Position numbers and translations under genes: made by a program
From: Desulfurobacterium sp. TC5-1
GTDB taxonomy: Bacteria > Aquificota > Aquificia > Desulfurobacteriales > Desulfurobacteriaceae
Assembly: GCF_000421485.1 (NCBI RefSeq)
Contig: NZ_ATXC01000001.1
Location: 186,001-250,000, forward strand
DNA: 64,000 bases
Direction of reading: 5' to 3'
The notes under the pieces: generated by a model
The model's database searches: none
Told to the model about the DNA's origin: nothing
What the model saw: the letters and a program-made list of their open reading frames with translations, nothing else
Shown: piece after piece, positions 1 to 64,000 of the stretch
Position numbering within the stretch: the stretch's first letter is position 1
Layout: every line of letters begins with the position of its first letter

Positions 1-87
1 CTTTACCTTCTTGAGCAGTTTGCAGACCAGCTTCAGAACGGTGTTGGAAAATATGATTTAATTATAGGTAATTGGAAGTATTATTGA
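1..87 (+). CDS. C-terminal end of a truncated protein, possibly pilin-related
   Basis: Reading frame 1 is open from the window edge to TGA at 85-87 and encodes 28 residues ending in I-I-G-N-W-K-Y-Y. A hairpin terminator follows at 112. The ending resembles the W-K-V-Y termini of the three PilX-like proteins at 17.9-22.5 kb, where a similar Leu/Gln-rich stretch also precedes it. With only the tail visible, the family is an inference from a short motif; the rest of the gene lies outside the window. Confidence 0.45.
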   Translation, partial: LYLLEQFADQLQNGVGKYDLIIGNWKYY

Positions 88-111
88 TGGTTGATACAGT
101 TTTTTCATAAT

Positions 112-145
112 GCGGCAACCCTCTGGTTGTCGCATTTTTATTTTG
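112..145 (+). terminator. Rho-independent terminator
   Basis: A 9-bp stem (112-120 with 125-133, one G-U pair), a CTCT loop and a T-rich tail follow the truncated gene and precede the hydrogenase promoter. Confidence 0.8.
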
Positions 146-200
146 TTTCTTAATAACTCGTGTAATCTTTAATGTTTTCAGTAATATTATTTATCAATTC

Positions 201-229
201 TTGACATAATATCAAAATTTCCTTATACT
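201..229 (+). promoter_or_regulatory. Sigma-70-type promoter of the hydrogenase operon
   Basis: TTGACA at 201-206 and TATACT at 224-229 are separated by 17 bp. This is a near-consensus housekeeping promoter about 34 bp upstream of hydB. It suggests strong expression; no operator is evident. Confidence 0.75.
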
Positions 230-262
230 AACTGTGTCTCAATTCCCCAACAGGAGGGTATG

Positions 263-1351
263 ATGAACTTTCAGCTTGAAAAGGCGAAAATCCTTCCGAA
301 GGAAAACCTTTCACCATTTTTAGAAGGGGTCAGGCAGTTCGGAAGGCTCATTGCGCCGGTAAAAAAGAAAGAGAAGTATGTCTTCTCTGAAATTGATGAT
401 GTCTCAAAGGTGGAAACGGACTATGTCAGGACGATTCTGCCACCCAAGAAGTTTATCCTCGGATATTTGAGGGAGCGGTTTGAGTACAGTCCTGAAAAAA
501 TGGAATTTGTTGAAAACTTTAAGCCGCAGCCTCAGGTAATTTTCGGGGTGCACTCCTGCGATCTTCACGGTATCGCCATTCTTGATGCGGTATACCTTAA
601 GGGTGAAAATCCTGATCCACGCTATCTTGCGGCAAGAAAAGAGACCATTTTGATAGGTATTTCCTGTGTTCCGGATGATGATTGCTTCTGTATCTCTACC
701 GGAACAGCTTTTCCTGATGGTACCAGCTGGGACCTTTTCTTTACCGATATTGGAGATAGCTACTTTGTTTCCATAGGAAGTGTTAAAGGTGATGAGATTA
801 TCCACTCTTTAGATTCTCTGTTTAGGGATATTTCTAAAAAGGAGCTTTCTCTCTATAAAAAGGTTACTGCAGAGAAAAAACACCTGTTTAAGGAAAAGAA
901 TATTCCTGATCTTGAAAGAATTACTCAGGTTATTGAGCTTGAGTATGATTCTGAGATCTGGGAAGAAGAGGCAGAGAGGTGTTTTAGCTGCGGTACATGT
1001 ACAAATACCTGTCCAACCTGTTTCTGTTACACCAGCGTTGATATGCCTTCAATAGATGGAAAGGTGGTTACGCGGATAGAGTTTATAACTTCCTGTCAGT
1101 ATCCATACTATTCTCTTGTTGCAGGTGGACACAGGTTCCATGAAAACACTAAGGAGCGCTTCAGGAACCGCTACTATCACAAGTTTGTCGGTTATCCTTA
1201 TCAGATTGAAAGGTTTGGGTGTGTCGGTTGTGGTAGATGTCAGCATGAATGTCCTGCAGGTATAAGAATTGTTGATACACTTAAAAAACTGAGAGGAGCG
1301 GGAGATGAAGAAGAGTTTGGAAAAGTTACTAACGATATCCACAGTGCATGA
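263..1351 (+). CDS. hydB: NiFe hydrogenase / sulfur reductase beta subunit (4Fe-4S)
   Basis: Iron-sulfur subunit of a cytosolic group 3b-type (sulfhydrogenase) NiFe hydrogenase, homologous to sulfite reductase AsrA. It passes electrons between the NiFe core and the flavin subunit. Two C-terminal ferredoxin clusters are visible: C-F-S-C-G-T-C (near residue 241) and C-V-G-C-G-R-C (near residue 321), each followed by C-P. Tandem ATGs lie at 260 and 263; the second sits 5 nt after AGGAGG (252-257) and is preferred. It is the first gene of the operon, and its 3' end overlaps the next gene by 47 nt. Length is normal for the family. Confidence 0.9.
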   Translation: MNFQLEKAKILPKENLSPFLEGVRQFGRLIAPVKKKEKYVFSEIDDVSKVETDYVRTILPPKKFILGYLRERFEYSPEKMEFVENFKPQPQVIFGVHSCDLHGIAILDAVYLKGENPDPRYLAARKETILIGISCVPDDDCFCISTGTAFPDGTSWDLFFTDIGDSYFVSIGSVKGDEIIHSLDSLFRDISKKELSLYKKVTAEKKHLFKEKNIPDLERITQVIELEYDSEIWEEEAERCFSCGTCTNTCPTCFCYTSVDMPSIDGKVVTRIEFITSCQYPYYSLVAGGHRFHENTKERFRNRYYHKFVGYPYQIERFGCVGCGRCQHECPAGIRIVDTLKKLRGAGDEEEFGKVTNDIHSA

Positions 1352-2183
1352 TCCTTTTAAACCTCAAAAGGTCAGGATTACAGATATAGAGGATCTTGCA
1401 CCTGATCATAAGAAGTTTTCCTTTGTGTTTGTTGAAGAGGAACTTAACGAGAAGTGGAGTCACAAGCCAGGTCAGTTTGTTATGTTAACTGTTCCAAAGG
1501 CCGGTGAGATTCCGATTTCTATTTGTTCTTCACCTACCAGAAAGGGAACTATAGAACTGACTGTAAGAAAAGTTGGAAGAAAAACGGAAGTTCTTCACAG
1601 CATGAAGTGTGGTGACATTTTAGGTTTGAGAGGTCCTTATGGCAATTCTTTCCCTGTTGACCTTATGGAAGGTCACAACGTTCTGATTATTGCCGGTGGT
1701 CTTGGTATGGCACCACTTCGTTCCCTTGTCTGGTACATCCTGGACAAGAGGGAGAAGTACAAAGAGGTTTATCTGCTTTACGGAACAAGAAACTATGAAG
1801 CGGTTCTTTATAAGGATGAGCTTAGAAGATTAAATGAGAGAGATGATATTAAGTGTCTCTACATACTTGATAGGGTGGAAACGGAAGAGGATAAAGCCTG
1901 GACAGAAAGAGAAGGACTTATTACCTCTTTAATTTCAGAGGTTAAACTTGATCCTGCCGATACTTATGTGGCCGTTTGTGGACCACCTGTGGCCTATAGA
2001 TTTATTGGAGCTGAACTTATAAAGAATGGCTATCAGGAGAGTAAAGTATTCGTTTCTCTTGAGAGAAAAATGGAATGTGGTGTAGGGAAGTGTGGTCACT
2101 GTCAGGTGGGTTACAAGTTTACGTGTGTTGACGGTCCTATCTTTCCACTCTGGGATACGAAAAATCTACCAAAAATGATTTAA
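1305..2183 (+). CDS. hydG: NiFe hydrogenase / sulfur reductase gamma subunit (FAD, NAD(P)-binding, 2Fe-2S)
   Basis: Flavin-containing diaphorase subunit, related to AsrB and dihydroorotate dehydrogenase electron-transfer proteins, that couples the hydrogenase to NAD(P)H. A flavin-binding P-I-S-I-C-S-S-P stretch (about residue 70), a nucleotide-binding I-I-A-G-G-L-G-M-A-P-L (about 128) and C-terminal cysteines (C-G-V-G-K-C-G-H-C and a later Cys) for a 2Fe-2S cluster are present. The ATG at 1305 has an AGGAG 6 nt upstream but lies inside hydB. A GTG at 1344 would give the N-terminus usual for the family, so the exact start is uncertain. Confidence 0.9.
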   Translation: MKKSLEKLLTISTVHDPFKPQKVRITDIEDLAPDHKKFSFVFVEEELNEKWSHKPGQFVMLTVPKAGEIPISICSSPTRKGTIELTVRKVGRKTEVLHSMKCGDILGLRGPYGNSFPVDLMEGHNVLIIAGGLGMAPLRSLVWYILDKREKYKEVYLLYGTRNYEAVLYKDELRRLNERDDIKCLYILDRVETEEDKAWTEREGLITSLISEVKLDPADTYVAVCGPPVAYRFIGAELIKNGYQESKVFVSLERKMECGVGKCGHCQVGYKFTCVDGPIFPLWDTKNLPKMI

Positions 2184-2193
2184 GAGGTGCGGT

Positions 2194-2961
2194 ATGGCAA
2201 AGCCAAAGATTGGAATAATGTATCTTACAAGCTGTGCTGGATGTCAGTGTGAGATACTTAACTACGAAGAGGCACTCTTAAAGCTTTTAGATCTAACAGA
2301 GATTAAGTATTTTCCTATAGGTAGCAGTGCCAATACACTTGATGAAGAACTTGATGTTCTTTTTGTTGAAGGTTCTGTTTCTTCTTCCCTTGATGAAGAA
2401 ATGGTCAAAAAGGGGAGGGAAAAGGCGAAAATTCTCGTTGCAATAGGAACATGTGCCTGCTTTGGTGGCATTCAGGCGAACAACAATGATGTACCGCTTG
2501 AAGAGTTATTGGAAACTGTTTATGGCACGACGGATATGCCGTTTGAAATTACTCACGCAAGACCTGTTGAAGAAGTTGTAAAGGTTGACTATTCTCTACC
2601 GGGATGCCCTGTTGATGGAAAGCAGTTTGTCTATGCGGCTGCATTTCTGCTTAACGGCGTGAAGCCGTTCTTCCCGAAAATGGCAGTCTGTTACGAATGC
2701 AAACTTTCAGAAACTGAATGTAGAACACTGCAAGGTCTTTTCTGTCTTGGCCCTATTACAGCAGCAGGCTGTGGAGCGCCATGTACATCAAAAGGGCTTG
2801 GTTGTCAGGGTTGCCGTGGTGATCACGATGCACCTAATTACAGGGAGATGGTTGAAGTTCTTTCTGCGAGAGGCCTTAAAGGTAAAGATTTGATTAACTT
2901 TATGAAAGTTTTCCGCGGCAACTACCTGAAAGAAAAACTAAAAGATGCAGGGGTTGAATGA
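2194..2961 (+). CDS. hydD: NiFe hydrogenase small (delta) subunit
   Basis: Small electron-transfer subunit of the cytosolic NiFe hydrogenase. The N-terminal S-C-A-G-C-Q-C motif (Cys14, 17 and 19) and the later G-T-C-A-C-F-G-G provide the ligands for the proximal 4Fe-4S cluster. Further cysteine motifs in the second half (around C-Y-E-C and G-C-G-A-P-C) fit additional clusters. There is no Tat signal, so it is cytoplasmic. It starts 10 nt after hydG and its stop overlaps the hydA start (ATGATG), indicating translational coupling. Confidence 0.92.
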   Translation: MAKPKIGIMYLTSCAGCQCEILNYEEALLKLLDLTEIKYFPIGSSANTLDEELDVLFVEGSVSSSLDEEMVKKGREKAKILVAIGTCACFGGIQANNNDVPLEELLETVYGTTDMPFEITHARPVEEVVKVDYSLPGCPVDGKQFVYAAAFLLNGVKPFFPKMAVCYECKLSETECRTLQGLFCLGPITAAGCGAPCTSKGLGCQGCRGDHDAPNYREMVEVLSARGLKGKDLINFMKVFRGNYLKEKLKDAGVE

Positions 2962-4265
2962 TGAAGAAAGAGATAAAAGTAGATCACTTAACAAGGGTTG
3001 AGGGCCATGGTGCCATAGAGATAATCCTTGAAGGTGATAAGGTAAAAGATGTTAAGGTAAGGATAACTGAAGGACCGAGATTTTATGAATACACCGTAAG
3101 AGAGAGACTCTGGACAGACATTCCAAAGGTTGTTTCAAGAATATGCGGTATCTGTTATGTCTCTCACCGTATAGCTTCTGTAAGAGCTATTGAGGATGCT
3201 TTTGACGTGACAGTACCGGAGCCAATAAAGCTTTTAAGAAGACTGCTCATCGTTGGCGAATTTTTTGAAAGTCACGCTCTCCACGTTTACTTCCTGGCAC
3301 TTCCTGACTACATGGGATACGATTCTGCCCTCGCTATGGCAAAAGAGTATCCAAACGTTGTTAAGCGTGCATTTAAGATGAAAAACCTGGGTAATACTAT
3401 AATGAAAACGATTACAGGTAAGCATTTTCATGGTGAAAACATCATTCCCGGTGGATTTGCTACCTATCCAACGAAAGAAGAGCTGTTGGCTCTAAAAGAG
3501 CAGCTTGAAGACGTTATCGTGGATGTAGAAGATACCGTTAAGCTCTTTGATTCCCTTGACTATCCGGAGCTTAATGATCCGCCAATTCTTCAAATGGCAA
3601 TATCAAAGGATAAGCTTGCCTTCGTTGGTAATGAAATGTACCTCTCAGATGGAACGGTATTTACTAAAAATGAATTTGAAATGTTTGTGACAGAAACTTT
3701 TAATGGATATTCTATGGCCAAGCAGTCAACTATAGAGGGAAAACCGTTTCTCGTTGGACCTCTTGCAAGAATTAATCTTCACATTGACTCTCTCAGACCT
3801 AAAACCAAAGAGATTGTGAAAAAAATGAGAATTAAGTTTCCTTCCAATAATAGTTTGCATCAGAATGTTGCGAGGACAATTGAGCTTTTAGAACTTGTTC
3901 AAGAAGGAATAGAGCTTATAGATGCAATACTTGCCGATTATCCTTCAGTTTCAAGGGTTGACGTTAAACCCAAAGCGGGAACCGGTTTTGGACTTAAAGA
4001 AGCACCGAGGGGTACTCTTTACCACAAATACTCTTTTGATGAAAACGGCAGGTGTACCAATGCCAACATAATTACACCGACGGCACAGCTTCAGGCGAAC
4101 ATGGAGAAAGATTTAAAGTCTCTTGCTGATAGGCTCTCATCAGAGGATGAAGCTACTATTAAAAAATATGCAGAGATGATGATAAGGGCTTATGACCCTT
4201 GCATTTCTTGTTCTGTTCACATGTTCGGTGCTAAGTTTGAAACGCTGAAAGTTGTTCGCCTGTAA
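2958..4265 (+). CDS. hydA: NiFe hydrogenase large (alpha) subunit
   Basis: Catalytic subunit carrying the NiFe(CN)2CO centre. The L1 signature R-I-C-G-I-C supplies Cys63 and Cys66, and the L2 signature D-P-C-I-S-C-S-V-H supplies Cys415 and Cys418. R-V-E-G-H-G lies near the N-terminus. About 14 residues follow the L2 histidine, as expected for the C-terminal peptide removed by a maturation protease, but no protease or hyp gene is in the window. The start could be 2958 or the adjacent ATG at 2961. Last gene of hydBGDA. In an autotroph this enzyme would make NAD(P)H from H2. Confidence 0.93.
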   Translation: MMKKEIKVDHLTRVEGHGAIEIILEGDKVKDVKVRITEGPRFYEYTVRERLWTDIPKVVSRICGICYVSHRIASVRAIEDAFDVTVPEPIKLLRRLLIVGEFFESHALHVYFLALPDYMGYDSALAMAKEYPNVVKRAFKMKNLGNTIMKTITGKHFHGENIIPGGFATYPTKEELLALKEQLEDVIVDVEDTVKLFDSLDYPELNDPPILQMAISKDKLAFVGNEMYLSDGTVFTKNEFEMFVTETFNGYSMAKQSTIEGKPFLVGPLARINLHIDSLRPKTKEIVKKMRIKFPSNNSLHQNVARTIELLELVQEGIELIDAILADYPSVSRVDVKPKAGTGFGLKEAPRGTLYHKYSFDENGRCTNANIITPTAQLQANMEKDLKSLADRLSSEDEATIKKYAEMMIRAYDPCISCSVHMFGAKFETLKVVRL

Positions 4266-4287
4266 AGGTTTTCTTTGTTAACTGTTG

Positions 4288-4317
4288 AGCCCCCTCTTAA
4301 AGGGGGCTTTTCTTTTT
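4288..4317 (+). terminator. Rho-independent terminator of the hydrogenase operon
   Basis: An 8-bp G/C-rich stem (4288-4295 with 4301-4308), a CTTAA loop and a T-rich tail follow hydA. Confidence 0.9.
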
Positions 4318-4360
4318 GAAATGGTAAAATCAAATAGGGACTAAAAGGTGTGGAGGTCTT

Positions 4361-4783
4361 ATGGACACTGCCATTAGGATTTTTTACTATATTGCAAAAG
4401 CCTTCTTTTTCGTAGCTTTTCTCTATCTTTCATTTATTATCCTTCTAAGGATTTATTGGGGATTTAAGTCCAGAAGAATGAAGGGGAAACCTCTTCCAGT
4501 ACTTGACGGAGAGTTTGCCCGTCTGAAAAAAGGAAAAGGACTTGTCTATTTCTACTCGCCTACATGTCAGCCGTGTAAGGCAATGGAACCCATTATAAAA
4601 AAGCTTGTTAAAGATGCGAAAGTAAAGGTTGTTAGGATAAATGTCAATGAAAAGCCGGAATTTGCAAGGAAGTTTGGGATTCTTGCTACGCCTTCAGAAA
4701 TTTTAGTTAAAGATGGCAAAATCGTGAAGGTTATTCTCGGGCCCGCGACTGAAGGAGATATAAGAAAAGGGTTGGAGCTATGA
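4361..4783 (+). CDS. Membrane-anchored thioredoxin-like protein
   Basis: One N-terminal membrane helix (about residues 7-32) is followed by a thioredoxin fold with the redox motif C-Q-P-C (Cys69 and Cys72) in a Y-S-P-T-C context, then a cis-proline loop A-T-P-S. The anchor suggests a tethered disulfide reductase, but which side of the membrane it faces cannot be read with certainty. A GGAGG site precedes the ATG. An extended -10-like TGGTAAAAT at 4322-4330 may be its promoter. Its stop overlaps the next start (ATGA). Substrate unknown. Confidence 0.8.
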   Translation: MDTAIRIFYYIAKAFFFVAFLYLSFIILLRIYWGFKSRRMKGKPLPVLDGEFARLKKGKGLVYFYSPTCQPCKAMEPIIKKLVKDAKVKVVRINVNEKPEFARKFGILATPSEILVKDGKIVKVILGPATEGDIRKGLEL

Positions 4784-6150
4784 AAATAACGTTCTGTGGA
4801 GCAGCACAGGTTGTTACGGGGAGCTGTCATCTTGTAGAGACTGAAAAAACGAAGTTCCTTCTTGACTGTGGCCAGTTCCAGGGTGGTGTAGAGCTTGAAA
4901 ACCTTAACTATACGTTTCCTTTTAATCCTTCTGACGTTAGTTTTGTGATTCTTTCCCACGGACATCTTGATCACTGCGGTCGTCTTCCGCTGCTTGTTAA
5001 AAAGGGTTTTAAGGGAAAGATATATGCGACTTCCGGGACGATAGACATTGCAAGGCTTATACTGATGGATGCTGCTCAGGTTCAGGAAGAGTCGATAGAA
5101 ACAGTTAATAGAAAGAGATTGAGGGAAGGGTTGCCTCCTGTTGAGCCGCTCTTTGTTCTTGATGACGTTTTTGATGTGTTTGACTTTTTTGAGCCAATTC
5201 CTTACGGTGAGTGGGTTGAAACAGGTAATGTCAGATTTAGGTTTAGGGACGCAGGACATATTCTCTGTTCATCTTTTGTAGAGATAGAAATTGAAGGAAA
5301 AAGAGTCATCTATTCTGGAGATCTTGGAAATAAAGGAAAACCGTTTGTTCCTGATCCTTCTTATCCCGAAAAGGCGGATGTTCTGATTGTTGAGTCAACT
5401 TACGGAAACAGGGTTCATAAATCGATTGAAGAGTCTGTTGCTGAACTTAAAGAGGCGATAGTTGACACGTTTAGAAGGGGCGGTGTTGTTCTCATTCCTT
5501 CTTTTGCACTTGAACGGGCTCAGGATATTCTCTACTTTTTGAAACTTTTTATAGAGAGAGGCGAAATTCCAAGGTGTAAGGTTTTCCTTGATAGCCCTCT
5601 TGCCATTTCTATTACGAGAACTTTTAAACGTCATAGAGAGTGTTTTGATAAAGATACACTTGAACTTTTTAAGAAAGGGGATCCGTTAAATTTTTCCGGT
5701 TTAACGTTTACGCGAACCGTTGAGGAATCAATGAAGATAAATAACGTTAAGTCAAATGCCATCATAATTGCCGGTAATGGCATGTGCACTGCCGGCAGGA
5801 TTGTTCACCATTTGAGACACCATCTCTGGGATAGAAGCAGTTCCATAGTTTTTATTGGTTATCAGGCGGAAGGGACAACGGGAAGGGAAATTGTTGAAGG
5901 AAAGAAAAAGGTAAAGGTTTTTAACGAGTACATAAAGGTAAATGCAAAAGTTTACACTATTAACGGTTTTTCTTCTCATGCCGATAAACCGCAGCTTATT
6001 GATTGGATAAAAAAGGGTGTAAAAAAAGATACCCAAATTGTTCTTGTTCACGGTGAAAAAGAGGTGATGAAGGACTACAGTGAGGCTATATTAAAAGGTA
6101 CAGGGATAAAGCCGGTTGTTCCAGAACTTTATGAAACTGTAACCTTCTAA
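4780..6150 (+). CDS. Metallo-beta-lactamase/beta-CASP RNA-processing exonuclease
   Basis: Zinc-dependent nuclease of the CPSF73-like beta-CASP family, which matures or degrades RNA. The metal-binding H-G-H-L-D-H signature (His60, His62, Asp64, His65) lies in the N-terminal MBL domain. S-G-D-L-G and E-S-T-Y-G-N-R mark the MBL/beta-CASP junction, and the RNA-specificity domain ends with S-S-H-A-D and V-H-G-E motifs. No KH domain precedes it, as in bacterial YSH1-like proteins of about 450 residues. Coupled to the thioredoxin gene by a 4-nt overlap. Confidence 0.88.
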   Translation: MKITFCGAAQVVTGSCHLVETEKTKFLLDCGQFQGGVELENLNYTFPFNPSDVSFVILSHGHLDHCGRLPLLVKKGFKGKIYATSGTIDIARLILMDAAQVQEESIETVNRKRLREGLPPVEPLFVLDDVFDVFDFFEPIPYGEWVETGNVRFRFRDAGHILCSSFVEIEIEGKRVIYSGDLGNKGKPFVPDPSYPEKADVLIVESTYGNRVHKSIEESVAELKEAIVDTFRRGGVVLIPSFALERAQDILYFLKLFIERGEIPRCKVFLDSPLAISITRTFKRHRECFDKDTLELFKKGDPLNFSGLTFTRTVEESMKINNVKSNAIIIAGNGMCTAGRIVHHLRHHLWDRSSSIVFIGYQAEGTTGREIVEGKKKVKVFNEYIKVNAKVYTINGFSSHADKPQLIDWIKKGVKKDTQIVLVHGEKEVMKDYSEAILKGTGIKPVVPELYETVTF

Positions 6151-6162
6151 AGGAAGGCAAAA

Positions 6163-7887
6163 ATGAAAAATAAAGAACTTGCCAGGATATTTGATGAGTG
6201 GGCGGATATCTTAGAATTTAAGGGGGATAATCCCTATCATATAAGAGCTTACAGAAATGCGGCAAGAATAATAAATGACCTATCAGAGGATATAGAAGTA
6301 CTTGCAAAAGAAGGAAAACTTTCTTCTCTGCCAGGCATAGGAAAGCGCCTGCAGGCAAAGATTCTTGAGTTTTTGAAAACGGGAAAGATTGAAGAGTTTG
6401 AAAAGCTTAAGACGGAAGTTCCTGATACGATTTTCACACTTCTTGACATTCCTGGAGTCGGTCCAAAAACGGTTAAACTTCTCTACGAAAAGCTTGGTGT
6501 AAGAAGCCTTGAAGACTTAAAAAGGGCGATAGAACAGGGAAAACTCTACACGCTTCCAGGTTTTCGTGAGAAGAAGGTTCAGAAAATAAGAAAAGGTATA
6601 GAGCTTCTTGAGAAGTCTCACGGCAGGATTTTGCTTGGTGTAGCGGTGTTTATCGTTGACAGGATAGTGGAACAGCTTAAAAGTCAGGCGTTTGTTGAAC
6701 ATATATCTGTTGCTGGCTCTACGAGGCGCATGAAGGAGACAGTTGGGGATATAGATATTCTTGCAACTGGTAAAAACCTTGAGATTATTGAAGCTTTTGT
6801 TTCCCTTCCAAACGTGAAGGAGATTCTCTGGAAAGGGACAAAGAAAGCAACGATAATTGTTGAAGAGGGCGAGCAGGTTGATTTAAGGGTAACAGAACCG
6901 GATTGCTACGGTGCAGCACTTCAATATTTTACAGGTTCTCGTGCCCATAACATTCATCTTAGAACTATATGCGTTAAGAATGGCCTTAAACTCAACGAAT
7001 ACGGGCTTTTTAGAGGTGAAGAGAGAATTGCAGGTAAAACGGAAGAGGAGATATACTCTGCTCTCGGTATGGATACGCCACCACCGGAAATAAGAGAAGA
7101 TACGGGAGAGATAGAGGCGGCTTTTGAACATAAGCTTCCAGACCTTGTAGAACTTTCTGAAATAAAGGGTGATCTTCATGTTCATTCAAACTGGTCAGAC
7201 GGTGCTTCTAAAATTGAAGATTTAATAGATGAAGCTCTGAAGAGAGGATATAAATACATAGCGATTACAGATCATTCAAAGTCTCTGAAAATAGCTTCTG
7301 GGCTTTCAGAAGAAGACCTTATGAGGCGAAACTACGAAATAGACAGGTGGAATGAAAAATTGAACGGTAAACTTGTTCTCTTGAAAGGTACGGAGGTGGA
7401 CATACTGCCTGACGGAAGGCTTGACTATGATGATGAAATTTTGAAAACGCTTGATTTTGTCGTTGCTTCTGTTCATTCCCGCTTTAACGAAGATAATACA
7501 GAAAGGATACTGAAGGCTATAGAGAATCCTTACGTCAACGTTATAGGTCATCCAACCGGAAGGGTTATAGGGGCAAGGGAAGCTTATCCTCTTGACCTTG
7601 AAAAGATATTTAAAACCGCTGCGGAGACGGGAACGGCACTTGAGATAAACTGTTACTACAACAGACTTGACCTTAAAGATTCAAACTGCCGTCTTGCCAA
7701 AAGATCTGGTGTTAAGTTTTCCCTTGGTACCGATGCTCACCACAGAGACCATATGTGGATGATGAAACTTGGCGTTGGAACGGCACGGAGGGGTTGGGTT
7801 GAGAAGAAAGATGTCATTAACACTTTAAACATAAAAAGACTAAAAGAGTTTGTTATGGCGAAAAGGAAGAAATTTGGTGTGGCTTAA
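6163..7887 (+). CDS. polX: DNA polymerase/3'-5' exonuclease PolX
   Basis: Family X DNA polymerase with a C-terminal PHP domain, a base-excision-repair gap filler with exonuclease activity. The N-terminus has helix-hairpin-helix segments (L-P-G-I-G and I-P-G-V-G, before residue 100). The nucleotidyltransferase core is at 185-199 (G-S-T-R-R, then G-D-I-D catalytic carboxylates). The PHP domain begins near residue 336 with D-L-H-V-H-S-N-W-S-D and ends with G-T-D-A-H-H metal ligands. Length of 574 is typical of bacterial PolX. A weak AAGGAAGG precedes the ATG. Confidence 0.93.
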   Translation: MKNKELARIFDEWADILEFKGDNPYHIRAYRNAARIINDLSEDIEVLAKEGKLSSLPGIGKRLQAKILEFLKTGKIEEFEKLKTEVPDTIFTLLDIPGVGPKTVKLLYEKLGVRSLEDLKRAIEQGKLYTLPGFREKKVQKIRKGIELLEKSHGRILLGVAVFIVDRIVEQLKSQAFVEHISVAGSTRRMKETVGDIDILATGKNLEIIEAFVSLPNVKEILWKGTKKATIIVEEGEQVDLRVTEPDCYGAALQYFTGSRAHNIHLRTICVKNGLKLNEYGLFRGEERIAGKTEEEIYSALGMDTPPPEIREDTGEIEAAFEHKLPDLVELSEIKGDLHVHSNWSDGASKIEDLIDEALKRGYKYIAITDHSKSLKIASGLSEEDLMRRNYEIDRWNEKLNGKLVLLKGTEVDILPDGRLDYDDEILKTLDFVVASVHSRFNEDNTERILKAIENPYVNVIGHPTGRVIGAREAYPLDLEKIFKTAAETGTALEINCYYNRLDLKDSNCRLAKRSGVKFSLGTDAHHRDHMWMMKLGVGTARRGWVEKKDVINTLNIKRLKEFVMAKRKKFGVA

Positions 7888-7899
7888 AGGGAGGTATGT

Positions 7900-9510
7900 A
7901 TGTTCATTCTCAAGGCTTCTGAAATGGGAATTATGGATAGGGAGACAATAGAGGGTGTTGGTATTCCAGGTGTTGTTCTTATGGAGAATGCTGCCCGTGG
8001 TGTTGTTTCTGTTATAGAAAAGAGAGTTCCCGGAAGGAAAGCGGTTGTTATCTGCGGCAGAGGAAATAACGGTGGTGATGGTCTTGCAGTTGCCAGGAAT
8101 CTCATAGGTCACGGTTACGACGTAAAGATTTTCCTTCTGTCTGAACCTGATAGTTTAAAGGGGGATGCTAAAGTTAATTATGATATTTTAAGGGGCATGA
8201 AAGTTCAGGTTGCCTCCGTTTTAAGAGAAATAGACCTTGGAGATTTATTTTCCGAATGTGAGAAAGCAGATTTTGTCGTTGATGCGATTTTTGGGACGGG
8301 ACTTTCAAAGCCTGTTGAAGGTTTCTACGCTTCAGTTATAGACCTTATAAACAGGAGCGAAACGCCTGTTATTTCTGTTGATATTCCTTCAGGCCTTTTT
8401 GCCGATACGGGAAATTTGCCTTCCGGTGCTTTTGTGAAGGCCAGCTGGACGGTTACATTTGCTTTCCCGAAGATTGTTCACGTTATGGCTCCTGGCTGTA
8501 AGTATGTAGGGGATGTTTTTGTAGTTGATATATCCATTCCGGAAAAGATTTCAGAGAGGCATAATCCGGGAAGGTGTATTTTAACCAGAGATAAAGTTTT
8601 TGATGTTTTTCCGGAAAGGGATATCAACAGTCACAAGTACAACTATGGTTTCCTTGCTGTTGTTGGAGGTTCCTGCGGAAAGACAGGTGCACCATCGATG
8701 AGTGCTTTGGCAGCTTTAAGAACAGGTGTGGGGCTTGTTTCAGCGGTTGTTCCCAGAGATCTTAATCTTGTTTTTGAGGTTAAGCTTACGGAACCGATGA
8801 CTGTTCCAATAATGTCTGCAGAAAGGGGTCACTTTAACGCCAACTCTGTTGATGAAGTGGTTACATGCCTTAAAAACGGTAAGTTTTCTGCGGTTGCGAT
8901 AGGTCCAGGTCTTGGATGGAACAGGGATACCGAGGTATTTGTTAAAGAAATTCTGGAAAACGTTGATTTGCCGTTCATCATAGATGCCGACGGTTTAAAT
9001 GCACTTTCCAGGAATGTTGGGATTCTTAAAGATTTAAAAAAGACGGCCATTCTTACGCCTCACGGTGGAGAATTTTCAAGACTTACCGGCCTTTCTGTTT
9101 CTGAAATAGTATCTGACCCTATAACTCATGCGGTTAACTTTGCCAGAGAATACGGAGTGGTTCTTGTTTTAAAAGGTGGTAGAACAGTTGTTGCAACGCC
9201 TGAGGGCAGAGCTTTTATAAACGTTATAGGAAATCCCGGAATGGCCACTGCTGGGACAGGTGACGTTCTTACAGGGATAATTGGTGCACTTGTTGCAATG
9301 GGTGTTTCTGCTGAAAGGGCAGCAGCTGCTGGTGTCTTTCTTCACGCCCTTGCTGGTAATATGGCAAAAGAAAAGTTTGGTGAAGAGTCTCTTATTGCTA
9401 CAGATTTAATAGAACTTCTGCCTGAGGCGGTAAAAGTGCTGAAGCAGCCTGTTGAAAAGAGAACAGAGATACCTTTCGTAAGCTCTATGAGAGAGATAAT
9501 TGGTGTTTAA
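7900..9510 (+). CDS. nnr: Bifunctional NAD(P)H-hydrate epimerase / ADP-dependent dehydratase
   Basis: Repairs hydrated NAD(P)H. The N-terminal YjeF epimerase domain (about residues 1-215) contains V-I-C-G-R-G-N-N-G-G-D-G and V-D-I-P-S-G. The C-terminal ribokinase-like dehydratase domain (about 230-510) contains G-P-G-L-G, D-A-D-G-L-N-A-L and the A-G-T-G-D-V-L-T-G signature. The fusion length of 536 is normal. GGGAGG lies just upstream of the ATG. The 3' end overlaps the kinase gene by 11 nt. Confidence 0.93.
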   Translation: MFILKASEMGIMDRETIEGVGIPGVVLMENAARGVVSVIEKRVPGRKAVVICGRGNNGGDGLAVARNLIGHGYDVKIFLLSEPDSLKGDAKVNYDILRGMKVQVASVLREIDLGDLFSECEKADFVVDAIFGTGLSKPVEGFYASVIDLINRSETPVISVDIPSGLFADTGNLPSGAFVKASWTVTFAFPKIVHVMAPGCKYVGDVFVVDISIPEKISERHNPGRCILTRDKVFDVFPERDINSHKYNYGFLAVVGGSCGKTGAPSMSALAALRTGVGLVSAVVPRDLNLVFEVKLTEPMTVPIMSAERGHFNANSVDEVVTCLKNGKFSAVAIGPGLGWNRDTEVFVKEILENVDLPFIIDADGLNALSRNVGILKDLKKTAILTPHGGEFSRLTGLSVSEIVSDPITHAVNFAREYGVVLVLKGGRTVVATPEGRAFINVIGNPGMATAGTGDVLTGIIGALVAMGVSAERAAAAGVFLHALAGNMAKEKFGEESLIATDLIELLPEAVKVLKQPVEKRTEIPFVSSMREIIGV

Positions 9511-11467
9511 AACAAAGAGAGCGAGAAACAGAGCTTTAAAAATAGCCGGATTGTCTTTGCTTTTTGTAGTGCTTCTTTTTTATGGAACAAGATTTATTTC
9601 GGGAATTTCCGGCAGATTTTATTTAAGTAATCCGACCTTTCACATTCTATTTTCCCTTAATCTGATTATTTTATTAGTTATTTTTGTGTTTCTTATAAGG
9701 AATATCTTTTTATTTTTTATTCCTCATCGTTCCACAAGGTTAAGATTTAAGCTTGTTACTGCCTTTTCTCTTCTCATTTTAGGGCCTTCCCTATTTGCGG
9801 TGATAATATCGACAAGTTTTGTAAATAAAGGTCTTGATAGACTGTTTCGCCTTCAGATGAAAAGAAGTATTGAGACCTCTCTTTCTCTTGCAAGGGAGAG
9901 TTTAAGTATTGTGTCCAGCGATGTTGCACGGTTTTTGGAGACCTTCCCTTCTTTTAAAAGGGTGAATCCTGCTGAAGAGGGTTTTGCAGGCATCTGCCGT
10001 ATAGGTAAAAGGATGGAGTGTAAAGGAGAGATAGACGTTGATGCTCTTACTGTGGAAAAAGTACTTGAGGTGGAGGGGCTCTATTCCCGTTTTGACAGCA
10101 AAAAGAAAACTTTGACTGTATGTGTAAAAAGGGGTAAACGCATATACTGTGCTTCTAAAAAGATTTCACCTTCTTTTGTAGAAAAATTTTCTCAGCTTGA
10201 GCAGCTTCAGAAAGATTATCGTATGTTGAAAACGTACGAGAGACCCATAAAAGGTGTTTATACTGCAACGTTTTTGGTAATGGCTTTTCTTGTCCTTTTT
10301 GGTGCTTTCTGGTTTGCAAGGTATTTTGAAAAACGGATAAACATTCCTGTAGAGTCTCTCTACAGGGCAACAAGGCGAATTTCAAGGGGCGACCTTGATG
10401 TTAAGGTTGAAGAAGAAGGTACAGATGAGCTTAAAAACGTTATAGTGGCTTTCAATTATATGGTGGAGCAGCTTAAGGCATTAAAGGAGAAACTTGAAAG
10501 CGAGAAGGATTATGTTGAAAAAGTTATAAACAGTATTTCGCCTGCGGTTATCACTGTTTCAAAAGACGGTGAAGTTATCTCTTTCAATTCAGCTGCCCTT
10601 TCGATAGTTAAAGAGATTGGTGAAAAGAGGCAGTTTATGGAATTGTTTGAATCTTATCCTGAGATAAAAAGTAGTGTTCAAGAGCTTCTTTTATCCGGTG
10701 GAGGGAAGAGGGAGATTTCTGAAATTGTTGATGGGAAGGAGCGCTTTTTATCAGTTGAAGTTATTCCCTTTCCGGACGGTGAGGGTAGTGTTGTAATTAT
10801 TGAGGATTTAACAGAGATGGTGAATGCTCAAAAGATGTCTGCCTGGAAAGAGGTTGCGCAGAGGCTTGCTCATGAGATTAAAAATCCTCTTACACCGATT
10901 TCGCTGTCTGCAGAGAGGGTCAGGAGGTTGATTTTGAAGCAGAATGTTCCTGAAGAGCTTAAACAGGCCGTTGATAAGGCGGTTTCGCTTATTGTTGAAG
11001 AGGTTGAAATAATAAGACGGCTTGTTGATGAGTTTAGGACTTTTGCAAGGCTTCCCCTTCCTGAAAAGAGAATGGAAGATTTAAATAAGCTTATGGAGAC
11101 TTACGCCCTTGCCTACGGAGAAAAGATAAAGGTGGATTTTAATCCGGGAAATATTCCTGAAATCCCTGTTGATAAAAAACTTTTCAGAGAAGTATTCCTT
11201 AATCTTATAGAAAACAGTATTGATGCTGGCGCTTCAGCTGTTTCAATATCAACTGCGTATAGAGACGGAAAAGTCTATATCTTCTTTAAAGATAATGGTC
11301 CCGGTATTCCGGAAAGTTTAAGAGACAAAATATTTTCACCTCATATGTCAACTAAAAAGAGTGGTTGGGGACTTGGACTTGCCATTGCAAAGAGGATAAT
11401 AGAAGATCACGGCGGCAGGATATACCTTGTTGACGGTAACACATTTGTTATAGAACTTCCAGCCTAA
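9500..11467 (+). CDS. NtrY-like sensor histidine kinase
   Basis: Membrane sensor kinase. N-terminal hydrophobic segments (roughly residues 14-35, 46-70 and 83-105), a soluble sensor loop, a further membrane helix near 255-275, then HAMP, a PAS-like region, and the HisKA motif H-E-I-K-N-P-L-T-P with His458. The HATPase domain follows with N-S-I-D-A-G, D-N-G-P-G-I-P and G-W-G-L-G-L-A. This architecture matches the NtrY family of nitrogen/redox kinases. No response regulator is adjacent, so the partner and signal are unknown. It starts inside the end of nnr. Confidence 0.85.
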   Translation: MVFKTKRARNRALKIAGLSLLFVVLLFYGTRFISGISGRFYLSNPTFHILFSLNLIILLVIFVFLIRNIFLFFIPHRSTRLRFKLVTAFSLLILGPSLFAVIISTSFVNKGLDRLFRLQMKRSIETSLSLARESLSIVSSDVARFLETFPSFKRVNPAEEGFAGICRIGKRMECKGEIDVDALTVEKVLEVEGLYSRFDSKKKTLTVCVKRGKRIYCASKKISPSFVEKFSQLEQLQKDYRMLKTYERPIKGVYTATFLVMAFLVLFGAFWFARYFEKRINIPVESLYRATRRISRGDLDVKVEEEGTDELKNVIVAFNYMVEQLKALKEKLESEKDYVEKVINSISPAVITVSKDGEVISFNSAALSIVKEIGEKRQFMELFESYPEIKSSVQELLLSGGGKREISEIVDGKERFLSVEVIPFPDGEGSVVIIEDLTEMVNAQKMSAWKEVAQRLAHEIKNPLTPISLSAERVRRLILKQNVPEELKQAVDKAVSLIVEEVEIIRRLVDEFRTFARLPLPEKRMEDLNKLMETYALAYGEKIKVDFNPGNIPEIPVDKKLFREVFLNLIENSIDAGASAVSISTAYRDGKVYIFFKDNGPGIPESLRDKIFSPHMSTKKSGWGLGLAIAKRIIEDHGGRIYLVDGNTFVIELPA

Positions 11468-11477
11468 AGGAGGGCTT

Positions 11478-12797
11478 ATGCTTTTCAGGCACAGAAACGC
11501 TAAAATTCACAGACTTTACAAAGAGAAATTGGGACTTAAAGAGCTTATTGCTATTGGCGTTGGCGGGATGATAGGTGGTGGCATATTTTCCGTGCTGGGG
11601 ATAGCCGTTGGTCTTGCCGGTAACGGTGCGCCTATTTCTTTTATCATAGATATGCTGATTGCTCTTGCTGCAGGTTACCACTATGTAAAGCTGTGCCTCA
11701 CTTTCAGGGATGATGGAGCAAGCTACACCTATCTTAAAAGGGCCTTTCCTGATAAACCTTTCATTTCTTCAATTGAGGGCTGGGTGGTTATTTTAGGTTA
11801 CATAGGAACTCTTGCCCTTTATTCCTTTACGTTTGGTGCTTATGGTGCTGATTTATTAGGTTATTCATCTTCAAACCTTGTTAGAATCGGTCTTTCCGTT
11901 CTCGTTCTTCTTTTCTTTTATTACATTAATGTTAGAGGTGTCAGGTCTTCAGGTGTTACGGAAGATATTATAGTTTATTTGAAAATAATAATACTTTCTC
12001 TGTTTGCTATTATAGGACTTTCAAGAGTTGATGTTCATAGGTTTGTTCCCTTAATGAATAAAGGTGTTGTTCCGGTCTTTTTAGGTGCTGCTGTTATTTT
12101 TGTTGCGTATGAGGGATTTCAACTTATTACCAATGCCGTTGTTGAAACGGAAAATCCAGATAGAGATATTCCTCGGGGTATATACGGTTCCATAATGATA
12201 ACCGGATTGATTTATTTTCTTTTGGCTGTGATAGCTGTTGGTACTTTGAGCTATCAGCAGATAGTTACGGCTAAAGAATATGCCCTTGCCGTAGTTGCAC
12301 AACCGGTACTGGGTGTTTTTGGTAGGGTTTTGATAGGGATAGCAGCTCTTATGGCAACAAGCTCCGCCGTTAATTCAACAATGTTTGGTGCTTCACGGAT
12401 GATGGCAGAGATGGGAGAACAGGGGATAATGCCCCGCTTTTTGTCAAATAGGAATGAAAAACTTGTTCCTGTTGCAGCGCTTACTATTCTTTTTCTTTTT
12501 GCTTTGCTGTTCTCAATGATGGGTAGTCTGAGTATAATAGCAGAATTTTCGAGTTTAACGTTTCTTACGGTTTCAATAGGTGTTTCAATAGCGAATGTAA
12601 AACTGAGAAGAAAAACACACGCTCATATAGGTGTAGCTCTTGCAGGGCTTATTCTTATGATAGTTACTTCGGCAACTATTGTTGGGTATCTCTTAAAAAC
12701 TAAGCCAGAGGAAATTTTCACGATTATAGGTCTTTATGCGGTTGTTTCAATAATTGCGATTCTTTATACAGAGAAAACTGTTAAGATTAGACAATAA
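11478..12797 (+). CDS. APC-family amino acid permease
   Basis: Polytopic membrane protein of 439 residues with about 12 hydrophobic segments. The first helix carries the amino acid/polyamine/organocation signature G-V-G-G-M-I-G-G-G-I-F-S, the helix-1 break that binds the substrate alpha-amino and carboxyl groups. A-Y-E-G-F in helix 6 is also typical. AGGAGG precedes the ATG. It lies 10 nt after the kinase and is probably co-transcribed. Substrate cannot be deduced. Confidence 0.85.
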   Translation: MLFRHRNAKIHRLYKEKLGLKELIAIGVGGMIGGGIFSVLGIAVGLAGNGAPISFIIDMLIALAAGYHYVKLCLTFRDDGASYTYLKRAFPDKPFISSIEGWVVILGYIGTLALYSFTFGAYGADLLGYSSSNLVRIGLSVLVLLFFYYINVRGVRSSGVTEDIIVYLKIIILSLFAIIGLSRVDVHRFVPLMNKGVVPVFLGAAVIFVAYEGFQLITNAVVETENPDRDIPRGIYGSIMITGLIYFLLAVIAVGTLSYQQIVTAKEYALAVVAQPVLGVFGRVLIGIAALMATSSAVNSTMFGASRMMAEMGEQGIMPRFLSNRNEKLVPVAALTILFLFALLFSMMGSLSIIAEFSSLTFLTVSIGVSIANVKLRRKTHAHIGVALAGLILMIVTSATIVGYLLKTKPEEIFTIIGLYAVVSIIAILYTEKTVKIRQ

Positions 12798-12902
12798 TAA
12801 AGAAATTTTGATATTTAAAACTTTCCCTGCGAATGTGTGAATGTTAAAAAAATGTAAAAATTTTTGGTAAAATAATTCCAATCATAAGCAGGGAGGAAGA
12901 AG

Positions 12903-14072
12903 ATGAAGATTCACGAGTATCAGGCTAAGGAGATATTTCAAAAATATGGCCTGCCAATTCCACGAGGGATTGTTGCCCATTCAGCTCAAGAGGCAAAACA
13001 GGCTGCCGAAGAGCTTGGAACTCCAGTAGTTGTTGTAAAAGCTCAGGTTCATGCGGGAGGAAGAGGAAAAGCCGGTGGCGTTAAACTTGCAAAATCACCT
13101 GAAGAGGCTGCTGAAATTGCAGCTCAAATGATAGGTAACCGTTTAAAGACTTATCAGAACCCGGAAGGACTTCCAATAAATGTTGTTTTGATAGAAGCTG
13201 GAGTAAACATAGATAAAGAGTTTTATGTTGGAATGACGCTTGACAGAGAGGTTTCAAGACCAGTTTTAATGGTTTCTGCCGCTGGTGGTATGGAGATTGA
13301 AGAGATAGCCAAAACCAATCCGGAGCTTATCATAAAAGAGCACGTTGACCCTGTAACAGGACTCATGCCTTTTCAGGCGAGGAAAATTGCCTTCAAAATA
13401 GGACTTACGGATAGAAAGCTTATATCTCAATTTGTTAAGTTGGCTATGACTCTTGGCAAGATGTACTTTGACCTTGATGCTTCTCTTATAGAGATTAATC
13501 CTTTAGTTCTAACAAAAGAGGGAGACCTTATCTGCCTTGATGCAAAGATTGACTTTGATGACAATGCACTCTTCAGACATAAAGATATACTTGAAATGGA
13601 AGATACAACTCAGATTGATCCTCTGGAGCTTGAAGCTAAAAAATGGAATCTTAACTATGTAAAGCTCGACGGAAATATTGGTTGTATGGTTAACGGTGCT
13701 GGTCTTGCAATGGCCACGATGGATACGATTAAGTTCTACGGCGGTGAGCCTGCAAACTTTCTGGATGTTGGTGGTGGTGCTACTGTTGAAAGAGTTGCCG
13801 CAGCTTTCAAACTTCTTCTATCGGACGAAAACGTAAAAGCTATTTTTGTAAACATTTTTGGCGGTATTGTAAGGTGTGACAGGATTGCCGGCGGTATTGT
13901 TGAGGCTGCAAAGCAGGTTCAGCTTGACAGACCTTTGATAGTGAGACTTGAAGGAACGAACGTTGAGCTTGGTAGAAAGATGCTTGAAGAGAGTGGTCTC
14001 AACATAATTCCAGCAAAAGATATGGCTGATGGTGCTCAAAAGGCAGTAAAAGCTGCAAAAGGTGAACTTTAA
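12903..14072 (+). CDS. sucC: Succinyl-CoA synthetase (ADP-forming) beta subunit
   Basis: ATP-grasp subunit of succinyl-CoA ligase. In the reductive TCA cycle it makes succinyl-CoA from succinate for carboxylation by the downstream kor enzyme. The N-terminus M-K-I-H-E-Y-Q-A-K is the family hallmark. G-G-R-G-K-A-G-G-V is the nucleotide loop, E-I-N-P-L binds metal, and [12 protein letters not shown] lies near the end. 389 residues is the standard length. AGGGAGGAAG precedes the ATG. A possible extended -10 (TGGTAAAAT, 12865-12873) lies upstream. First gene of sucCD-korDABC. Confidence 0.95.
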
Positions 14073-14089
14073 TTAACAGGGAGGAAGAG

Positions 14090-14992
14090 ATGAGCGTTCT
14101 TATAGATAAAAACACTAAAGTGGTTGTGCAGGGACTTACCGGAAAAGAAGGTTCTTTCCATGCAAAGCAGTGTCTCGATTATGGCACACAGATCGTTGCC
14201 GGTGTAACACCTGGTAAAGGTGGAATAACATGGCAGGACGATGAAGGAAAGTACAGTGTTCCAGTTTTTAATACGGTTGAAGAGGCGGTTAAGGAAACCG
14301 GTGCAAATGCTTCTCTTATTTTTGTTCCGCCGGCATTTGCTGCAGATGCAATACTTGAAGCTGCAGATGCGGGAATAAAGATAATTATCTGTATTACAGA
14401 GGGTATTCCTGTTAATGATATGGTTAAGGTAAAAAGGGCGTTAGAGGGAACAGGTGTTAGATACGTTGGGCCGAACTGTCCCGGTGTTATAACACCCGGT
14501 GAGTGTAAGATGGGAATTATGCCTGGACACATCTTCAAAAAAGGAAGGGTTGGTATTGTTTCAAGGAGTGGAACACTTACTTATGAAGCAGCTTACCAGT
14601 TAACAACAAGAGGGATTGGACAGTCGACCGTTGTCGGTATAGGTGGTGACCCTGTTCCTGGAACAACTCACAGAGAAGCTGTCGAAATGTTTAACAACGA
14701 TCCTGATACAGACGCGATAGTTCTTATAGGTGAAATTGGCGGAACGATGGAAGAGGAAGCAGCTGAATACATAAAGAATAATGTTTCCAAGCCAGTTGTT
14801 GCTTACATTGCTGGTGTTACTGCACCTCCAGGAAGAAGAATGGGACATGCAGGGGCTATTATTTCCGGTGGAAAAGGTGATGCAAAGAGCAAGATGGAAG
14901 CGTTAAGAGCTGCTGGTGCTTACGTATGTCAGACACCTGCTGAAATAGGTGAAACTGTTGAAAAAGCTCTCAAAGAAAGAGGTCTTTTATAA
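14090..14992 (+). CDS. sucD: Succinyl-CoA synthetase alpha subunit
   Basis: CoA-binding subunit that carries the phosphohistidine. The N-terminal Rossmann domain shows Q-G-L-T-G-K-E-G, the CoA/ligase signature G-P-N-C-P-G is present, and the active-site region G-H-A-G-A-I contains His253. 300 residues, normal length. GGGAGGAAGAG precedes the ATG. It is 17 nt downstream of sucC and followed by korD after 10 nt. Confidence 0.96.
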
Positions 14993-15002
14993 GGAGGAAG
15001 AG

Positions 15003-15242
15003 ATGTCAAAGCCAAAGGGAATAGTTGAGATTAACGTTGATTGGTGCAAGGGATGTAACGTTTGTGCCGCTATCTGTCCTACAAATGTTCTTGAGCTTGA
15101 CAAGATAAAGGCGATTATGACTGTCAAGTATCCTGAAAAATGCATTGGTTGCAAGCAGTGCGAACTTGTATGTCCTGACTTCTGTATCTTTGTTTTCACA
15201 CCGGAAGAGTTTGAAGAAATTACTGGAAGTAAAAGTGCATAA
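15003..15242 (+). CDS. korD: 2-oxoglutarate:ferredoxin oxidoreductase delta (ferredoxin) subunit
   Basis: Small 79-residue 2x[4Fe-4S] protein. Cysteine motifs are C-K-G-C-N-V-C-A-A-I-C-P and C-I-G-C-K-Q-C-E-L-V-C-P. It feeds reduced-ferredoxin electrons to the TPP subunits. The frame is open further upstream to 14949, inside sucD, but AAGGAGGAAGAG directly before the ATG at 15003 fixes the start. The D-A-B-C order and the link to sucCD point to 2-oxoglutarate rather than pyruvate as substrate. Confidence 0.9.
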   Translation: MSKPKGIVEINVDWCKGCNVCAAICPTNVLELDKIKAIMTVKYPEKCIGCKQCELVCPDFCIFVFTPEEFEEITGSKSA

Positions 15243-15253
15243 CGGAGGTTAAA

Positions 15254-16417
15254 ATGGCAAAACTTGAATTAAAGTATGGTAACCACGCCTGTGCTGAAGC
15301 GGCAATTATCGCCGGTTGCAGGTTCTATGCAGGGTATCCTATTACACCATCTTCAGAAGTTGCTGAAAAGATGGCAGAGCTTCTGCCGAAAGTTGGCGGT
15401 GTGTTTATTCAGATGGAAGATGAGATTGCTTCAATGGGTTGTGCTATCGGTGGTGCTTTTGCCGGTAGAAAATCAATGACTGCAACTTCAGGTCCTGGTT
15501 TTTCTCTAAAGCAGGAAAACATAGGTTATGCTGTAATGTCAGAAGCCCCTGTAGTTATTGTAAACGTTCAGAGGGGTGGTCCTTCAACAGGTCTTCCGAC
15601 TCAGGTTGGTCAGCAGGATGTTATGCAGACGCAGTGGGGAACTCATGGTGATAAACTTATTCCGGCTTTCTGTCCGGCATCTGTTGAAGAGGTAATGGAA
15701 GAGACTATCAGAGCTTTCAACTGGGCGGAAGTTTTGAGAACGCCGGTTGTTCTCCTTATGGACGAAGTTATCGGGCATATGAAAGAGTCTGTTGACATGA
15801 CTAAGTTCAAGGATCCTGAAATATGGAACAGGAAAAAGCCCAAGGTTCCACCGGAAGAGTATCTTGCATATAAGCCTGAAGAGGATGATGTGCCGGCTCT
15901 TGCCGATTTTGGAGACGGATATAGATACCATGTAACTGGACTTATGCACGACTATACAGGTTTCCCGACAACCAATCCCGCAATGTGTCAGGAGCTTGTG
16001 GAAAGACTTATAAGAAAGGTTAAGAGAAGGGCAAAAGAGCTTGAAAAGAATGAAGAATTTATGCTTGAAGACGCTGAATTTGCTATTGTTGCTTTTGGTT
16101 CAACTGCAAGATCAGCCAAGCTTGCAGTGAAGCTTGCAAGAGAGAAGGGAATAAAAGTGGGTCTTTTCAGGCCTATAACTCTCTGGCCTTCTCCGGAAGA
16201 GACACTTTACAGACTTGCAGGAAAGGTTAAAGCTATACTTGTTCCTGAGCTTAACATGGGACAGTATGTTCTTGAAGTTGAAAGATGTGCAAAGGGACAG
16301 TGTCCAATCTTCAGGATGAACAGGGCTAATGGTCAGATGATTTATCCGTTTGAGATTCTTGAGAAGATTGAGGAAATTGCAAGTGGAAAAATAGTAATTC
16401 CCGTTTCAAAAGCTTGA
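15254..16417 (+). CDS. korA: 2-oxoglutarate:ferredoxin oxidoreductase alpha subunit
   Basis: Pyrimidine-binding and domain II/III subunit of the enzyme that carboxylates succinyl-CoA to 2-oxoglutarate with reduced ferredoxin. Diagnostic stretches include A-G-Y-P-I-T-P-S-S-E, the glutamate-containing M-E-D-E-I-A-S-M-G loop and S-G-P-G-F-S-L. 387 residues, typical of KorA. GGAGG precedes the ATG, 11 nt after korD. Confidence 0.92.
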   Translation: MAKLELKYGNHACAEAAIIAGCRFYAGYPITPSSEVAEKMAELLPKVGGVFIQMEDEIASMGCAIGGAFAGRKSMTATSGPGFSLKQENIGYAVMSEAPVVIVNVQRGGPSTGLPTQVGQQDVMQTQWGTHGDKLIPAFCPASVEEVMEETIRAFNWAEVLRTPVVLLMDEVIGHMKESVDMTKFKDPEIWNRKKPKVPPEEYLAYKPEEDDVPALADFGDGYRYHVTGLMHDYTGFPTTNPAMCQELVERLIRKVKRRAKELEKNEEFMLEDAEFAIVAFGSTARSAKLAVKLAREKGIKVGLFRPITLWPSPEETLYRLAGKVKAILVPELNMGQYVLEVERCAKGQCPIFRMNRANGQMIYPFEILEKIEEIASGKIVIPVSKA

Positions 16418-16433
16418 TTTTAGGAGGTAAATG

Positions 16434-17294
16434 ATGCTTCAACCAATAGATATTCCGCTTGAGAAAGCGATAGAGAAAAAGCCATACTTTAAGTATCTTA
16501 GAATTGATAAGATGCCTCATATCTGGTGTCCCGGCTGTGGTAACGGGCAGGTTTTAAAGGCTATCTGTATTGCCCTTGATAAACTTGGAATTGATAATAA
16601 CAACGTTTCAATGGTTTCAGGTATCGGTTGTTCTTCAAGGACACCTGGATATTTTGACGGTTACACCCTTCATACAACTCACGGAAGGGCACTTGCCTTT
16701 GCAACGGGTGTGAAACTTGCAAGACCGGAACTTACTGTTATTGTTACAACTGGTGATGGTGACTGTACAGCTATTGGTGGAAACCACTTTATTCATGCAT
16801 GTCGTAGAAATATTGATATTACTGTTCTTCTCTTTAACAACTGGATTTACGGTATGACGGGTGGTCAGGTTTCACCTACAACACCTAAAGGTTCATACGC
16901 AACAACGACACCTTACGGTAATTATGAGCCAAACTTTTCAATTGCTGACCTTGCGATTGGAGCTGGTGCAACGTTTGTTGCAAGGGGAACAGCGTATCAT
17001 GTTACAGAGCTTGTGAACCTTGTAGAAGCCGGTATTAAGCACAAAGGCTTTTCCCTTATAGAAGTTCTTACACCGTGCACAATTCAGTACGGTAGAAAGA
17101 ATAAAATGGGTATTGTTGATATGTATATGTGGCTTAAGGAAAACACAATTCCTCTCAAAGCCTGGGAGAAGCTTCCTGAGGAAAAGAGAAAAAGTAAACT
17201 TCCAAGAGGTATTCTCCATCACGCAGACAACAGAGAAGAGTACACTCACAGGTATTACAGTGTTGTTGAAAAAGTAATGGGAGGGAATAAGTAA
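16434..17294 (+). CDS. korB: 2-oxoglutarate:ferredoxin oxidoreductase beta (TPP) subunit
   Basis: TPP-binding subunit. W-C-P-G-C-G-N-G is the N-terminal motif of this class. The TPP/Mg motif runs from G-D-G-D-C to F-N-N, followed by I-Y-G-M-T-G-G-Q. Tandem ATGs lie at 16431 and 16434; the second is 5 nt from GGAGGT and fits better. Its stop overlaps the korC start (TAATG). About 286 residues, normal. Confidence 0.93.
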   Translation: MLQPIDIPLEKAIEKKPYFKYLRIDKMPHIWCPGCGNGQVLKAICIALDKLGIDNNNVSMVSGIGCSSRTPGYFDGYTLHTTHGRALAFATGVKLARPELTVIVTTGDGDCTAIGGNHFIHACRRNIDITVLLFNNWIYGMTGGQVSPTTPKGSYATTTPYGNYEPNFSIADLAIGAGATFVARGTAYHVTELVNLVEAGIKHKGFSLIEVLTPCTIQYGRKNKMGIVDMYMWLKENTIPLKAWEKLPEEKRKSKLPRGILHHADNREEYTHRYYSVVEKVMGGNK

Positions 17295-17911
17295 TGAGAT
17301 ACGAAATTAGAGTTATAGGTTCTGCCGGGCAGGGTTCTCTCCTTGCTGCTTATGTTCTTGCCGCGGCAGCTGTTCAGGAAGGATATCACGTTACTCAGAC
17401 GGCGACTTACGGTGCCGCTATGAGAAGTGGAACGTCAATGGGTGATGTTGTTATTTCAAATGAACCGATTGACTTTCCGAAAGTTTTTAATCTTGATGCT
17501 GTTGTTATTCAGTCTCAGGAAGCCTATGATGAGATGGTTGGTGGTAAGCCTGTGAGACTTGATCCAGAGTGTGGAGAAAAGGATGCAGATGTTCTTGTTA
17601 ACGTGAAAGATGGTGCTATTGTTGTTTTTGACGCTGATCTTGTTCAGTGTGATCTTGATGCAAACAGATACAGACTTATTGCTGCTCCAATAGCCAGAAC
17701 AGCTACAGAAGTTGTAGGTAAAAGACAGACTATGAACATTGTTGCTCTTGGAGTTCTTCAGGTTGCTCTCGAAAGTAGTGAATGTCCAATATCAGAAGAA
17801 TCGTTCATTAAAGCTATAGAAAAGGCTGTTCCTTCAAGGTTTGTTGAACTAAACAAGAAGGCCTTTGCAGAAGGTGTAAAAATAGGAAAAGAAGCTCTTA
17901 ACAGAGCATAA
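17294..17911 (+). CDS. korC: 2-oxoglutarate:ferredoxin oxidoreductase gamma subunit
   Basis: Gamma domain of the 2-oxoacid:ferredoxin oxidoreductase. The N-terminus I-R-V-I-G-S-A-G-Q-G-S and the T-A-T-Y-G-A-A-M-R-S-G-T segment are the family signature (usually S-Y-G-P-E-A-R-G). 205 residues is the usual size. Start overlaps the korB stop. Last gene before a bidirectional terminator. Confidence 0.92.
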   Translation: MRYEIRVIGSAGQGSLLAAYVLAAAAVQEGYHVTQTATYGAAMRSGTSMGDVVISNEPIDFPKVFNLDAVVIQSQEAYDEMVGGKPVRLDPECGEKDADVLVNVKDGAIVVFDADLVQCDLDANRYRLIAAPIARTATEVVGKRQTMNIVALGVLQVALESSECPISEESFIKAIEKAVPSRFVELNKKAFAEGVKIGKEALNRA

Positions 17912-17945
17912 AAGAACGGGGGATTGCTCCCCGTTCTTAATAAAC
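17912..17945. terminator. Bidirectional terminator between korC and the minor-pilin operon
   Basis: A perfect 10-bp stem (17912-17921 with 17929-17938) lies between the convergent korC and the last minor-pilin gene. The A/T-rich flanks give a short T tract on both strands. The stem overlaps the stop codon of the minus-strand gene. Confidence 0.8.
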
Positions 17946-19376
17946 TTTCCATTCTTTTATCTTTCCTAAGCCGCCGTTGCTATCTATCTGATTTTTCAGT
18001 TCGCAGTATAAATCGCTATAAAAAGATGGTATTCCAAGTGCTGTTCCATTTTCACAGAAATTTTTTATCTCCTGGTATGTAAGACCGCTCGGGTTTGTGT
18101 TTTTTGCAAATTGCCATTTATCAAATGTAGCGTTACCGTCAGCAACTATCATTGCCCAGTTTCTCCCTTGGGTACCTTTACCCGTTACATGAATATTTTC
18201 TGCATATATTCCTTTGTCAGCCCAGATAATATAATTTGTTAACAGGTCTGTTTTACCGGTTTGATGAACAAGTTTTGCATTTACGTCTATTGTTCCTGGA
18301 GTGACTATAAATACATTGGATATAGTTGATGTGTCTTGTCTTCCTTTTACTTCAAGCAGTCCACCAGAACCACCTGATTTCTCTATTGATTCGCCTGCAT
18401 ATATTAATGTGTTGTATCCATTGTCAGTCTTTCCTGTGTATTTAATTTTACTGTGTGAAGAAGTTCCAAACACCAAATTTTCTCCGGCAATAATTTCAAG
18501 ATTCCATTCTGATTTGTGTCCTTTATCGGTTATTTCATTGTTTACATAGATATCTTTTTTAGCGGCTAATATTAATTGGTCTTCGTTTATTGCTGTGTTA
18601 ACGGTTATATTTTTTCCACAGATTGTTACTGTTCCATCTCTGTTTATATCTGATGGTGCTGATGATATTGTAATGTCACTATTATAGTCACCATAATCGC
18701 AAGCTGATTCGTCAGGATACAATGCAGTTGCATTGATTTCTGCAGCTTTTGGGAGATTTGGATTTGTAATACTGTGGATTTTAAAACCTATATTTTCCAG
18801 CTCTGTTTTCAGTTCCGAGTTAATTTCAGCAACTCCCATTTCTGCTTCTGTCCAGTCATCGGAATTAAGATTTCCTACATCAAATTTGCCATTTATAGAG
18901 AATGGATAGAAAGTTCCATTTGATTCTGTTACGACTTCAACGACCCTTAAACTGTTGTTTTTTTCGCCCACGGAAATAATTGTGTATGTGCCGTCAGTTC
19001 CTCTAAAAATAGCCACCTGATATTCACCATTATTTAGGTTTTGAGGTTGGGATAAATAAATTTCGCTTATTTCTCCATTATTAACTCTTGCTTGTATTTC
19101 GGAAAATCCATTTGCATTTCTTATTCTTGCAGGTAATGAGTTAATGTTTGATGGGTCTATTTCCGAGAAGCTGGTGAAATAGTTATTCTTAAGGCTTGTT
19201 AAACCGACTTCGGCACCGCTTTCTGCTAACTTTAGCGCTTCTACTGAAGACTTTGTAGAACTTGTAGATTTGGTTTCACCTGTAATCATATAAGTGGCAA
19301 CTGCACCGGCAACACTTAAAACAGCAAGCACACCTAATACAGCTGCCAAGACCATTCCTCTTTTTTCTCTTTTCAT
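17937..19376 (-). CDS. PilX-like minor pilin, large paralogue 3
   Basis: About 479 residues. The N-terminus M-K-R-E-K-R-G then M-V-L-A-A-V-L-G is a type IV prepilin signal with Gly at -1. No Glu is at +5, as in PilX/GspK-type minor pilins. The A-E-S-G-A-E motif follows the helix. The body is rich in short hydrophobic strands, suggesting a beta-rich domain. D-I-N-R-D-G near residues 243-248 looks like a calcium loop. The end shares its Cys-containing helix and W-K-V-Y tail with the next two genes. The frame extends upstream to 19445, but the prepilin start with an AAGGG site is preferred. Possibly a pilus-tip subunit. Confidence 0.8.
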   Translation of the reverse strand: MKREKRGMVLAAVLGVLAVLSVAGAVATYMITGETKSTSSTKSSVEALKLAESGAEVGLTSLKNNYFTSFSEIDPSNINSLPARIRNANGFSEIQARVNNGEISEIYLSQPQNLNNGEYQVAIFRGTDGTYTIISVGEKNNSLRVVEVVTESNGTFYPFSINGKFDVGNLNSDDWTEAEMGVAEINSELKTELENIGFKIHSITNPNLPKAAEINATALYPDESACDYGDYNSDITISSAPSDINRDGTVTICGKNITVNTAINEDQLILAAKKDIYVNNEITDKGHKSEWNLEIIAGENLVFGTSSHSKIKYTGKTDNGYNTLIYAGESIEKSGGSGGLLEVKGRQDTSTISNVFIVTPGTIDVNAKLVHQTGKTDLLTNYIIWADKGIYAENIHVTGKGTQGRNWAMIVADGNATFDKWQFAKNTNPSGLTYQEIKNFCENGTALGIPSFYSDLYCELKNQIDSNGGLGKIKEWKVY

Positions 19377-19447
19377 TGTTCCCTTCTTTCTAAATAGGTT
19401 TTTGATTAACAATATATTAAAATCATCCTTTATGCCTATGTGCAACT

Positions 19448-20791
19448 TTAATAAACTTTCCAGGAAATTATTTTAAAATTTCCGCTTTCGCTGTCTATCT
19501 GGTTTTTAAGTTCGCAATATATATTCTTGTAGAAATCTGGAATACCAAGAGAGGTTCCGTTCGTGCAGTAATTTTCAATGTCGCTATAGGAAAGGCCGCT
19601 TCTATCTTCGCTTCCTGTAAATTGCCATTTGTCAAATGTCGCGTTTCCATCGGCAACGATTACTGAAAAGTTTCTAACGGTTGCTGAAGATCCACTTATA
19701 TCAAAACCACCATTTGTACTAGTTATGCCTTTATCGGCCCAGATAACAAAGTTAACGTCGTTTCTTGTTGTTGCTGTATCGTCTATTAAGTCTCTGTTTA
19801 CATTTATTTCGCCAGGTGTAAGTAAAAAGACGTTTGAGACATTGCTTGTGTTTTGATTACCTGAGATAGATATCCACTGCCCTGTTGTATCAGGGCTTTC
19901 TATTTCTTGCCCTGCGTAAATAAGGATATTGTAGCCGTCATCTGCACCGGAAAAGTCAATAACACTGTTTCTATCAAAGTAAGCAGTATTTCCGGCGATG
20001 ATACTTAAATTAGAAGCACTGCCTACATCTTTCTTAAGGGTTGTATTACGGGTGAACGTAACGTTTTGTTTTGCAGCTATTGTCGTATCAAGGCTGAAAT
20101 TAATTAAGCTTCTATCTAAAGTAACGTTACTTCCGCAAATAACAATTTTTCCATCACCGTTAACATCAGCAAGATCCTTGAAGCTTATTGTTTCATCTGT
20201 TTCATAATTTCCGTAGTCGCAGATGGATTCTGGAGGATAGAATGATGAAGCGTTAATACTTGACACTTTTGGAAGATCTAAAATGTTTGATTTTATTATT
20301 TGAAATCCAGAAGATGTGAGAGCAGATTCTGTAGAAGGGTCTATTGCTTTAACTCCAACTACAGCGTCACTCCAACTTCCAGAACCTGTATCTTTAAAGG
20401 TATTTATAGTTAAATCACCGTTTATTGCAAATGGGTAAAAAGTACTTTCCCTTTTGATAAGAACTATGATTTTTCTTGAAACCGTTTTAAGGTTCCCTAC
20501 GGAAGTTAACTCTATAGTGTTGTTAACATTTTTTACAATTGTTACCATAAAGTCTGCATTTCCAAGTGTTCCGTTAATTATTGTTGGGAACACGTTTCCG
20601 CCGCTTTTAAGCCATGCAAGGCCCGTTTCCGCTCCACTTTCTGCAGCTTTAAGTGCGATAACGGCATCTTTAGTTTCTTTTGTTCCTTTTGTTTCTCTAT
20701 TTATTAGGTAAGATGTTACACCCCCAATAACAGAAAGAATAGCAATCACACCAAGAGTCACTTCGAGAACAAGGGCTTTCCTTTTTTTCAT
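19448..20791 (-). CDS. PilX-like minor pilin, large paralogue 2
   Basis: 447 residues. The signal is M-K-K-R-K-A then L-V-L-E-V-T-L-G, so the -1 position is Ala rather than Gly and a Glu lies at +4. The PilX-type A-A-E-S-G-A-E-T-G-L-A-W-L follows. A calcium-loop-like D-V-N-G-D-G is near residues 209-214. The C-terminal 65 residues closely match paralogue 3 (F-D-K-W-Q-F, S-G-L-S-Y, C-E-L-K-N-Q-I, W-K-V-Y). GGGGAA lies before the ATG. Paralogues 2 and 3 look like a tandem duplication. Confidence 0.8.
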   Translation of the reverse strand: MKKRKALVLEVTLGVIAILSVIGGVTSYLINRETKGTKETKDAVIALKAAESGAETGLAWLKSGGNVFPTIINGTLGNADFMVTIVKNVNNTIELTSVGNLKTVSRKIIVLIKRESTFYPFAINGDLTINTFKDTGSGSWSDAVVGVKAIDPSTESALTSSGFQIIKSNILDLPKVSSINASSFYPPESICDYGNYETDETISFKDLADVNGDGKIVICGSNVTLDRSLINFSLDTTIAAKQNVTFTRNTTLKKDVGSASNLSIIAGNTAYFDRNSVIDFSGADDGYNILIYAGQEIESPDTTGQWISISGNQNTSNVSNVFLLTPGEINVNRDLIDDTATTRNDVNFVIWADKGITSTNGGFDISGSSATVRNFSVIVADGNATFDKWQFTGSEDRSGLSYSDIENYCTNGTSLGIPDFYKNIYCELKNQIDSESGNFKIISWKVY

Positions 20792-20860
20792 TTTTTTCCC
20801 CGAAAGCAGTTTTACTTTTATTAATTAATATATAACCCCTCACATCGTGGAAGTAAAATA

Positions 20861-22459
20861 TTAATAAACTTTCCAGCTGTTGATTTTGACACTTTGGAAT
20901 GCTTGAGTTTCAATTAGGTTTTTCAGTTCACATATAAAATCTGCTACCGGACTGTTGATTGAGCTTGTGTAGTTGCACCACTTAACTATTTCATCATAGT
21001 TTAATCCACTTCTATATTCTCTTCCTGAGAAAAACATATCGCCAAGAGTAAGGTTGCCGGATGTTAAGAAACCAATGTATCTTGTTTCATCTTCTGAATT
21101 AGCAACGTATTTTATGTCACCAACGTTGATATCGCCGTCTGACCACACCAGGAGATCAAGCCATTCTTTTCCACTCACGTTTATAAAGTTTGTATCACCT
21201 ACATCGATACCGTTTTGGGAGATTACGACCACACTGCTTGTAGCATCTGGGTTTGTTGATTCATAACCGGATATATCAAAAAGGTATGTTCCTGAGGAGC
21301 CTTTAAAAGATGTGTCTGTTAGATCGCTTAAAATTTGATCGCCTGCATATACTACAACCTGGTAGTCCTCGCTTTTTCCGGTTAGCTGAACTTCATTATT
21401 AAGATATATATTCCCCTCTTTAGCTATTATTTCTACATTTTTTTCATCACCTGCATACAGGTGAATATCGTTGTTTATGTTGATGTTTCCGCTTTCAGAA
21501 ATTAAACTTAGGTTCACAGTATCAATATCTCCTATTGCTGCATCAATGTTAATGTCGTTTTCTGCCTGAAGAACCAGAGGAAGGGCTACAGAACTTGCAG
21601 ATATAGGTTCCGGAACTGTAATGCTGCCACTGGTGTTACATATAACTATTCTGCCATCTCCATTTGTATCTGTTACCGGGACATCTGTTCCACCTGAAAT
21701 AACAGCAGTGAGTTTGGAAGTTTTTGGACCCGGACCCGAGGTGGTGGTAGTATATACTTGAGTTACACCATCAATATCACAGGTGTATGAGGGGAGCGTA
21801 ACGTTTGCATCCCCTACGGAAGGGATAAATGCGTCGCTGTTATCTTGAGTAAGAGGTGTCAAGTTAGCCTCTGCCTCGGGTGTGATAGTTCCGTTTGGTC
21901 CAACGGCAAAGGTAACGTTCCAGCTTGAAGCATCAATGGTAGAGTTGAATGTGGGACAGAAATCGAATCCGGTTCCTGTCCAGAATACAGTTTGGTTTGT
22001 CCATACTCTTGAGCCTGGACGTCCTAAGTTGTCAAAGTTACATATTGTTAGTGTTCCAGCCGCGGCGAAAGATTTTATTTCGCCGCTTTCTTTCTCAGCG
22101 TTGATGATAATGGTTCTGTGATTACCGTTAAATGTTCCTACTGATGTTATCGTGTAGGTACCGTTTGCATTTTCTTTAATTATTGTAGTGTAGTTTCCGT
22201 TGGTGATGTTTCCGGTTATCTGGTAGGTGGAAGGGTCTATTTGTGTTAAGGTATTAAGGTCATTTTGCTTTATGTGGGAAAGAGCAATTTCAGCGCCGGA
22301 TTCAGCAATTCTCAAAGCCGATGTGGATTCTTTTGTGCTTTTTGTTCCGGAGGTCTCCTTGCTTATAAGGTAGGTCGCTATTCCACCTGCTATTGATAAG
22401 ACTGTTATAACTCCCAGAGTTGTTATAAGTACAAACCCTTTTCTTATACGCTTTTTCAT
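20861..22459 (-). CDS. PilX-like minor pilin, large paralogue 1
   Basis: 532 residues, the longest and most divergent of the three. The signal is M-K-K-R-I-R-K-G then F-V-L-I-T-T-L-G, without Glu+5. I-A-E-S-G-A-E-I-A-L follows the helix. A D-T-N-G-D-G loop is near 264-269. The middle has repeated strand-like I-N-I/L-N-N segments that resemble a beta-solenoid, and the tail keeps S-G-L-N-Y, C-E-L-K-N and W-K-V-Y. AGGAGA precedes the ATG. The length is well above the usual 170-200 residues of PilX, so these are PilX-like only at the N-terminus. Confidence 0.8.
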   Translation of the reverse strand: MKKRIRKGFVLITTLGVITVLSIAGGIATYLISKETSGTKSTKESTSALRIAESGAEIALSHIKQNDLNTLTQIDPSTYQITGNITNGNYTTIIKENANGTYTITSVGTFNGNHRTIIINAEKESGEIKSFAAAGTLTICNFDNLGRPGSRVWTNQTVFWTGTGFDFCPTFNSTIDASSWNVTFAVGPNGTITPEAEANLTPLTQDNSDAFIPSVGDANVTLPSYTCDIDGVTQVYTTTTSGPGPKTSKLTAVISGGTDVPVTDTNGDGRIVICNTSGSITVPEPISASSVALPLVLQAENDINIDAAIGDIDTVNLSLISESGNININNDIHLYAGDEKNVEIIAKEGNIYLNNEVQLTGKSEDYQVVVYAGDQILSDLTDTSFKGSSGTYLFDISGYESTNPDATSSVVVISQNGIDVGDTNFINVSGKEWLDLLVWSDGDINVGDIKYVANSEDETRYIGFLTSGNLTLGDMFFSGREYRSGLNYDEIVKWCNYTSSINSPVADFICELKNLIETQAFQSVKINSWKVY

Positions 22460-22482
22460 GGTCTTCTCCTGAAATGCCGGGT

Positions 22483-23055
22483 TTACCAGTTCCTGCAGAT
22501 TACTTCATCACCAATTGTGAAGCTTTTATCTTTTACTTTTCCAGATATAGTGTATGAAACGGTATGATTTGTAGAATCAACAGTAACGTTGAATGTATCT
22601 ACTGTTACGATATTACTGTCGAACATGGATGCACCAGTACCTGTTCCTGTAGCATTCTGGTAAACCCTTCTTATGATATTGTTGCTGTTTAAGTAATATT
22701 CAATTTTATATTTACATACCGGATTTGCGGTACTCCATGTTTGATTGTCACAATTGTTCGCAGTATCTGTATAGTCTATATAGTATATAGTTAGTGGATC
22801 GGTAGCACTTCCGTTTCCACTAACAGGTGTTATTCCTGCGGCGGCCACACCTCCATATCCTGCTTTTCTTAAATCTGAATCTATGATTTCTACAACATTA
22901 AATACAGATATGTTGCCTCTGGAGGTTTTCATGGTCGTATCAAGCTGCTTGTATCCATAAGAGAAAAAAATAACAGCAGCAGCCATAATGATGATGCCTA
23001 TCACCATGGCTACTACAACTTCTAAGAGTGTAAATCCTGACCTTGAAGTTTTCAT
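22483..23055 (-). CDS. PilW-like minor pilin
   Basis: 190 residues with a canonical type IV prepilin start: M-K-T-S-R-S-G then F-T-L-L-E-V-V-V-A, Glu at +5. The I-I-D-S-D-L-R-K-A-G-Y-G-G segment after the helix is characteristic of PilW-type proteins. Its start overlaps the stop of the PilV-like gene by one base. It ends with C-R-N-W. Predicted inner-membrane minor pilin that joins the pilus-priming complex. Confidence 0.82.
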   Translation of the reverse strand: MKTSRSGFTLLEVVVAMVIGIIIMAAAVIFFSYGYKQLDTTMKTSRGNISVFNVVEIIDSDLRKAGYGGVAAAGITPVSGNGSATDPLTIYYIDYTDTANNCDNQTWSTANPVCKYKIEYYLNSNNIIRRVYQNATGTGTGASMFDSNIVTVDTFNVTVDSTNHTVSYTISGKVKDKSFTIGDEVICRNW

Positions 23056-23447
23056 TACCAGTTTCCTTTTATATATTCTAATGTAACATTTCCGTGGTAG
23101 TTTTGGTATGAAAAATTGCTGATTACCTTTATCTTTTTGGTATTTGGATCCACTCCATTGTCAACTATCCATTCGATATTGGCATCACCGCTGAATCCAT
23201 CACAGCATGTATAAGGATCGTTGTCACAGGTCTCATCAGTTCCTACAGTTAGGCAGGGATCAGTATAGTTGAGGCTTGCAAGGTGTTCAAGAACTTTGTT
23301 GGCTTTATAAAGAGCTGCTTCTCTTTCCTGGTTTATTTTTGAGTATTTAATGTTAAATATAATAAGCATACCTATTCCGAGTATTGCGATAGCAAATATA
23401 GCCATTGCTATTAAAGTTTCAACGACAGTAAAACCTTCCTTTTTCAA
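23055..23447 (-). CDS. PilV-like minor pilin
   Basis: 130 residues. Prepilin signal M-K-K-E-G then F-T-V-V-E-T-L-I-A-M, Glu at +5, followed by a hydrophobic helix and an A-L-Y-K-A-N-K segment as in PilV/GspI proteins. Four cysteines cluster in the middle and may form disulfides. Ends with G-N-W. Translationally coupled to the PilW-like gene and 1 nt after the FimT-like gene. Confidence 0.8.
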   Translation of the reverse strand: MKKEGFTVVETLIAMAIFAIAILGIGMLIIFNIKYSKINQEREAALYKANKVLEHLASLNYTDPCLTVGTDETCDNDPYTCCDGFSGDANIEWIVDNGVDPNTKKIKVISNFSYQNYHGNVTLEYIKGNW

Positions 23448-23448
23448 T

Positions 23449-23928
23449 TTATAACCTCTGCAAATAGATTCTTCCGCTCGTTTGATTTACGGTTATTCTA
23501 TAAGATATTCCATATCCGGAAATGTCAATGTGCCCGCTCGGATAAAGGAGTTTATTCCTTTTAAAAGCAACGATAGGTAAAGCTGTTGGAAGAGTGCCAT
23601 TAAAATCGTCTGTTATAGAAAGACTAAAAACAGGTGTTAGCGTTATTTCACTGGGGAGAGAGACCTGTTTTATCAATACAGGGGTGGCACCGGAACCGTA
23701 AGGAGCAGCTATGTAATAAGCGTTGGTATCAAAAGCTACAGCACTTCCACCTTTTTCCATTGCAAGGCTCTGTGCCCACATTAAGTCAGAAGTAAGTTCT
23801 TCTGCAGTTTGCTTAACTTTAATTTGGTGTATCCATGTACTTATTCGAGGAACTGCTATAGCTGATAAAACTGCCACTATAGCAATGGCCACAATTAATT
23901 CAGTAAGGGTAAATCCTCTGTTTTTCAT
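23449..23928 (-). CDS. FimT/GspH-like minor pilin
   Basis: 159 residues. Prepilin signal M-K-N-R-G then F-T-L-T-E-L-I-V-A-I-A-I, Glu at +5. The following T-A-E-E-L-T-S-D-L-M-W-A-Q-S-L-A-M-E segment is the GspH/FimT hallmark, and a beta-rich C-terminus follows. First gene of a six-gene minor-pilin operon. TATAAT-like hexamers on the minus strand near 23985-24000 may include its promoter. No pilus motor or major pilin gene is nearby. Confidence 0.85.
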   Translation of the reverse strand: MKNRGFTLTELIVAIAIVAVLSAIAVPRISTWIHQIKVKQTAEELTSDLMWAQSLAMEKGGSAVAFDTNAYYIAAPYGSGATPVLIKQVSLPSEITLTPVFSLSITDDFNGTLPTALPIVAFKRNKLLYPSGHIDISGYGISYRITVNQTSGRIYLQRL

Positions 23929-24011
23929 TTTCTTATCCCGTGTTCTTTTTATGCATTTTATTCTCTATACTGAGGTTAATTAGTTCTATTATATATTATA
24001 CTCTATACTTC

Positions 24012-24037
24012 ATATCTGGAGAAAATATCTGGAGAAA
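24012..24037 (+). repeat. 13-bp perfect tandem duplication
   Basis: The 13-mer ATATCTGGAGAAA occurs twice in tandem (24012-24024 and 24025-24037) at the 5' end of the decayed PadR-like gene. It looks like a local slippage duplication. Confidence 0.85.
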
Positions 24038-24295
24038 TGTACGGATACGCTATAAGAAAAAAAAACCTTCGAAAGTCTAATATTCCGGAAAGTTAGTTCC
24101 GAGTTAGGGTTTCTATACGACATGCTGAAGAGTCTGTAGAAATAGGGACTGATTGAAAATTTCTGGATTATGGATGTAAGATTGGGAAAGTGTTACAGGC
24201 TTACGGAGCTGGGAAGAGAAGTTCTGAAAGAGTTAAAGGATGGGATAACTCTCCTGAAAGGAGTAATTGAAAACCTTGAGGAGGTGGAAAAATGA
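24037..24295 (+). pseudogene. Decayed PadR-family transcriptional regulator
   Basis: Three segments together read as a PadR-type winged helix: M-Y-G-Y-A-I-R-K from 24037; F-L-Y-D-M-L-K-S-L from 24110 in another frame; then, after two TAG codons (24137 and 24143), G-L-I-E-N-F-W and Y-R-L-T-E-L-G-R-E-V-L-K-E-L to TGA at 24293-24295. So there is at least one frameshift plus two nonsense codons. Its stop overlaps the ATG of the SdpI-like gene. That suggests it once regulated that gene, as autorepressor and immunity-type membrane genes often pair. Confidence 0.75.
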
Positions 24296-25092
24296 ACTAC
24301 CAGATTAATTATCAGATTGCCGTTTCCATCCTTTCCATACTGATGGGTGTACTGCTCTACGCTTTCAGAAACACTCCCAATCCGTACATAGGTATAAGGA
24401 TAGGGTACACGTACCTTTCAAAGGAAGCCTGGAGGAGGGCGAACACTTTCGCCGGTATTTACTGTATGGTATCCGGTTTTGTCCTCCTCGCAGTATCTCT
24501 AATCTTTCATCCTTCCAGATCCGTCTTTCTGGCGATAATCCTGATTCTGGCTGCAGTACTCGCAGTTCAGAGCTACAGAATAGCAAAGGAAACCTACAAA
24601 AGGGAAGACCTGAAAACTCATGTAAGTGCTGCGAGACTGAAAAAGATGGAAGCAAAATCCGCAGACGTGAACCTGTATCTGCTCGTCCAGCTAATTCCCG
24701 TCGTTGTTTACCTGATTCTCGCTTTGGCTCTGTGGAATAAACTTCCGGATACCGTTGCGATACACTTCAATGCGAGCGGTAGACCTAACGGTTACGCCAG
24801 CAAGTTCTCCGGAGCTCTCGCAATTCCACTCACTGTTATGGCTATAGTTCCGGTGATTACGGCAGTGTCCTTAAAGGAGCCGATGCTCGTCCGCTATCCG
24901 AAGGGAAGTCAGGTAGCAGTCTTTAAAGTTCTCACGGGTGTGCAGTTTATCGTTGCAATTGCTGTAACGCTTGCTCTGCTCTACAATGCGGGTATGATCT
25001 CAGGCAATTCAATTGTATTGTTCGTAACCTGTTTTATCGTATTGCTGATAGTCTGGATAGCATGGGTTTGGCGCTGCGAGGTGAATGCGTGA
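24292..25092 (+). CDS. SdpI/YhfL-like membrane protein with DUF1648
   Basis: 266 residues. The N-terminal SdpI-like part has N-P-Y-I-G-I-R-I-G-Y-T and S-K-E-A-W-R-R-A-N, and the C-terminal DUF1648-like part has V-A-I-H-F-N-A-S-G-R-P-N-G-Y-A. About seven hydrophobic segments are visible. The Bacillus SdpI homologue protects cells from the SdpC toxin; whether this protein does so is unknown. GGAGG lies 5-9 nt before the ATG. Codon use appears richer in C and G than in neighbours, and it follows a dead regulator, so recent transfer is plausible. Confidence 0.8.
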   Translation: MNYQINYQIAVSILSILMGVLLYAFRNTPNPYIGIRIGYTYLSKEAWRRANTFAGIYCMVSGFVLLAVSLIFHPSRSVFLAIILILAAVLAVQSYRIAKETYKREDLKTHVSAARLKKMEAKSADVNLYLLVQLIPVVVYLILALALWNKLPDTVAIHFNASGRPNGYASKFSGALAIPLTVMAIVPVITAVSLKEPMLVRYPKGSQVAVFKVLTGVQFIVAIAVTLALLYNAGMISGNSIVLFVTCFIVLLIVWIAWVWRCEVNA

Positions 25093-25249
25093 TTTTGCAA
25101 CTTTTCATTTTTAATCCACCTATTAACTAATTAGATGTAAATAATCTTATTAGCAATGGTTCGGTGATTAGCAAAATTTTCCTTGTCTATAGTTTTGCCT
25201 AAAATTTGTTTAAGTCAGGCCAAGTATCTAAAAAGTTGTTTTAAATTTC

Positions 25250-25278
25250 TTGACAATTTCATTCAAAAATCTTAAATT
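25250..25278 (+). promoter_or_regulatory. Sigma-70-type promoter of the hspR-like gene
   Basis: TTGACA (25250-25255) and TAAATT (25273-25278) are separated by 17 bp, 23 bp upstream of the MerR-like gene. A partial TTGA...TCAA dyad overlaps the -35 region but has the wrong spacing for a canonical HAIR element. Confidence 0.7.
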
Positions 25279-25301
25279 AACAATCAGAAGGAGGCGGTGA
25301 G

Positions 25302-25673
25302 ATGAAGGATGAACATACACCGGTGTATATGATAAGTGTTGTGGCTAAGCTTGTTGGAGTTCATCCCCAAACTTTGAGGTTCTATGAGAATGAGGGACTT
25401 TTAAAACCTTCAAGGACGGAAGGTAAAACAAGGCTTTATTCTGAGGCGGACCTTAAACGGGTGAAGCGTATAGTTGCTCTTACTCGAGATAGAGGTGTTA
25501 ATGTAGCGGGCGTTGAACTTATTCTTAATATGGAAGATGAGCTTAACCGTTTATTTGAACTTCTCTCTCAGCTTCTTGATGAAACGTTAAAACAGGCGTT
25601 TGTTGAACGTCTTGAAGAGGAAGATTTTAAAGAGCTTAACGTGAAAAAGCTTATAGAGATTCTCTCTGAATAA
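25302..25673 (+). CDS. hspR: MerR-family regulator, HspR-like
   Basis: 123 residues. The MerR winged helix begins Y-M-I-S-V-V-A-K-L-V-G-V-H-P-Q-T-L-R-F-Y-E-N-E-G-L, close to HspR heat-shock repressors, followed by R-L-Y-S-E-A-D-L and a short dimerisation helix. There are no effector-site cysteines, which argues against a metal sensor. GGAGGCGG precedes the ATG. The Clp ATPase gene lies 75 nt downstream, a classic HspR target, so it probably represses its own operon. Confidence 0.8.
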   Translation: MKDEHTPVYMISVVAKLVGVHPQTLRFYENEGLLKPSRTEGKTRLYSEADLKRVKRIVALTRDRGVNVAGVELILNMEDELNRLFELLSQLLDETLKQAFVERLEEEDFKELNVKKLIEILSE

Positions 25674-25748
25674 CTTGTGTGGGCGGCTTTGGCTGCCTGA
25701 ACTGTAATGCGACAAATAAGAAAAAATTTTTCTACAGGGAGGTAGATT

Positions 25749-28301
25749 ATGAACATCTGGGATCTTTTAAGTGGAAGGGCAAAAGATTCTATTATGCTTT
25801 CTCAGGAAATTGCAAGACAACTTGGCGAGAGGTATGTTGATACAGAACATCTGCTGCTTGCTCTTGTTGAACTTCCAGGTTCACCTGTTATGGACATTTT
25901 TACCATAGCTGGTTATGACCCGATAAAGGTTAAGAAGTTTATAAGAGAACATGTTGATAGGCTTGGAAGACTTGGACTCTCTACCGGTTACACCGGATAT
26001 GAAGAGATTTACATTACGCCGACTCTTAAGAAAGTTCTCGATTCAGCAATAGATGAAGCGAGAAATATGAAAGCAAGAAACGTGGATGTTGAACATCTTT
26101 TCCTTGCACTGTTTAATGTTCCTGAGGGAATGGCTGCCAGAATTTTGAACAAGCTTGGTATAACCAAAGATGAAGCTGTTAAGGCGGTTGAAAAGTATAG
26201 ATCTGGTAAGAAGAAACTCTCCAGGGATATTACTGGAAAGAAAGGTGGAAAGCAGCTTCCAGAAATTCTCCGCAAATACGCTATTGATCTCACAGGACTT
26301 GCAGAAGAGGGTAAACTTGACCCCGTGATTGATAGAGAAACAGAGATGAAAAGGGTTATTCAGATTCTTTCAAGGAGGACAAAGAACAACCCTGTTCTTG
26401 TAGGTCCTGCTGGTGTTGGTAAGACCGCAATTGTTGAAGGTGTCGCTCAAAAAATTGTTAACGGTGAAGTGCCTGACGATTTGAAAGATAAAAGGATAGT
26501 TGCACTTGATATGGCGGCGCTTGTTGCTGGAACAAAGTACCGTGGTGAATTTGAAGAGAGACTCAAGCAGGTGCTTGATGCTGTTAAAAATGAAGGCAAC
26601 ATTATTCTCTTTATCGATGAGCTTCATACAGTTATTGGCGCTGGTGCTGCAGAGGGTTCCATGGATGCAGCTAACATTATGAAACCGGCACTTGCAAGGG
26701 GTGAGTTTAGGGTTATAGGCGCTACAACAACCGATGAATACAGAAAGCATATAGAAAAAGACCCTGCCCTTGAGAGGAGATTTGCACCGGTTTGGGTTGA
26801 CGAGCCGGATGTGGATACTGCAATTCTTATGCTTAAGGGTTTAAGACCAAAACTTGAAGAGCACCATAAGGTTAAGATAACCGATGAAGCTATAGAGGCA
26901 GCTGTTAAGCTTTCTAAAAAGTACATTCAGGGAAGATATCTGCCTGACAAGGCTATAGATGTTCTTGATGAGGCGTGTGCAAGGAAGAGAATTCAGGCTA
27001 CTTATGTTTCACCTGAAATGCACGAGCTTAAGGAAAAGCTCCATGAGCTGAGAGCAGAGCTTGATGAAGCTGTTAAGAAAGAAGAGTTTGACAAGGCTGC
27101 AAAGCTCAAGGCTGAAATTAAGAAGATAGAAGAGAAGATCAAGGAGCTTGAAGAGAAGCAGGCCAAGATGAAAGAGGAGTCAAAAGGCGACAGGCCTGTT
27201 GTAACGGCAGAAGACATTGCAGAAGTTATCTCTGAAATGACAGGTATCCCTGCTTCAAAGCTTCAGGAAGAAGAGATACAAAAACTCTTAAGAATGGAGA
27301 AAGAGCTTCACGAAAGAGTTATTGGCCAGGAGAGAGCTATAAAGGCCATTTCAGAAGCTATAAGAAGGGCAAGAGCGGGACTTCAGCCTGCAAACAGGCC
27401 GCTTGGAAGCTTCCTCTTCCTTGGACCGACGGGTGTTGGTAAGACAGAGCTTGCGAAAACACTTGCAGAGTATCTCTTTGGCGATGAGACGGCAATTATA
27501 AGACTTGACATGTCTGAGTACATGGAAAAGCATGCAGTTTCAAAACTTATCGGTGCACCTCCGGGATATGTTGGTTACGATGAAGGCGGTCAGCTTACAG
27601 AAGCTGTTAGAAGGAAACCTTACAGTGTTATTCTTCTTGACGAGATTGAGAAAGCCCATCCAGATGTGTTTAACATCCTTCTTCAGATACTTGACGATGG
27701 AAGGCTGACAGATGCAAAGGGTAGAACTGTAGATTTCAGCAATACAGTGATAATTATGACCTCTAATGTTGGTTCTGAATATTTGATGCACCTTTCTAAA
27801 GAAGAGTTTGAGAAGAATTATGACAAGATTAAAGAGCAGATAATGAACGAGCTTAAGAAGAGGTTTAGGCCTGAATTCCTCAACAGAATTGATGAAATAA
27901 TCATCTTCCATCCGCTTGCAGAGGAAGAGATTAAGCAGATTGTTGACCTGCTTATCAGGCAGCTTAACAGGAGACTTGAAGAGCGGGGTATTAAAATCAG
28001 GCTTACAGAAGAGGCCAAGAAAGAGCTTGCCAGGCGTGGTTATGTTCCTGAGTTTGGCGCAAGACCGCTTAAGAGAACGATACAGAGAGAAGTTGAGACA
28101 CCGCTTTCTGTTGAGATACTGAAGGGCAACGTTCAGGAAGGTGACACCGTTAAGGTTGATTATGATAAGGAAAAAGGTGAATTTACCTTTAGCGTTGAAA
28201 AACCTGAACTTCCAGAGGCTACAAAAGCTGAGATAAAAACAGAAGGTGAAGAAGAGAAGAAAGCTGACGATGGCAAGGAAGAGGGTGAAGATAAAGAGTG
28301 A
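25749..28301 (+). CDS. clpC: ClpC-type AAA+ ATPase
   Basis: 850 residues: a Clp-N double repeat (about 1-150), AAA1 with G-P-A-G-V-G-K-T and the Walker B region F-I-D-E-L-H, a short UVR-type coiled coil (about 420-475), AAA2 with G-P-T-G-V-G-K-T and L-L-D-E-I-E, then a D2-small domain and a charged Glu/Lys tail. The short middle domain fits ClpC rather than ClpB. The usual V-G-F or L-G-F ClpP-docking loop after M-T-S-N-V-G is not seen, so pairing with ClpP is doubtful. Downstream of hspR; GGGAGG before the ATG. Confidence 0.88.
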
Positions 28302-28323
28302 TTGACGTTGTTCGTGAAAATTG

Positions 28324-28350
28324 AAAGGGGGCTTTAAAGCCCCCTTTTTT
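28324..28350. terminator. Bidirectional terminator between clpC and hemG
   Basis: A 9-bp stem, AAAGGGGGC (28324-28332) with GCCCCCTTT (28339-28347), has a self-complementary TTTAAA loop and T tracts on both strands. It lies between convergent genes. Confidence 0.92.
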
Positions 28351-29716
28351 ATTCTGAAGTTACCATTTCTGCTGTTTTTAGTGAGTTATAGACACAATCG
28401 TTGACGCCAACGCCTCTATAGGCGTTGGAGTTTAAAAATAACCCGCCATGGTTTGAAGCAAGTTTAAAGATTTCATTTACCTTTTCGACGTGTCCTACAG
28501 TATAGTGGGGGATGCCCTTTGGATGTTTAAAAACGGCTGTCATAATAGGTCTGTGGCGAATTTTCATAATTCTTTTAATGTCTTTATAAGTCATTCTTGC
28601 TATTTCTTCTTCTCCTGCCAGTGCAAGGTGAGGTTGTCTTGCACCACCCACCATAGCCCTTATAAGTGCTTTTCCTTCCGGTGCTCTGTTCGGGAAAACA
28701 CTTGAATCCCAGAGAACGCCTAATATTTTTCTGCCTTCAGATCTTGGAACCAAAAATCCAAAGCCATCAAGATGGTGTCCCAATCCTTTTTTTATGAACC
28801 CGAAAGCTATTACGGCTATCGGTGAATATTCTATTTCGTAGAGCTTCTCTGCAAGTTTTTCGTCAAAATTTTTAACAAGGGCTGCTGCAACGTAAGAAGG
28901 TGTTGATAAAACTACTTTATCAAAGCTTTCTTCAAAGATTTCATCATCCTTTTCATAAACAATTTTCCACTTTCCGTTTTCCGGTATCAGTTTTTTGACG
29001 GTAGTTCCAGGGTGAATTTCACCTTTTATGTTTGCAACGAGGGCGTCTATCAGGTCTTTAACGCCGCCTTTAAATGATGTCAGAACACCACCGGGCCCTG
29101 CCGTTGCATCTTTTTTTTCTTTTTTCATTGCTAAAAGACCCTTTATCAAGCCGCCGTACTTTTTCTCGAGATGCCATACGGCAGGGAAGGCTGCTTTTAC
29201 ACTTAGTTTATCGGGATCACCGGCGAATATTCCGGCAGCCATGGGGTCTATGAGTTTTTCAAGTGCCTCTTTGCCTATTCTTCTTTTAACAAACGATGAG
29301 AGGCTTTCGTCAGAATCGTCTTTTTTGGGAGGTATAAAGTATTCTGCCGCAAGTCTGAGTTTTCCTTTGAAAGACATGACGTAAGATGAAAGGAAAGCTA
29401 TGGGATTTTCCGGAAGGCGAACCAGTTTACCGTTAACAAAAACAAAACGCTTTCTTGCCTTGTCAGAACTTCTATAAAGTCTATCCTCTATCTTTAAGTC
29501 TTTTACAAGGTCGAGTGTATAAGGTTTATTGTCTAAAAAGCCGTTTGGTCCTGTTTCTATGATAAACCCATCTTTTTGGACGGTTAACATTTTTCCGCCC
29601 GGCACGTTTTCCTTTTCAAAAATAGTTACTGAAACGTTATCACCGCCGAACTTTTCAATGTAAAATGCCGTTGAAAGTCCTGAAACTCCTGCACCTACGA
29701 CTGCAACCTTTTTCAT
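28349..29716 (-). CDS. hemG: Protoporphyrinogen oxidase (oxygen-dependent type)
   Basis: FAD flavoenzyme of late haem synthesis. The dinucleotide-binding N-terminus V-A-V-V-G-A-G-V-S-G-L-S is followed by G-G-K-M-L-T and E-T-G-P-N-G-F-L. The end has N-A-Y-R-G-V-G-V-N-D-C, the usual C-terminal FAD contact. 455 residues, typical for HemG/HemY (PPOX). 3 nt separate it from hemH, so they form a haem operon. Similar FAD oxidoreductases exist, but the hemH linkage supports the call. Confidence 0.88.
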   Translation of the reverse strand: MKKVAVVGAGVSGLSTAFYIEKFGGDNVSVTIFEKENVPGGKMLTVQKDGFIIETGPNGFLDNKPYTLDLVKDLKIEDRLYRSSDKARKRFVFVNGKLVRLPENPIAFLSSYVMSFKGKLRLAAEYFIPPKKDDSDESLSSFVKRRIGKEALEKLIDPMAAGIFAGDPDKLSVKAAFPAVWHLEKKYGGLIKGLLAMKKEKKDATAGPGGVLTSFKGGVKDLIDALVANIKGEIHPGTTVKKLIPENGKWKIVYEKDDEIFEESFDKVVLSTPSYVAAALVKNFDEKLAEKLYEIEYSPIAVIAFGFIKKGLGHHLDGFGFLVPRSEGRKILGVLWDSSVFPNRAPEGKALIRAMVGGARQPHLALAGEEEIARMTYKDIKRIMKIRHRPIMTAVFKHPKGIPHYTVGHVEKVNEIFKLASNHGGLFLNSNAYRGVGVNDCVYNSLKTAEMVTSE

Positions 29717-29719
29717 CTG

Positions 29720-30640
29720 TTAACCTCTTAAAAGTTTTTGGCACTCCTGCGATATGGCAGTTATCAGGTCTTTGTCGCGATGGTTTAGTGGTACTCTAAT
29801 GTATTTTTCAATGCCTGCCTTTTCTGCCACTTCTCTATATTCTACATCAAGTTCAAACAGTGTTTCTATGTGTTCAGAGATAAAGCTTATCGGGAAAACA
29901 ACCAACTCTTTAATGCCTTCTTTTCCTAACTTTTCTATCACTTCTTCCGTTGCTGGTTCGAGCCATTTTATTGGTCCAACTTTACTCTGGTAGGAGATGG
30001 AAAAAGGTATGTCAAGTCCTTTCATGACAAGGGAAACGGTATCTTCTATTTCTTTTATGTAAGGATCGCCTCTTTCAATCAGGTATGCCGGCAAGCTGTG
30101 GGCACTGAAGAGTATAAAGGGATTTTTCGTGTTTTTAAGGCTGTTTTCAAGCTGTTTTCTTATCCAGGTTATGTAGTGAGGATTTCTGCACCACGATTTT
30201 ACGGTTTTCGCATTTTTGAAATGCTTTTTAACGTCTCTTATACAGGCGCCTGCCGTGGCAAAAGAGTAGTGAGGATACAGAGAGATAGCTGCAATCTCTG
30301 TGGCGCCATAATCTTTGATTTCTGCAGCAACCTCTTTAAGCAGTGGAGCTGAATAGAGCATTCCTGTAAATGTCTTTACACCTGTTATTTCCTCAACAGC
30401 TTTTGCTATTTCAATGGCGTATTTAACGGTTGGTGAGCTTCCGCCAATTGCCTGGTAGTTTGGTGCTACCTTTTTCGAACGGATTGTGGCTATTATGTAG
30501 GCAAGAGGTTTCTGTAAAAATTCTGGAACACCAAAGTTTATAAGGTCTCTGTCGGAAAACAGACGGTACAAGAAAGGTTTGATCTCTTTTATATCGGAAG
30601 GTCCGCCCATGTAAACTATTAGATTTGCCTTCTTCAACAC
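29720..30640 (-). CDS. hemH: Ferrochelatase
   Basis: Inserts Fe2+ into protoporphyrin IX. Y-M-G-G-P at the N-terminus, the catalytic-histidine segment F-S-A-H-S-L-P near residue 175, S-Y-Q-S-K-V-G-P-I-K-W-L and F-P-I-S-F-I-S-E-H-I-E-T-L with the second conserved His/Glu are all diagnostic. 306 residues is normal. First gene of a hemH-hemG operon, divergent from the acyl-CoA synthetase gene. Confidence 0.93.
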   Translation of the reverse strand: MLKKANLIVYMGGPSDIKEIKPFLYRLFSDRDLINFGVPEFLQKPLAYIIATIRSKKVAPNYQAIGGSSPTVKYAIEIAKAVEEITGVKTFTGMLYSAPLLKEVAAEIKDYGATEIAAISLYPHYSFATAGACIRDVKKHFKNAKTVKSWCRNPHYITWIRKQLENSLKNTKNPFILFSAHSLPAYLIERGDPYIKEIEDTVSLVMKGLDIPFSISYQSKVGPIKWLEPATEEVIEKLGKEGIKELVVFPISFISEHIETLFELDVEYREVAEKAGIEKYIRVPLNHRDKDLITAISQECQKLLRG

Positions 30641-30725
30641 CTCACCTCTTGGAATCTTGAATAAGAGGAATGATAGCAGTTTTTAAGGTATATTTAAATG
30701 TAAGAGGTCTTGTTTTGGAGGGGCA

Positions 30726-32684
30726 ATGAAATTTATAACAGAACCTGAAATTTATGAAATTCTTGGTAAAGTGGGACTGCCGGTGGTACGGCATAAGGTT
30801 TTTCACAGTGTGGATAATCTTGATTGGAATTACTTTCCCGCTATAGTTAAGCCTGTCGTTAGAAAACCTATTCACAAAACGGAAGCTGGCGGAGTTATTG
30901 AATGTTCTGATGAGAGAGCTTTGAAAGAGGCCATTAATACTCTTTCAATGCGTTTTCCCGATGCAGAATGCTTTATAGTAGAGGAAAAAGTAGAAGGTAT
31001 AGAGGCTTTTCTAACTCTTAAGAGAGATTCTTCTTTTGGTTTTGTTGGAGGTTTTGGAACGGGTGGTTTCTTCGTTGAGTTTTTAGATGATGTCGTTTTT
31101 CTGCCGGCGTTTGCCACACGTAGTGAGATTGGAAAGGCACTTAAAAAGACAAGACTTTTAAAACTCATTAAAGGATACAGGAATAAAAGAGGCAATGAAG
31201 AACTTTTTATAGATTTTGTTTTTAATTTTTTAAAGATTCCCGGAATTTTCCCGGAGATAGAAGAAATTGAGATAAATCCCCTTTTTATAGGAGGGGATTT
31301 TGTCCTTCCTGCCGATGGTAAGGGCTTTATAGGGGATGTTTTTGAAAAAGAAAAAGAAGCAACGCCTGTTCCTTCTGATATCTTTTGTCCTGAGTCAGTT
31401 GCCGTTATAGGTGCTTCAAAGAGGGAAGGTTCTGTAGGCTATGCCCTTTTAAAGAATCTTTCAGATTTTTCGGGAAAAGTGTTTGCAGTTAATCCAAAGT
31501 ATAGTGAAATAAATGGAAAAAAGTGTTTCCCGTCTGTTTTAACAGTCAAAGATAATGTGGACTGTGCTGTTATAGCTGTCCCTGCGCCTTTAGTTCCTGA
31601 AGTTTTGAGGGAGTGTGGTGAGAAAGGCGTAAAGCTTGCAGTTATCATTTCTGCCGGATTTGGTGAGAGAGGAGAAGAGGGAAAGCTACTTGAGAAAGAA
31701 ATAAAGGCTATAGCCAGAAATTACAGTATAAGGATTTTAGGTCCTAACACGCTTGGTTTTATAATTCCTTCTATTGGTTTGAATGCTTCATTTTCAAAGG
31801 TTATGCCCGAAAGAGGTAATGTGACTTTTATATCCCAGAGTGGTGCAATCATTACCGCTATTTTGGATAAAGCACTTGAAGAGGATTTTGGTTTTTCTTC
31901 TGTTTTCAGCCTTGGAAATCAGGTTGATATTTCAGTTACCTCTTTGCTTCAGTCCCTTTCAGATAGTGAAAGAAACCGTGTTTTTATGGTCTACGTTGAA
32001 GAAATAAAAGACGGAGAGTTGCTGTTTTCCATTTTAAAGAGGAGACCGGTTGTTTTTATAAAAGCCGGTAGAAGTAGTGAGGGAAAAAAGGCTACATCTT
32101 CCCACACAGGTGCCCTTGCCGGTGATTATAGAGTTTTTAAAGATGTGGTAACGTTAAAGGGAGGTATTGTTGTTGATAGTGTTGATGAAGCTCTTGAGTG
32201 TTCACGAGTTTTATCATGTTATGGGAAATTAAAGGGTAATAGAGCGGTTGTTATCACTAATGCAGGAGGATTTGGGGCACTTCTTGCCGACTACCTTTCT
32301 TTGTATGGATTTTTGCTGATTGATATTGAACCGATTAAGAAAAAGCTTAGCTCTTTCCTTCCTAAAGGGTGGAGCCGCATAAATCCAATAGATATACTTG
32401 GTGATGCCACTTCTTTAAGGTATGAAAAAACGTTTAAAGCAGTTGAAAACCTTGATTGGGATGTTGCCTTTGTGGTTGTGACGCCTCAATACATGACCGA
32501 TATCCACTTTATTGCACGTGAGATAGTAGATTTTCAAAAAAGGGTAGCTAAACCCGTTTTTCCCTGTTTTATAGGAGGATTTTCTGTAAAAAATGGCATA
32601 AAGTATGTTGAGAAAAACGGCATTCCCGCATTTACAGAGCCGCTTCTCATGGCGAAAGTGGTCTCTTTTTTAACAGAAAGGTAA
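30726..32684 (+). CDS. Acyl-CoA synthetase (NDP-forming), beta-alpha fusion
   Basis: 652 residues related to ADP-forming acetyl-CoA synthetase and succinyl-CoA ligase. The ATP-grasp beta-like domain comes first (about 1-215; K-P-I-H-K-T-E-A-G-G and E-I-N-P-L). Then come the CoA-binding Rossmann domain (about 225-350; A-V-I-G-A-S), the ligase domain (G-P-N-T-L-G, S-Q-S-G-A) and the S-H-T-G-A-L-A-G histidine region near 460. Most fused homologues have the reverse, alpha-beta order. No GNAT domain is present. Substrate unknown; acetate or another short acid is likely. Confidence 0.82.
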   Translation: MKFITEPEIYEILGKVGLPVVRHKVFHSVDNLDWNYFPAIVKPVVRKPIHKTEAGGVIECSDERALKEAINTLSMRFPDAECFIVEEKVEGIEAFLTLKRDSSFGFVGGFGTGGFFVEFLDDVVFLPAFATRSEIGKALKKTRLLKLIKGYRNKRGNEELFIDFVFNFLKIPGIFPEIEEIEINPLFIGGDFVLPADGKGFIGDVFEKEKEATPVPSDIFCPESVAVIGASKREGSVGYALLKNLSDFSGKVFAVNPKYSEINGKKCFPSVLTVKDNVDCAVIAVPAPLVPEVLRECGEKGVKLAVIISAGFGERGEEGKLLEKEIKAIARNYSIRILGPNTLGFIIPSIGLNASFSKVMPERGNVTFISQSGAIITAILDKALEEDFGFSSVFSLGNQVDISVTSLLQSLSDSERNRVFMVYVEEIKDGELLFSILKRRPVVFIKAGRSSEGKKATSSHTGALAGDYRVFKDVVTLKGGIVVDSVDEALECSRVLSCYGKLKGNRAVVITNAGGFGALLADYLSLYGFLLIDIEPIKKKLSSFLPKGWSRINPIDILGDATSLRYEKTFKAVENLDWDVAFVVVTPQYMTDIHFIAREIVDFQKRVAKPVFPCFIGGFSVKNGIKYVEKNGIPAFTEPLLMAKVVSFLTER

Positions 32685-32704
32685 AGCCGGAAAAAATTCC
32701 GGCT
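32685..32704. terminator. Probable bidirectional terminator hairpin
   Basis: A perfect 8-bp stem (32685-32692 with 32697-32704) and a 4-nt loop lie between convergent genes. T tracts are weak, so efficiency is uncertain. Confidence 0.6.
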
Positions 32705-32705
32705 C

Positions 32706-33203
32706 TTATCTTATAAATTTCAGATTTTCAAGGTCTTCAAGGAGGGCCTGAAGGTCCTCTTCGTGTTCAACCTCATCGGTAAGTATTTGAAGGACAAGAT
32801 TGTAAGTGATAGGATCTATATCCTTTGTAAATTTCAATATTTCACTGTAGGTATCAATTGCACACTGTTCTCCCCTTACGTTCTGTTCAAGGATTTTTCT
32901 CACAAACGGGTCATCGGGTGTTTCATATCCGCAGTTTGTCTTTTCAAACCATTCTTTTGGCGTTAATATCGGTGTTCCGCCAAGCTCAAGAATTCTTGTT
33001 ACAAGCATATCGGCATGCCTTAGCTCATCGGTTGCGTGCTGAACCAACTCTGCTATTACTGCATCTTTCATGGGTCCCTTTACAACTTTTGAACCTATCC
33101 AGTACTGATAATAGGCAAGCCATTCATCACACAGGGCTTTGTTGAGCATTTCAACAATTTTGTCCGCATGTTCGCCAACAAGTGCTCTTCCTCTCGTTCC
33201 CAT
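32706..33203 (-). CDS. Ferritin-like (bacterioferritin/Dps-like) protein
   Basis: 165-residue four-helix bundle. Iron ligands are visible as D-E-W-L-A-Y-Y-Q-Y in helix A and D-E-L-R-H-A-D in helix B, then R-G-E-Q-C-A in helix C and D-E-V-E-H-E-E-D in helix D. This arrangement fits ferritin-like di-iron proteins of the Dps-like/bacterioferritin group, for iron storage or peroxide defence. The last helix ends with an unusual Leu-rich segment. It lies alone between a terminator and the LysE gene. Confidence 0.8.
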   Translation of the reverse strand: MGTRGRALVGEHADKIVEMLNKALCDEWLAYYQYWIGSKVVKGPMKDAVIAELVQHATDELRHADMLVTRILELGGTPILTPKEWFEKTNCGYETPDDPFVRKILEQNVRGEQCAIDTYSEILKFTKDIDPITYNLVLQILTDEVEHEEDLQALLEDLENLKFIR

Positions 33204-33248
33204 GATTCCTCCAGATTTCTTTTCTATTTTTAAATTTATGGGTTTGTT

Positions 33249-33863
33249 TTAAGATATCAACTCGTATCCGCCAAGGAGTATAAGCACTAAATTTGCAGTG
33301 AACAGAATTTCTCTTTCAAATTTTGAAAGTTTATCAAGGACACGTTTGTTGCCAAAAAAGAGAGAAACCATGTTCCACATTATGAAACTTGTTGCTACTA
33401 TTTCCGCACCGAAGAGAAGTTTCACAGGTGCTGGTGTTTGAGGCGGTATTAGCTGGGTGAATATACCTAAAAGTATAAGGGGTAACTTGGGATTTAAAAT
33501 GTTGCAGAAAAATCCTTCACGGAAATTTTTTCTGCTCGATGTTAAAGTTTTTTCACTTTTTATTTCAAATCTGTCTATTCTTTTTCTCATTTGAAGAAAT
33601 CCCGATATGCCTATGTATATAAGATATAAAGAACCAGCCGATTTAACGATTTTAAACAGCGTCGGGTTTTGTGATAGAAGGCAGATACCAAATACTGCAG
33701 TAAGTGTATGGATGACAATACCTGTTGTAATTCCCAAAATTGTTAGAAAACCGTTTTTGTAGCCACCGCTGATGGTGTTTTTCATAACTAATATGAAGTC
33801 TGGCCCCGGTGTTAAGAGGAGCAGGGTCCAGACTATAAACAGAGTAGCTGCTATTTTTATCAT
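33249..33863 (-). CDS. LysE-family translocator
   Basis: 204-residue integral membrane protein. The first helix carries L-T-P-G-P-D-F-I-L-V, the LysE/RhtB signature, followed by G-I-T-T-G-I-V-I-H and Y-L-I-Y-I-G. About six membrane segments. These proteins export amino acids; the substrate here is unknown. Its start overlaps the end of the HAD hydrolase gene by 4 nt. Confidence 0.85.
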   Translation of the reverse strand: MIKIAATLFIVWTLLLLTPGPDFILVMKNTISGGYKNGFLTILGITTGIVIHTLTAVFGICLLSQNPTLFKIVKSAGSLYLIYIGISGFLQMRKRIDRFEIKSEKTLTSSRKNFREGFFCNILNPKLPLILLGIFTQLIPPQTPAPVKLLFGAEIVATSFIMWNMVSLFFGNKRVLDKLSKFEREILFTANLVLILLGGYELIS

Positions 33864-34657
33864 TTTAATAACCTTTCACATTCTTTTATGGTTTTAAATA
33901 CGTAGTCGGGACGAAGGTTCTCATCGATTGAGTTTAAAATGTCCGGTGAAGAGTACTTTCCGGAAAGGACGAAAACAGTTTTAAAGCCAACAGCTTCTTT
34001 TCCACCAGCAAGGTCCGAGAACGGGTCGTCACTTACCATATAGATTTTTGAAGGCTCCTTTATTCCTACAAGTTCAAATGCTCTTTCAAAGTAGAGTTTT
34101 GAAGGTTTTCCAAAGGATACAACGGGGCAGTTTCCCGCATACGAAAGGCAGGTCGCTATTGCACCGACACTTGGACTTACAAGGCCGTCCCTGTCAAGGA
34201 TAATTCTGTTCATGTGATACGAGAAAAGCTTTGCGCTGTTTAAAACGATTGCCGATGTGGCCGTTTTTAGTTTTTTAAAGTCAACTTCTTTGTCCCTTCC
34301 AACTACCACTGCATCAACGTTGTAGTCATCTTTTACTTCAAAGCCGCTTTCTCTCAGGAACGATTTTATTTTTTCTGTGCCCAAGAAGTATATGGATTTT
34401 ACGCCTTCCTTTTTCAATGTATCCACTGCAAGAAATGATGGCGATAAGAGTTTCTTTTCGTTTACGTTAAAACCTTTACTTTTCAGTATTTCTATTAGTT
34501 CTGAAGGTTTTTCGGTTGAGTTGTTGGTTGCGACTATCCATGGTATGCCCATGGAGTCAAGTTTTTCGGTGAATTCAAGAGCTTCAGGGAAAGGTGTATA
34601 GGATTTATCTTTTACAAGTGTTCCCTCAAGATCAAGCAGGAAGGCCACTTCCGCCAT
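33860..34657 (-). CDS. HAD-superfamily hydrolase, subfamily IIA (NagD-like)
   Basis: 265 residues. The nucleophile motif is D-L-E-G-T-L, with Glu where most HAD phosphatases have the acid/base Asp. A-T-N-N-S is motif II, G-K-P-S-K is motif III and V-S-D-D-P-F-S-D motif IV. The cap placement between motifs II and III fits NagD/AraL-type sugar-phosphate or nucleotide phosphatases. Overlaps the LysE gene. Substrate unknown. Confidence 0.83.
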   Translation of the reverse strand: MAEVAFLLDLEGTLVKDKSYTPFPEALEFTEKLDSMGIPWIVATNNSTEKPSELIEILKSKGFNVNEKKLLSPSFLAVDTLKKEGVKSIYFLGTEKIKSFLRESGFEVKDDYNVDAVVVGRDKEVDFKKLKTATSAIVLNSAKLFSYHMNRIILDRDGLVSPSVGAIATCLSYAGNCPVVSFGKPSKLYFERAFELVGIKEPSKIYMVSDDPFSDLAGGKEAVGFKTVFVLSGKYSSPDILNSIDENLRPDYVFKTIKECERLLK

Positions 34658-34695
34658 TGATAGTCCTCCGATTTTGAGAAGATGTATTGATTAAG

Positions 34696-35220
34696 TTAGT
34701 AATCTATCAGTTTGAGTCGCTCTTCGGGTGTTACAATCTGTGTTATTTTTATTCCGTATTGGTCTTCCACAACGTAAAGTTCACCTTTTGCAACTAACTT
34801 TCCATTAACCTTTATGTCAACTGGTTCGTTTATATGTCTGTCAAGTTCAACGATGCTGTTTGGGTGAAGGTTCAAAATATCTTCTAATGTCATCTCTGTG
34901 TTGCCCACTTCCACGGATATTTCAACAGGTATGTCTGCTAAAAGTTCCATCTTTTCAAGTTCCGGACAGGCTATTTTTTCAGCTTCCTGTTGTTCTGCTA
35001 AAGCTTGAGACCAGTCAGCCATTACGTCTTCAGCAGGTGTTTCCTTTGATGAAGAGTCTTCAGTTTCAGCAGATTTCTCTTTCTGCTCTTTATCCGCTTC
35101 CTGCTGAGAAAGAGCCTGCTCCCATTGCGCGGCAATTTCTTCTTGAGATAACTCACTCTGTTGATTCTGTTCCGTCTGATTTTGGTTCACTTCCTGTTGA
35201 TTCTGCTTCTCCTCTGCCAT
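34696..35220 (-). CDS. fliN: Flagellar motor switch protein FliN
   Basis: 174 residues if started at the ATG at 35220, which has GAGAGGAA upstream; a TTG 15 nt earlier is less likely. The C-terminal SpoA domain begins near residue 95 (D-I-P-V-E-I-S-V-E-V-G, D-R-H-I-N-E-P-V-D-I-K-V-N-G, I-K-I-T-Q-I-V-T-P). The first 90 residues are Gln/Glu-rich and contain two similar motifs, A-Q-W-E-Q-A-L-S-Q-Q and A-D-W-S-Q-A-L-A-E-Q, resembling the single FliN N-terminal motif. The 5' end overlaps fliM by 68 nt. Part of the C-ring. Confidence 0.92.
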   Translation of the reverse strand: MAEEKQNQQEVNQNQTEQNQQSELSQEEIAAQWEQALSQQEADKEQKEKSAETEDSSSKETPAEDVMADWSQALAEQQEAEKIACPELEKMELLADIPVEISVEVGNTEMTLEDILNLHPNSIVELDRHINEPVDIKVNGKLVAKGELYVVEDQYGIKITQIVTPEERLKLIDY

Positions 35221-36181
35221 TTCTGTTCCTCTCAATAGCTGTGTCTGTTATAAGTGCTGCGTATTTATCCTTTATTTTACCCATTTTTGCCCTAAATTTT
35301 GGTTTATCCTCCACGTAAAGTAAAAGTTCATCACCTTTTGTTACAGAAAGAAGAATCTTATCACCAGCTTTCCAGTTAACAAGTTCTTTGACTTTTACTT
35401 TTTTCTTTTCAAGTTCAAGGTAAAGGTTGAGCTTAAGGTGTTTTAACTTTCTTATAAGTTCTCTATCCCACACAGGATCTTTTTTGGTAAACCCTGTCTC
35501 TGAAAAGATCATGTCTTTTATGGGCAGGAACAGATCCTGTGGGAAACAGAAGAAAAAAGGTGCCTCGTAACCTTCTATATCCATGTTGCATTCTACAACT
35601 ATAACTTTATCGTTAGGTGATACGATTCTTGCCAGAGTAGGGTTTAACTCTATTGATTTCAGGTCTATTTTTACAGGATAAAACTCTTTCCAGATGTCTT
35701 CAAATGTTTCAAGAGCTATATCAACGAAATCGCTTATGATTTTTGTTTCAAGTCTTGTGAAATCTCTTCCTTCTACCTTGAATGGTTTTGCAGGGCCTCC
35801 GAACATTACACTTATAATTACGAAAACTAACCTTGAGTCAAGAACAAAGAGGAAATTTTCTTTTAATGGTTTCATGCTTACTATGCTGTAGCTTGATGGT
35901 AAAGGAATTTTTGACATAAAGTTGTCAAATTTTGTTATATAAATGCTGTTCTTGCTTACCATGGAGATTCTTGGTACTAAACCTCTTATTCTTTCGCTGA
36001 AAATTTTAATCCACCTTTCAAATATAAGTTCAAGGCCGGGGACATCTCCTTTCTTTATTTGTTCAAGTTCAGAAAAATCAAAAGGCCTTATTTTTTTGGC
36101 TTCGGTATTTTCTTCCTTATTATCTTTATCTTCCCCTAAAAGAGCATCTATCTCTTCCTGGGAGAGGAAATCTTCTGCCAC
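35153..36181 (-). CDS. fliM: Flagellar motor switch protein FliM
   Basis: 342 residues. The N-terminal CheY-binding peptide is L-S-Q-E-E-I-D-A-L-L-G, followed by the middle domain with M-K-P-L, M-F-G-G and R-D-F-T-R-L-E, then a C-terminal SpoA domain. The last 20 residues are charged and Ser/Glu-rich and overlap the start of fliN. C-ring rotor subunit that binds CheY-P. 9 nt downstream of fliG. Confidence 0.94.
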   Translation of the reverse strand: MAEDFLSQEEIDALLGEDKDNKEENTEAKKIRPFDFSELEQIKKGDVPGLELIFERWIKIFSERIRGLVPRISMVSKNSIYITKFDNFMSKIPLPSSYSIVSMKPLKENFLFVLDSRLVFVIISVMFGGPAKPFKVEGRDFTRLETKIISDFVDIALETFEDIWKEFYPVKIDLKSIELNPTLARIVSPNDKVIVVECNMDIEGYEAPFFFCFPQDLFLPIKDMIFSETGFTKKDPVWDRELIRKLKHLKLNLYLELEKKKVKVKELVNWKAGDKILLSVTKGDELLLYVEDKPKFRAKMGKIKDKYAALITDTAIERNRNGRGEAESTGSEPKSDGTESTE

Positions 36182-36190
36182 GCTTCCTCC

Positions 36191-37234
36191 TTACACCAGT
36201 TCTTCAGAACCGCCGATGTCTATTTTACCTTCAGCTGCAAGCTGTTTTATGACCATAATAATCTTCTTCCTTGCTTTTTCAACGTCAGATTTTCTAACAG
36301 GTCCAAGTGCTTCCATGTCTTCCATAAGCATCTGGGCGGCACGTTTGGACATGTTAGACAGGAACTTGTTGACAATTTCTTCAGGTGCGCCTTTAAGTGC
36401 AAGGATAAGATCGTTTTTCTCAACTGCTTTGAGGATTTCAATAATTGCACGGTTATCAAGTTTAAGAATGTCTTCAAATTTGAACATTCTTTCTTCAATG
36501 GAATCTGCCAGACTTTCGTTTTCCTTCCTTATATCTTCAAGAATTTCGTTGGCAAGTTCTTTTGGAAGTGCGTTAACAATTTCTGCCGCTATATCAACAC
36601 CGCTTAATGTCTGTTCTTTTCCAGCGCCCACTGTTATAAGTTCTTCTTCTAAAGCTTCAGTGACAAGCTTTAACGTGTTTGTTGATATCTTCTCAAGTGT
36701 TGCCAGTCTTTTTATTACTTCATCTCTAACGTTTGTAACACCCAGGCGTTTAGGAAGGTACTGGATAATTTCAGCTGCTTTTTGCGGTTTTATCTGGGAC
36801 AGGACAATGGCAATTATCTGAGGGTGTTCTTTCTCTATCAGTTTTGCAATGAATTTCGGGTCAAGTTTTTCAAGTTCTTTAAACACCATCTTTTTGTTTT
36901 CAGAGAACATTGTGCTTTCAAGTAGTTCTCTGTACTTTTCAGGCGGTAACGCCTTTTCAAGCAGCTTCCTTAGGTTATCAGGAGCAACTTTTAGAGGAGC
37001 AAGCTGCGTAAGTTTACCGTAAGCTTCTTCAAGAACAAGTTTTACGAGTTCCTTGTTTACAGGTCCAAGGGAGAACATGGATTTTACTAACTTCTCTATT
37101 TCATGTTCTTTCATCTTTTTTAGAACGTTTGCCGCTTCATCTTCTGGCAGAGAAAGTATGAGAATGGCCGCTTTCTGCGCGCCTGTAATCCTCCCTGTTG
37201 ACTTTATTTCTTTCTTTTCTGTGTTTTCTGCCAT
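36191..37234 (-). CDS. fliG: Flagellar motor switch protein FliG
   Basis: 347 residues with the FliG N, middle and C domains. Recognisable segments are K-A-A-I-L-I-L-S-L-P-E near the start, E-H-P-Q-I-I-A-I-V-L-S in the middle domain, and M-F-K-F-E-D-I-L-K-L-D-N-R-A-I in the C-terminal torque helix region. It interacts with MotA stator charges. A minus-strand TATAAT (37273-37278) lies upstream without a clear -35. First gene of fliG-fliM-fliN. Confidence 0.95.
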   Translation of the reverse strand: MAENTEKKEIKSTGRITGAQKAAILILSLPEDEAANVLKKMKEHEIEKLVKSMFSLGPVNKELVKLVLEEAYGKLTQLAPLKVAPDNLRKLLEKALPPEKYRELLESTMFSENKKMVFKELEKLDPKFIAKLIEKEHPQIIAIVLSQIKPQKAAEIIQYLPKRLGVTNVRDEVIKRLATLEKISTNTLKLVTEALEEELITVGAGKEQTLSGVDIAAEIVNALPKELANEILEDIRKENESLADSIEERMFKFEDILKLDNRAIIEILKAVEKNDLILALKGAPEEIVNKFLSNMSKRAAQMLMEDMEALGPVRKSDVEKARKKIIMVIKQLAAEGKIDIGGSEELV

Positions 37235-37371
37235 AAGCCACCCGGTGGTTGTTTTGAAACTGTTAGAAAAATATTATAACAATTAAATCAACCTTTGAAA
37301 GGTTTAGAAAGTGAAAAGTTTTCTGTCAGTCGTATATTAGAAGCATAAACGAATTTTTGCGAGAGGTGAAG

Positions 37372-39546
37372 ATGCCAATTTTGATAAACGGTGTTACGGA
37401 TGAGAAGAGACTCTACCGCGAACTTAAAAAGATCGGGTTAAGGAAGCATGATATAAAGAGTGTTTTCATAGCGAATCTGTCAGCCCTGGTCTATTTGAAG
37501 GATGAATCTTTAACGAAGGCTTATGAGGATTTTGTTCCTGACGAGGAGACAGAGCGGGAGATAAAGACAGTTCACAATTATGTTGAACATTTTAAATATC
37601 TTATAGATATAGAAAGACTTGCGGAGATGGAATTCCAGGAAGAAGAGATAAAGAGGTTATCTGGTAGAGAGAGAGAACTTTTGGGAAGGGCAATTTTAGA
37701 CCTTAAAGGTGTTCGTGCCGGTATGAAGTTTCATCTTCATCTTGTCAGGTTTTACAGGGAGAAGTCTATAGATACGGAGATTGGAAACGGTGATATAGTC
37801 CTTGTCAGTCGTGGAAATCCGCTTAAAAGTGATCTTCTTGGAACAGTTATTAGAGTAACTGAAAAAACGATTACAGTCGCATTTGATAATAGGCCACCCC
37901 AGTGGGTTTATAAAAAAGGTGTCAGGCTTGACCTTTACGTTAACGATATCACATTTAAGAGGATGGAGGAGAATTTAGAAGAAGTTCGTCACGCTTTTGG
38001 GAGGAAGAGGGTATTAAGGAATATTATTTTGGGTTTAAAAAGACCTTCTCTGTCCGAAAGAGAGCCTTTTATTCCTGTTAATGAAAAGCTTAATGATTCT
38101 CAGAAGATGGCCGTTAGTGCTGCTCTTGGTTCACCGGACTTTTATCTTGTCCATGGCCCGCCGGGGACAGGGAAGACCAGTACAATAACAGAATTGATTG
38201 TTCAATTAGTGAAGAGAAAGGAAAAGGTGCTTGCCACAGCAGATTCAAACATCGCTGCAGATAATATTTTGTTGAACCTATCTAAATATTCGGATTTAAA
38301 ACTTGTAAGAATTGGTCATCCTGCAAGGGTTCTTGAAGAGCTTGAGCGGTTTTCCATCTTTGCACTTTTTGAAGAACATGAGAAAAGTGAAGTCATAAGA
38401 AAAGGCTGGGAAAAAGTAAGAGAACTGATAGAAAAGAGGGATAACTTTTTAAAGCCTGTTCCTGCCTTAAGAAGGGGGATGAGTGATGAAGAGATTATCC
38501 ATTTAGGAAAGAAAGGGAAGTCATTTAGAGGTGTGCCGGCAAAGAAAATCCGTTCTATGGCGAACTGGCTTTTGATAAATTACGAGATAGACATCAGAAT
38601 AAAAGCCTTGAAAGAGATGGAAGCACAACTTTTTAGAGAGATTATTGCTGACGCGGATGTTGTTATTGCGACAAATTCAATGGTTAAGTCTGAACTGCTT
38701 GAAGGTTTTGAGTTTGATGTTGCTGTTGTAGATGAAGGAAGCCAACAAGTTGAACCTTCTACGCTTATTCCTGTTATGAGGGCTAAAAGGTTCTACATTG
38801 CTGGTGATCATAAACAGTTACCACCAACTGTTACCAGTGAGGATGCAAAAGAGCTGGAAAAGACGCTTTTTGAAAGACTCATATCGGAGCATAAGGACCT
38901 TTCCACTATGCTTACTGTTCAATACAGGATGAATGAAAAGATAATGGAATTTCCGTCAAAAGAGTTTTACGAAGGAAGACTTATTGCGGCTGATTCGGTT
39001 AAAAACCATACACTTGCTGATTTTAGAGTTGAGATTTTAAAAGTACCTGAATCTTGCAGAAATATTCTGAATCCTGAAGAAGCTTTAACCTTTGTTGACA
39101 CGTCTAAGATAAACGCGTTTGAATTTAAGCCGGAAGGGAGCACTTCTTATGAAAATTACGAAGAGGCAAGGCTTGCGGTTAGTCTTGTTTCTCATCTTGT
39201 TGATATGGGCGTGTCCAAGAAAGATATAGGAATAATTACACCTTACGCAAATCAGGTTAAACTGATAAAAGAGCTTCTAACGGAGAGAGATTTAAAAGTA
39301 GAAGTTAATTCTGTTGACGGTTTTCAGGGAAGGGAAAAGGAGGTAATAGTTATTTCTTTCGTTCGTTCCAATGAGAGTGGAGAGATAGGCTTTTTAAAGG
39401 ATATGAGAAGACTAAACGTTGCCATTACAAGGGCCCGCAGAAAACTTATAGGGATAGGAAACAGTGAGACACTCTCTTTCCATCCTGTTTACAGGCGGTT
39501 TATATCTTACGTGAAAGATAGGGGCACTTTTGTTTCTATTGATTGA
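37372..39546 (+). CDS. SF1 helicase, IGHMBP2/UPF1-like
   Basis: About 724 residues. Helicase motifs in order: H-G-P-P-G-T-G-K-T-S-T (motif I, about 265), V-V-D-E-G-S-Q (II, about 460), A-G-D-H-K-Q-L-P-P-T (III), Q-Y-R-M (IV), V-D-G-F-Q-G-R-E-K (V) and V-A-I-T-R-A-R (VI). The N-terminal half includes a small beta-barrel-like insert. The ATG at 37372, just after GAGAGGTGA, is chosen over an upstream TTG at 37357. Acts on DNA or RNA; specific role unknown. Confidence 0.88.
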   Translation: MPILINGVTDEKRLYRELKKIGLRKHDIKSVFIANLSALVYLKDESLTKAYEDFVPDEETEREIKTVHNYVEHFKYLIDIERLAEMEFQEEEIKRLSGRERELLGRAILDLKGVRAGMKFHLHLVRFYREKSIDTEIGNGDIVLVSRGNPLKSDLLGTVIRVTEKTITVAFDNRPPQWVYKKGVRLDLYVNDITFKRMEENLEEVRHAFGRKRVLRNIILGLKRPSLSEREPFIPVNEKLNDSQKMAVSAALGSPDFYLVHGPPGTGKTSTITELIVQLVKRKEKVLATADSNIAADNILLNLSKYSDLKLVRIGHPARVLEELERFSIFALFEEHEKSEVIRKGWEKVRELIEKRDNFLKPVPALRRGMSDEEIIHLGKKGKSFRGVPAKKIRSMANWLLINYEIDIRIKALKEMEAQLFREIIADADVVIATNSMVKSELLEGFEFDVAVVDEGSQQVEPSTLIPVMRAKRFYIAGDHKQLPPTVTSEDAKELEKTLFERLISEHKDLSTMLTVQYRMNEKIMEFPSKEFYEGRLIAADSVKNHTLADFRVEILKVPESCRNILNPEEALTFVDTSKINAFEFKPEGSTSYENYEEARLAVSLVSHLVDMGVSKKDIGIITPYANQVKLIKELLTERDLKVEVNSVDGFQGREKEVIVISFVRSNESGEIGFLKDMRRLNVAITRARRKLIGIGNSETLSFHPVYRRFISYVKDRGTFVSID

Positions 39547-39851
39547 CGGGAGTTATGTATTTTGCCAATCTTGTGCACACAAGCAGATAGGTAACTTTTA
39601 TTATAGCTTTTAATATTCCAGGAATGATAGTTGCTCTTCTACAGCACATAACAGGCGGGTATGCAGCTACCACCTTCGGTGCTCACTCAAATTTGGCTCA
39701 ACCAGACTTCAGATACCTGCCAACCGTCAGGATTACATCAAATGAAACACATGACTGTGAAAGAAAAGAGCGGATGTGTATCGATCGGTATTTTTATGAG
39801 AAATCCTGTGATGTGGAAGAGGTACACTCTCCTTAGAGAGAAATATTGAAA
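39547..39851. other. 305-nt intergenic region with a possible RNA fold
   Basis: No convincing gene is seen between the helicase and tRNA-Leu. A 9-bp stem pairs 39654-39662 with 39713-39721 (one G-U), enclosing 50 nt that contains a C-A-C-C/G-G-T-G hairpin with a TTC loop. A short CTCTC-GAGAG hairpin lies near 39827-39840. Short overlapping frames have no recognisable domain. Confidence 0.4.
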
Positions 39852-39938
39852 TGGTGCGGGAGGCGGGATTTGAACCCGCACGCCCGTAAGGGCACTGCCC
39901 CCTCAAGACAGCGCGTCTGCCGATTCCGCCACTCCCGC
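39852..39938 (-). tRNA. tRNA-Leu (GAG anticodon)
   Basis: On the minus strand, acceptor stem GCGGGAG pairs with CTCCCGC, followed by discriminator A and an encoded CCA. The anticodon loop TTGAGGG sits on a CTGTC/GGCAG stem, giving anticodon GAG (Leu, CUC/CUU). A long variable arm and GGTTCAAATCC T-arm are present, as expected for class II tRNA-Leu. Confidence 0.97.
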
Positions 39939-39983
39939 AACTGTCTTGCGTAGCAGAAAATATAGGATTATTCCTTATAGGTG

Positions 39984-41126
39984 TCAACTGCTTTTAAGCA
40001 ATTTTTCAAGAATAATACGGATGTCCTTTTCTGACGGTATCCTGGGGAGGTTTGCCATTAAGATTTTCTTGGCCATTGCAAGCGATACGAAACTGCTTAT
40101 GTCGTCTTCACTTACACCGAGCGGTCTGAGTGTTTCTGGTTTACCCAAAAATCTCAGGAAATCTTCTATCTTTTTCACGATTTCATAAACGTTACTGCTT
40201 TCTATTCCCATAGCTCTGCCAATAGATAGAAGTTCATCTTTTGCGGAAAGTCCGTAGAATTCAAGGACTGGTGAGAGGAACATGGCATTTGCAAGTCCGT
40301 GGGGTATGTCATACATGACACCAAGGATGTGTGCCAATGTGTGGACAAGTCCTGCCCCCGCATCCGTTATCGCCATTCCACCGAGCATGCTTCCGAGCAT
40401 AACTTTTTCTCTCGCTTCTATGTCTCTTGGATTTCCAAAAGCACGCGGTAGATATTTTGTTATTAGCTTAATACCTTCAAGAGAATAGAGTTTTGATATT
40501 GGGGTTGCTCTTTTGGAAACTAAAGCTTCTATACAGTGGGTAAGTGCGTCTATACCCGTGTTTGCCGTTACGTGGGGCGGCATGGTCACTGTAAGTTCGG
40601 GATCATCAATTGCGATTACAGGGAAAAGATAGCTGCTTATAAGAGGCGCTTTTTTCCACTCTTTTTTGTTTGTCAGTACGGCGTATGGTGTTACTTCTGA
40701 GCCCGAACCACTTGTTGTTGGTACGGCAACGAGGGGAACGGCTGGCTTTTTAAAGCACTCAGGTACTCCGATAAATTCTTCCACATCTCCTTCATTGTTT
40801 AAGAGACCGGAAATAACCTTTGCAAGATCAATGGCGCTTCCTCCTCCAATTGCCACAATGAGGGAAGGATTGAAGTCTTTTACCTTTTCTGTGAGTTCTT
40901 TTGCAAGTTCCACCGATGGGTCAGGCATTACATCGTCAAATGTTTCAACGTTTTCAAACTGCTTTTTCACAAAGTCGGCATAGCCATTGCGCAGGGCTGA
41001 TTTTCCACATATTACGGCTACTTTTGAAGTATCAAGTCCGGCACTTTCACATTCGTCCTTCAGCTTTAGAAACGTTTTTCTTCCAAATATTACTTTTGTT
41101 GGCATGTGATGTTTAAGTGTTTTCAT
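39984..41126 (-). CDS. Iron-containing alcohol dehydrogenase
   Basis: 380 residues, group III. The NAD(P) region G-G-G-S-A-I-D-L-A-K lies near residue 95, and T-T-S-G-S-G-S-E-V follows. Metal ligands are found in H-C-I-E-A-L and in the H-T-L-A-H...H-G-L-A-N segment. Oxidises or reduces an alcohol/aldehyde or semialdehyde; substrate unknown. It is on the minus strand between pyrF and the tRNA, with a start 27 nt after pyrF, suggesting a pyrF-adh transcript. Confidence 0.9.
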   Translation of the reverse strand: MKTLKHHMPTKVIFGRKTFLKLKDECESAGLDTSKVAVICGKSALRNGYADFVKKQFENVETFDDVMPDPSVELAKELTEKVKDFNPSLIVAIGGGSAIDLAKVISGLLNNEGDVEEFIGVPECFKKPAVPLVAVPTTSGSGSEVTPYAVLTNKKEWKKAPLISSYLFPVIAIDDPELTVTMPPHVTANTGIDALTHCIEALVSKRATPISKLYSLEGIKLITKYLPRAFGNPRDIEAREKVMLGSMLGGMAITDAGAGLVHTLAHILGVMYDIPHGLANAMFLSPVLEFYGLSAKDELLSIGRAMGIESSNVYEIVKKIEDFLRFLGKPETLRPLGVSEDDISSFVSLAMAKKILMANLPRIPSEKDIRIILEKLLKSS

Positions 41127-41153
41127 CCCTTTCCTCTTATACTATTTTTTTAA

Positions 41154-41855
41154 TTATACCGTTTCAATCTCTTTAAGTATCCTTTCTGCCGCTTCTTCCA
41201 TGTTTTCCGCTGCCGTTATCGGTCTTCCAACGACAATGAAATCCGTTCCGGCACGTTTCGCCTGAGAAGGTGTCATGATTCTCTTCTGGTCATTTTTTGC
41301 CGCCCATTCCGGTCTGATGCCGGGTGTTACTGTTATAAAACCTTCTCCGAAGTTCTCTTTTATGAGTTTTATCTCTTTCGGGGAACATACAACACCGTCA
41401 AGTCCCGCCTTCTTTGCTATTTCGGCAAGTCTCAGCACTTCGCTTTCGACATCTCCCTCTACCCCTATTGTTTTTAGATCATTTTTATCCATGCTGGTTA
41501 AAATGGTAACGCCAATCAGCAGAGGTCTTTTTACCCCCATCTTTTCGGCATATTCCCTGTTAAAGTCTGCCACCTTTTTTAAAAATTCAAATCCTCCGAG
41601 GGTGTGAACGTTGTACATGAAAACTTCGTTTTCTATTGCTACTTTTGCTGCACCGCACACGGTATTGGGAATGTCGTGAAACTTTAAGTCGAGGAAAACG
41701 CCGCATCCTCTGTTGTGGATTTCTTTTACAACGCTGAATCCCCCTCTTAAAAATAGTTCAAGGCCAACTTTGAATGTTCTAATTTTTCCTTTAAGTTTAT
41801 CAACTGTTTCAATCGCAGTCCCTTTGTCGGGGAAGTCGAGGGCAACAATAACCAT
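41154..41855 (-). CDS. pyrF: Orotidine 5'-phosphate decarboxylase
   Basis: Last step of UMP synthesis. A-L-D-F-P near the start, then the catalytic tetrad segment F-L-D-L-K-F-H-D-I-P-N-T (Asp-Lys-Asp region, about residues 55-66), T-P-G-I-R-P and V-G-R-P-I-T at the phosphate-binding end. 233 residues is normal. GGAGG precedes the start on the minus strand. Confidence 0.94.
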   Translation of the reverse strand: MVIVALDFPDKGTAIETVDKLKGKIRTFKVGLELFLRGGFSVVKEIHNRGCGVFLDLKFHDIPNTVCGAAKVAIENEVFMYNVHTLGGFEFLKKVADFNREYAEKMGVKRPLLIGVTILTSMDKNDLKTIGVEGDVESEVLRLAEIAKKAGLDGVVCSPKEIKLIKENFGEGFITVTPGIRPEWAAKNDQKRIMTPSQAKRAGTDFIVVGRPITAAENMEEAAERILKEIETV

Positions 41856-41940
41856 GTTTAAGACCTCCTTATACTTTTGCTCGTTAAAATTTATGGCTTT
41901 GACTTGGTAAATGTAATGTTTTGGTTGATGGGAATATGAA

Positions 41941-41968
41941 TTGCAATTTTCAAGGAAGTCTATATATT
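41941..41968 (+). promoter_or_regulatory. Possible promoter of the vWA lipoprotein gene
   Basis: TTGCAA (41941-41946) and TATATT (41963-41968) are spaced by 16 bp, 55 bp upstream of the ATG. Confidence 0.45.
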
Positions 41969-42023
41969 AAGTTTTAGAAATATAAGTTTTTTTTAAGTTA
42001 AAACCCCATAACAAGGAGGTATC

Positions 42024-43145
42024 ATGCGTACGAAATTTGCCTCGTTGCTTGCTGCAGGTGTCTTCATTTTAGCCGGTTGTGGAGGAGGCGGAGAAACGGT
42101 AACTCCGCCAACAGGTGCAAATGAAACAGTTTCAATTACACTTTCTCCTGGGGCAACAGTTACAAAAACCGTGACTGTTGATTTGCCAGATCCGGAAACG
42201 GGTGATGTTGGTGTGGATGTTCTGTGGCTTGTTGATTTGAGTGGAAGTTTTGGAGATGACCTTTCTACGTGGCAGAACAATACGGAAGCGATTGTAAATG
42301 CCCTTAAAACGAAGATAAGCGATTTAAGGGTGGGGCTTGCAAGTTTCGTGGATGCTCCGTGCAGTGACTTCGGCTGGACCGGTGATTACGGTTACAAGCT
42401 TGAGCTACCTTTGACTTCTAACTTTACGGCATTTTCTGAAAAGGTTGATAATTTAACTATTTATAGCGGAAATGATTATCCGGAAGCTCAGTTAGAAGCC
42501 ATGTATCAGGCTATAACAGGTGAAGGTGTTGTTTGTAACGGTACATGTGAAAATGCCACGATAAACGCAACGGATCCGGGATGGGGAGCCGGCAGGATTC
42601 ATCTTCTCGTTGTTTCTACGGATGCTGCATTCCACAGGCCAACAGATGTAGGTTCAGATGGAACTCCTTATCCTTATCCGGCAAATGTTACAGATGTGAT
42701 AGATGCTGCAAACAGTACCGGTGTAAGTATCAGTTTCCTTTTCGCAGGATATGACTACGACTGGGATGGTAATTATACAGTTGATGATATTTATCAAATA
42801 GAACCTGCTACTGGAGAGATAGCAAATGCAACTCACGGTATAGTTTATACTATGAGCAGTAACAGCTCAGAAATTGTTGCGGCTCTTGAGTCTCTTGCCA
42901 ACGCTACAGTTGGAAATGCAACAGTTGAACTTGTTCCGGTTGGTGATACCTATGGAATTATTGCTTCGATTTCACCGTCTGTTTTAACCGGCATTGATCT
43001 TACTTCAACAGATAAGGTTGATTTCACGGTTACGTTTACCGCTCCAGCAGGGACTTCTCTACCTTCAAGTATCGATTTCTATTTAGTGGTTAAGGTGGAA
43101 GGATCAGAAATTTATCGGATTCCAGTACATGTTGTAATAAGTTAA
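42024..43145 (+). CDS. vWA lipoprotein with an integrin-beta-like I domain
   Basis: 373 residues. The signal peptide ends in the lipobox L-A-G-C (Cys19), so it is a predicted lipoprotein. A vWA domain (about 65-305) has the MIDAS motif D-L-S-G-S. Order and motifs match integrin beta I-like domains: D-V-L-W-L-V-D-L-S, R-V-G-L-A-S-F-V-D, P-E-A-Q-L-E-A, S-T-D-A-A-F-H and S-S-N-S-S-E-I-V. A short beta domain follows. 14 N-x-S/T sequons occur. AAGGAGG precedes the ATG and a strong terminator follows. A surface adhesion role is an inference. Confidence 0.8.
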   Translation: MRTKFASLLAAGVFILAGCGGGGETVTPPTGANETVSITLSPGATVTKTVTVDLPDPETGDVGVDVLWLVDLSGSFGDDLSTWQNNTEAIVNALKTKISDLRVGLASFVDAPCSDFGWTGDYGYKLELPLTSNFTAFSEKVDNLTIYSGNDYPEAQLEAMYQAITGEGVVCNGTCENATINATDPGWGAGRIHLLVVSTDAAFHRPTDVGSDGTPYPYPANVTDVIDAANSTGVSISFLFAGYDYDWDGNYTVDDIYQIEPATGEIANATHGIVYTMSSNSSEIVAALESLANATVGNATVELVPVGDTYGIIASISPSVLTGIDLTSTDKVDFTVTFTAPAGTSLPSSIDFYLVVKVEGSEIYRIPVHVVIS

Positions 43146-43174
43146 GTGTTTCTTGTAAATTCTGTAGTTGTGAG

Positions 43175-43203
43175 AAAGGGCACCTTCGGGTGCCCTTTTT
43201 TTA
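43175..43203 (+). terminator. Strong rho-independent terminator
   Basis: A perfect 10-bp stem (43175-43184 with 43189-43198) with a stable TTCG tetraloop and a run of Ts follows the lipoprotein gene. Confidence 0.95.
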
Positions 43204-43308
43204 TGTTGTGGACTTTCCCTTGATTTTTTTACAAAATTTTTACATAATTGACGTGATGCTTGAGATAGAAACACTTTTCTAAAAATATACCAGACAAGGA
43301 GAGGAGCG

Positions 43309-45261
43309 ATGGGACTGAACATCGTGCAGAAGATAATCAAAACTCACCTTGTAGAAGGTGAGATGGTGGCGGGAAAGCCAATCGCCATCAGAATTGACCA
43401 GACGCTAACACAGGACGCAACAGGAACTATGGCGTACCTTCACTTTGAAGGTATGGGGCTTCCAAAGGTTCAGACAGAGCTTTCAGTTTCTTACGTTGAC
43501 CACAATACACTTCAGGCCGGTGGCCCGGAAAACGCTAATGACCATCTTTTCCTTCAGACAGTAGCTGCCAAGTACGGTATCTATTTCTCAAAAGCCGGAA
43601 ACGGTATTTGCCACCAGGTTCATCTTGAGAGATTTGCCGTTCCTGGAAAGACACTTTTAGGTTCTGACTCTCACACACCGACGGCCGGTGGTATTGGTTC
43701 TCTTGCTATTGGTGCCGGTGGTATGGACGTTGCACTTGCAATGGCTGGCGAACCTTTCTACCTTAACATGCCAAAAGTTGTAAGGGTTAACCTTTACGGA
43801 AAACTCAAACCTTTTGTTTCTGCGAAAGACGTTATTTTAGAGCTTTTAAGGAGACTCAGCGTTAAAGGTGGTGTGGGTAAGGTATTTGAGTACGGCGGAG
43901 AAGGTGTTAAGTACCTCACAGTTCCTGAAAGAGCTACCATTACAAACATGGGTGCTGAGCTTGGTGCTACAACTTCTATCTTTCCAAGTGATGAGCAGAC
44001 TTATGCGTTTATGAAGGCTCAGGGAAGAGAGGCTCAGTGGAGAAGACTTGAAGCCGATCCTGACGCTGAGTATGACGAAGTTATAGATATTGACCTTTCA
44101 GAGCTTGAACCTCTTATCGCATGTCCACACATGCCTGACCAGGTTAAGAAGGTAAAAGAGCTTGAAGGTTTGAAGGTTCATCAGGTAGCTATCGGTTCAT
44201 GTACGAACTCTTCTTACAGAGACCTTATGACTGTTGCAAAGATGTTTGAGCAGTCTGGAAATAGAGTTCATCCAATGGTATCTGCTGCCATTTCTCCCGG
44301 TTCAAAGCAGGTTCTCAGAATGATCGATAAAGAAGGTATGTACGATGTACTTTTAAGAGCAGGATTTAGATTCCTTGAGTGTGCGTGCGGTCCATGTATT
44401 GGTATGGGCTTCTCACCACCATCTGGAGGGGTTTCTGTAAGAACGTTTAACAGAAACTTCCTTGGCCGTTCCGGCACCAAGGATGCTGAAGTTTACCTTG
44501 CTTCACCAGAAACGGCTGCTGCAATAGCTATGACCGGTGAAATGACAGATCCAAGGGACCTTGGCCTTGAAGAGATCAAGGTATTCCTCCCTGAGAATTT
44601 TGATATTGATGATTCAATGATATTTGCGCCTGCTGCTGATCCGGATGAAGTAGAAGTATGGAAGGGACCAACAATCAACTATGTTGGTTATAAAGAGCCT
44701 CTTGGTGACAAGCTTGAGGGAGAAGTTCTCCTTAAAGTTGGTGATAACATAACAACTGACCACATTATTCCTGGTGGTGCAAAAATCTTGCCGCTCCGTT
44801 CAAACATTCCTGCTATTTCTCAGTATGTTTACAGTGTCGTTGATGAAACGTTTGCCAAGCGTGCACAGGAAAAAGGCGGCGGATTTATCGTTGGTGGCGA
44901 AAACTACGGTCAGGGTTCTTCAAGGGAGCACGCTGCTATTGGTCCTATGTACCTTGGTATTAAGGCTGTTATTGCCAAATCTTACGCAAGGATTCACAAG
45001 GCTAACCTTATCAACTTTGGTATTCTTCCGCTTGTTTTCGTTAATCCGGAAGATTACGACAAGATTGATCAGGGCGACATCCTTGAGATTGATACCTCAA
45101 ACTTTGCTCCCGGTGAAGACAACATCATCACCGTTATTAACAGAACGAAAGGTATTTCAATACCAACAAAGCACGGTCTGAACGAAAGACAGGTTAAGAT
45201 TATCAAGGCTGGTGGTGTTCTTAAGTACGTTAAGGACAAGTTTGAAGGAAAAGCTGACTAA
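43309..45261 (+). CDS. acn: Aconitate hydratase
   Basis: 4Fe-4S dehydratase, 650 residues, of the shorter thermophile-type aconitase group. S-D-S-H-T-P-T-A-G-G is the large-domain signature, G-S-C-T-N-S and C-A-C-G-P-C-I-G-M-G supply the three cluster cysteines, and Q-G-S-S-R-E-H-A lies in the swivel domain. It isomerises citrate and isocitrate; with sucCD and kor it fits a reductive TCA cycle. AGGAG precedes the ATG. Isopropylmalate isomerase is a related alternative but less likely at this size. Confidence 0.9.
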   Translation: MGLNIVQKIIKTHLVEGEMVAGKPIAIRIDQTLTQDATGTMAYLHFEGMGLPKVQTELSVSYVDHNTLQAGGPENANDHLFLQTVAAKYGIYFSKAGNGICHQVHLERFAVPGKTLLGSDSHTPTAGGIGSLAIGAGGMDVALAMAGEPFYLNMPKVVRVNLYGKLKPFVSAKDVILELLRRLSVKGGVGKVFEYGGEGVKYLTVPERATITNMGAELGATTSIFPSDEQTYAFMKAQGREAQWRRLEADPDAEYDEVIDIDLSELEPLIACPHMPDQVKKVKELEGLKVHQVAIGSCTNSSYRDLMTVAKMFEQSGNRVHPMVSAAISPGSKQVLRMIDKEGMYDVLLRAGFRFLECACGPCIGMGFSPPSGGVSVRTFNRNFLGRSGTKDAEVYLASPETAAAIAMTGEMTDPRDLGLEEIKVFLPENFDIDDSMIFAPAADPDEVEVWKGPTINYVGYKEPLGDKLEGEVLLKVGDNITTDHIIPGGAKILPLRSNIPAISQYVYSVVDETFAKRAQEKGGGFIVGGENYGQGSSREHAAIGPMYLGIKAVIAKSYARIHKANLINFGILPLVFVNPEDYDKIDQGDILEIDTSNFAPGEDNIITVINRTKGISIPTKHGLNERQVKIIKAGGVLKYVKDKFEGKAD

Positions 45262-45283
45262 TTCTGAGAATTCTGAGATTTTT

Positions 45284-45310
45284 AAGGGGGCTTAAAAGCC
45301 CCCTTTTTTA
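45284..45310. terminator. Bidirectional terminator after aconitase
   Basis: Stem AAGGGGGC (45284-45291) with GCCCCCTT (45298-45305), a TTAAAA loop and a T run; lies between convergent genes. Confidence 0.92.
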
Positions 45311-45808
45311 ACTTACCTTTTCCACAAAAGAGATTGGAATTTCTATTTTAGGAGACATTGAAGCCGCTTTCAGTAAGAGAACAACTCTTTCATCACCTTT
45401 TTTGAGTTTCAACACCTGTCCTATTAAACCCCTGAAGGGTCCTTCCTTAATTTTTACCACCTCGCCTTCTTTCAGATCCGCTTTTTCGAAATCTATAATT
45501 GAGTTTGTTTTTTCTTTTAGGTTTTCTATAAAGCTTTCGTCTATATACGGTATGTTTCTGCCAAATCTTACGATATCTTTTACGCCCCTTGTGTATCTGA
45601 CGTTGTTAAAGTGCTCGGCTATTGAAAACTTTGCAAACATGTAACCTGGGAACAACGGTTCTTCTTTTAAAAGTTTTCTCTTTTTAACCTTTACGATAGG
45701 ATAAAAGTATTCAATGTTTATTCTTTCAAACTGGACAAAAACGACCTTTTCCTTTCTTGGTTTAATACTAACTATGTACCATTTTGGTTCGTTCATAACA
45801 TTACTCAT
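45308..45808 (-). CDS. NusG-like transcription elongation factor (paralogue)
   Basis: 166 residues. NGN domain W-Y-I-V-S-I-K-P-R-K-E-K with F-P-G-Y-M-F-A and V-R-Y-T-R-G-V, and a C-terminal KOW motif K-E-G-E-V-V-K-I-K-E-G-P-F-R-G-L-I-G. It resembles specialised NusG paralogues (RfaH, LoaP, UpxY) rather than the housekeeping NusG next to ribosomal genes. The start ATG overlaps the stop of rfbD. RfaH-type factors promote elongation through polysaccharide operons; the rfbD link fits such a role. Confidence 0.8.
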   Translation of the reverse strand: MSNVMNEPKWYIVSIKPRKEKVVFVQFERINIEYFYPIVKVKKRKLLKEEPLFPGYMFAKFSIAEHFNNVRYTRGVKDIVRFGRNIPYIDESFIENLKEKTNSIIDFEKADLKEGEVVKIKEGPFRGLIGQVLKLKKGDERVVLLLKAASMSPKIEIPISFVEKVS

Positions 45809-46656
45809 AAAGTCAGGCCTCCCTCTTTTATGAATCTTTCAAGCGCTTCTTCCCACGGTGGAATTTCAACGTTAAGTGTTTTGCTCAATTTTTTGTTGCT
45901 CATCGGTGAGAATCCCGGCCTTTTTGCTGGAAGTTTAAATGCGTCAGAGGTTACGGGTCTTATGAATTTATCCAGTTTGAGAAGTTTAAAAGTTAATCTT
46001 GCCCATTCAAATCTTGAGGTGTATCCTGAATTGACCAGATGGTAAAGGCCTGTCAGCCTTTCTTCGACTGCCTTTAGTGTGACGTCAACTATTGTTCTGG
46101 TAGATGTAGGTACTGAAAATTCGTCACATACAATTTTAAGAAAAGGCATCTTCTCTGCCCACCGGGTTAGTTTATATATGAAATTCTGTTTTCCCTTTCC
46201 GTAAACCCAGCTTACTCTGAAAATTAAATAATCATTTCCTATTTCCATTACCCGTTTTTCACCTTCAAGCTTTGTTTTTCCGTATTCATTTACCGGTGAT
46301 GGTTCGTCGCTTTCTGTGTACAGGCCGTCTTCTTTTTTTCCGTCAAAAACATAGTCTGTACTGTAATGGATGAGAAAACTACCCGCTTCCTTTGCTGCTA
46401 TGGCAAGGTTTTCAGGGCCGATTGCGTTGGTTTTGTAGGCAATTTCGTACTCTTCTTCGGCCTTATCGACTAAGTTGTAGGCCGCGCAGTTGATGATGAC
46501 TTCCGGTTTAAGTTCTCTTACTGCTTTTACAACGCTATCAAGGTTTCCGATATCAAGTTCTTTGTGGCTTAGAGCTTTGAAATCTGTTCCTTTTTCCGTT
46601 AATTTTCGGATAAACTCCCCGGCCAGCTGACCGTTTTTCCCCGTTATGAGTATCAC
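45805..46656 (-). CDS. rfbD: dTDP-4-dehydrorhamnose reductase
   Basis: 283-residue short-chain dehydrogenase of dTDP-rhamnose synthesis. N-terminal Rossmann motif G-K-N-G-Q-L, then A-Y-N-L-V-D-K-A-E, the S-T-D-Y-V-F-D-G segment and catalytic Y-G-K-T-K. C-terminal substrate region has R-P-G-F-S. Other rml/rfb genes are not adjacent. First gene of a two-gene transcript with the NusG paralogue. Confidence 0.88.
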   Translation of the reverse strand: MILITGKNGQLAGEFIRKLTEKGTDFKALSHKELDIGNLDSVVKAVRELKPEVIINCAAYNLVDKAEEEYEIAYKTNAIGPENLAIAAKEAGSFLIHYSTDYVFDGKKEDGLYTESDEPSPVNEYGKTKLEGEKRVMEIGNDYLIFRVSWVYGKGKQNFIYKLTRWAEKMPFLKIVCDEFSVPTSTRTIVDVTLKAVEERLTGLYHLVNSGYTSRFEWARLTFKLLKLDKFIRPVTSDAFKLPAKRPGFSPMSNKKLSKTLNVEIPPWEEALERFIKEGGLTL

Positions 46657-46788
46657 GTTTCCTCCTTCAACATAATTTGTGAGGTTAATTACATTTTAGC
46701 AATTAGCTTCAAATTTTCTCCTTTAGATATAAAAGTGTTATATTTAAATTTAAGGAAGTGGGAAAAATTCTGTAAATCAGGGGGGAAG

Positions 46789-47787
46789 ATGGCTTTAGCA
46801 GTAGCTGCTTACTGGAAACCTCTTGATAATCATAAAGTCAAGTGTCTCTTATGTCCGAGAGAGTGTGTTATAGCGGAAGATCAGAGCGGTTTTTGTCTTG
46901 TAAGGAAAAATGTAGGTGGACGGCTCGTATCAACTGTTTATGGAGAAATTGCTTCTGGTGGTTATGATCCTGTTGAGAAAAAACCTCTCTACCACTTTTA
47001 TCCCGGGCAGGTGATATTTTCCATCGGTACTAACGGTTGCAACCTTGACTGCCGTTCGTGTCAGAACTGGCAGATTTCAAGGCAGGAAACACATAGGGAA
47101 ATTTTCCCGCCGCGGATGGCGGTTGATTACGCCTCAAGATATAACTCAATCGGTATAGCTTACACCTATAACGATCCGATAGTCTGGTTTGAGTACGTAA
47201 AGGATACTGCCTCTATGATAAAAGAAAAAGGTCTTGTAAACGTGATGGTAACTAACGGAAATATAAATCTTGAACCTTTAAAAGAGCTTTTGCCGTTGAT
47301 TGATGCTTTTAATGTTGATCTAAAGGGTATGACCAAAGAGTATTACGCTAAATTTTCTTCCATGCCCAACCCGAACGTTTGGCAGGTTTGTGAAGAAATA
47401 AAAAAAGCGGGGAAACATATTGAACTTACAAAGTTGATAGTTCCTCGTTTTGATGAGTTTACCCCTGAATACTTTGAAACGTTTGCAAAATGGATTGCTA
47501 AAAATCTTGGCAAAGATACTCCTCTTCACCTTTCAAGGTTTTTCCCCGCTTACAAGTTAATGGATACGGCACCGACACCCGTTGAGGTTTTGAACATGGC
47601 TTACGATGTTTGTAAAGAGTATTTATACTACGTATATGTCGGCAATGTTATTGAACCTACGAGAGAGTCAACTTACTGCCCTGCCTGTGGTGCTTTGCTT
47701 GTTAAGAGGATAGGATACGAAGTCTCCGTTAATTTCTCTAACGGTAAGTGTCCTGAGTGTGGTAGGCCTGTAGATTTTGTGATTTAA
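46789..47787 (+). CDS. amrS: AmmeMemoRadiSam-type radical SAM protein
   Basis: 332 residues. The radical SAM cluster motif C-N-L-D-C-R-S-C lies near residue 84 (C-x3-C-x2-C), preceded by C-L-L-C-P-R-E-C, and the end has two C-P-x-C-G zinc-like motifs. The family usually co-occurs with Memo and AMMECR1 homologues, which are not in this window. The frame is open to 46735, but GGGGGGAAG immediately before the ATG at 46789 sets the start. Reaction unknown. Confidence 0.87.
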   Translation: MALAVAAYWKPLDNHKVKCLLCPRECVIAEDQSGFCLVRKNVGGRLVSTVYGEIASGGYDPVEKKPLYHFYPGQVIFSIGTNGCNLDCRSCQNWQISRQETHREIFPPRMAVDYASRYNSIGIAYTYNDPIVWFEYVKDTASMIKEKGLVNVMVTNGNINLEPLKELLPLIDAFNVDLKGMTKEYYAKFSSMPNPNVWQVCEEIKKAGKHIELTKLIVPRFDEFTPEYFETFAKWIAKNLGKDTPLHLSRFFPAYKLMDTAPTPVEVLNMAYDVCKEYLYYVYVGNVIEPTRESTYCPACGALLVKRIGYEVSVNFSNGKCPECGRPVDFVI

Positions 47788-47814
47788 CTATCTAAACGGA
47801 TTAGAGGGGGGAAC

Positions 47815-48273
47815 ATGGAAATTGTTAGTACCGTCTTTGGGAATGGGGAATTTATTCCTTCAAAGTACACCTGTGATGGTGAAGATGTGTCACCCTGTTT
47901 ACTGTTCCTGGATCCTCCGGAAGGGGTACGGAGTTTTGCCCTTATAGTAGAGGATCCAGATGCACCGTCAGGGACATTTACACATTGGGTTATTTACGAC
48001 ATTCCGGGGGATTTCGAAGGTTTACCAGAGGACGTGCCTCCGGCCGGTAATCTTGAATATGGAATAAAGCAGGGACTCAACGATTTTGGCAGGATAGGTT
48101 ACGGTGGTCCTTGCCCGCCTCCCGGAAATCCTCACAGGTACTTTTTCATTTTACTTGCTCTTGATGTTGAATCAACAGGCTTGCCCGCCGGAGCAACAAA
48201 ATCTGAGCTTTTGAGAGCTGTAGATGGTCACGTTATTACAACGGCCGAAATGGTTGGCCTTTATGGGAGATAA
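47815..48273 (+). CDS. YbhB/YbcL family Raf-kinase-inhibitor-like protein
   Basis: 152-residue PEBP-fold protein. E-D-P-D-A-P-S-G-T-F-T-H-W-V-I-Y-D-I-P is the ligand-pocket signature, and Y-G-G-P-C-P-P and H-R-Y-F-F follow. Bacterial members are small soluble proteins of uncertain function; a kinase-inhibiting role should not be assumed. GAGGGGGG precedes the ATG. Downstream of the radical SAM gene by 27 nt. Confidence 0.9.
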   Translation: MEIVSTVFGNGEFIPSKYTCDGEDVSPCLLFLDPPEGVRSFALIVEDPDAPSGTFTHWVIYDIPGDFEGLPEDVPPAGNLEYGIKQGLNDFGRIGYGGPCPPPGNPHRYFFILLALDVESTGLPAGATKSELLRAVDGHVITTAEMVGLYGR

Positions 48274-48278
48274 TGAGG

Positions 48279-48300
48279 AGGGAAGGAGGATGCCTTCCCT
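48279..48300. terminator. Possible terminator hairpin
   Basis: A stem AGGGAAGG (48279-48286) with CCTTCCCT (48293-48300) lies between convergent genes. No good T tract, so termination is uncertain. Confidence 0.5.
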
Positions 48301-48314
48301 CAGAAACTCATCTG

Positions 48315-49133
48315 TTATACAGGAAGGTTGAATTCTCTTAAGACTTCGTTAAGGGAAGTTTTCTTATCGGTAGATTCTTTCCTCTTTCCGATAATTAGAG
48401 CACAAGGAAGTCCGTATTCACCTGCAGGGAACTTTTTAATTCTCGTTCCCGGGATAACCACGCTTCTTGCCGGGATTCTTCCTTTATATTCGACAGGTTC
48501 GTCGCCAGTCACGTCAATAATTTTTGTGGAAGCTGTTATAACGACACCAGCACCAAGGACAGCTTCTTCTTCTATCACTGCGCCTTCAACAATTATGCAT
48601 CTTGAGCCTATAAAACAATTGTCTTCTATTATTACCGGTCTTGCGCCCGGTGGTTCAAGAACACCGCCGATTCCCACGCCACCTGACAGGTGTACATTTT
48701 TACCTATCTGTGCGCATGAACCTACGGTTGCCCACGTATCAACCATGGTGCCGCTCCCTACGTAGGCACCTATGTTTACGTAAGATGGCATCAGTATCGC
48801 ACCAGGTTCTATGTATGAACCGTACCTTGCCGTTGCAGGTGGAACGACCCTTACGCCGCGCCTTTCCCAGTCTTTTTTGAGGGGAATTTTATCGTAGTAC
48901 TCAAAAGGTCCAACTTCCATTACCTTCATTTCTGATATGGGGAAAAACAGGAGAATTGCTTTCTTAACCCAATCGTTTACCTTCCACTTTCCCACGCCTT
49001 CCCTTTCAGCTACTCTTATCTTACCTTCATCAAGAAGGGCGATTACTTCTTTGATAGCCTCTTTCGTTTTCTCATCTTTTAAAAGCTCTCTATTTTCCCA
49101 TGCCTGTTCAATTATCTTTTTCAGTTCTTCCAT
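48315..49133 (-). CDS. dapD: Tetrahydrodipicolinate N-succinyltransferase
   Basis: 272 residues. Succinyl-CoA-dependent step of lysine/diaminopimelate synthesis. The left-handed beta-helix shows hexapeptide repeats from about residue 110 (G-A-Y-V-G-S-G-T, G-S-C-A-Q-I-G, N-C-F-I-G-S-R-C). W-K-V-N-D-W-V-K-K-A near residue 48 is family-specific. It uses the succinyl-CoA made by sucCD. AGGAGG lies upstream of the start; 10 nt downstream of the TolQ-like gene. Confidence 0.93.
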   Translation of the reverse strand: MEELKKIIEQAWENRELLKDEKTKEAIKEVIALLDEGKIRVAEREGVGKWKVNDWVKKAILLFFPISEMKVMEVGPFEYYDKIPLKKDWERRGVRVVPPATARYGSYIEPGAILMPSYVNIGAYVGSGTMVDTWATVGSCAQIGKNVHLSGGVGIGGVLEPPGARPVIIEDNCFIGSRCIIVEGAVIEEEAVLGAGVVITASTKIIDVTGDEPVEYKGRIPARSVVIPGTRIKKFPAGEYGLPCALIIGKRKESTDKKTSLNEVLREFNLPV

Positions 49134-49143
49134 TTTTACCTCC

Positions 49144-49767
49144 TTAATGTTTAAAGCCTTTCAGGTTGTTAGCAATTATTACCCCGGCCTGCTCTATGTC
49201 AAGTATTAATTTGTCAAGTTTTCTCTGAAGGAGGTTGTAGGCAACGTAGGACGGGACGGCAACTATGAGGCCAAGCACCGTTGTCAAGAGGGCTTCTGCT
49301 ATTCCTGCAGAGAGCTGTTGAGGGTTTGCCATTGCTGCTGTTCCCGTGTCCAGAACGCCGAAAATTTTAACCATTCCAATTACGGTACCAAGGAGTCCTA
49401 AAAGAGGTGCTACAGTTGCTATCGTTGCAAGTAGCGTCATTCCCCTTTCAAGTTCAGCTATTTTTTTTCTTGCTATTACTTCAAATGCATTGAGGAAGTT
49501 GGTTCTTGATATTTCTCCAATGTTTCTGAACGCCTCTATTATGATTTCTGAAATCAAAAACTTGTTTCTTTTGCAAAATTCTATAACGTCTCCGATCTTT
49601 TCAGACGATAAAAGCAGTACCATCGTTCTTATTCCGTCAGGAGGTGCAATTTTTGATGATCTAAGTACCAGGATTTTTTCAATGACTATGGCAAGTGCCA
49701 CTATAGACAGGAAAAGCAATATGTATCCTATGAATCCACTTTTGGAAATTATTGCTAAGGCGTTCAT
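49144..49767 (-). CDS. MotA/TolQ/ExbB proton channel family protein
   Basis: 207 residues with three hydrophobic segments (about 12-32, 115-140 and 160-185). The conserved core G-L-L-G-T-V-I-G-M-V near 125 and the preceding L-A-T-I-A-T-V-A-P-L-L identify the family. ExbB/TolQ-like proteins use proton motive force to energise outer-membrane transport or cell-envelope work. Normally an ExbD/TolR gene follows; here dapD follows, so the partner must lie elsewhere. Confidence 0.83.
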   Translation of the reverse strand: MNALAIISKSGFIGYILLFLSIVALAIVIEKILVLRSSKIAPPDGIRTMVLLLSSEKIGDVIEFCKRNKFLISEIIIEAFRNIGEISRTNFLNAFEVIARKKIAELERGMTLLATIATVAPLLGLLGTVIGMVKIFGVLDTGTAAMANPQQLSAGIAEALLTTVLGLIVAVPSYVAYNLLQRKLDKLILDIEQAGVIIANNLKGFKH

Positions 49768-49827
49768 GTTTTTGCCTCCGAGAGGATTAGAAATTCAGTG
49801 CAGATTATACCATTTGCCCTTTTGTTA

Positions 49828-49856
49828 TTGACGTTCCGTTTAAGGAAATATATTAG
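49828..49856 (+). promoter_or_regulatory. Sigma-70-type promoter of pyk
   Basis: TTGACG (49828-49833) and TATTAG (49851-49856) are spaced by 17 bp, 44 bp before the pyk ATG. Confidence 0.65.
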
Positions 49857-49900
49857 AATTTTGAATTAAGAGAAAAAGGCATTTTCAGAGAGAGGGAAAG

Positions 49901-51304
49901 ATGAAAAGGGCAAAAATAGTTGCAACTTTGGGGCCGGCCGTTAGCGATGTTGAAACGCTTAAAAGGCTTGTTGAAGAGGGTCTTAATGTTGTTAGGTTGA
50001 ACATGTCTCACGGGAGTCACGAAGAACACAGAGAGAGGATAAAACTTGTTAGAGAGGTTGAGAAAGAAACCAAAAAGCCGATTCCCATACTTGTTGACCT
50101 CTGCGGTCCAAAGATAAGGATAGGCAAGATAAAAAATGAGCCTTTATACCTTCACAGGGGAAATACGGTTGTTCTTACCTCTGACAGGAATCACGGTGAT
50201 GATGAGATTTTCGTTAATTACGAGCGCCTTCCTGAAGAGGTTAAACCTGGCGAGGCCATTCTTTTAGCTGATGGTGCCTTCAGGTTAAGAGTAAAAGAAA
50301 TTTCGGGAAGAAGGGTAATCTGTGAGGTTGTTGTGGGTGGTCCTTTGACTTCCCACAAGGGCGTTAACCTTCCTCATACTTCCCTTTCGATTCCTGCCCT
50401 GACACAGAAAGATAGAGAAGACGTGGAATTTGCCGTCAGAGAAGGTGCTGACATAATAGCTCTCTCTTTTGTAAGGAAGGCGGATGACGTCCTTGAGCTT
50501 AAGGCTTTGCTTGATACTTTAAATGCTTCCCATATACCAGTTGTAGCAAAAATTGAAAAGCCGGAGGCCGTAGATAGGATAGACGAGATTTTGGAAGCAG
50601 CAGATTCCATAATGGTGGCAAGAGGCGACCTTGGCGTTGAAATGCCAATTGAGAAGGTGCCTGTCATACAGAAAATGCTTATAAGGAAGGCAAATAGAAA
50701 GGGAAAGCCGGTTATAACCGCTACGCAGATGCTAAAGTCAATGGTTGACATGCCGATACCTACGAGAGCCGAAGTTACCGATATTGCAAATGCGGTTCTT
50801 GACGGTACCGATGCGCTTATGCTTTCAGAAGAAACGGCTGTCGGTAAGTATCCGGTGGAAGTTATAAAGACAATGTCAAAGGTGATAAGGGAAGCCGAGA
50901 AGATGTATCCTTACAGGCGTTATGAAGAAATTGAACCCGTTACGCTTCAGGATTCCCTTGCCAGGGCTGCCTGCGGTCTTGCGCAGAACAAACAGATAAA
51001 AGCCATCATCCCGTTTACGAGGACCGGTGCTACGGCCATGGCAGTTGCAAAGTTCAGACCTTCCGTTCCCGTTTTTGCAGTTACTCACGATGTTAAAACA
51101 AGCAGGAAGCTTGCACTTATTTGGGGTATTGAATCGTGCTTGACAGTTCAGGTTGATTCTGTTGAAAAGATGATAAACGTTTCCGTTCAAGCGGTTAAAG
51201 ATAGAGGTATTGCAAAATCGGGCGATAAGATTATAGTTTTAGCAGGTGCACCGACAGGGGTGCCCGGCAGTACAAATTTAGTTAAGGTGGTTGAGGTTAG
51301 ATAA
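49901..51304 (+). CDS. pyk: Pyruvate kinase
   Basis: 467 residues. N-terminal T/K-I-V-A-T-L-G-P-A, then R-L-N-M-S-H-G-S-H, the signature I-E-K-P-E-A-V-D-R-I-D-E-I and M-V-A-R-G-D-L-G-V-E, and K-P-V-I-T-A-T-Q-M-L. The C-terminal allosteric domain is present. It transfers phosphate from PEP to ADP. GAGAGGGAAAG precedes the ATG. Its TAA shares a base with the topA ATG (TAATG). Confidence 0.95.
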   Translation: MKRAKIVATLGPAVSDVETLKRLVEEGLNVVRLNMSHGSHEEHRERIKLVREVEKETKKPIPILVDLCGPKIRIGKIKNEPLYLHRGNTVVLTSDRNHGDDEIFVNYERLPEEVKPGEAILLADGAFRLRVKEISGRRVICEVVVGGPLTSHKGVNLPHTSLSIPALTQKDREDVEFAVREGADIIALSFVRKADDVLELKALLDTLNASHIPVVAKIEKPEAVDRIDEILEAADSIMVARGDLGVEMPIEKVPVIQKMLIRKANRKGKPVITATQMLKSMVDMPIPTRAEVTDIANAVLDGTDALMLSEETAVGKYPVEVIKTMSKVIREAEKMYPYRRYEEIEPVTLQDSLARAACGLAQNKQIKAIIPFTRTGATAMAVAKFRPSVPVFAVTHDVKTSRKLALIWGIESCLTVQVDSVEKMINVSVQAVKDRGIAKSGDKIIVLAGAPTGVPGSTNLVKVVEVR

Positions 51305-53424
51305 TGGCAAAGGCGAAGAAGAAGCTTCTCATTGTTGAGTCACCGGCAAAAGCAAAAACAATTCAACGCTATCTTGGAAAAGATTTCATTGTTAAGGCTT
51401 CCATGGGGCACGTTCGTGACCTTCCGGAAAAAGAGTTTGGTGTTGACATTGAAAAGGATTTTAAGCCTAAGTACGTGATAATAAAAGGTAAGCAGAAGGT
51501 AGTAAAAGAGATTAAAGAGGCCGCAAAGAAGGCTGATGAGGTTTACCTTGCTACTGACCCTGATAGAGAAGGAGAAGCTATAAGCTGGCACATTGCCCAC
51601 ATTTTAAAAAGATTAAAAAAAGACGGCATTTACAGGGTTAGATTTCACGAAATCACCAAAAAGGCCATTCAGGAAGCGATAAAGAATGCTGATACGATAG
51701 ACGAGAAAAAAGTTGATGCTCAGCAGGCAAGGAGAATCCTTGACAGGATTGTTGGTTACACGATTTCGCCTCTCCTATCCCGCCGATTTAAAAAAGCCCT
51801 TTCGGCCGGTAGGGTTCAATCGGTGGCTTTAAGGCTTATCTGCGATAGGGAAGAGGAGATAAGGGCTTTTAAGCCAAAGGAATACTGGACGATAGAAGCC
51901 CTATTTGGTGCAGATGAGGGTGATTTTTCAGCAAAGCTTTCTGCCGTTGACGGGAAAAAGCTTTCAAAGTTCTCAATACCTGATGAGGCTACTGCTAAAG
52001 ATTTGGTTGAAAAGGCAAAGCAGGCTGCCTCTTTTGTTGTTGCCTCTGTTGAGACAAAAGAGCGGAAGAGAAAGCCCTATCCGCCGTTTATAACGAGTAC
52101 TCTTCAGCAGGAAGCATCAAAGCGTTTTGGATTCCCTGCAAAGCTTACCATGCAAATAGCACAGCAGCTTTACGAAGGTATTGACATAGGCAGCGAAAGG
52201 GTTGGTCTTATTACATATATGAGAACAGATTCAACGAGGGTATCAGACGAAGCCGTAAAAGAGGCGAGAGGCTTTATAGAGAAGGAGTTCGGTAAAGATT
52301 ATCTTCCACAGAGGCCAAGGACTTACGAAGGGAAAACGCCAAAATCTGCCCAGGACGCCCACGAGGCAATAAGACCCACATCTGTGGAGAGAACGCCTGA
52401 AAGCATTAAGAATTACCTTACGCCCGAGCAGTTTAAACTTTACGATCTGATATGGCGCAGGTTTGTTGCTTCCCAGATGAAAGATGCCGTCTTTAACACC
52501 GTTGCAATGGATGTTGAAGGTAACGGCCTTGTTTTCCGTGCCACCGGAAGCACCGTAAAGTTTCCAGGGTTCATGAAGGTTTACAAAATTGATGTTGACG
52601 AAAAGCTGCTTCCGCCTGTTAAAGAGGGTGAAAGGGTTGAACTGAAAGATATTAAAGGTGTTCAGCACTTCACAGAACCCCCACCAAGATACACGGAAGG
52701 TACGCTTGTAAAAGCTCTTGAAGAGGAAGGGGTAGGCAGGCCTTCAACTTACGCAACGATAATTTCAAACATCATTCAAAGAGGCTATGTAGAAAAGGAA
52801 AAGCAGAAGTTAAAGCCGACGGAACTTGGTGAATTTATTAACGGTCTTTTGAAAAAGCTTTTTCCGAAGGTTGTTGACATAAAATTTACTGCAAACATTG
52901 AAGAAGAGCTTGACAAGATAGAGGAAGGTCAGAAAAAGTGGAAAGAACTTTTAAAGGAATTCTACTTTGGCGAATTTAAAGACCTCCTTGAGAAAGCAAA
53001 AAAAGATCTGAAAGAGCTAAAGGGTGAACCGGTTGGCCGTAAGTGTCCAAAGTGCGGTGCTGAATTGCTTAAAATATACGGCAGGTACGGTGCATTTATT
53101 GCCTGTTCAAATTATCCTGAATGCGATTACAAGGAAAACGGTAAAAAAGAGGACGAAAAAGTTGGCCGCAAATGTCCTGAATGTGGGGCAGAACTTGTGA
53201 TTAAAAGCGGTAGATACGGAAGATTTATTGCCTGTTCAAACTATCCTGAATGTAAGTACACTGAAAGGATAACTTACGGAAAGTGTCCCGAATGCGGAGA
53301 AGGTGATATAGTAGAAAGGAGGAGCAAGAAAGGGCGCGTTTTCTACGGCTGCTCAAGGTATCCTGAATGTAAGTACACCGCCAATAAACCGCCAGAACCG
53401 GCAAAGAAGGAGAGTGAAAAATGA
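51304..53424 (+). CDS. topA: DNA topoisomerase I
   Basis: Type IA topoisomerase of 706 residues. Toprim domain I-V-E-S-P-A-K-A-K-T-I at the N-terminus with D-P-D-R-E-G-E-A. The catalytic Tyr is in L-I-T-Y-M-R-T-D-S near residue 310. Three C-terminal C4 zinc motifs (C-P-K-C-G..., C-P-E-C-G..., C-P-E-C-G... each closing with C-x5-C) occupy about residues 575-695. Relaxes negative supercoils. Coupled to pyk upstream and to the phosphoesterase gene downstream (ATGA). Confidence 0.95.
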   Translation: MAKAKKKLLIVESPAKAKTIQRYLGKDFIVKASMGHVRDLPEKEFGVDIEKDFKPKYVIIKGKQKVVKEIKEAAKKADEVYLATDPDREGEAISWHIAHILKRLKKDGIYRVRFHEITKKAIQEAIKNADTIDEKKVDAQQARRILDRIVGYTISPLLSRRFKKALSAGRVQSVALRLICDREEEIRAFKPKEYWTIEALFGADEGDFSAKLSAVDGKKLSKFSIPDEATAKDLVEKAKQAASFVVASVETKERKRKPYPPFITSTLQQEASKRFGFPAKLTMQIAQQLYEGIDIGSERVGLITYMRTDSTRVSDEAVKEARGFIEKEFGKDYLPQRPRTYEGKTPKSAQDAHEAIRPTSVERTPESIKNYLTPEQFKLYDLIWRRFVASQMKDAVFNTVAMDVEGNGLVFRATGSTVKFPGFMKVYKIDVDEKLLPPVKEGERVELKDIKGVQHFTEPPPRYTEGTLVKALEEEGVGRPSTYATIISNIIQRGYVEKEKQKLKPTELGEFINGLLKKLFPKVVDIKFTANIEEELDKIEEGQKKWKELLKEFYFGEFKDLLEKAKKDLKELKGEPVGRKCPKCGAELLKIYGRYGAFIACSNYPECDYKENGKKEDEKVGRKCPECGAELVIKSGRYGRFIACSNYPECKYTERITYGKCPECGEGDIVERRSKKGRVFYGCSRYPECKYTANKPPEPAKKESEK

Positions 53425-53891
53425 AAGTGGCAGTTGTTTCTGACAGCCACGATAACGTTGAAAAGAGCAGAAAGTTTGTAGAACTTGTTAACGGTATGGA
53501 TGTTGGACTTGTAGTGCACTGCGGTGACATTATTTCACCGTTTACCATGGAGGTATTTAAGAAGGTGGAAGCACCTCTGACGGTTGTTTTTGGAAATAAC
53601 GACGGTGAAGTTGCCGGTCTGCTTAAAAGCTTTTCTGAAATAAAGAAACCGCCTCTTTTCGTGGAGATTGACGGAAAAAAGGCGGTGGTCATGCACGAAC
53701 CTGTACTTTTGGACGTTATTCCGGGGAGTGTTGATTTCCTGTTCTTTGGCCACACCCACGAGGTTTTCGTAGATAAGATTAAAGGGACTGTTGTTGTAAA
53801 TCCCGGTGAACTGTGCGGCTATCTTTCAAATCATTCAACATTTGCTATACTTGATACGGCGACCGGCGAAGTTACTGTAGAGGAGATTTGA
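53421..53891 (+). CDS. YfcE/MJ0936-type metallophosphoesterase
   Basis: 156 residues. Metal-binding motifs are V-V-S-D-S-H-D at the start, H-C-G-D-I near residue 34, F-G-N-N-D-G (about 57), V-M-H-E near 92 and F-G-H-T-H near 112. This is the compact bacterial/archaeal phosphodiesterase family; natural substrate not known. Overlaps topA by 4 nt and shares one base with the next gene's start. Confidence 0.9.
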   Translation: MKVAVVSDSHDNVEKSRKFVELVNGMDVGLVVHCGDIISPFTMEVFKKVEAPLTVVFGNNDGEVAGLLKSFSEIKKPPLFVEIDGKKAVVMHEPVLLDVIPGSVDFLFFGHTHEVFVDKIKGTVVVNPGELCGYLSNHSTFAILDTATGEVTVEEI

Positions 53892-54526
53892 TGTCTGCTG
53901 TAAACATAATAGAGAAGATACTCAACGAGAGACACGACTGTGAAATTGGAAATTTTGAGTGCTGCATTGTTTGTTCTTCAAGACTTTTATCCTGCAAGCT
54001 TTTTTCTTTTCCTTCCTGTGCTTTTATTGTTGCAAACGCCGGGTGTCAGGCGGCAACAAACCTTGCGTCTATTTACTATGCCGTTAAAACCTACAACCTG
54101 CCTCTCATCGGTGTTATAGAAACTAACGGTATATCGGTTAAGGACTTGATAGGAATGAATTTCCCCGCCGCAGAGGTAGAATTTAAAGTTCTCTCAAAGG
54201 TTTATGAAGAAAACTTTGAGATACTCGCACCGCTTTACGAATCGGAAGAACTGCTCAATACGGCTTTCATAGAGCTTAATATCGATGCTCAGGTTGATGT
54301 TATTAAAAACGTTCCTGAATTTGAAAAGCTTTTTGAAGAGAGAGGACTTTTAATATGCGGTTTTGTTTTTGATGAAGCCTGCGTTTACGGAGAAAAGCCG
54401 GGCTTTTACCTTACCAATTGTAACGGTCTGAAAGATCCGGAAGCCATAAGGCAGCTTGATTTTATGGAAAACCTACCGGAGCCTCTTTTAAAGGAAAAAG
54501 TAAACAGGCTTCACATCCAGATGTGA
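53891..54526 (+). CDS. Beta-carbonic-anhydrase-like protein lacking zinc ligands
   Basis: 211 residues, no confident family name. The ATG at 53891 follows GAGGAG and is preferred over an in-frame TTG 3 nt earlier. Residues 28-80 can be aligned with beta-carbonic anhydrases: V-C-S-S-R-L-L in place of C-x-D-x-R, then L-F...A-F-I-V-A-N-A-G, then I-G-V-I-E-T-N-G in place of I-x-H-x-x-C-G. The usual His and second Cys are Glu and Gly, so canonical zinc binding seems lost. Cysteine-rich N-terminus. The relation is inferred from motifs only. Confidence 0.5.
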   Translation: MSAVNIIEKILNERHDCEIGNFECCIVCSSRLLSCKLFSFPSCAFIVANAGCQAATNLASIYYAVKTYNLPLIGVIETNGISVKDLIGMNFPAAEVEFKVLSKVYEENFEILAPLYESEELLNTAFIELNIDAQVDVIKNVPEFEKLFEERGLLICGFVFDEACVYGEKPGFYLTNCNGLKDPEAIRQLDFMENLPEPLLKEKVNRLHIQM

Positions 54527-54540
54527 CTCTGGAACTGTTC

Positions 54541-54845
54541 CTTGCGCCATTCTGAACCCCTTTTCAGTCATCAGGATGACACGAAACAAAACGTCATTCT
54601 GAGGCGCCCTGCGCCGAAGAATCTCAACAAACCTTTAAAATTCCCCCTTCCGTCATTCTGAGCTTCTTTTCTGTCATCCTGAGCGTTTCTTTGTCATTCT
54701 GAGCGCAAGCGAAGAATCTCATCCTATCAGCATGGACTCTCCGGTGCACAGCACCTCAGAGTGACGAAAAGGAACGGATTCTTCGGCTATACGTAGCCTC
54801 AGAATGACAAAAGAAAAAGTCATTCTGAGCGTAGCGAAGGATCTC
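54541..54845. repeat. Hairpin repeat cluster A
   Basis: At least five complete units of a 27-34 bp palindromic repeat (54593-54625, 54693-54720, 54735-54764, 54777-54809, 54819-54845) in both orientations, plus truncated heads near 54651 and 54671. Each unit has outer arms such as ATTCT/AGAAT and a variable inner stem (GGCGC/GCGCC, GGTGC/GCACC, GGCTA/TAGCC). The stretch to 54930 is otherwise non-coding. Confidence 0.9.
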
Positions 54846-54930
54846 CCTCACCCCATGAACAATTTCCACTCAGGTAATATATTTAATAACGTAATTATTT
54901 ATCAGAACTTGATTAAGGAGTTAAAATATA

Positions 54931-55236
54931 ATGCTAACAACGGAAAGAAAAGTTAGGTTGACGGATAAAGAAATTACGAAGATAAAAGAAGCTATTTTAT
55001 CTGTGGATCCCACTGCCGAAATTATCCTTTTTGGCAGTAGAACGGATTTGAGTAAAAGGGGAGGTGATATAGATATTCTTGTTATCTCTTCAAAGATTGA
55101 CTACAAAAATAGAAGAAGAATAAGAGTTAATCTCTTTAAAGAATTGGGTGACAGGAAGATAGACCTGATCATTACCCCTGATCCTTCTAAAGATGTTTTT
55201 ACGAAACTTGCTTACAAGTACGGAGTTAAATTGTGA
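54931..55236 (+). CDS. mntA: MNT-domain nucleotidyltransferase, antitoxin
   Basis: 101 residues. Minimal nucleotidyltransferase core: I-I-L-F-G-S-R then G-G-D-I-D-I-L-V. In HEPN-MNT systems such proteins neutralise the HEPN toxin by adding nucleotides to it. AAGGAG lies 12 nt before the ATG. Stop overlaps the HEPN gene (GTGAAC region, 4 nt). Confidence 0.85.
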   Translation: MLTTERKVRLTDKEITKIKEAILSVDPTAEIILFGSRTDLSKRGGDIDILVISSKIDYKNRRRIRVNLFKELGDRKIDLIITPDPSKDVFTKLAYKYGVKL

Positions 55237-55688
55237 ACATTGGAGAGAGAAAAGAGGTATTTTGTCAAAACTTGAAGCTTCTCAATAAGAGTATATACTG
55301 GCTGAAAAGATCCATTCAGAGAGTTAAGGCTGCCGGAAATTTCGAGAATCCTTCAGAAGAGCAACTTGAGATAATAGAAGCATTAATGAATAGATACTCC
55401 AGAGCGGTTGACATACTTATCAGCAAGGTATTGAGAAGCCTGGATTATCTGGAACTTGAGGAAATCAATAGAAAACTTGATATCGTAATAAGAGCCGAAA
55501 AAAGGGGGTTCGTGGAGGATTACAACATTCTTATAGAGATGAAAGATTTGAGAAATGAACTTGCACATGAATATCTGGAGGAGCGTTTGAGGGACAGATT
55601 GGAGGAGGTAATAGAAAAGAGTAAAAAATTGTTTGAAGTGGCGGATGAGATAAACCGCTATGTTCGGAAGTTGAAATATTGTGAGTGA
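55233..55688 (+). CDS. hepT: HEPN-domain toxin (HepT-like)
   Basis: 151-residue all-helical protein. The R-N-E-L-A-H-E-Y segment near residue 110 provides the R-x4-H-x-Y RNase motif of HepT toxins. Translationally coupled to the MNT antitoxin gene; starts with GTG. Intact by sequence. Target RNA unknown. Confidence 0.85.
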   Translation: MNIGERKEVFCQNLKLLNKSIYWLKRSIQRVKAAGNFENPSEEQLEIIEALMNRYSRAVDILISKVLRSLDYLELEEINRKLDIVIRAEKRGFVEDYNILIEMKDLRNELAHEYLEERLRDRLEEVIEKSKKLFEVADEINRYVRKLKYCE

Positions 55689-55720
55689 ATGCAATACTTG
55701 GTTGAAAAGATTACTGAATT

Positions 55721-55865
55721 ATGAAGATCAAATTAAAGGAAGCAGTATGTGCAGTTGTTGTAACCCACAACAGGAAAAACCTTTTAATGGAATGTTTAGA
55801 AGTATTGCTATTATGATATGGACAATGTAGTTAAAAGTGCATTAGAAGTTTTGAGGAAAAGGTAA
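55721..55865 (+). pseudogene. Glycosyltransferase family 2 remnant
   Basis: From 55721 the frame gives 31 residues including V-C-A-V-V-V-T-H-N-R-K-N-L-L, the classic GT2 N-terminus, ending at TGA (55814-55816). From 55818 a second short frame M-D-N-V-V-K-S-A-L-E-V-L-R-K-R ends at TAA (55863-55865) and resembles a GT2 C-terminus. The middle of the gene appears to be deleted. Confidence 0.6.
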
Positions 55866-55866
55866 A

Positions 55867-56097
55867 ATGAGAATAAAATTTTCTCGGCATGCAAAACGGC
55901 GGGCTAAACTATATAGACTTTCTCTGTTAGCTATTGAAAATGTTCTAAAAAAGGAAAATTTATCTCTTGGAAAACATGAAATTGTAGAAGAGATGGAAGG
56001 ACATAAATTTCCAATAAAAATTGTAGTTAGCGTGGAAGAGGATACAGTAATAGTGATTACTGCTTATCCTTTAAAAAGGAGGAAAAAGAAGAGATGA
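55867..56097 (+). CDS. DUF4258-like small protein, possible toxin
   Basis: 76 residues, basic. S-R-H-A-K-R-R-A near the N-terminus and V-I-V-I-T-A-Y-P near the end are characteristic of the DUF4258 fold, related to RelE-like/BrnT toxins. It overlaps the DUF2283 gene by 4 nt. This pairing recurs in bacterial genomes and is probably toxin-antitoxin-like, but no activity is shown. Confidence 0.7.
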   Translation: MRIKFSRHAKRRAKLYRLSLLAIENVLKKENLSLGKHEIVEEMEGHKFPIKIVVSVEEDTVIVITAYPLKRRKKKR

Positions 56098-56318
56098 AAG
56101 TTTATTATGACAAAGAGGTAGATGCACTTTACATCAAACTAAGTAATGAAAAGCCGGATGGAGTGATAGAAATTATAGAAGGAGTAAATCTTGATACTAC
56201 ACCAAATGGTAAGATAGTGGGAATAGAGATTTTAGATGCTTCTAAGAAAATAGATTTGAAAACAATTCTAAATTACTCTTTAGCTATAAATGAAAAAGAC
56301 CTGGCGAAAATTTTTTGA
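56094..56318 (+). CDS. DUF2283 family protein, possible antitoxin
   Basis: 74 residues. Y-Y-D-K-E-V-D-A-L-Y-I-K-L-S then G-V-N-L-D and G-K-I-V-G-I-E-I-L-D-A-S is the DUF2283 signature. Coupled to the DUF4258 gene. The predicted partner role rests on the conserved neighbourhood. Confidence 0.78.
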   Translation: MKVYYDKEVDALYIKLSNEKPDGVIEIIEGVNLDTTPNGKIVGIEILDASKKIDLKTILNYSLAINEKDLAKIF

Positions 56319-56440
56319 TAAATAGAAGGTTAGTTAGGATTAGAGGTAAATGGCTGAAGGCATGAGGCTGAAGAAGGTGAACTGTGAATGGTAAACAATG
56401 GAAGGTAGAAGGGCTGAAGGTGTAGGGCGAGGGAATTTTT
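56319..56440. repeat. Purine-rich degenerate repeat stretch
   Basis: Irregular repeats of GGCTGAAGG-type and TGAACTGTGAATGGTAAAC-type sequence. A related TGAACCGTGAATGATGAGCTGTGAAAC occurs at 56854-56880. No gene is seen. Confidence 0.5.
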
Positions 56441-56772
56441 ATGCGAGTGAAACAAAGTAATGCCTTTAAAGGATTGCCTCAAGAGGCAATAGATATAATT
56501 TCTCTTTTGAGAAAAAATAAGGCGTATATAAAATCTAAATTTCACGTAAAAAAATTGGCATTTTTGGTTCATTTGTAAGAAATGAGCAAACAAATAGTAG
56601 TGATATAGATGTTCTTGTTGAATTTGAGAAAGGACATAAAGACTTCTTCAATTATATGGGATTAAAATACTATCTTGAGAGCCTATTCAAAAGAGAAGTA
56701 GATCTTGTTATAGAGACTGCAGTTAAACCACAATTGAGAAAAAGGATATTAAACGAGGTCGTGTATGTCTAA
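56441..56772 (+). pseudogene. MNT nucleotidyltransferase antitoxin with a poly-A frameshift
   Basis: The first frame ends after H-V-K-K. Adding one A to the run at 56548-56554 (7 to 8 A) restores I-G-I-F-G-S-F-V-R-N-E, S-S-D-I-D-V-L-V-E-F-E-K-G and V-D-L-V-I to TAA at 56770. The restored length (about 110 residues) is normal for the antitoxin. A sequencing error or slippage site cannot be excluded. Confidence 0.75.
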
Positions 56773-56845
56773 ACAGAAAAGAGATTTCATTTTCTTTATA
56801 GAGGATATTTTAATGTATATCGAGAAAATAGTAGCCAGTCGGTAG
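56765..56845 (+). pseudogene. Truncated HEPN (DUF86) toxin gene
   Basis: Overlaps the end of the broken MNT gene, as in intact pairs. 26 residues, F-I-E-D-I-L-M-Y-I-E-K-I, match the N-terminal helix of DUF86 HEPN proteins before a TAG at 56843. The RNase motif region is missing. Confidence 0.6.
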
Positions 56846-56946
56846 AAAGATAATGTGAACCGTGAATGATGAGCTGTGAAACGGGAGCAGAGATGTTTGA
56901 TGAAAAGACGAGAAATAGCTTTAGGAAATAAAGTGACCTTACTGCA

Positions 56947-57014
56947 GTCATTCTGAGGCGCCCTGCGCCGAAGAATCTCAGCAAACCTTTAAAGTTTCAC
57001 TCTCAGGATGACAA
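56947..57014. repeat. Hairpin repeat unit B
   Basis: One complete unit with inner stem GGCGC/GCGCC and a partial inverted tail at 57003-57013. The downstream flank (CAGCAAACCTTTAAA) matches that of the unit at 54593, so flanking DNA was copied too. Confidence 0.85.
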
Positions 57015-57050
57015 GCCTGATTCATTCTTTGATTTTGATAAAATAAATTC

Positions 57051-57341
57051 ATGGAAAAGAAAGGCTACATTTATATTATGACAAATAAAACAAATAAGGT
57101 TCTTTATATAGGTGTGACAAGCAACCTTATAAAAAGGGTCTATGAACACAAAAATCATGTCATTAAAGGCTTTACCAGCAAATACAACTGCCATAAGCTG
57201 GTATATTACGAAATATTCGAAACTATAGAAGAAGCCATCAAAAGAGAAAAGTATCTCAAAGGTAAAAAAAGACAATTCAAAATTGATCTAATTGATAGTT
57301 TTAACCCTGAGTGGAAAGACTTATACGAAACACTGTTTTAG
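57051..57341 (+). CDS. GIY-YIG nuclease family protein
   Basis: 96 residues. Y-I-Y-I-M-T-N-K and V-L-Y-I-G-V-T-S-N-L form the GIY-YIG core, with catalytic R-V-Y-E-H-K and the distal Glu in E-A-I-K-R-E-K. N-P-E-W near the end is typical of the stand-alone YhbQ-like group. It sits between repeat clusters. Possibly a DNA endonuclease; no partner gene is adjacent. Confidence 0.85.
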   Translation: MEKKGYIYIMTNKTNKVLYIGVTSNLIKRVYEHKNHVIKGFTSKYNCHKLVYYEIFETIEEAIKREKYLKGKKRQFKIDLIDSFNPEWKDLYETLF

Positions 57342-57370
57342 TATAAAGCGACAGTAAGGACTATTCCGTT

Positions 57371-57953
57371 CGTCATTCCTATCCTTTTTCTGTCATCCTG
57401 ATCACTTTCCCTTCCCGTCATCCTGAGCATATTCCCTTCGTCATCCTGAGCGTTTCTTTTCCGTCATCCTGAGCGTTTCTTTGTCATCCTGAGCGAAGCG
57501 AAGGATCTGAGACTCTTCGGTGCACAGCACCTCAGAGTGACGAAAAGAAAACGTCATTCTGAGCGTCCCTTCCTGTCATTCTGAGCGCAAGCGAAGAATC
57601 TCATCCTGATAGTAAGACCCCGAGACTTCATTTCATTCACACAGATTCTTCGGCTACTACGTAGCCTCAGAATGACAAAAGAAAATGTCATTCTGAACGC
57701 CCCTTCCCGTCATCCTGAGCGTTAGCGAAGGATCTGAGACTCTTCAGTGCACAGCACCTCAGAGTGGCGAAAAGGAACGGATTCTTCGGCTACTACGTAG
57801 CCTCAGAATGACAATAAAAAGTCATTCTGAGCGCAAGCGAAGAATCTCCTACCCGAACACAGCGAAGAATCTCATAGATCCTTCGGACTCTGTCCTCAGG
57901 ATGACACAAAAAAAAAGTCATTCTGAGGCGCCCCGCGCCGAAGAATCTCTCCC
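57371..57953. repeat. Hairpin repeat cluster C
   Basis: About ten complete units in both orientations, including 57483, 57510, 57575-57602, 57644-57676, 57710, 57738, 57780, 57820, 57877 and 57917, plus truncated heads. Arms vary in matched pairs: ATTCT/AGAAT, ATCCT/AGGAT, ACTCT/AGAGT. Inner stems differ but stay complementary. No gene seen to 58065. Confidence 0.9.
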
Positions 57954-58065
57954 TTACTCCCTTAAATTTTATAAGCCTTTAAATTAGAGATAGATTAAAA
58001 AGCGATTGAATCAACCAAAAATAAGTTGCTAAAATTGCTGAAAATCAAATTTTGTGAGGGGAAAA

Positions 58066-58143
58066 ATGCAGGTATTTGACGTTAAAACAATGACAGTATT
58101 TTCGCATGAAGAACGGAGCAAGAATGTATTTTACCGAAGTTAA
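58066..58143 (+). pseudogene. Truncated cupin-like gene
   Basis: 25 residues (M-Q-V-F-D-V, V-F-S-H-E-E-R-S-K-N-V-F-Y-R-S) after a GTGAGGGG site, ending at TAA created at the junction with the 70-bp repeat at 58139. The N-terminus resembles small cupins, but the identification is tentative. Confidence 0.4.
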
Positions 58144-58210
58144 CCAGTTTGTTATAATACACTTTACAGGTTTTGAGCGGTAGCGCAGACTTTTCATTTG
58201 ATAGTTAGAA
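58139..58210 (+). repeat. 70-bp repeat with TATAAT, copy 1
   Basis: Shares GTTAACCAGTTTGTTATAAT, then ACAC and TTTTGAGCGGTAGC, with 59115-59186. TATAAT at 58153-58158 could act as a -10 element for the downstream MNT-HEPN pair. Confidence 0.7.
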
Positions 58211-58276
58211 TTTGGGTAAATTTCGAAGTAATGCTTATGAAAGTTTGCGTTTCCTTAATTTCCAGGAGAGCGTGTT

Positions 58277-58597
58277 GTGATTAAAGATAATGAAATTTTA
58301 GACAGTTCCCGTCTAAAATTAGAAACAATAAAAGATTTGGAGAATTTCCTGAGAAAATTTTTTAAAAACGAGAAAGTAGGAATATATCTATTTGGTTCAC
58401 GTGCAAGGGGAGATAATGCTCCTTTTTCAGATGTTGATATCGGATTTATAGCGGATAAAGATATATCAGATAAACTAATCATGCTAAAAGAAATTCTGGA
58501 AGAAAGCAATTTCCCCTATAAAGTCGATTTAGTGGATCTGTCTTCAAACAGGAAACTTCTAAAAGTTGTCTTAAGAGAGGGTAAAAAATGGCTTTAG
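58277..58597 (+). CDS. MNT nucleotidyltransferase (HI0073-like antitoxin)
   Basis: 106 residues. The core is L-F-G-S-R-A-R-G then S-D-V-D-I-G-F. GTG start with AGGAG 8 nt upstream. Overlaps the substrate-binding partner by 10 nt. Forms a second complete MNT-HEPN pair in the island, of a different subtype from 54.9 kb. Confidence 0.82.
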   Translation: MIKDNEILDSSRLKLETIKDLENFLRKFFKNEKVGIYLFGSRARGDNAPFSDVDIGFIADKDISDKLIMLKEILEESNFPYKVDLVDLSSNRKLLKVVLREGKKWL

Positions 58598-59007
58598 AAA
58601 AGCTTGTAGAAGATTTTGAAAAAGCTTTAGAAAGGCTGAGAGAAGCTTACTTGAGAACGAAAAATTCAGATAAAAATGATTACTATTTTTTTAGAGATAG
58701 TGCCGTTCAGAGGTTTGAATTCACTGTTGAAATCTTCTGGAAGTGCATTAAATCTTACTTAAGAGAGATTGAAGGAATTGAATGTAGAAGCCCTAAATCT
58801 TGCATAAGGGAGTTTTTCTCTGCAGGTCACTTGAACGAAGAGGAAACAATTCTTCTCCTTAAAATGATAGATGACAGAAATTTAACTTCCCATACGTATA
58901 GAGAAGAAGTAGCTGAACGGCTATTTTCAAAACTTGAGAAGTACATAATTCAACTGGAAAAGGTGCTTTTAGATTTACGAAGACATCTGAAGGACAAAAA
59001 AATATAA
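58588..59007 (+). CDS. HI0074-type nucleotidyltransferase-binding HEPN protein
   Basis: 139 residues, helical. D-S-A-V-Q-R-F-E-F-T-V-E is the HI0074 signature, and D-R-N-L-T-S-H-T-Y near residue 103 resembles the HEPN R-x4-H motif. Coupled to the MNT gene. Probable toxin of a type VII-like toxin-antitoxin pair. Confidence 0.82.
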   Translation: MALEKLVEDFEKALERLREAYLRTKNSDKNDYYFFRDSAVQRFEFTVEIFWKCIKSYLREIEGIECRSPKSCIREFFSAGHLNEEETILLLKMIDDRNLTSHTYREEVAERLFSKLEKYIIQLEKVLLDLRRHLKDKKI

Positions 59008-59028
59008 TGAAATGAAGATTTTCCTAAA

Positions 59029-59119
59029 ATGTACATAATCATCCTCAACTACAGCGATTGAGTGTCTGGAGAGTGCAAAGGAGCATATTACGAGAGAGGA
59101 ATCCACTTTTCAGAGTTAA
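59029..59119 (+). pseudogene. Glycosyltransferase family 2 N-terminal remnant
   Basis: M-Y-I-I-I-L-N-Y-S-D from 59029, then in another frame A-I-E-C-L-E-S-A-K-E-H from 59054. Together they match the GT2 start (I-I-L-N-Y...I-E-C-L-E-S) with a few codons lost. The remnant runs into the second 70-bp repeat. Confidence 0.5.
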
Positions 59120-59186
59120 CCAGTTTGTTATAATACACCTTAGAAGTTTTGAGCGGTAGCCCCGGATTTTTATCGTAGAATTAGAA
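59115..59186 (+). repeat. 70-bp repeat with TATAAT, copy 2
   Basis: Second copy of the element at 58139, again directly after a truncated gene. TATAAT at 59129-59134. Confidence 0.7.
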
Positions 59187-59221
59187 TGAAATCATAGTTG
59201 CTACTTAAAACGGTCATTTTT

Positions 59222-59583
59222 CTCGTCATCCTGAGGTGCCCTTTCTGTCATTCTGAGCACTTCTTTTCCGTCATCCTGAGCCCTTTTTCTGTCATTCTGA
59301 GCGAAGCGAAGAATCTCATCCTGATAGTAAGACCCCGAGACTTCATTTCATTCACACAGATTCTTCGGCTACTACGTAGCCTCAGAATGACAAAAGAAAA
59401 TGTCATCCTGAGCGCTTTCCCCTTCCTGCCATTCTGAGCGAAGCGAAGAATCTCATCCCATTACCATAGACTCTTCGGTGCACAGCACCTCAGAGTGACG
59501 AAAAGAAAATGTCATCCTGAGCACTTCTTCCTGTCATTCTGAGCGCCCATTCCTGTCATTCTGAGCGCAAGCGAAGAATCTCT
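59222..59583. repeat. Hairpin repeat cluster D
   Basis: Complete units near 59291-59317, 59359-59391, 59430, 59470 and 59555, plus truncated heads. 59291-59391 is nearly identical to 57575-57676 including the 41-nt spacer. Confidence 0.9.
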
Positions 59584-59646
59584 TTCATCAACGAAAACAG
59601 ACATGCTAAAATACGTCCACCACACAACAGACCCATAGGAAAACCG

Positions 59647-61137
59647 ATGATAACAAGACTCAAACGCAAACTCCAAAGTAAACTAAATTCAGATATCCAC
59701 TTCGCCGAACTGGTAAAGGGTGCAGGTACAGCTTTTGGATTTAGGATTCTTGGAATAGTTTTCGGTTATCTTTTTACCCTGCTTGTTACGAGAACTTTAG
59801 GTGCCAAGGCGTGGGGGATTTTTGCCCTGTGCCTTGTTGTTCTTCAAATCTCATCTGTTATCGGTCGCCTTGGAATGGATACAGCCCTTTTAAGATTCAC
59901 GGCGGAATATACAGCAAAAGAAAGACCAGACATTTTAAAAGACATTTACAAAAAGGCTTTAACGCTTGCAATTCCTTTTTCAATAATGGTTGCTGTTTCT
60001 GTCTATTTTATATCGCCTGTTCTGGCATCAGCTGTTTTCAAAAAACCTTACCTTACACCTTATTTCCATGTAGTCTCTTTTGCCATAGTTCCTTTTGTTC
60101 TTTTATGGATTCACAGGGAAAGCATAAGAGGTCTGAAAAAAATAAAGGAGTATATGCTTTTACAGCAAACAGGTATATTTGGAATAGCTCTTATACTTTT
60201 TACTGCTGGAATATATCTGATCGGCAGAAATGTTGAACTGCCAATATTTTCATATATAACTGCAATTGTAGTTTTATCTGTTATTGCATTTCTAATGTGG
60301 AAAAAGTACTTATATTATTTCTGTTATTCTAAGTTGCTTCACGCCGGGGAATCTCCAGTTCCGTGTCATTCTGAGGCATCCACCCATCCCTCTGAGTTCT
60401 CGTTCCGTCATTCTGAGCGAAGCGAAGAATCTCCCCACCCTCTACGTCATTCTGAGGTATCCTGCGCCGAAGAATCTCTATTCTCATACAAGGCCTTACT
60501 TTCCGTTTCTATCCCTATGTTATTATCAAGTTCTTTAGCCTTGATAATGGGTTGGACGGATACTGTAATGCTCGGGATGTTTAGAAGTGCTCAGGAGGTC
60601 GGAGTTTATAACGTTGCACTTAGAGTTTCAATGATAACAAGCATTACACTAATGGCAATAAATACCATTGCAGCTCCGAAGTTTGCTGAATTCTGGGGAA
60701 AAGGAGATATAAAAGGATTGGAAAAAGTTGCTCAACAGTCAACAAAATTAATTTTTTGGACTTCTTTCCCGGTGTTGTTATTATTTTTAATTTTTCCAAA
60801 GTCTATTCTTGGAATATTTGGAGAAGAATTTAAAGCAGGAACTGTAACACTGATAATATTAGTGATAGGACAATTTATAAGTAGTTCAAGTGGAGATGCT
60901 GGAGGATTTCTGAAAATGACAAATAATCAAATATTTCTACAAGGTTTAAATTTTTTTGCTGTACTGTTTAATGGTATACTTAATTATATACTCATTCCAC
61001 CATATGGGATTATTGGAGCTGCTATCGCTACTATGATAGCTCTAAATATAGCAAAACTGGTTGCAAATATATATATAAGAAAATTATATGGATTCTGGTT
61101 ATATATATACATTGGCTTTCGAGGGTATAAAAGATGA
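59647..61137 (+). CDS. Wzx-like polysaccharide flippase with an in-frame repeat insertion
   Basis: 496 residues, MATE-like/polysaccharide transporter with about 12-14 membrane segments; moves lipid-linked sugar units across the inner membrane. Between the two lobes, residues 240-278 (60365-60478) are encoded by the hairpin repeat and read H-S-E-R-S-E-E-S and similar. The 114-nt insert keeps frame, and the C-terminal lobe is intact. Whether the protein works is unknown. Overlaps the next gene by 4 nt. Confidence 0.85.
   Translation: MITRLKRKLQSKLNSDIHFAELVKGAGTAFGFRILGIVFGYLFTLLVTRTLGAKAWGIFALCLVVLQISSVIGRLGMDTALLRFTAEYTAKERPDILKDIYKKALTLAIPFSIMVAVSVYFISPVLASAVFKKPYLTPYFHVVSFAIVPFVLLWIHRESIRGLKKIKEYMLLQQTGIFGIALILFTAGIYLIGRNVELPIFSYITAIVVLSVIAFLMWKKYLYYFCYSKLLHAGESPVPCHSEASTHPSEFSFRHSERSEESPHPLRHSEVSCAEESLFSYKALLSVSIPMLLSSSLALIMGWTDTVMLGMFRSAQEVGVYNVALRVSMITSITLMAINTIAAPKFAEFWGKGDIKGLEKVAQQSTKLIFWTSFPVLLLFLIFPKSILGIFGEEFKAGTVTLIILVIGQFISSSSGDAGGFLKMTNNQIFLQGLNFFAVLFNGILNYILIPPYGIIGAAIATMIALNIAKLVANIYIRKLYGFWLYIYIGFRGYKR
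60365..60478 (+). repeat. Hairpin repeat cluster E inside the flippase gene
   Basis: One truncated head and two complete units (60407-60433 and 60446-60478), 114 nt in total (38 codons). The inner stem of the last unit is partly decayed. Confidence 0.88.
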
Positions 61138-62369
61138 GAGTAGGGATTATTGGAGCTGGTATTTCTGGTTTAAGTATTGGGCAAATGCTTAAAAGATATT
61201 TTGATGTAGAAGTTTTAGAAAAGGACAATAAAGTGGGAGGTATTGCTAAAACAAAAACTATAAATGGAGTGGCTTATCATTTAGTTGGAGGACATTGTTT
61301 TAATTCAAAAAATATAAATGTTTTGAATTTCGTTTTTACTAATATATTACCCAAGTCAGAATGGCATTTGGTAGAAAGAAAAGCTAAAATTTTCTTTAAA
61401 GGTCACCTGATAGATTATCCTATAGAATTTTCTGTGAAACAAATTGCTTGCTTTAATGAGGAACTTGCGTTTAATATAACTAAAGACTTCTTCGCCACTA
61501 AAGATGATAAGAATCCTGAAAATTTAGCGGATTGGTTTATTCAAAAATTTGGCAAAACACTGGCAGAAGAATATTTTATTCCTTATAATAGAAAGATATG
61601 GAATCAAGATCCATATAAAATGGATTATATATGGGTAAAGGATAAGTTACCTATCCCTGATAAAAAATCTTTCTTTTTATCTTTAGTAAAAAGTGTTAGA
61701 GATGATATGCCTCATTCTTACTTTTTTTATCCGAATTCTAATGATCAGTAGACATTTATAAACGCATTGGCTAGGGATTTAAGAATTGTAAAAAATTACA
61801 AAGTCGAAAGTATTGAAAAGGTAAGAAGCAAATATGTGATAAATGGAGAGAGAAACTATGATATTGTAATCAATACAATGCCGTTAAATATACTTCCTTT
61901 TGTTATAAAAGAAACTCCTATTGAGGTTAAAAATAAGTCAAAATTGCTAAAATATAATAAAGTAACAAATGTTTTGTGGGAAGCAGAACCAGTGGAAAAT
62001 ACATGGACATATTTCCCAGATAGAGAAATAAAATTCCATAGACATATTCACATAGGTAATTTTTTCGAACCTAAAGATTCAAAATACACAATTACAGAAG
62101 TAATAGGAGAGCATTCTTATGAAGATATGCTAAATTATGCAAAGAAAATAGATTATCTGATAAAACCTTTGGACTACAATGTTTCAGAACATGCATATGT
62201 TGTTTTTGATAAGAATTATAAGGATACGAAAAAATTTATTCTAAAGTTTATAGAAGACTATGGTATATATACATTAGGTAGATTTGGAGAATGGGACTAT
62301 TATAATATGGATATTTGTATAGAAAAAGCTATGAGGTTATCGGAAAAAATAATAGAGAGGTATAGCTAA
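61134..62369 (+). pseudogene. FAD oxidoreductase split by an in-frame TAG
   Basis: Protoporphyrinogen-oxidase/UDP-galactopyranose-mutase-like protein of a sugar cluster. The N-terminus V-G-I-I-G-A-G-I-S-G-L-S binds FAD, followed by G-G-I-A-K-T and G-G-H-C-F-N. After residue 205 a TAG at 61749-61751 interrupts Y-P-N-S-N-D-Q. The same frame continues without a shift (T-F-I-N-A-L-A-R-D-L) to 62369, giving about 411 residues. A CAG-to-TAG or similar change is likely. Recent pseudogene, read-through or sequencing error are all possible. Confidence 0.75.
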
Positions 62370-63202
62370 TGATTAAGCTTTCAGTAATCATGTGGGATTG
62401 CGGTTTCCGAGAAAGATTTCATGCTATAAAATCTTATCTAAATCAGACTTTGGATAAAAATGTATACGAAGTTATATGGGTGGAATTTTATAGTGATGTA
62501 AAAGAAGAAGTGAAAAAGTTTGCTGATGAACATCCGAATTTTAGAATTTTGACATTGAAAAGGAGTGGTAAGTGGCAATATGGAATTTGTGTAAATGAAG
62601 GTGTAAGAATAGCAAAAGGAGATATTTTAGTTATTTCAGATGGAGATGTTGTTGTAGATGAAAAGTTTTTAGAGGATGAGTTAAGGCTTCATGAAAAGTA
62701 TCTTGATTTACCTTTTATAAATTATCATAGAAGATACGATGAATCGGCAGAGCCACCTGTATATAGATACGACTTAGAATATTTAAATAAAGTTTGTGTT
62801 CTTGTAAATCCAACTAATTATGCAGGGTGTTTTAGCATAAAAAAGAGAGACTTTGTAGCTATTAATGGTTATGAGGAAGATATGGTATTCTCCGGGCCTT
62901 CTGCATGTGCAAAGGATTTCTATATACGGGCTAAAAATGCTGGATATTTCATAAGATGGTCTCCTGAGAAAAGATTGTTTCATCCTTGGCATCCAGGAAC
63001 AACGGTAGGATTTTCCTATTTACTGAGAAAGCAAGAAAGGATAATGAAAATTAGAGATTTAAATGTTGATATTTTACCAAATTTTGGATTCGATAAAAAG
63101 ATAAGAAAAAGTAAATTAGATACCGTTCCTGATTATTCTTTTAAAGAAAAGCTTCAGCTCTTTATTGAATTTCTAATTAAAAAAGCTGTAGGGAAGATTT
63201 AA
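62369..63202 (+). CDS. Glycosyltransferase family 2
   Basis: 277 residues, GT-A fold. S-V-I-M-W-D-C-G at the start, R-I-A-K-G-D-I-L-V-I-S-D-G-D-V-V with the DxD-type metal motif near residue 90, and G-Y-E-E-D with W-S-P-E-K in the acceptor half. AT-rich compared with the housekeeping genes. 1 nt overlap with the oxidoreductase. Confidence 0.85.
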   Translation: MIKLSVIMWDCGFRERFHAIKSYLNQTLDKNVYEVIWVEFYSDVKEEVKKFADEHPNFRILTLKRSGKWQYGICVNEGVRIAKGDILVISDGDVVVDEKFLEDELRLHEKYLDLPFINYHRRYDESAEPPVYRYDLEYLNKVCVLVNPTNYAGCFSIKKRDFVAINGYEEDMVFSGPSACAKDFYIRAKNAGYFIRWSPEKRLFHPWHPGTTVGFSYLLRKQERIMKIRDLNVDILPNFGFDKKIRKSKLDTVPDYSFKEKLQLFIEFLIKKAVGKI

Positions 63203-63204
63203 CA

Positions 63205-63849
63205 ATGAATATATTTGAATTATATCATGCAATGACGTTAAAAAAGAAGTTGTTCTTGAAAGAAGTACCAAGTGCTTTTATAAGAACTAAAACTATTTTT
63301 ACACATATTCCTAAAGCTGCAGGTATAAGCATAACAAGTGCTATTTACGGACATGAAGTGGGGCATATACCGATTAAAATATATAAGAAGATTTTAGGGC
63401 AGGATTTTGACCAATATTTTAAATTTACTTTTGTTAGAAATCCTCTTACTAGGATTATATCTGCATTTTATTTTCTAAAACGAGGAGGACTTAACAAAAT
63501 GGATTACTTATGGGGACGGAGATATGTTTCCCGATATAATGATGTTAATGATTTTATAAAGAATTATCTTACTCGTGACAGTATATGGAGCTATATTCAT
63601 TTCTTTCCGCAATATTATTTTTTAACAGATGATGAGAATAACATATTAGTTGATTTTATTGGGAAAGTTGAAACTCTAAAAAAGGATATTCAAGTTATCG
63701 AAGCTATCTTGAACAGAAAACTATTCATAGAAAGAAAAAATGCTACTAAAAATAAAGGAAAAGTTTCCTTAAAGCCATCTTCTATTGATAAAATTTACTA
63801 TATATATCACAAAGATTTTGAGATGTTCAATTATATACCGGAATCATGA
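63205..63849 (+). CDS. Sulfotransferase family protein
   Basis: 214 residues. The PAPS-binding 5' loop H-I-P-K-A-A-G-I-S-I near residue 35 and the 3'-phosphate motif F-V-R-N-P-L-T-R-I-I-S near 75 identify the heparan/chondroitin-like sulfotransferase family. It would sulfate a surface glycan made by this cluster. 2 nt after the glycosyltransferase and overlapping the following start. Confidence 0.85.
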   Translation: MNIFELYHAMTLKKKLFLKEVPSAFIRTKTIFTHIPKAAGISITSAIYGHEVGHIPIKIYKKILGQDFDQYFKFTFVRNPLTRIISAFYFLKRGGLNKMDYLWGRRYVSRYNDVNDFIKNYLTRDSIWSYIHFFPQYYFLTDDENNILVDFIGKVETLKKDIQVIEAILNRKLFIERKNATKNKGKVSLKPSSIDKIYYIYHKDFEMFNYIPES

Positions 63850-64000
63850 TGATTGGATTATCAAAGTTTCTAATAATGGTTTCCATTTTTTTATCACACT
63901 TGCCGCAATTAAAGGTTCCGATTATTTCAACTACTACGAGACCTGTATTTCAATTATTTTTTCTTCCTATACTTATTGGAAATTCCAATAAGGTTAAGTT
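63846..64000 (+). CDS. N-terminal part of a membrane protein, possibly O-antigen polymerase/ligase
   Basis: ATGATG at 63846 overlaps the sulfotransferase stop. The frame is open to the window edge and encodes hydrophobic helices (S-K-F-L-I-M-V-S-I-F-L, F-Q-L-F-F-L-P-I-L-I). Position in the cluster and hydrophobicity fit Wzy or a ligase, but only about 51 residues are visible. Confidence 0.4.
   Translation, partial: MMIGLSKFLIMVSIFLSHLPQLKVPIISTTTRPVFQLFFLPILIGNSNKVK

Follow-up and report, generated by a model that had tools for sequence, protein, structure and literature searches.

A predicted lipoprotein of the Aquificota with homology to the integrin beta headpiece

The window, a stretch of 64,000 nucleotides from the genome of Desulfurobacterium sp. 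TC5-1 (contig NZ_ATXC01000001.1, positions 186,001 to 250,000), contains a single gene for an integrin-beta-headpiece-like lipoprotein, whose features are collected in Table 1. The gene lies between pyrF, which is divergent from it on the upstream side, and an aconitase gene from which it is separated by an intrinsic terminator. This arrangement indicates an independent transcription unit, as the initial annotation had proposed. The predicted tether also agrees with that annotation, with a lipobox of the form ...FILAGC19 in the window protein and LFAGC in its orthologue. The genome (G000) is 1.65 Mb in four contigs and 99.77% complete. Genes of the reverse-TCA type and of the hydrogenase type within the window are consistent with an autotrophic, apparently chemolithoautotrophic host, a thermophile of vents. 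Elsewhere in the window a tRNA-Leu (gag) gene (39852-39938, minus strand) adjoins an iron-type alcohol dehydrogenase gene, two genes away from the lipoprotein gene, and a minor-pilin-like cluster (17937-23928, minus strand) encodes three successive large PilX-like proteins of 502, 447 and 532 amino acids. Two of these proteins were scanned and have no Pfam match, yet they are apparently related to each other.

Table 1. Features of the lipoprotein gene and its product, in window coordinates
Feature	Position	Strand	Basis
Integrin-beta-headpiece-like lipoprotein gene, 373 aa	42024..43145	+	ORF; Pfam Integrin_beta E 1.1e-16
Ribosome-binding site AGGAGG	42014..42019	+	Read directly in the sequence
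Predicted lipoprotein signal peptide with lipobox LAGC and lipidation at Cys19	42024..42080	+	Translation; predicted by the lipobox rule
N-terminal half of split hybrid (Ig-like) domain, residues 33-57	42120..42194	+	Beta-6 profile alignment starts here; strands 34-38 and 45-53 in weak model
I-like (vWA-type) domain, residues 65-297	42216..42914	+	Pfam, profile alignments; alpha/beta order in weak domain model
MIDAS motif D71-L-S73-G-S75	42234..42248	+	Aligned to beta-3 D119/S121/S123
ADMIDAS residues D78, D79	42255..42260	+	Aligned to beta-3 D126/D127, identical spacing
SyMBS/LIMBS residue D110	42351..42353	+	Aligned to beta-3 D158
G149-N-D151-Y-P153-E154, SyMBS and MIDAS ligands	42468..42485	+	Aligned to beta-3 N215/D217/P219/E220
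D200, equivalent of beta-3 D251	42621..42623	+	Alignment
C-terminal half of hybrid-like domain, residues 299-372	42918..43139	+	Profile reaches beta-6 residue 403; strands in weak model
Intrinsic terminator, strong stem-loop and T-run	43172..43201	+	Between lipoprotein gene and aconitase gene

Sequence and profile comparisons indicate that the window protein is very probably homologous to the integrin beta headpiece. The Pfam Integrin_beta model (PF00362) scores 61.8 bits against it and 54.7 bits against the orthologue, with a cut-off of 24.8 bits, whereas the generic VWA model (PF00092) reaches 13.2 bits, under its curated cut-off of 23.8 bits, and VWA_2 and VWA_4 also remain under their Pfam cut-offs. 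A phmmer search of all PDB sequences with the window protein returns 59 matches, every one of them an animal integrin beta chain. A profile built from four Aquificota sequences aligns collinearly with integrin beta-6 in one stretch (residues 79-403, E 4.5e-21), and its top match outside the integrins is collagen VI (E 2.8e-5). The beta-6 alignment runs through a hybrid strand, the I-like domain and the hybrid domain, so that it begins before and ends after the I-like domain. When eight bacterial members are compared with beta-1, beta-2 and beta-3 by hhalign, 239 columns align (E 8.8e-24), in contrast to 126 columns (E 2.5e-10), confined to the I-like domain, for ordinary bacterial GGGDxPE vWA proteins; in these comparisons the beta-1 query matches the PDB letter for letter, and the beta-2 and beta-3 queries were checked only for consistent matches. 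A profile of only two sequences from the window group gives 1.6e-15 to the integrins versus 1.2e-16 to the bacterial GGGDxPE group, and the protein is thus related to both. The genome as a whole contains no match to PF00092, a model that is matched by a vWA protein in 11 of the 14 control genomes.

The motifs on which the initial annotation based its likeness to integrin beta occur in the order claimed: DLSGS (71-75), RVGLASFVD (102-110), PEAQLEA (153-159), STDAAFH (198-204) and SSNSSEIV (278-285). Its view that the resemblance goes beyond a generic vWA domain is borne out by the Pfam and PDB matches and by an alignment that continues past both ends of the I-like domain into hybrid sequence. 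It had also called for the metal ligands to be checked, which was done by alignment. The MIDAS residues are complete (D71, S73, S75, E154 and D200, corresponding to beta-3 D119, S121, S123, E220 and D251) and the ADMIDAS pair is present. At the SyMBS, or LIMBS, D110, D151, P153 and E154 correspond to beta-3 D158, D217, P219 and E220, and three of the four side chains are kept, N215 being replaced by glycine (G149). The integrin-specific insertion, a specificity-determining loop closed in integrins by the C177-C184 disulfide, is deleted in the window protein and missing in all bacteria compared. The protein stops after the hybrid-like strands. It has no PSI, EGF or beta-tail domain, no transmembrane helix and no NPxY tail, nor any Pfam match beyond the I-like domain, and no FG-GAP (PF01839) propeller of the alpha type is found in the 99.77% complete genome. 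With the specificity loop, the PSI, EGF and transmembrane parts, the NPxY tail and an alpha partner all absent, it is a homologue of the integrin beta headpiece and not an integrin.

Several comparisons bear on the hybrid domain. A profile of the bacterial C-terminal half scores against beta-1, beta-3 and beta-6 at a level reached by 0 to 1 of 1000 shuffled sequences, and against beta-2 at a level reached by 138 of 1000. In the reverse direction, an integrin C-half profile is matched by 81 of 1000 shuffles as highly as by the real C half of the window protein. Searching the PDB with the two hybrid halves alone finds nothing. A homologue from Vibrio gigantis finds the integrins independently, and a separate second stretch of its alignment covers beta-6 329-413, which belongs to the hybrid domain. 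AlphaFold2 was run on an alignment of two sequences, the window protein and one orthologue, and gives models of low confidence, with a mean pLDDT of 37 for the full-length protein and 43 for the domain. In the full-length model, confidence is highest in strands 34-53 and in the region 299-372. Compared with the hybrid region of beta-8, this model superposes over 88 residues between positions 31 and 371 (22% identity, Z 6.7), a score tied with many Ig-like folds, and the domain model fits TFIIH p34/p44, vWF A1 and integrin beta-3 about equally. In structure searches these low-confidence models show one Ig-like and one vWA portion, and integrin beta is one of several matches with tied scores, a result compatible with the integrin fold that does not establish it. 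The shuffle result for the window protein's own C half and the empty PDB search speak against a hybrid domain; the other lines, each of them modest, are consistent with one that the I-like domain divides in two.

The gene has a patchy distribution, with a match in 5 of 136 Aquificota genomes. In one genome of the same genus (G125) the orthologue lies, as in the window, between pyrF and aconitase and is broken by two insertions, an IS3-type element with HTH_Tnp_1 and rve ORFs and a Mutator-family transposase (L016, G125:C46, 54-1747; L015, G125:C14, 8792-10001). A second genome (G126) has the orthologue L002 (5977-7080) between the type II secretion gene gspG and a DUF2062 gene. The corresponding site is empty in the window genome, where it measures about 140 bp (L107, G000:C2:98000-108000, 5746-5888), which means that the position of the gene varies among members of the genus. 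A third genome (G124) lacks the orthologue, and its gspG-DUF2062 site is occupied by an unrelated ORF. The differing loci, this absence and the broken copy in G125 indicate that the gene either relocates or is acquired anew, and that its function is dispensable. A conserved operon partner was considered and rejected, since the neighbours differ between loci.

More distant relatives are scattered. L018 comes from another family of the Aquificota, and another genus of the same family has a lipoprotein of 1316 amino acids with an integrin-beta-like vWA domain near its C-terminus (L017, G122:C85, 1122-5072, minus strand). Beyond the Aquificota, two members (L034 and L038) have the same layout as the window protein. 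On plasmid p1 of Vibrio gigantis (NZ_AP025494.1) the homologue forms the C-terminal part of a subtilase (31% identity, 88% query coverage), and a Rhodobacteraceae (alphaproteobacterial) plasmid has a relative inside an M10/RTX metalloprotease; these fusions point to secreted, surface-acting proteins. No relative is found in the viral contigs or phage records searched. The Vibrio ORF (L063, 2-2029), which combines a subtilase with an integrin-beta-like headpiece, is without a gene entry in the PLSDB table and adjoins several proteins with Ig-like domains. In another genome a stop-free frame of 22286 residues contains a vWA domain of the wider class (L045/L082, G163:C2).

The features that can be read directly, namely the homology to the headpiece, the conserved metal ligands, the lipobox, the single-gene unit and the lack of an FG-GAP propeller, lead to a reading of the window protein as a metal-dependent, lipid-anchored, single-chain surface adhesin that operates without an alpha subunit, to which we assign a probability of roughly 55%. 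In such an adhesin the I-like domain, set within the split Ig-like (hybrid) domain and tethered by the lipid anchor, would be displayed at the cell exterior or would face the periplasm from the outer membrane. The ligand would be bound by one of its acidic groups through a divalent metal in the MIDAS, calcium ions at the ADMIDAS and SyMBS would tune the affinity, and the hybrid domain, which adjoins the helix that ends the I-like domain, could serve as a lever. As no alpha subunit is present, the protein would be expected to work by itself, in the manner proposed for SibA of Dictyostelium.

vWA domains have non-adhesive roles too. Assembly factors are common among bacterial vWA proteins and lipoproteins are often periplasmic, and it is possible, though distinctly less probable than adhesion, that the protein is a secreted or periplasmic scaffold whose MIDAS assembles or recruits a partner in a secretion, pilus or envelope complex. 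The location of L002, which is transcribed away from the pseudopilin operon of type II secretion, favours such a role, but the secretion operon of the window genome lies elsewhere, its gspG-DUF2062 site holds no copy, no neighbour gene is conserved and, among the distant homologues, secreted proteases and RTX repeats appear as fusion partners. The same fusions, to a subtilase in Vibrio and an M10 metalloprotease in Rhodobacteraceae, are what could be expected of a module that captures peptides or matrix at the surface for degradation or uptake and has spread with secreted proteases. For the window protein this is improbable, as neither it nor its orthologue has an enzyme domain and the reverse TCA genes of the window mark the host as apparently chemolithoautotrophic. 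An ordinary bacterial vWA protein with convergent integrin-like motifs is already disfavoured and very improbable: GGGDxPE and TDA..H motifs are common to many bacterial vWA proteins and the weak domain model does not discriminate between vWA folds, but the generic models fall short of their cut-offs, the profile column coverage favours integrin beta by a wide margin, and the ADMIDAS DD pair, common to the integrins, the window protein, L002, L018, L017 and the Vibrio and Rhodobacteraceae forms, occurs in only 1 of 15 other bacterial rows compared (L059).

The window protein can be set beside three known groups. With animal integrin beta (the headpieces of beta-6, beta-3 and beta-1; PF00362) it has in common the MIDAS DxSxS, the ADMIDAS DD, the equivalents of SyMBS D158, D217 and E220, the TDA..H motif and, putatively, a hybrid domain that the I-like domain interrupts. 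It differs in its predicted lipid anchor, in the absence of an alpha subunit gene from the genome and in the lack of the specificity-loop disulfide, PSI domain, EGF repeats, beta-tail, transmembrane helix and NPxY motif. The bacterial GGGDxPE vWA proteins (VWA_4, VWA_2) have the vWA fold, the MIDAS and the equivalents of D110, D151 and E154; unlike the window protein, they have as a rule no ADMIDAS DD, match the integrin profile more weakly and do not align with the hybrid domain. The Dictyostelium proteins SibA-E (PF24909) are, like the window protein, beta-like vWA proteins without an alpha subunit, and SibA provides a precedent for adhesion without alpha chains (PMC9197732, PMC12686525). 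SibA differs in being a talin-binding transmembrane protein. PF24909 (vWA_SIBA-E) is not among the Pfam matches of the window protein (P0001) up to E 1; it is matched by the relative P0003 and by the Vibrio relative.

Propellers of the alpha type are documented in bacteria. On the beta side, the precedent met in the literature is one cyanobacterial sequence, given a passing mention: the integrin-beta-like protein of Trichodesmium erythraeum (Johnson et al. 2009, as cited in PMC3192720). The PMC3192720 passage contains no analysis of a lipobox or of metal sites, and the comparison with this protein is by description only. Earlier work on the subject includes Chouhan et al. A bacterial integrin-beta-like sequence is thus already known from Trichodesmium. 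The literature search found no paper on an integrin-beta-like protein of the Aquificota or on a lipoprotein form, and the Aquificota lipoprotein is new to the literature searched.

In a tree in which the integrins are human beta chains, beta-1, beta-2, beta-3 and beta-6 form one clade (100/100) and every bacterial sequence falls outside it. The integrins join the hybrid-type bacterial proteins and not the GGGDxPE outgroup, with weak support (58/83, 77/90). By the AU test neither a clade of the integrins with the DD-bearing bacteria (p 0.5) nor one of the DD-bearing bacteria alone (p 0.245) is rejected. A recent transfer of the gene from an animal of the vent fauna, which the patchy distribution and changing loci might suggest, is hardly credible given the position of all bacterial forms outside the human clade, the absence of every eukaryote-specific part, a base composition resembling that of the neighbouring genes and the deep diversity among the bacterial forms. 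The scattered bacterial relatives suggest an adhesion module older than animals. A further step is offered tentatively, as the odds are against it: the complete beta headpiece, in which a hybrid lever encloses an I-like domain with three metal sites, would have originated in bacteria as a module of one chain for adhesion or capture at the surface, and would be ancestral to both animal integrin beta and amoebal Sib.

The window protein points to a scattered bacterial family that includes secreted proteases. It raises the question whether MIDAS, ADMIDAS and hybrid-domain coupling can operate when alpha chain, EGF legs and cytoskeleton are all missing, a question that a minimal, soluble, thermophilic beta headpiece lacking an alpha subunit would open directly to experiment. 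Should the bacterial origin prove true, metal-tuned, lever-type control of affinity would predate the alpha/beta heterodimer.
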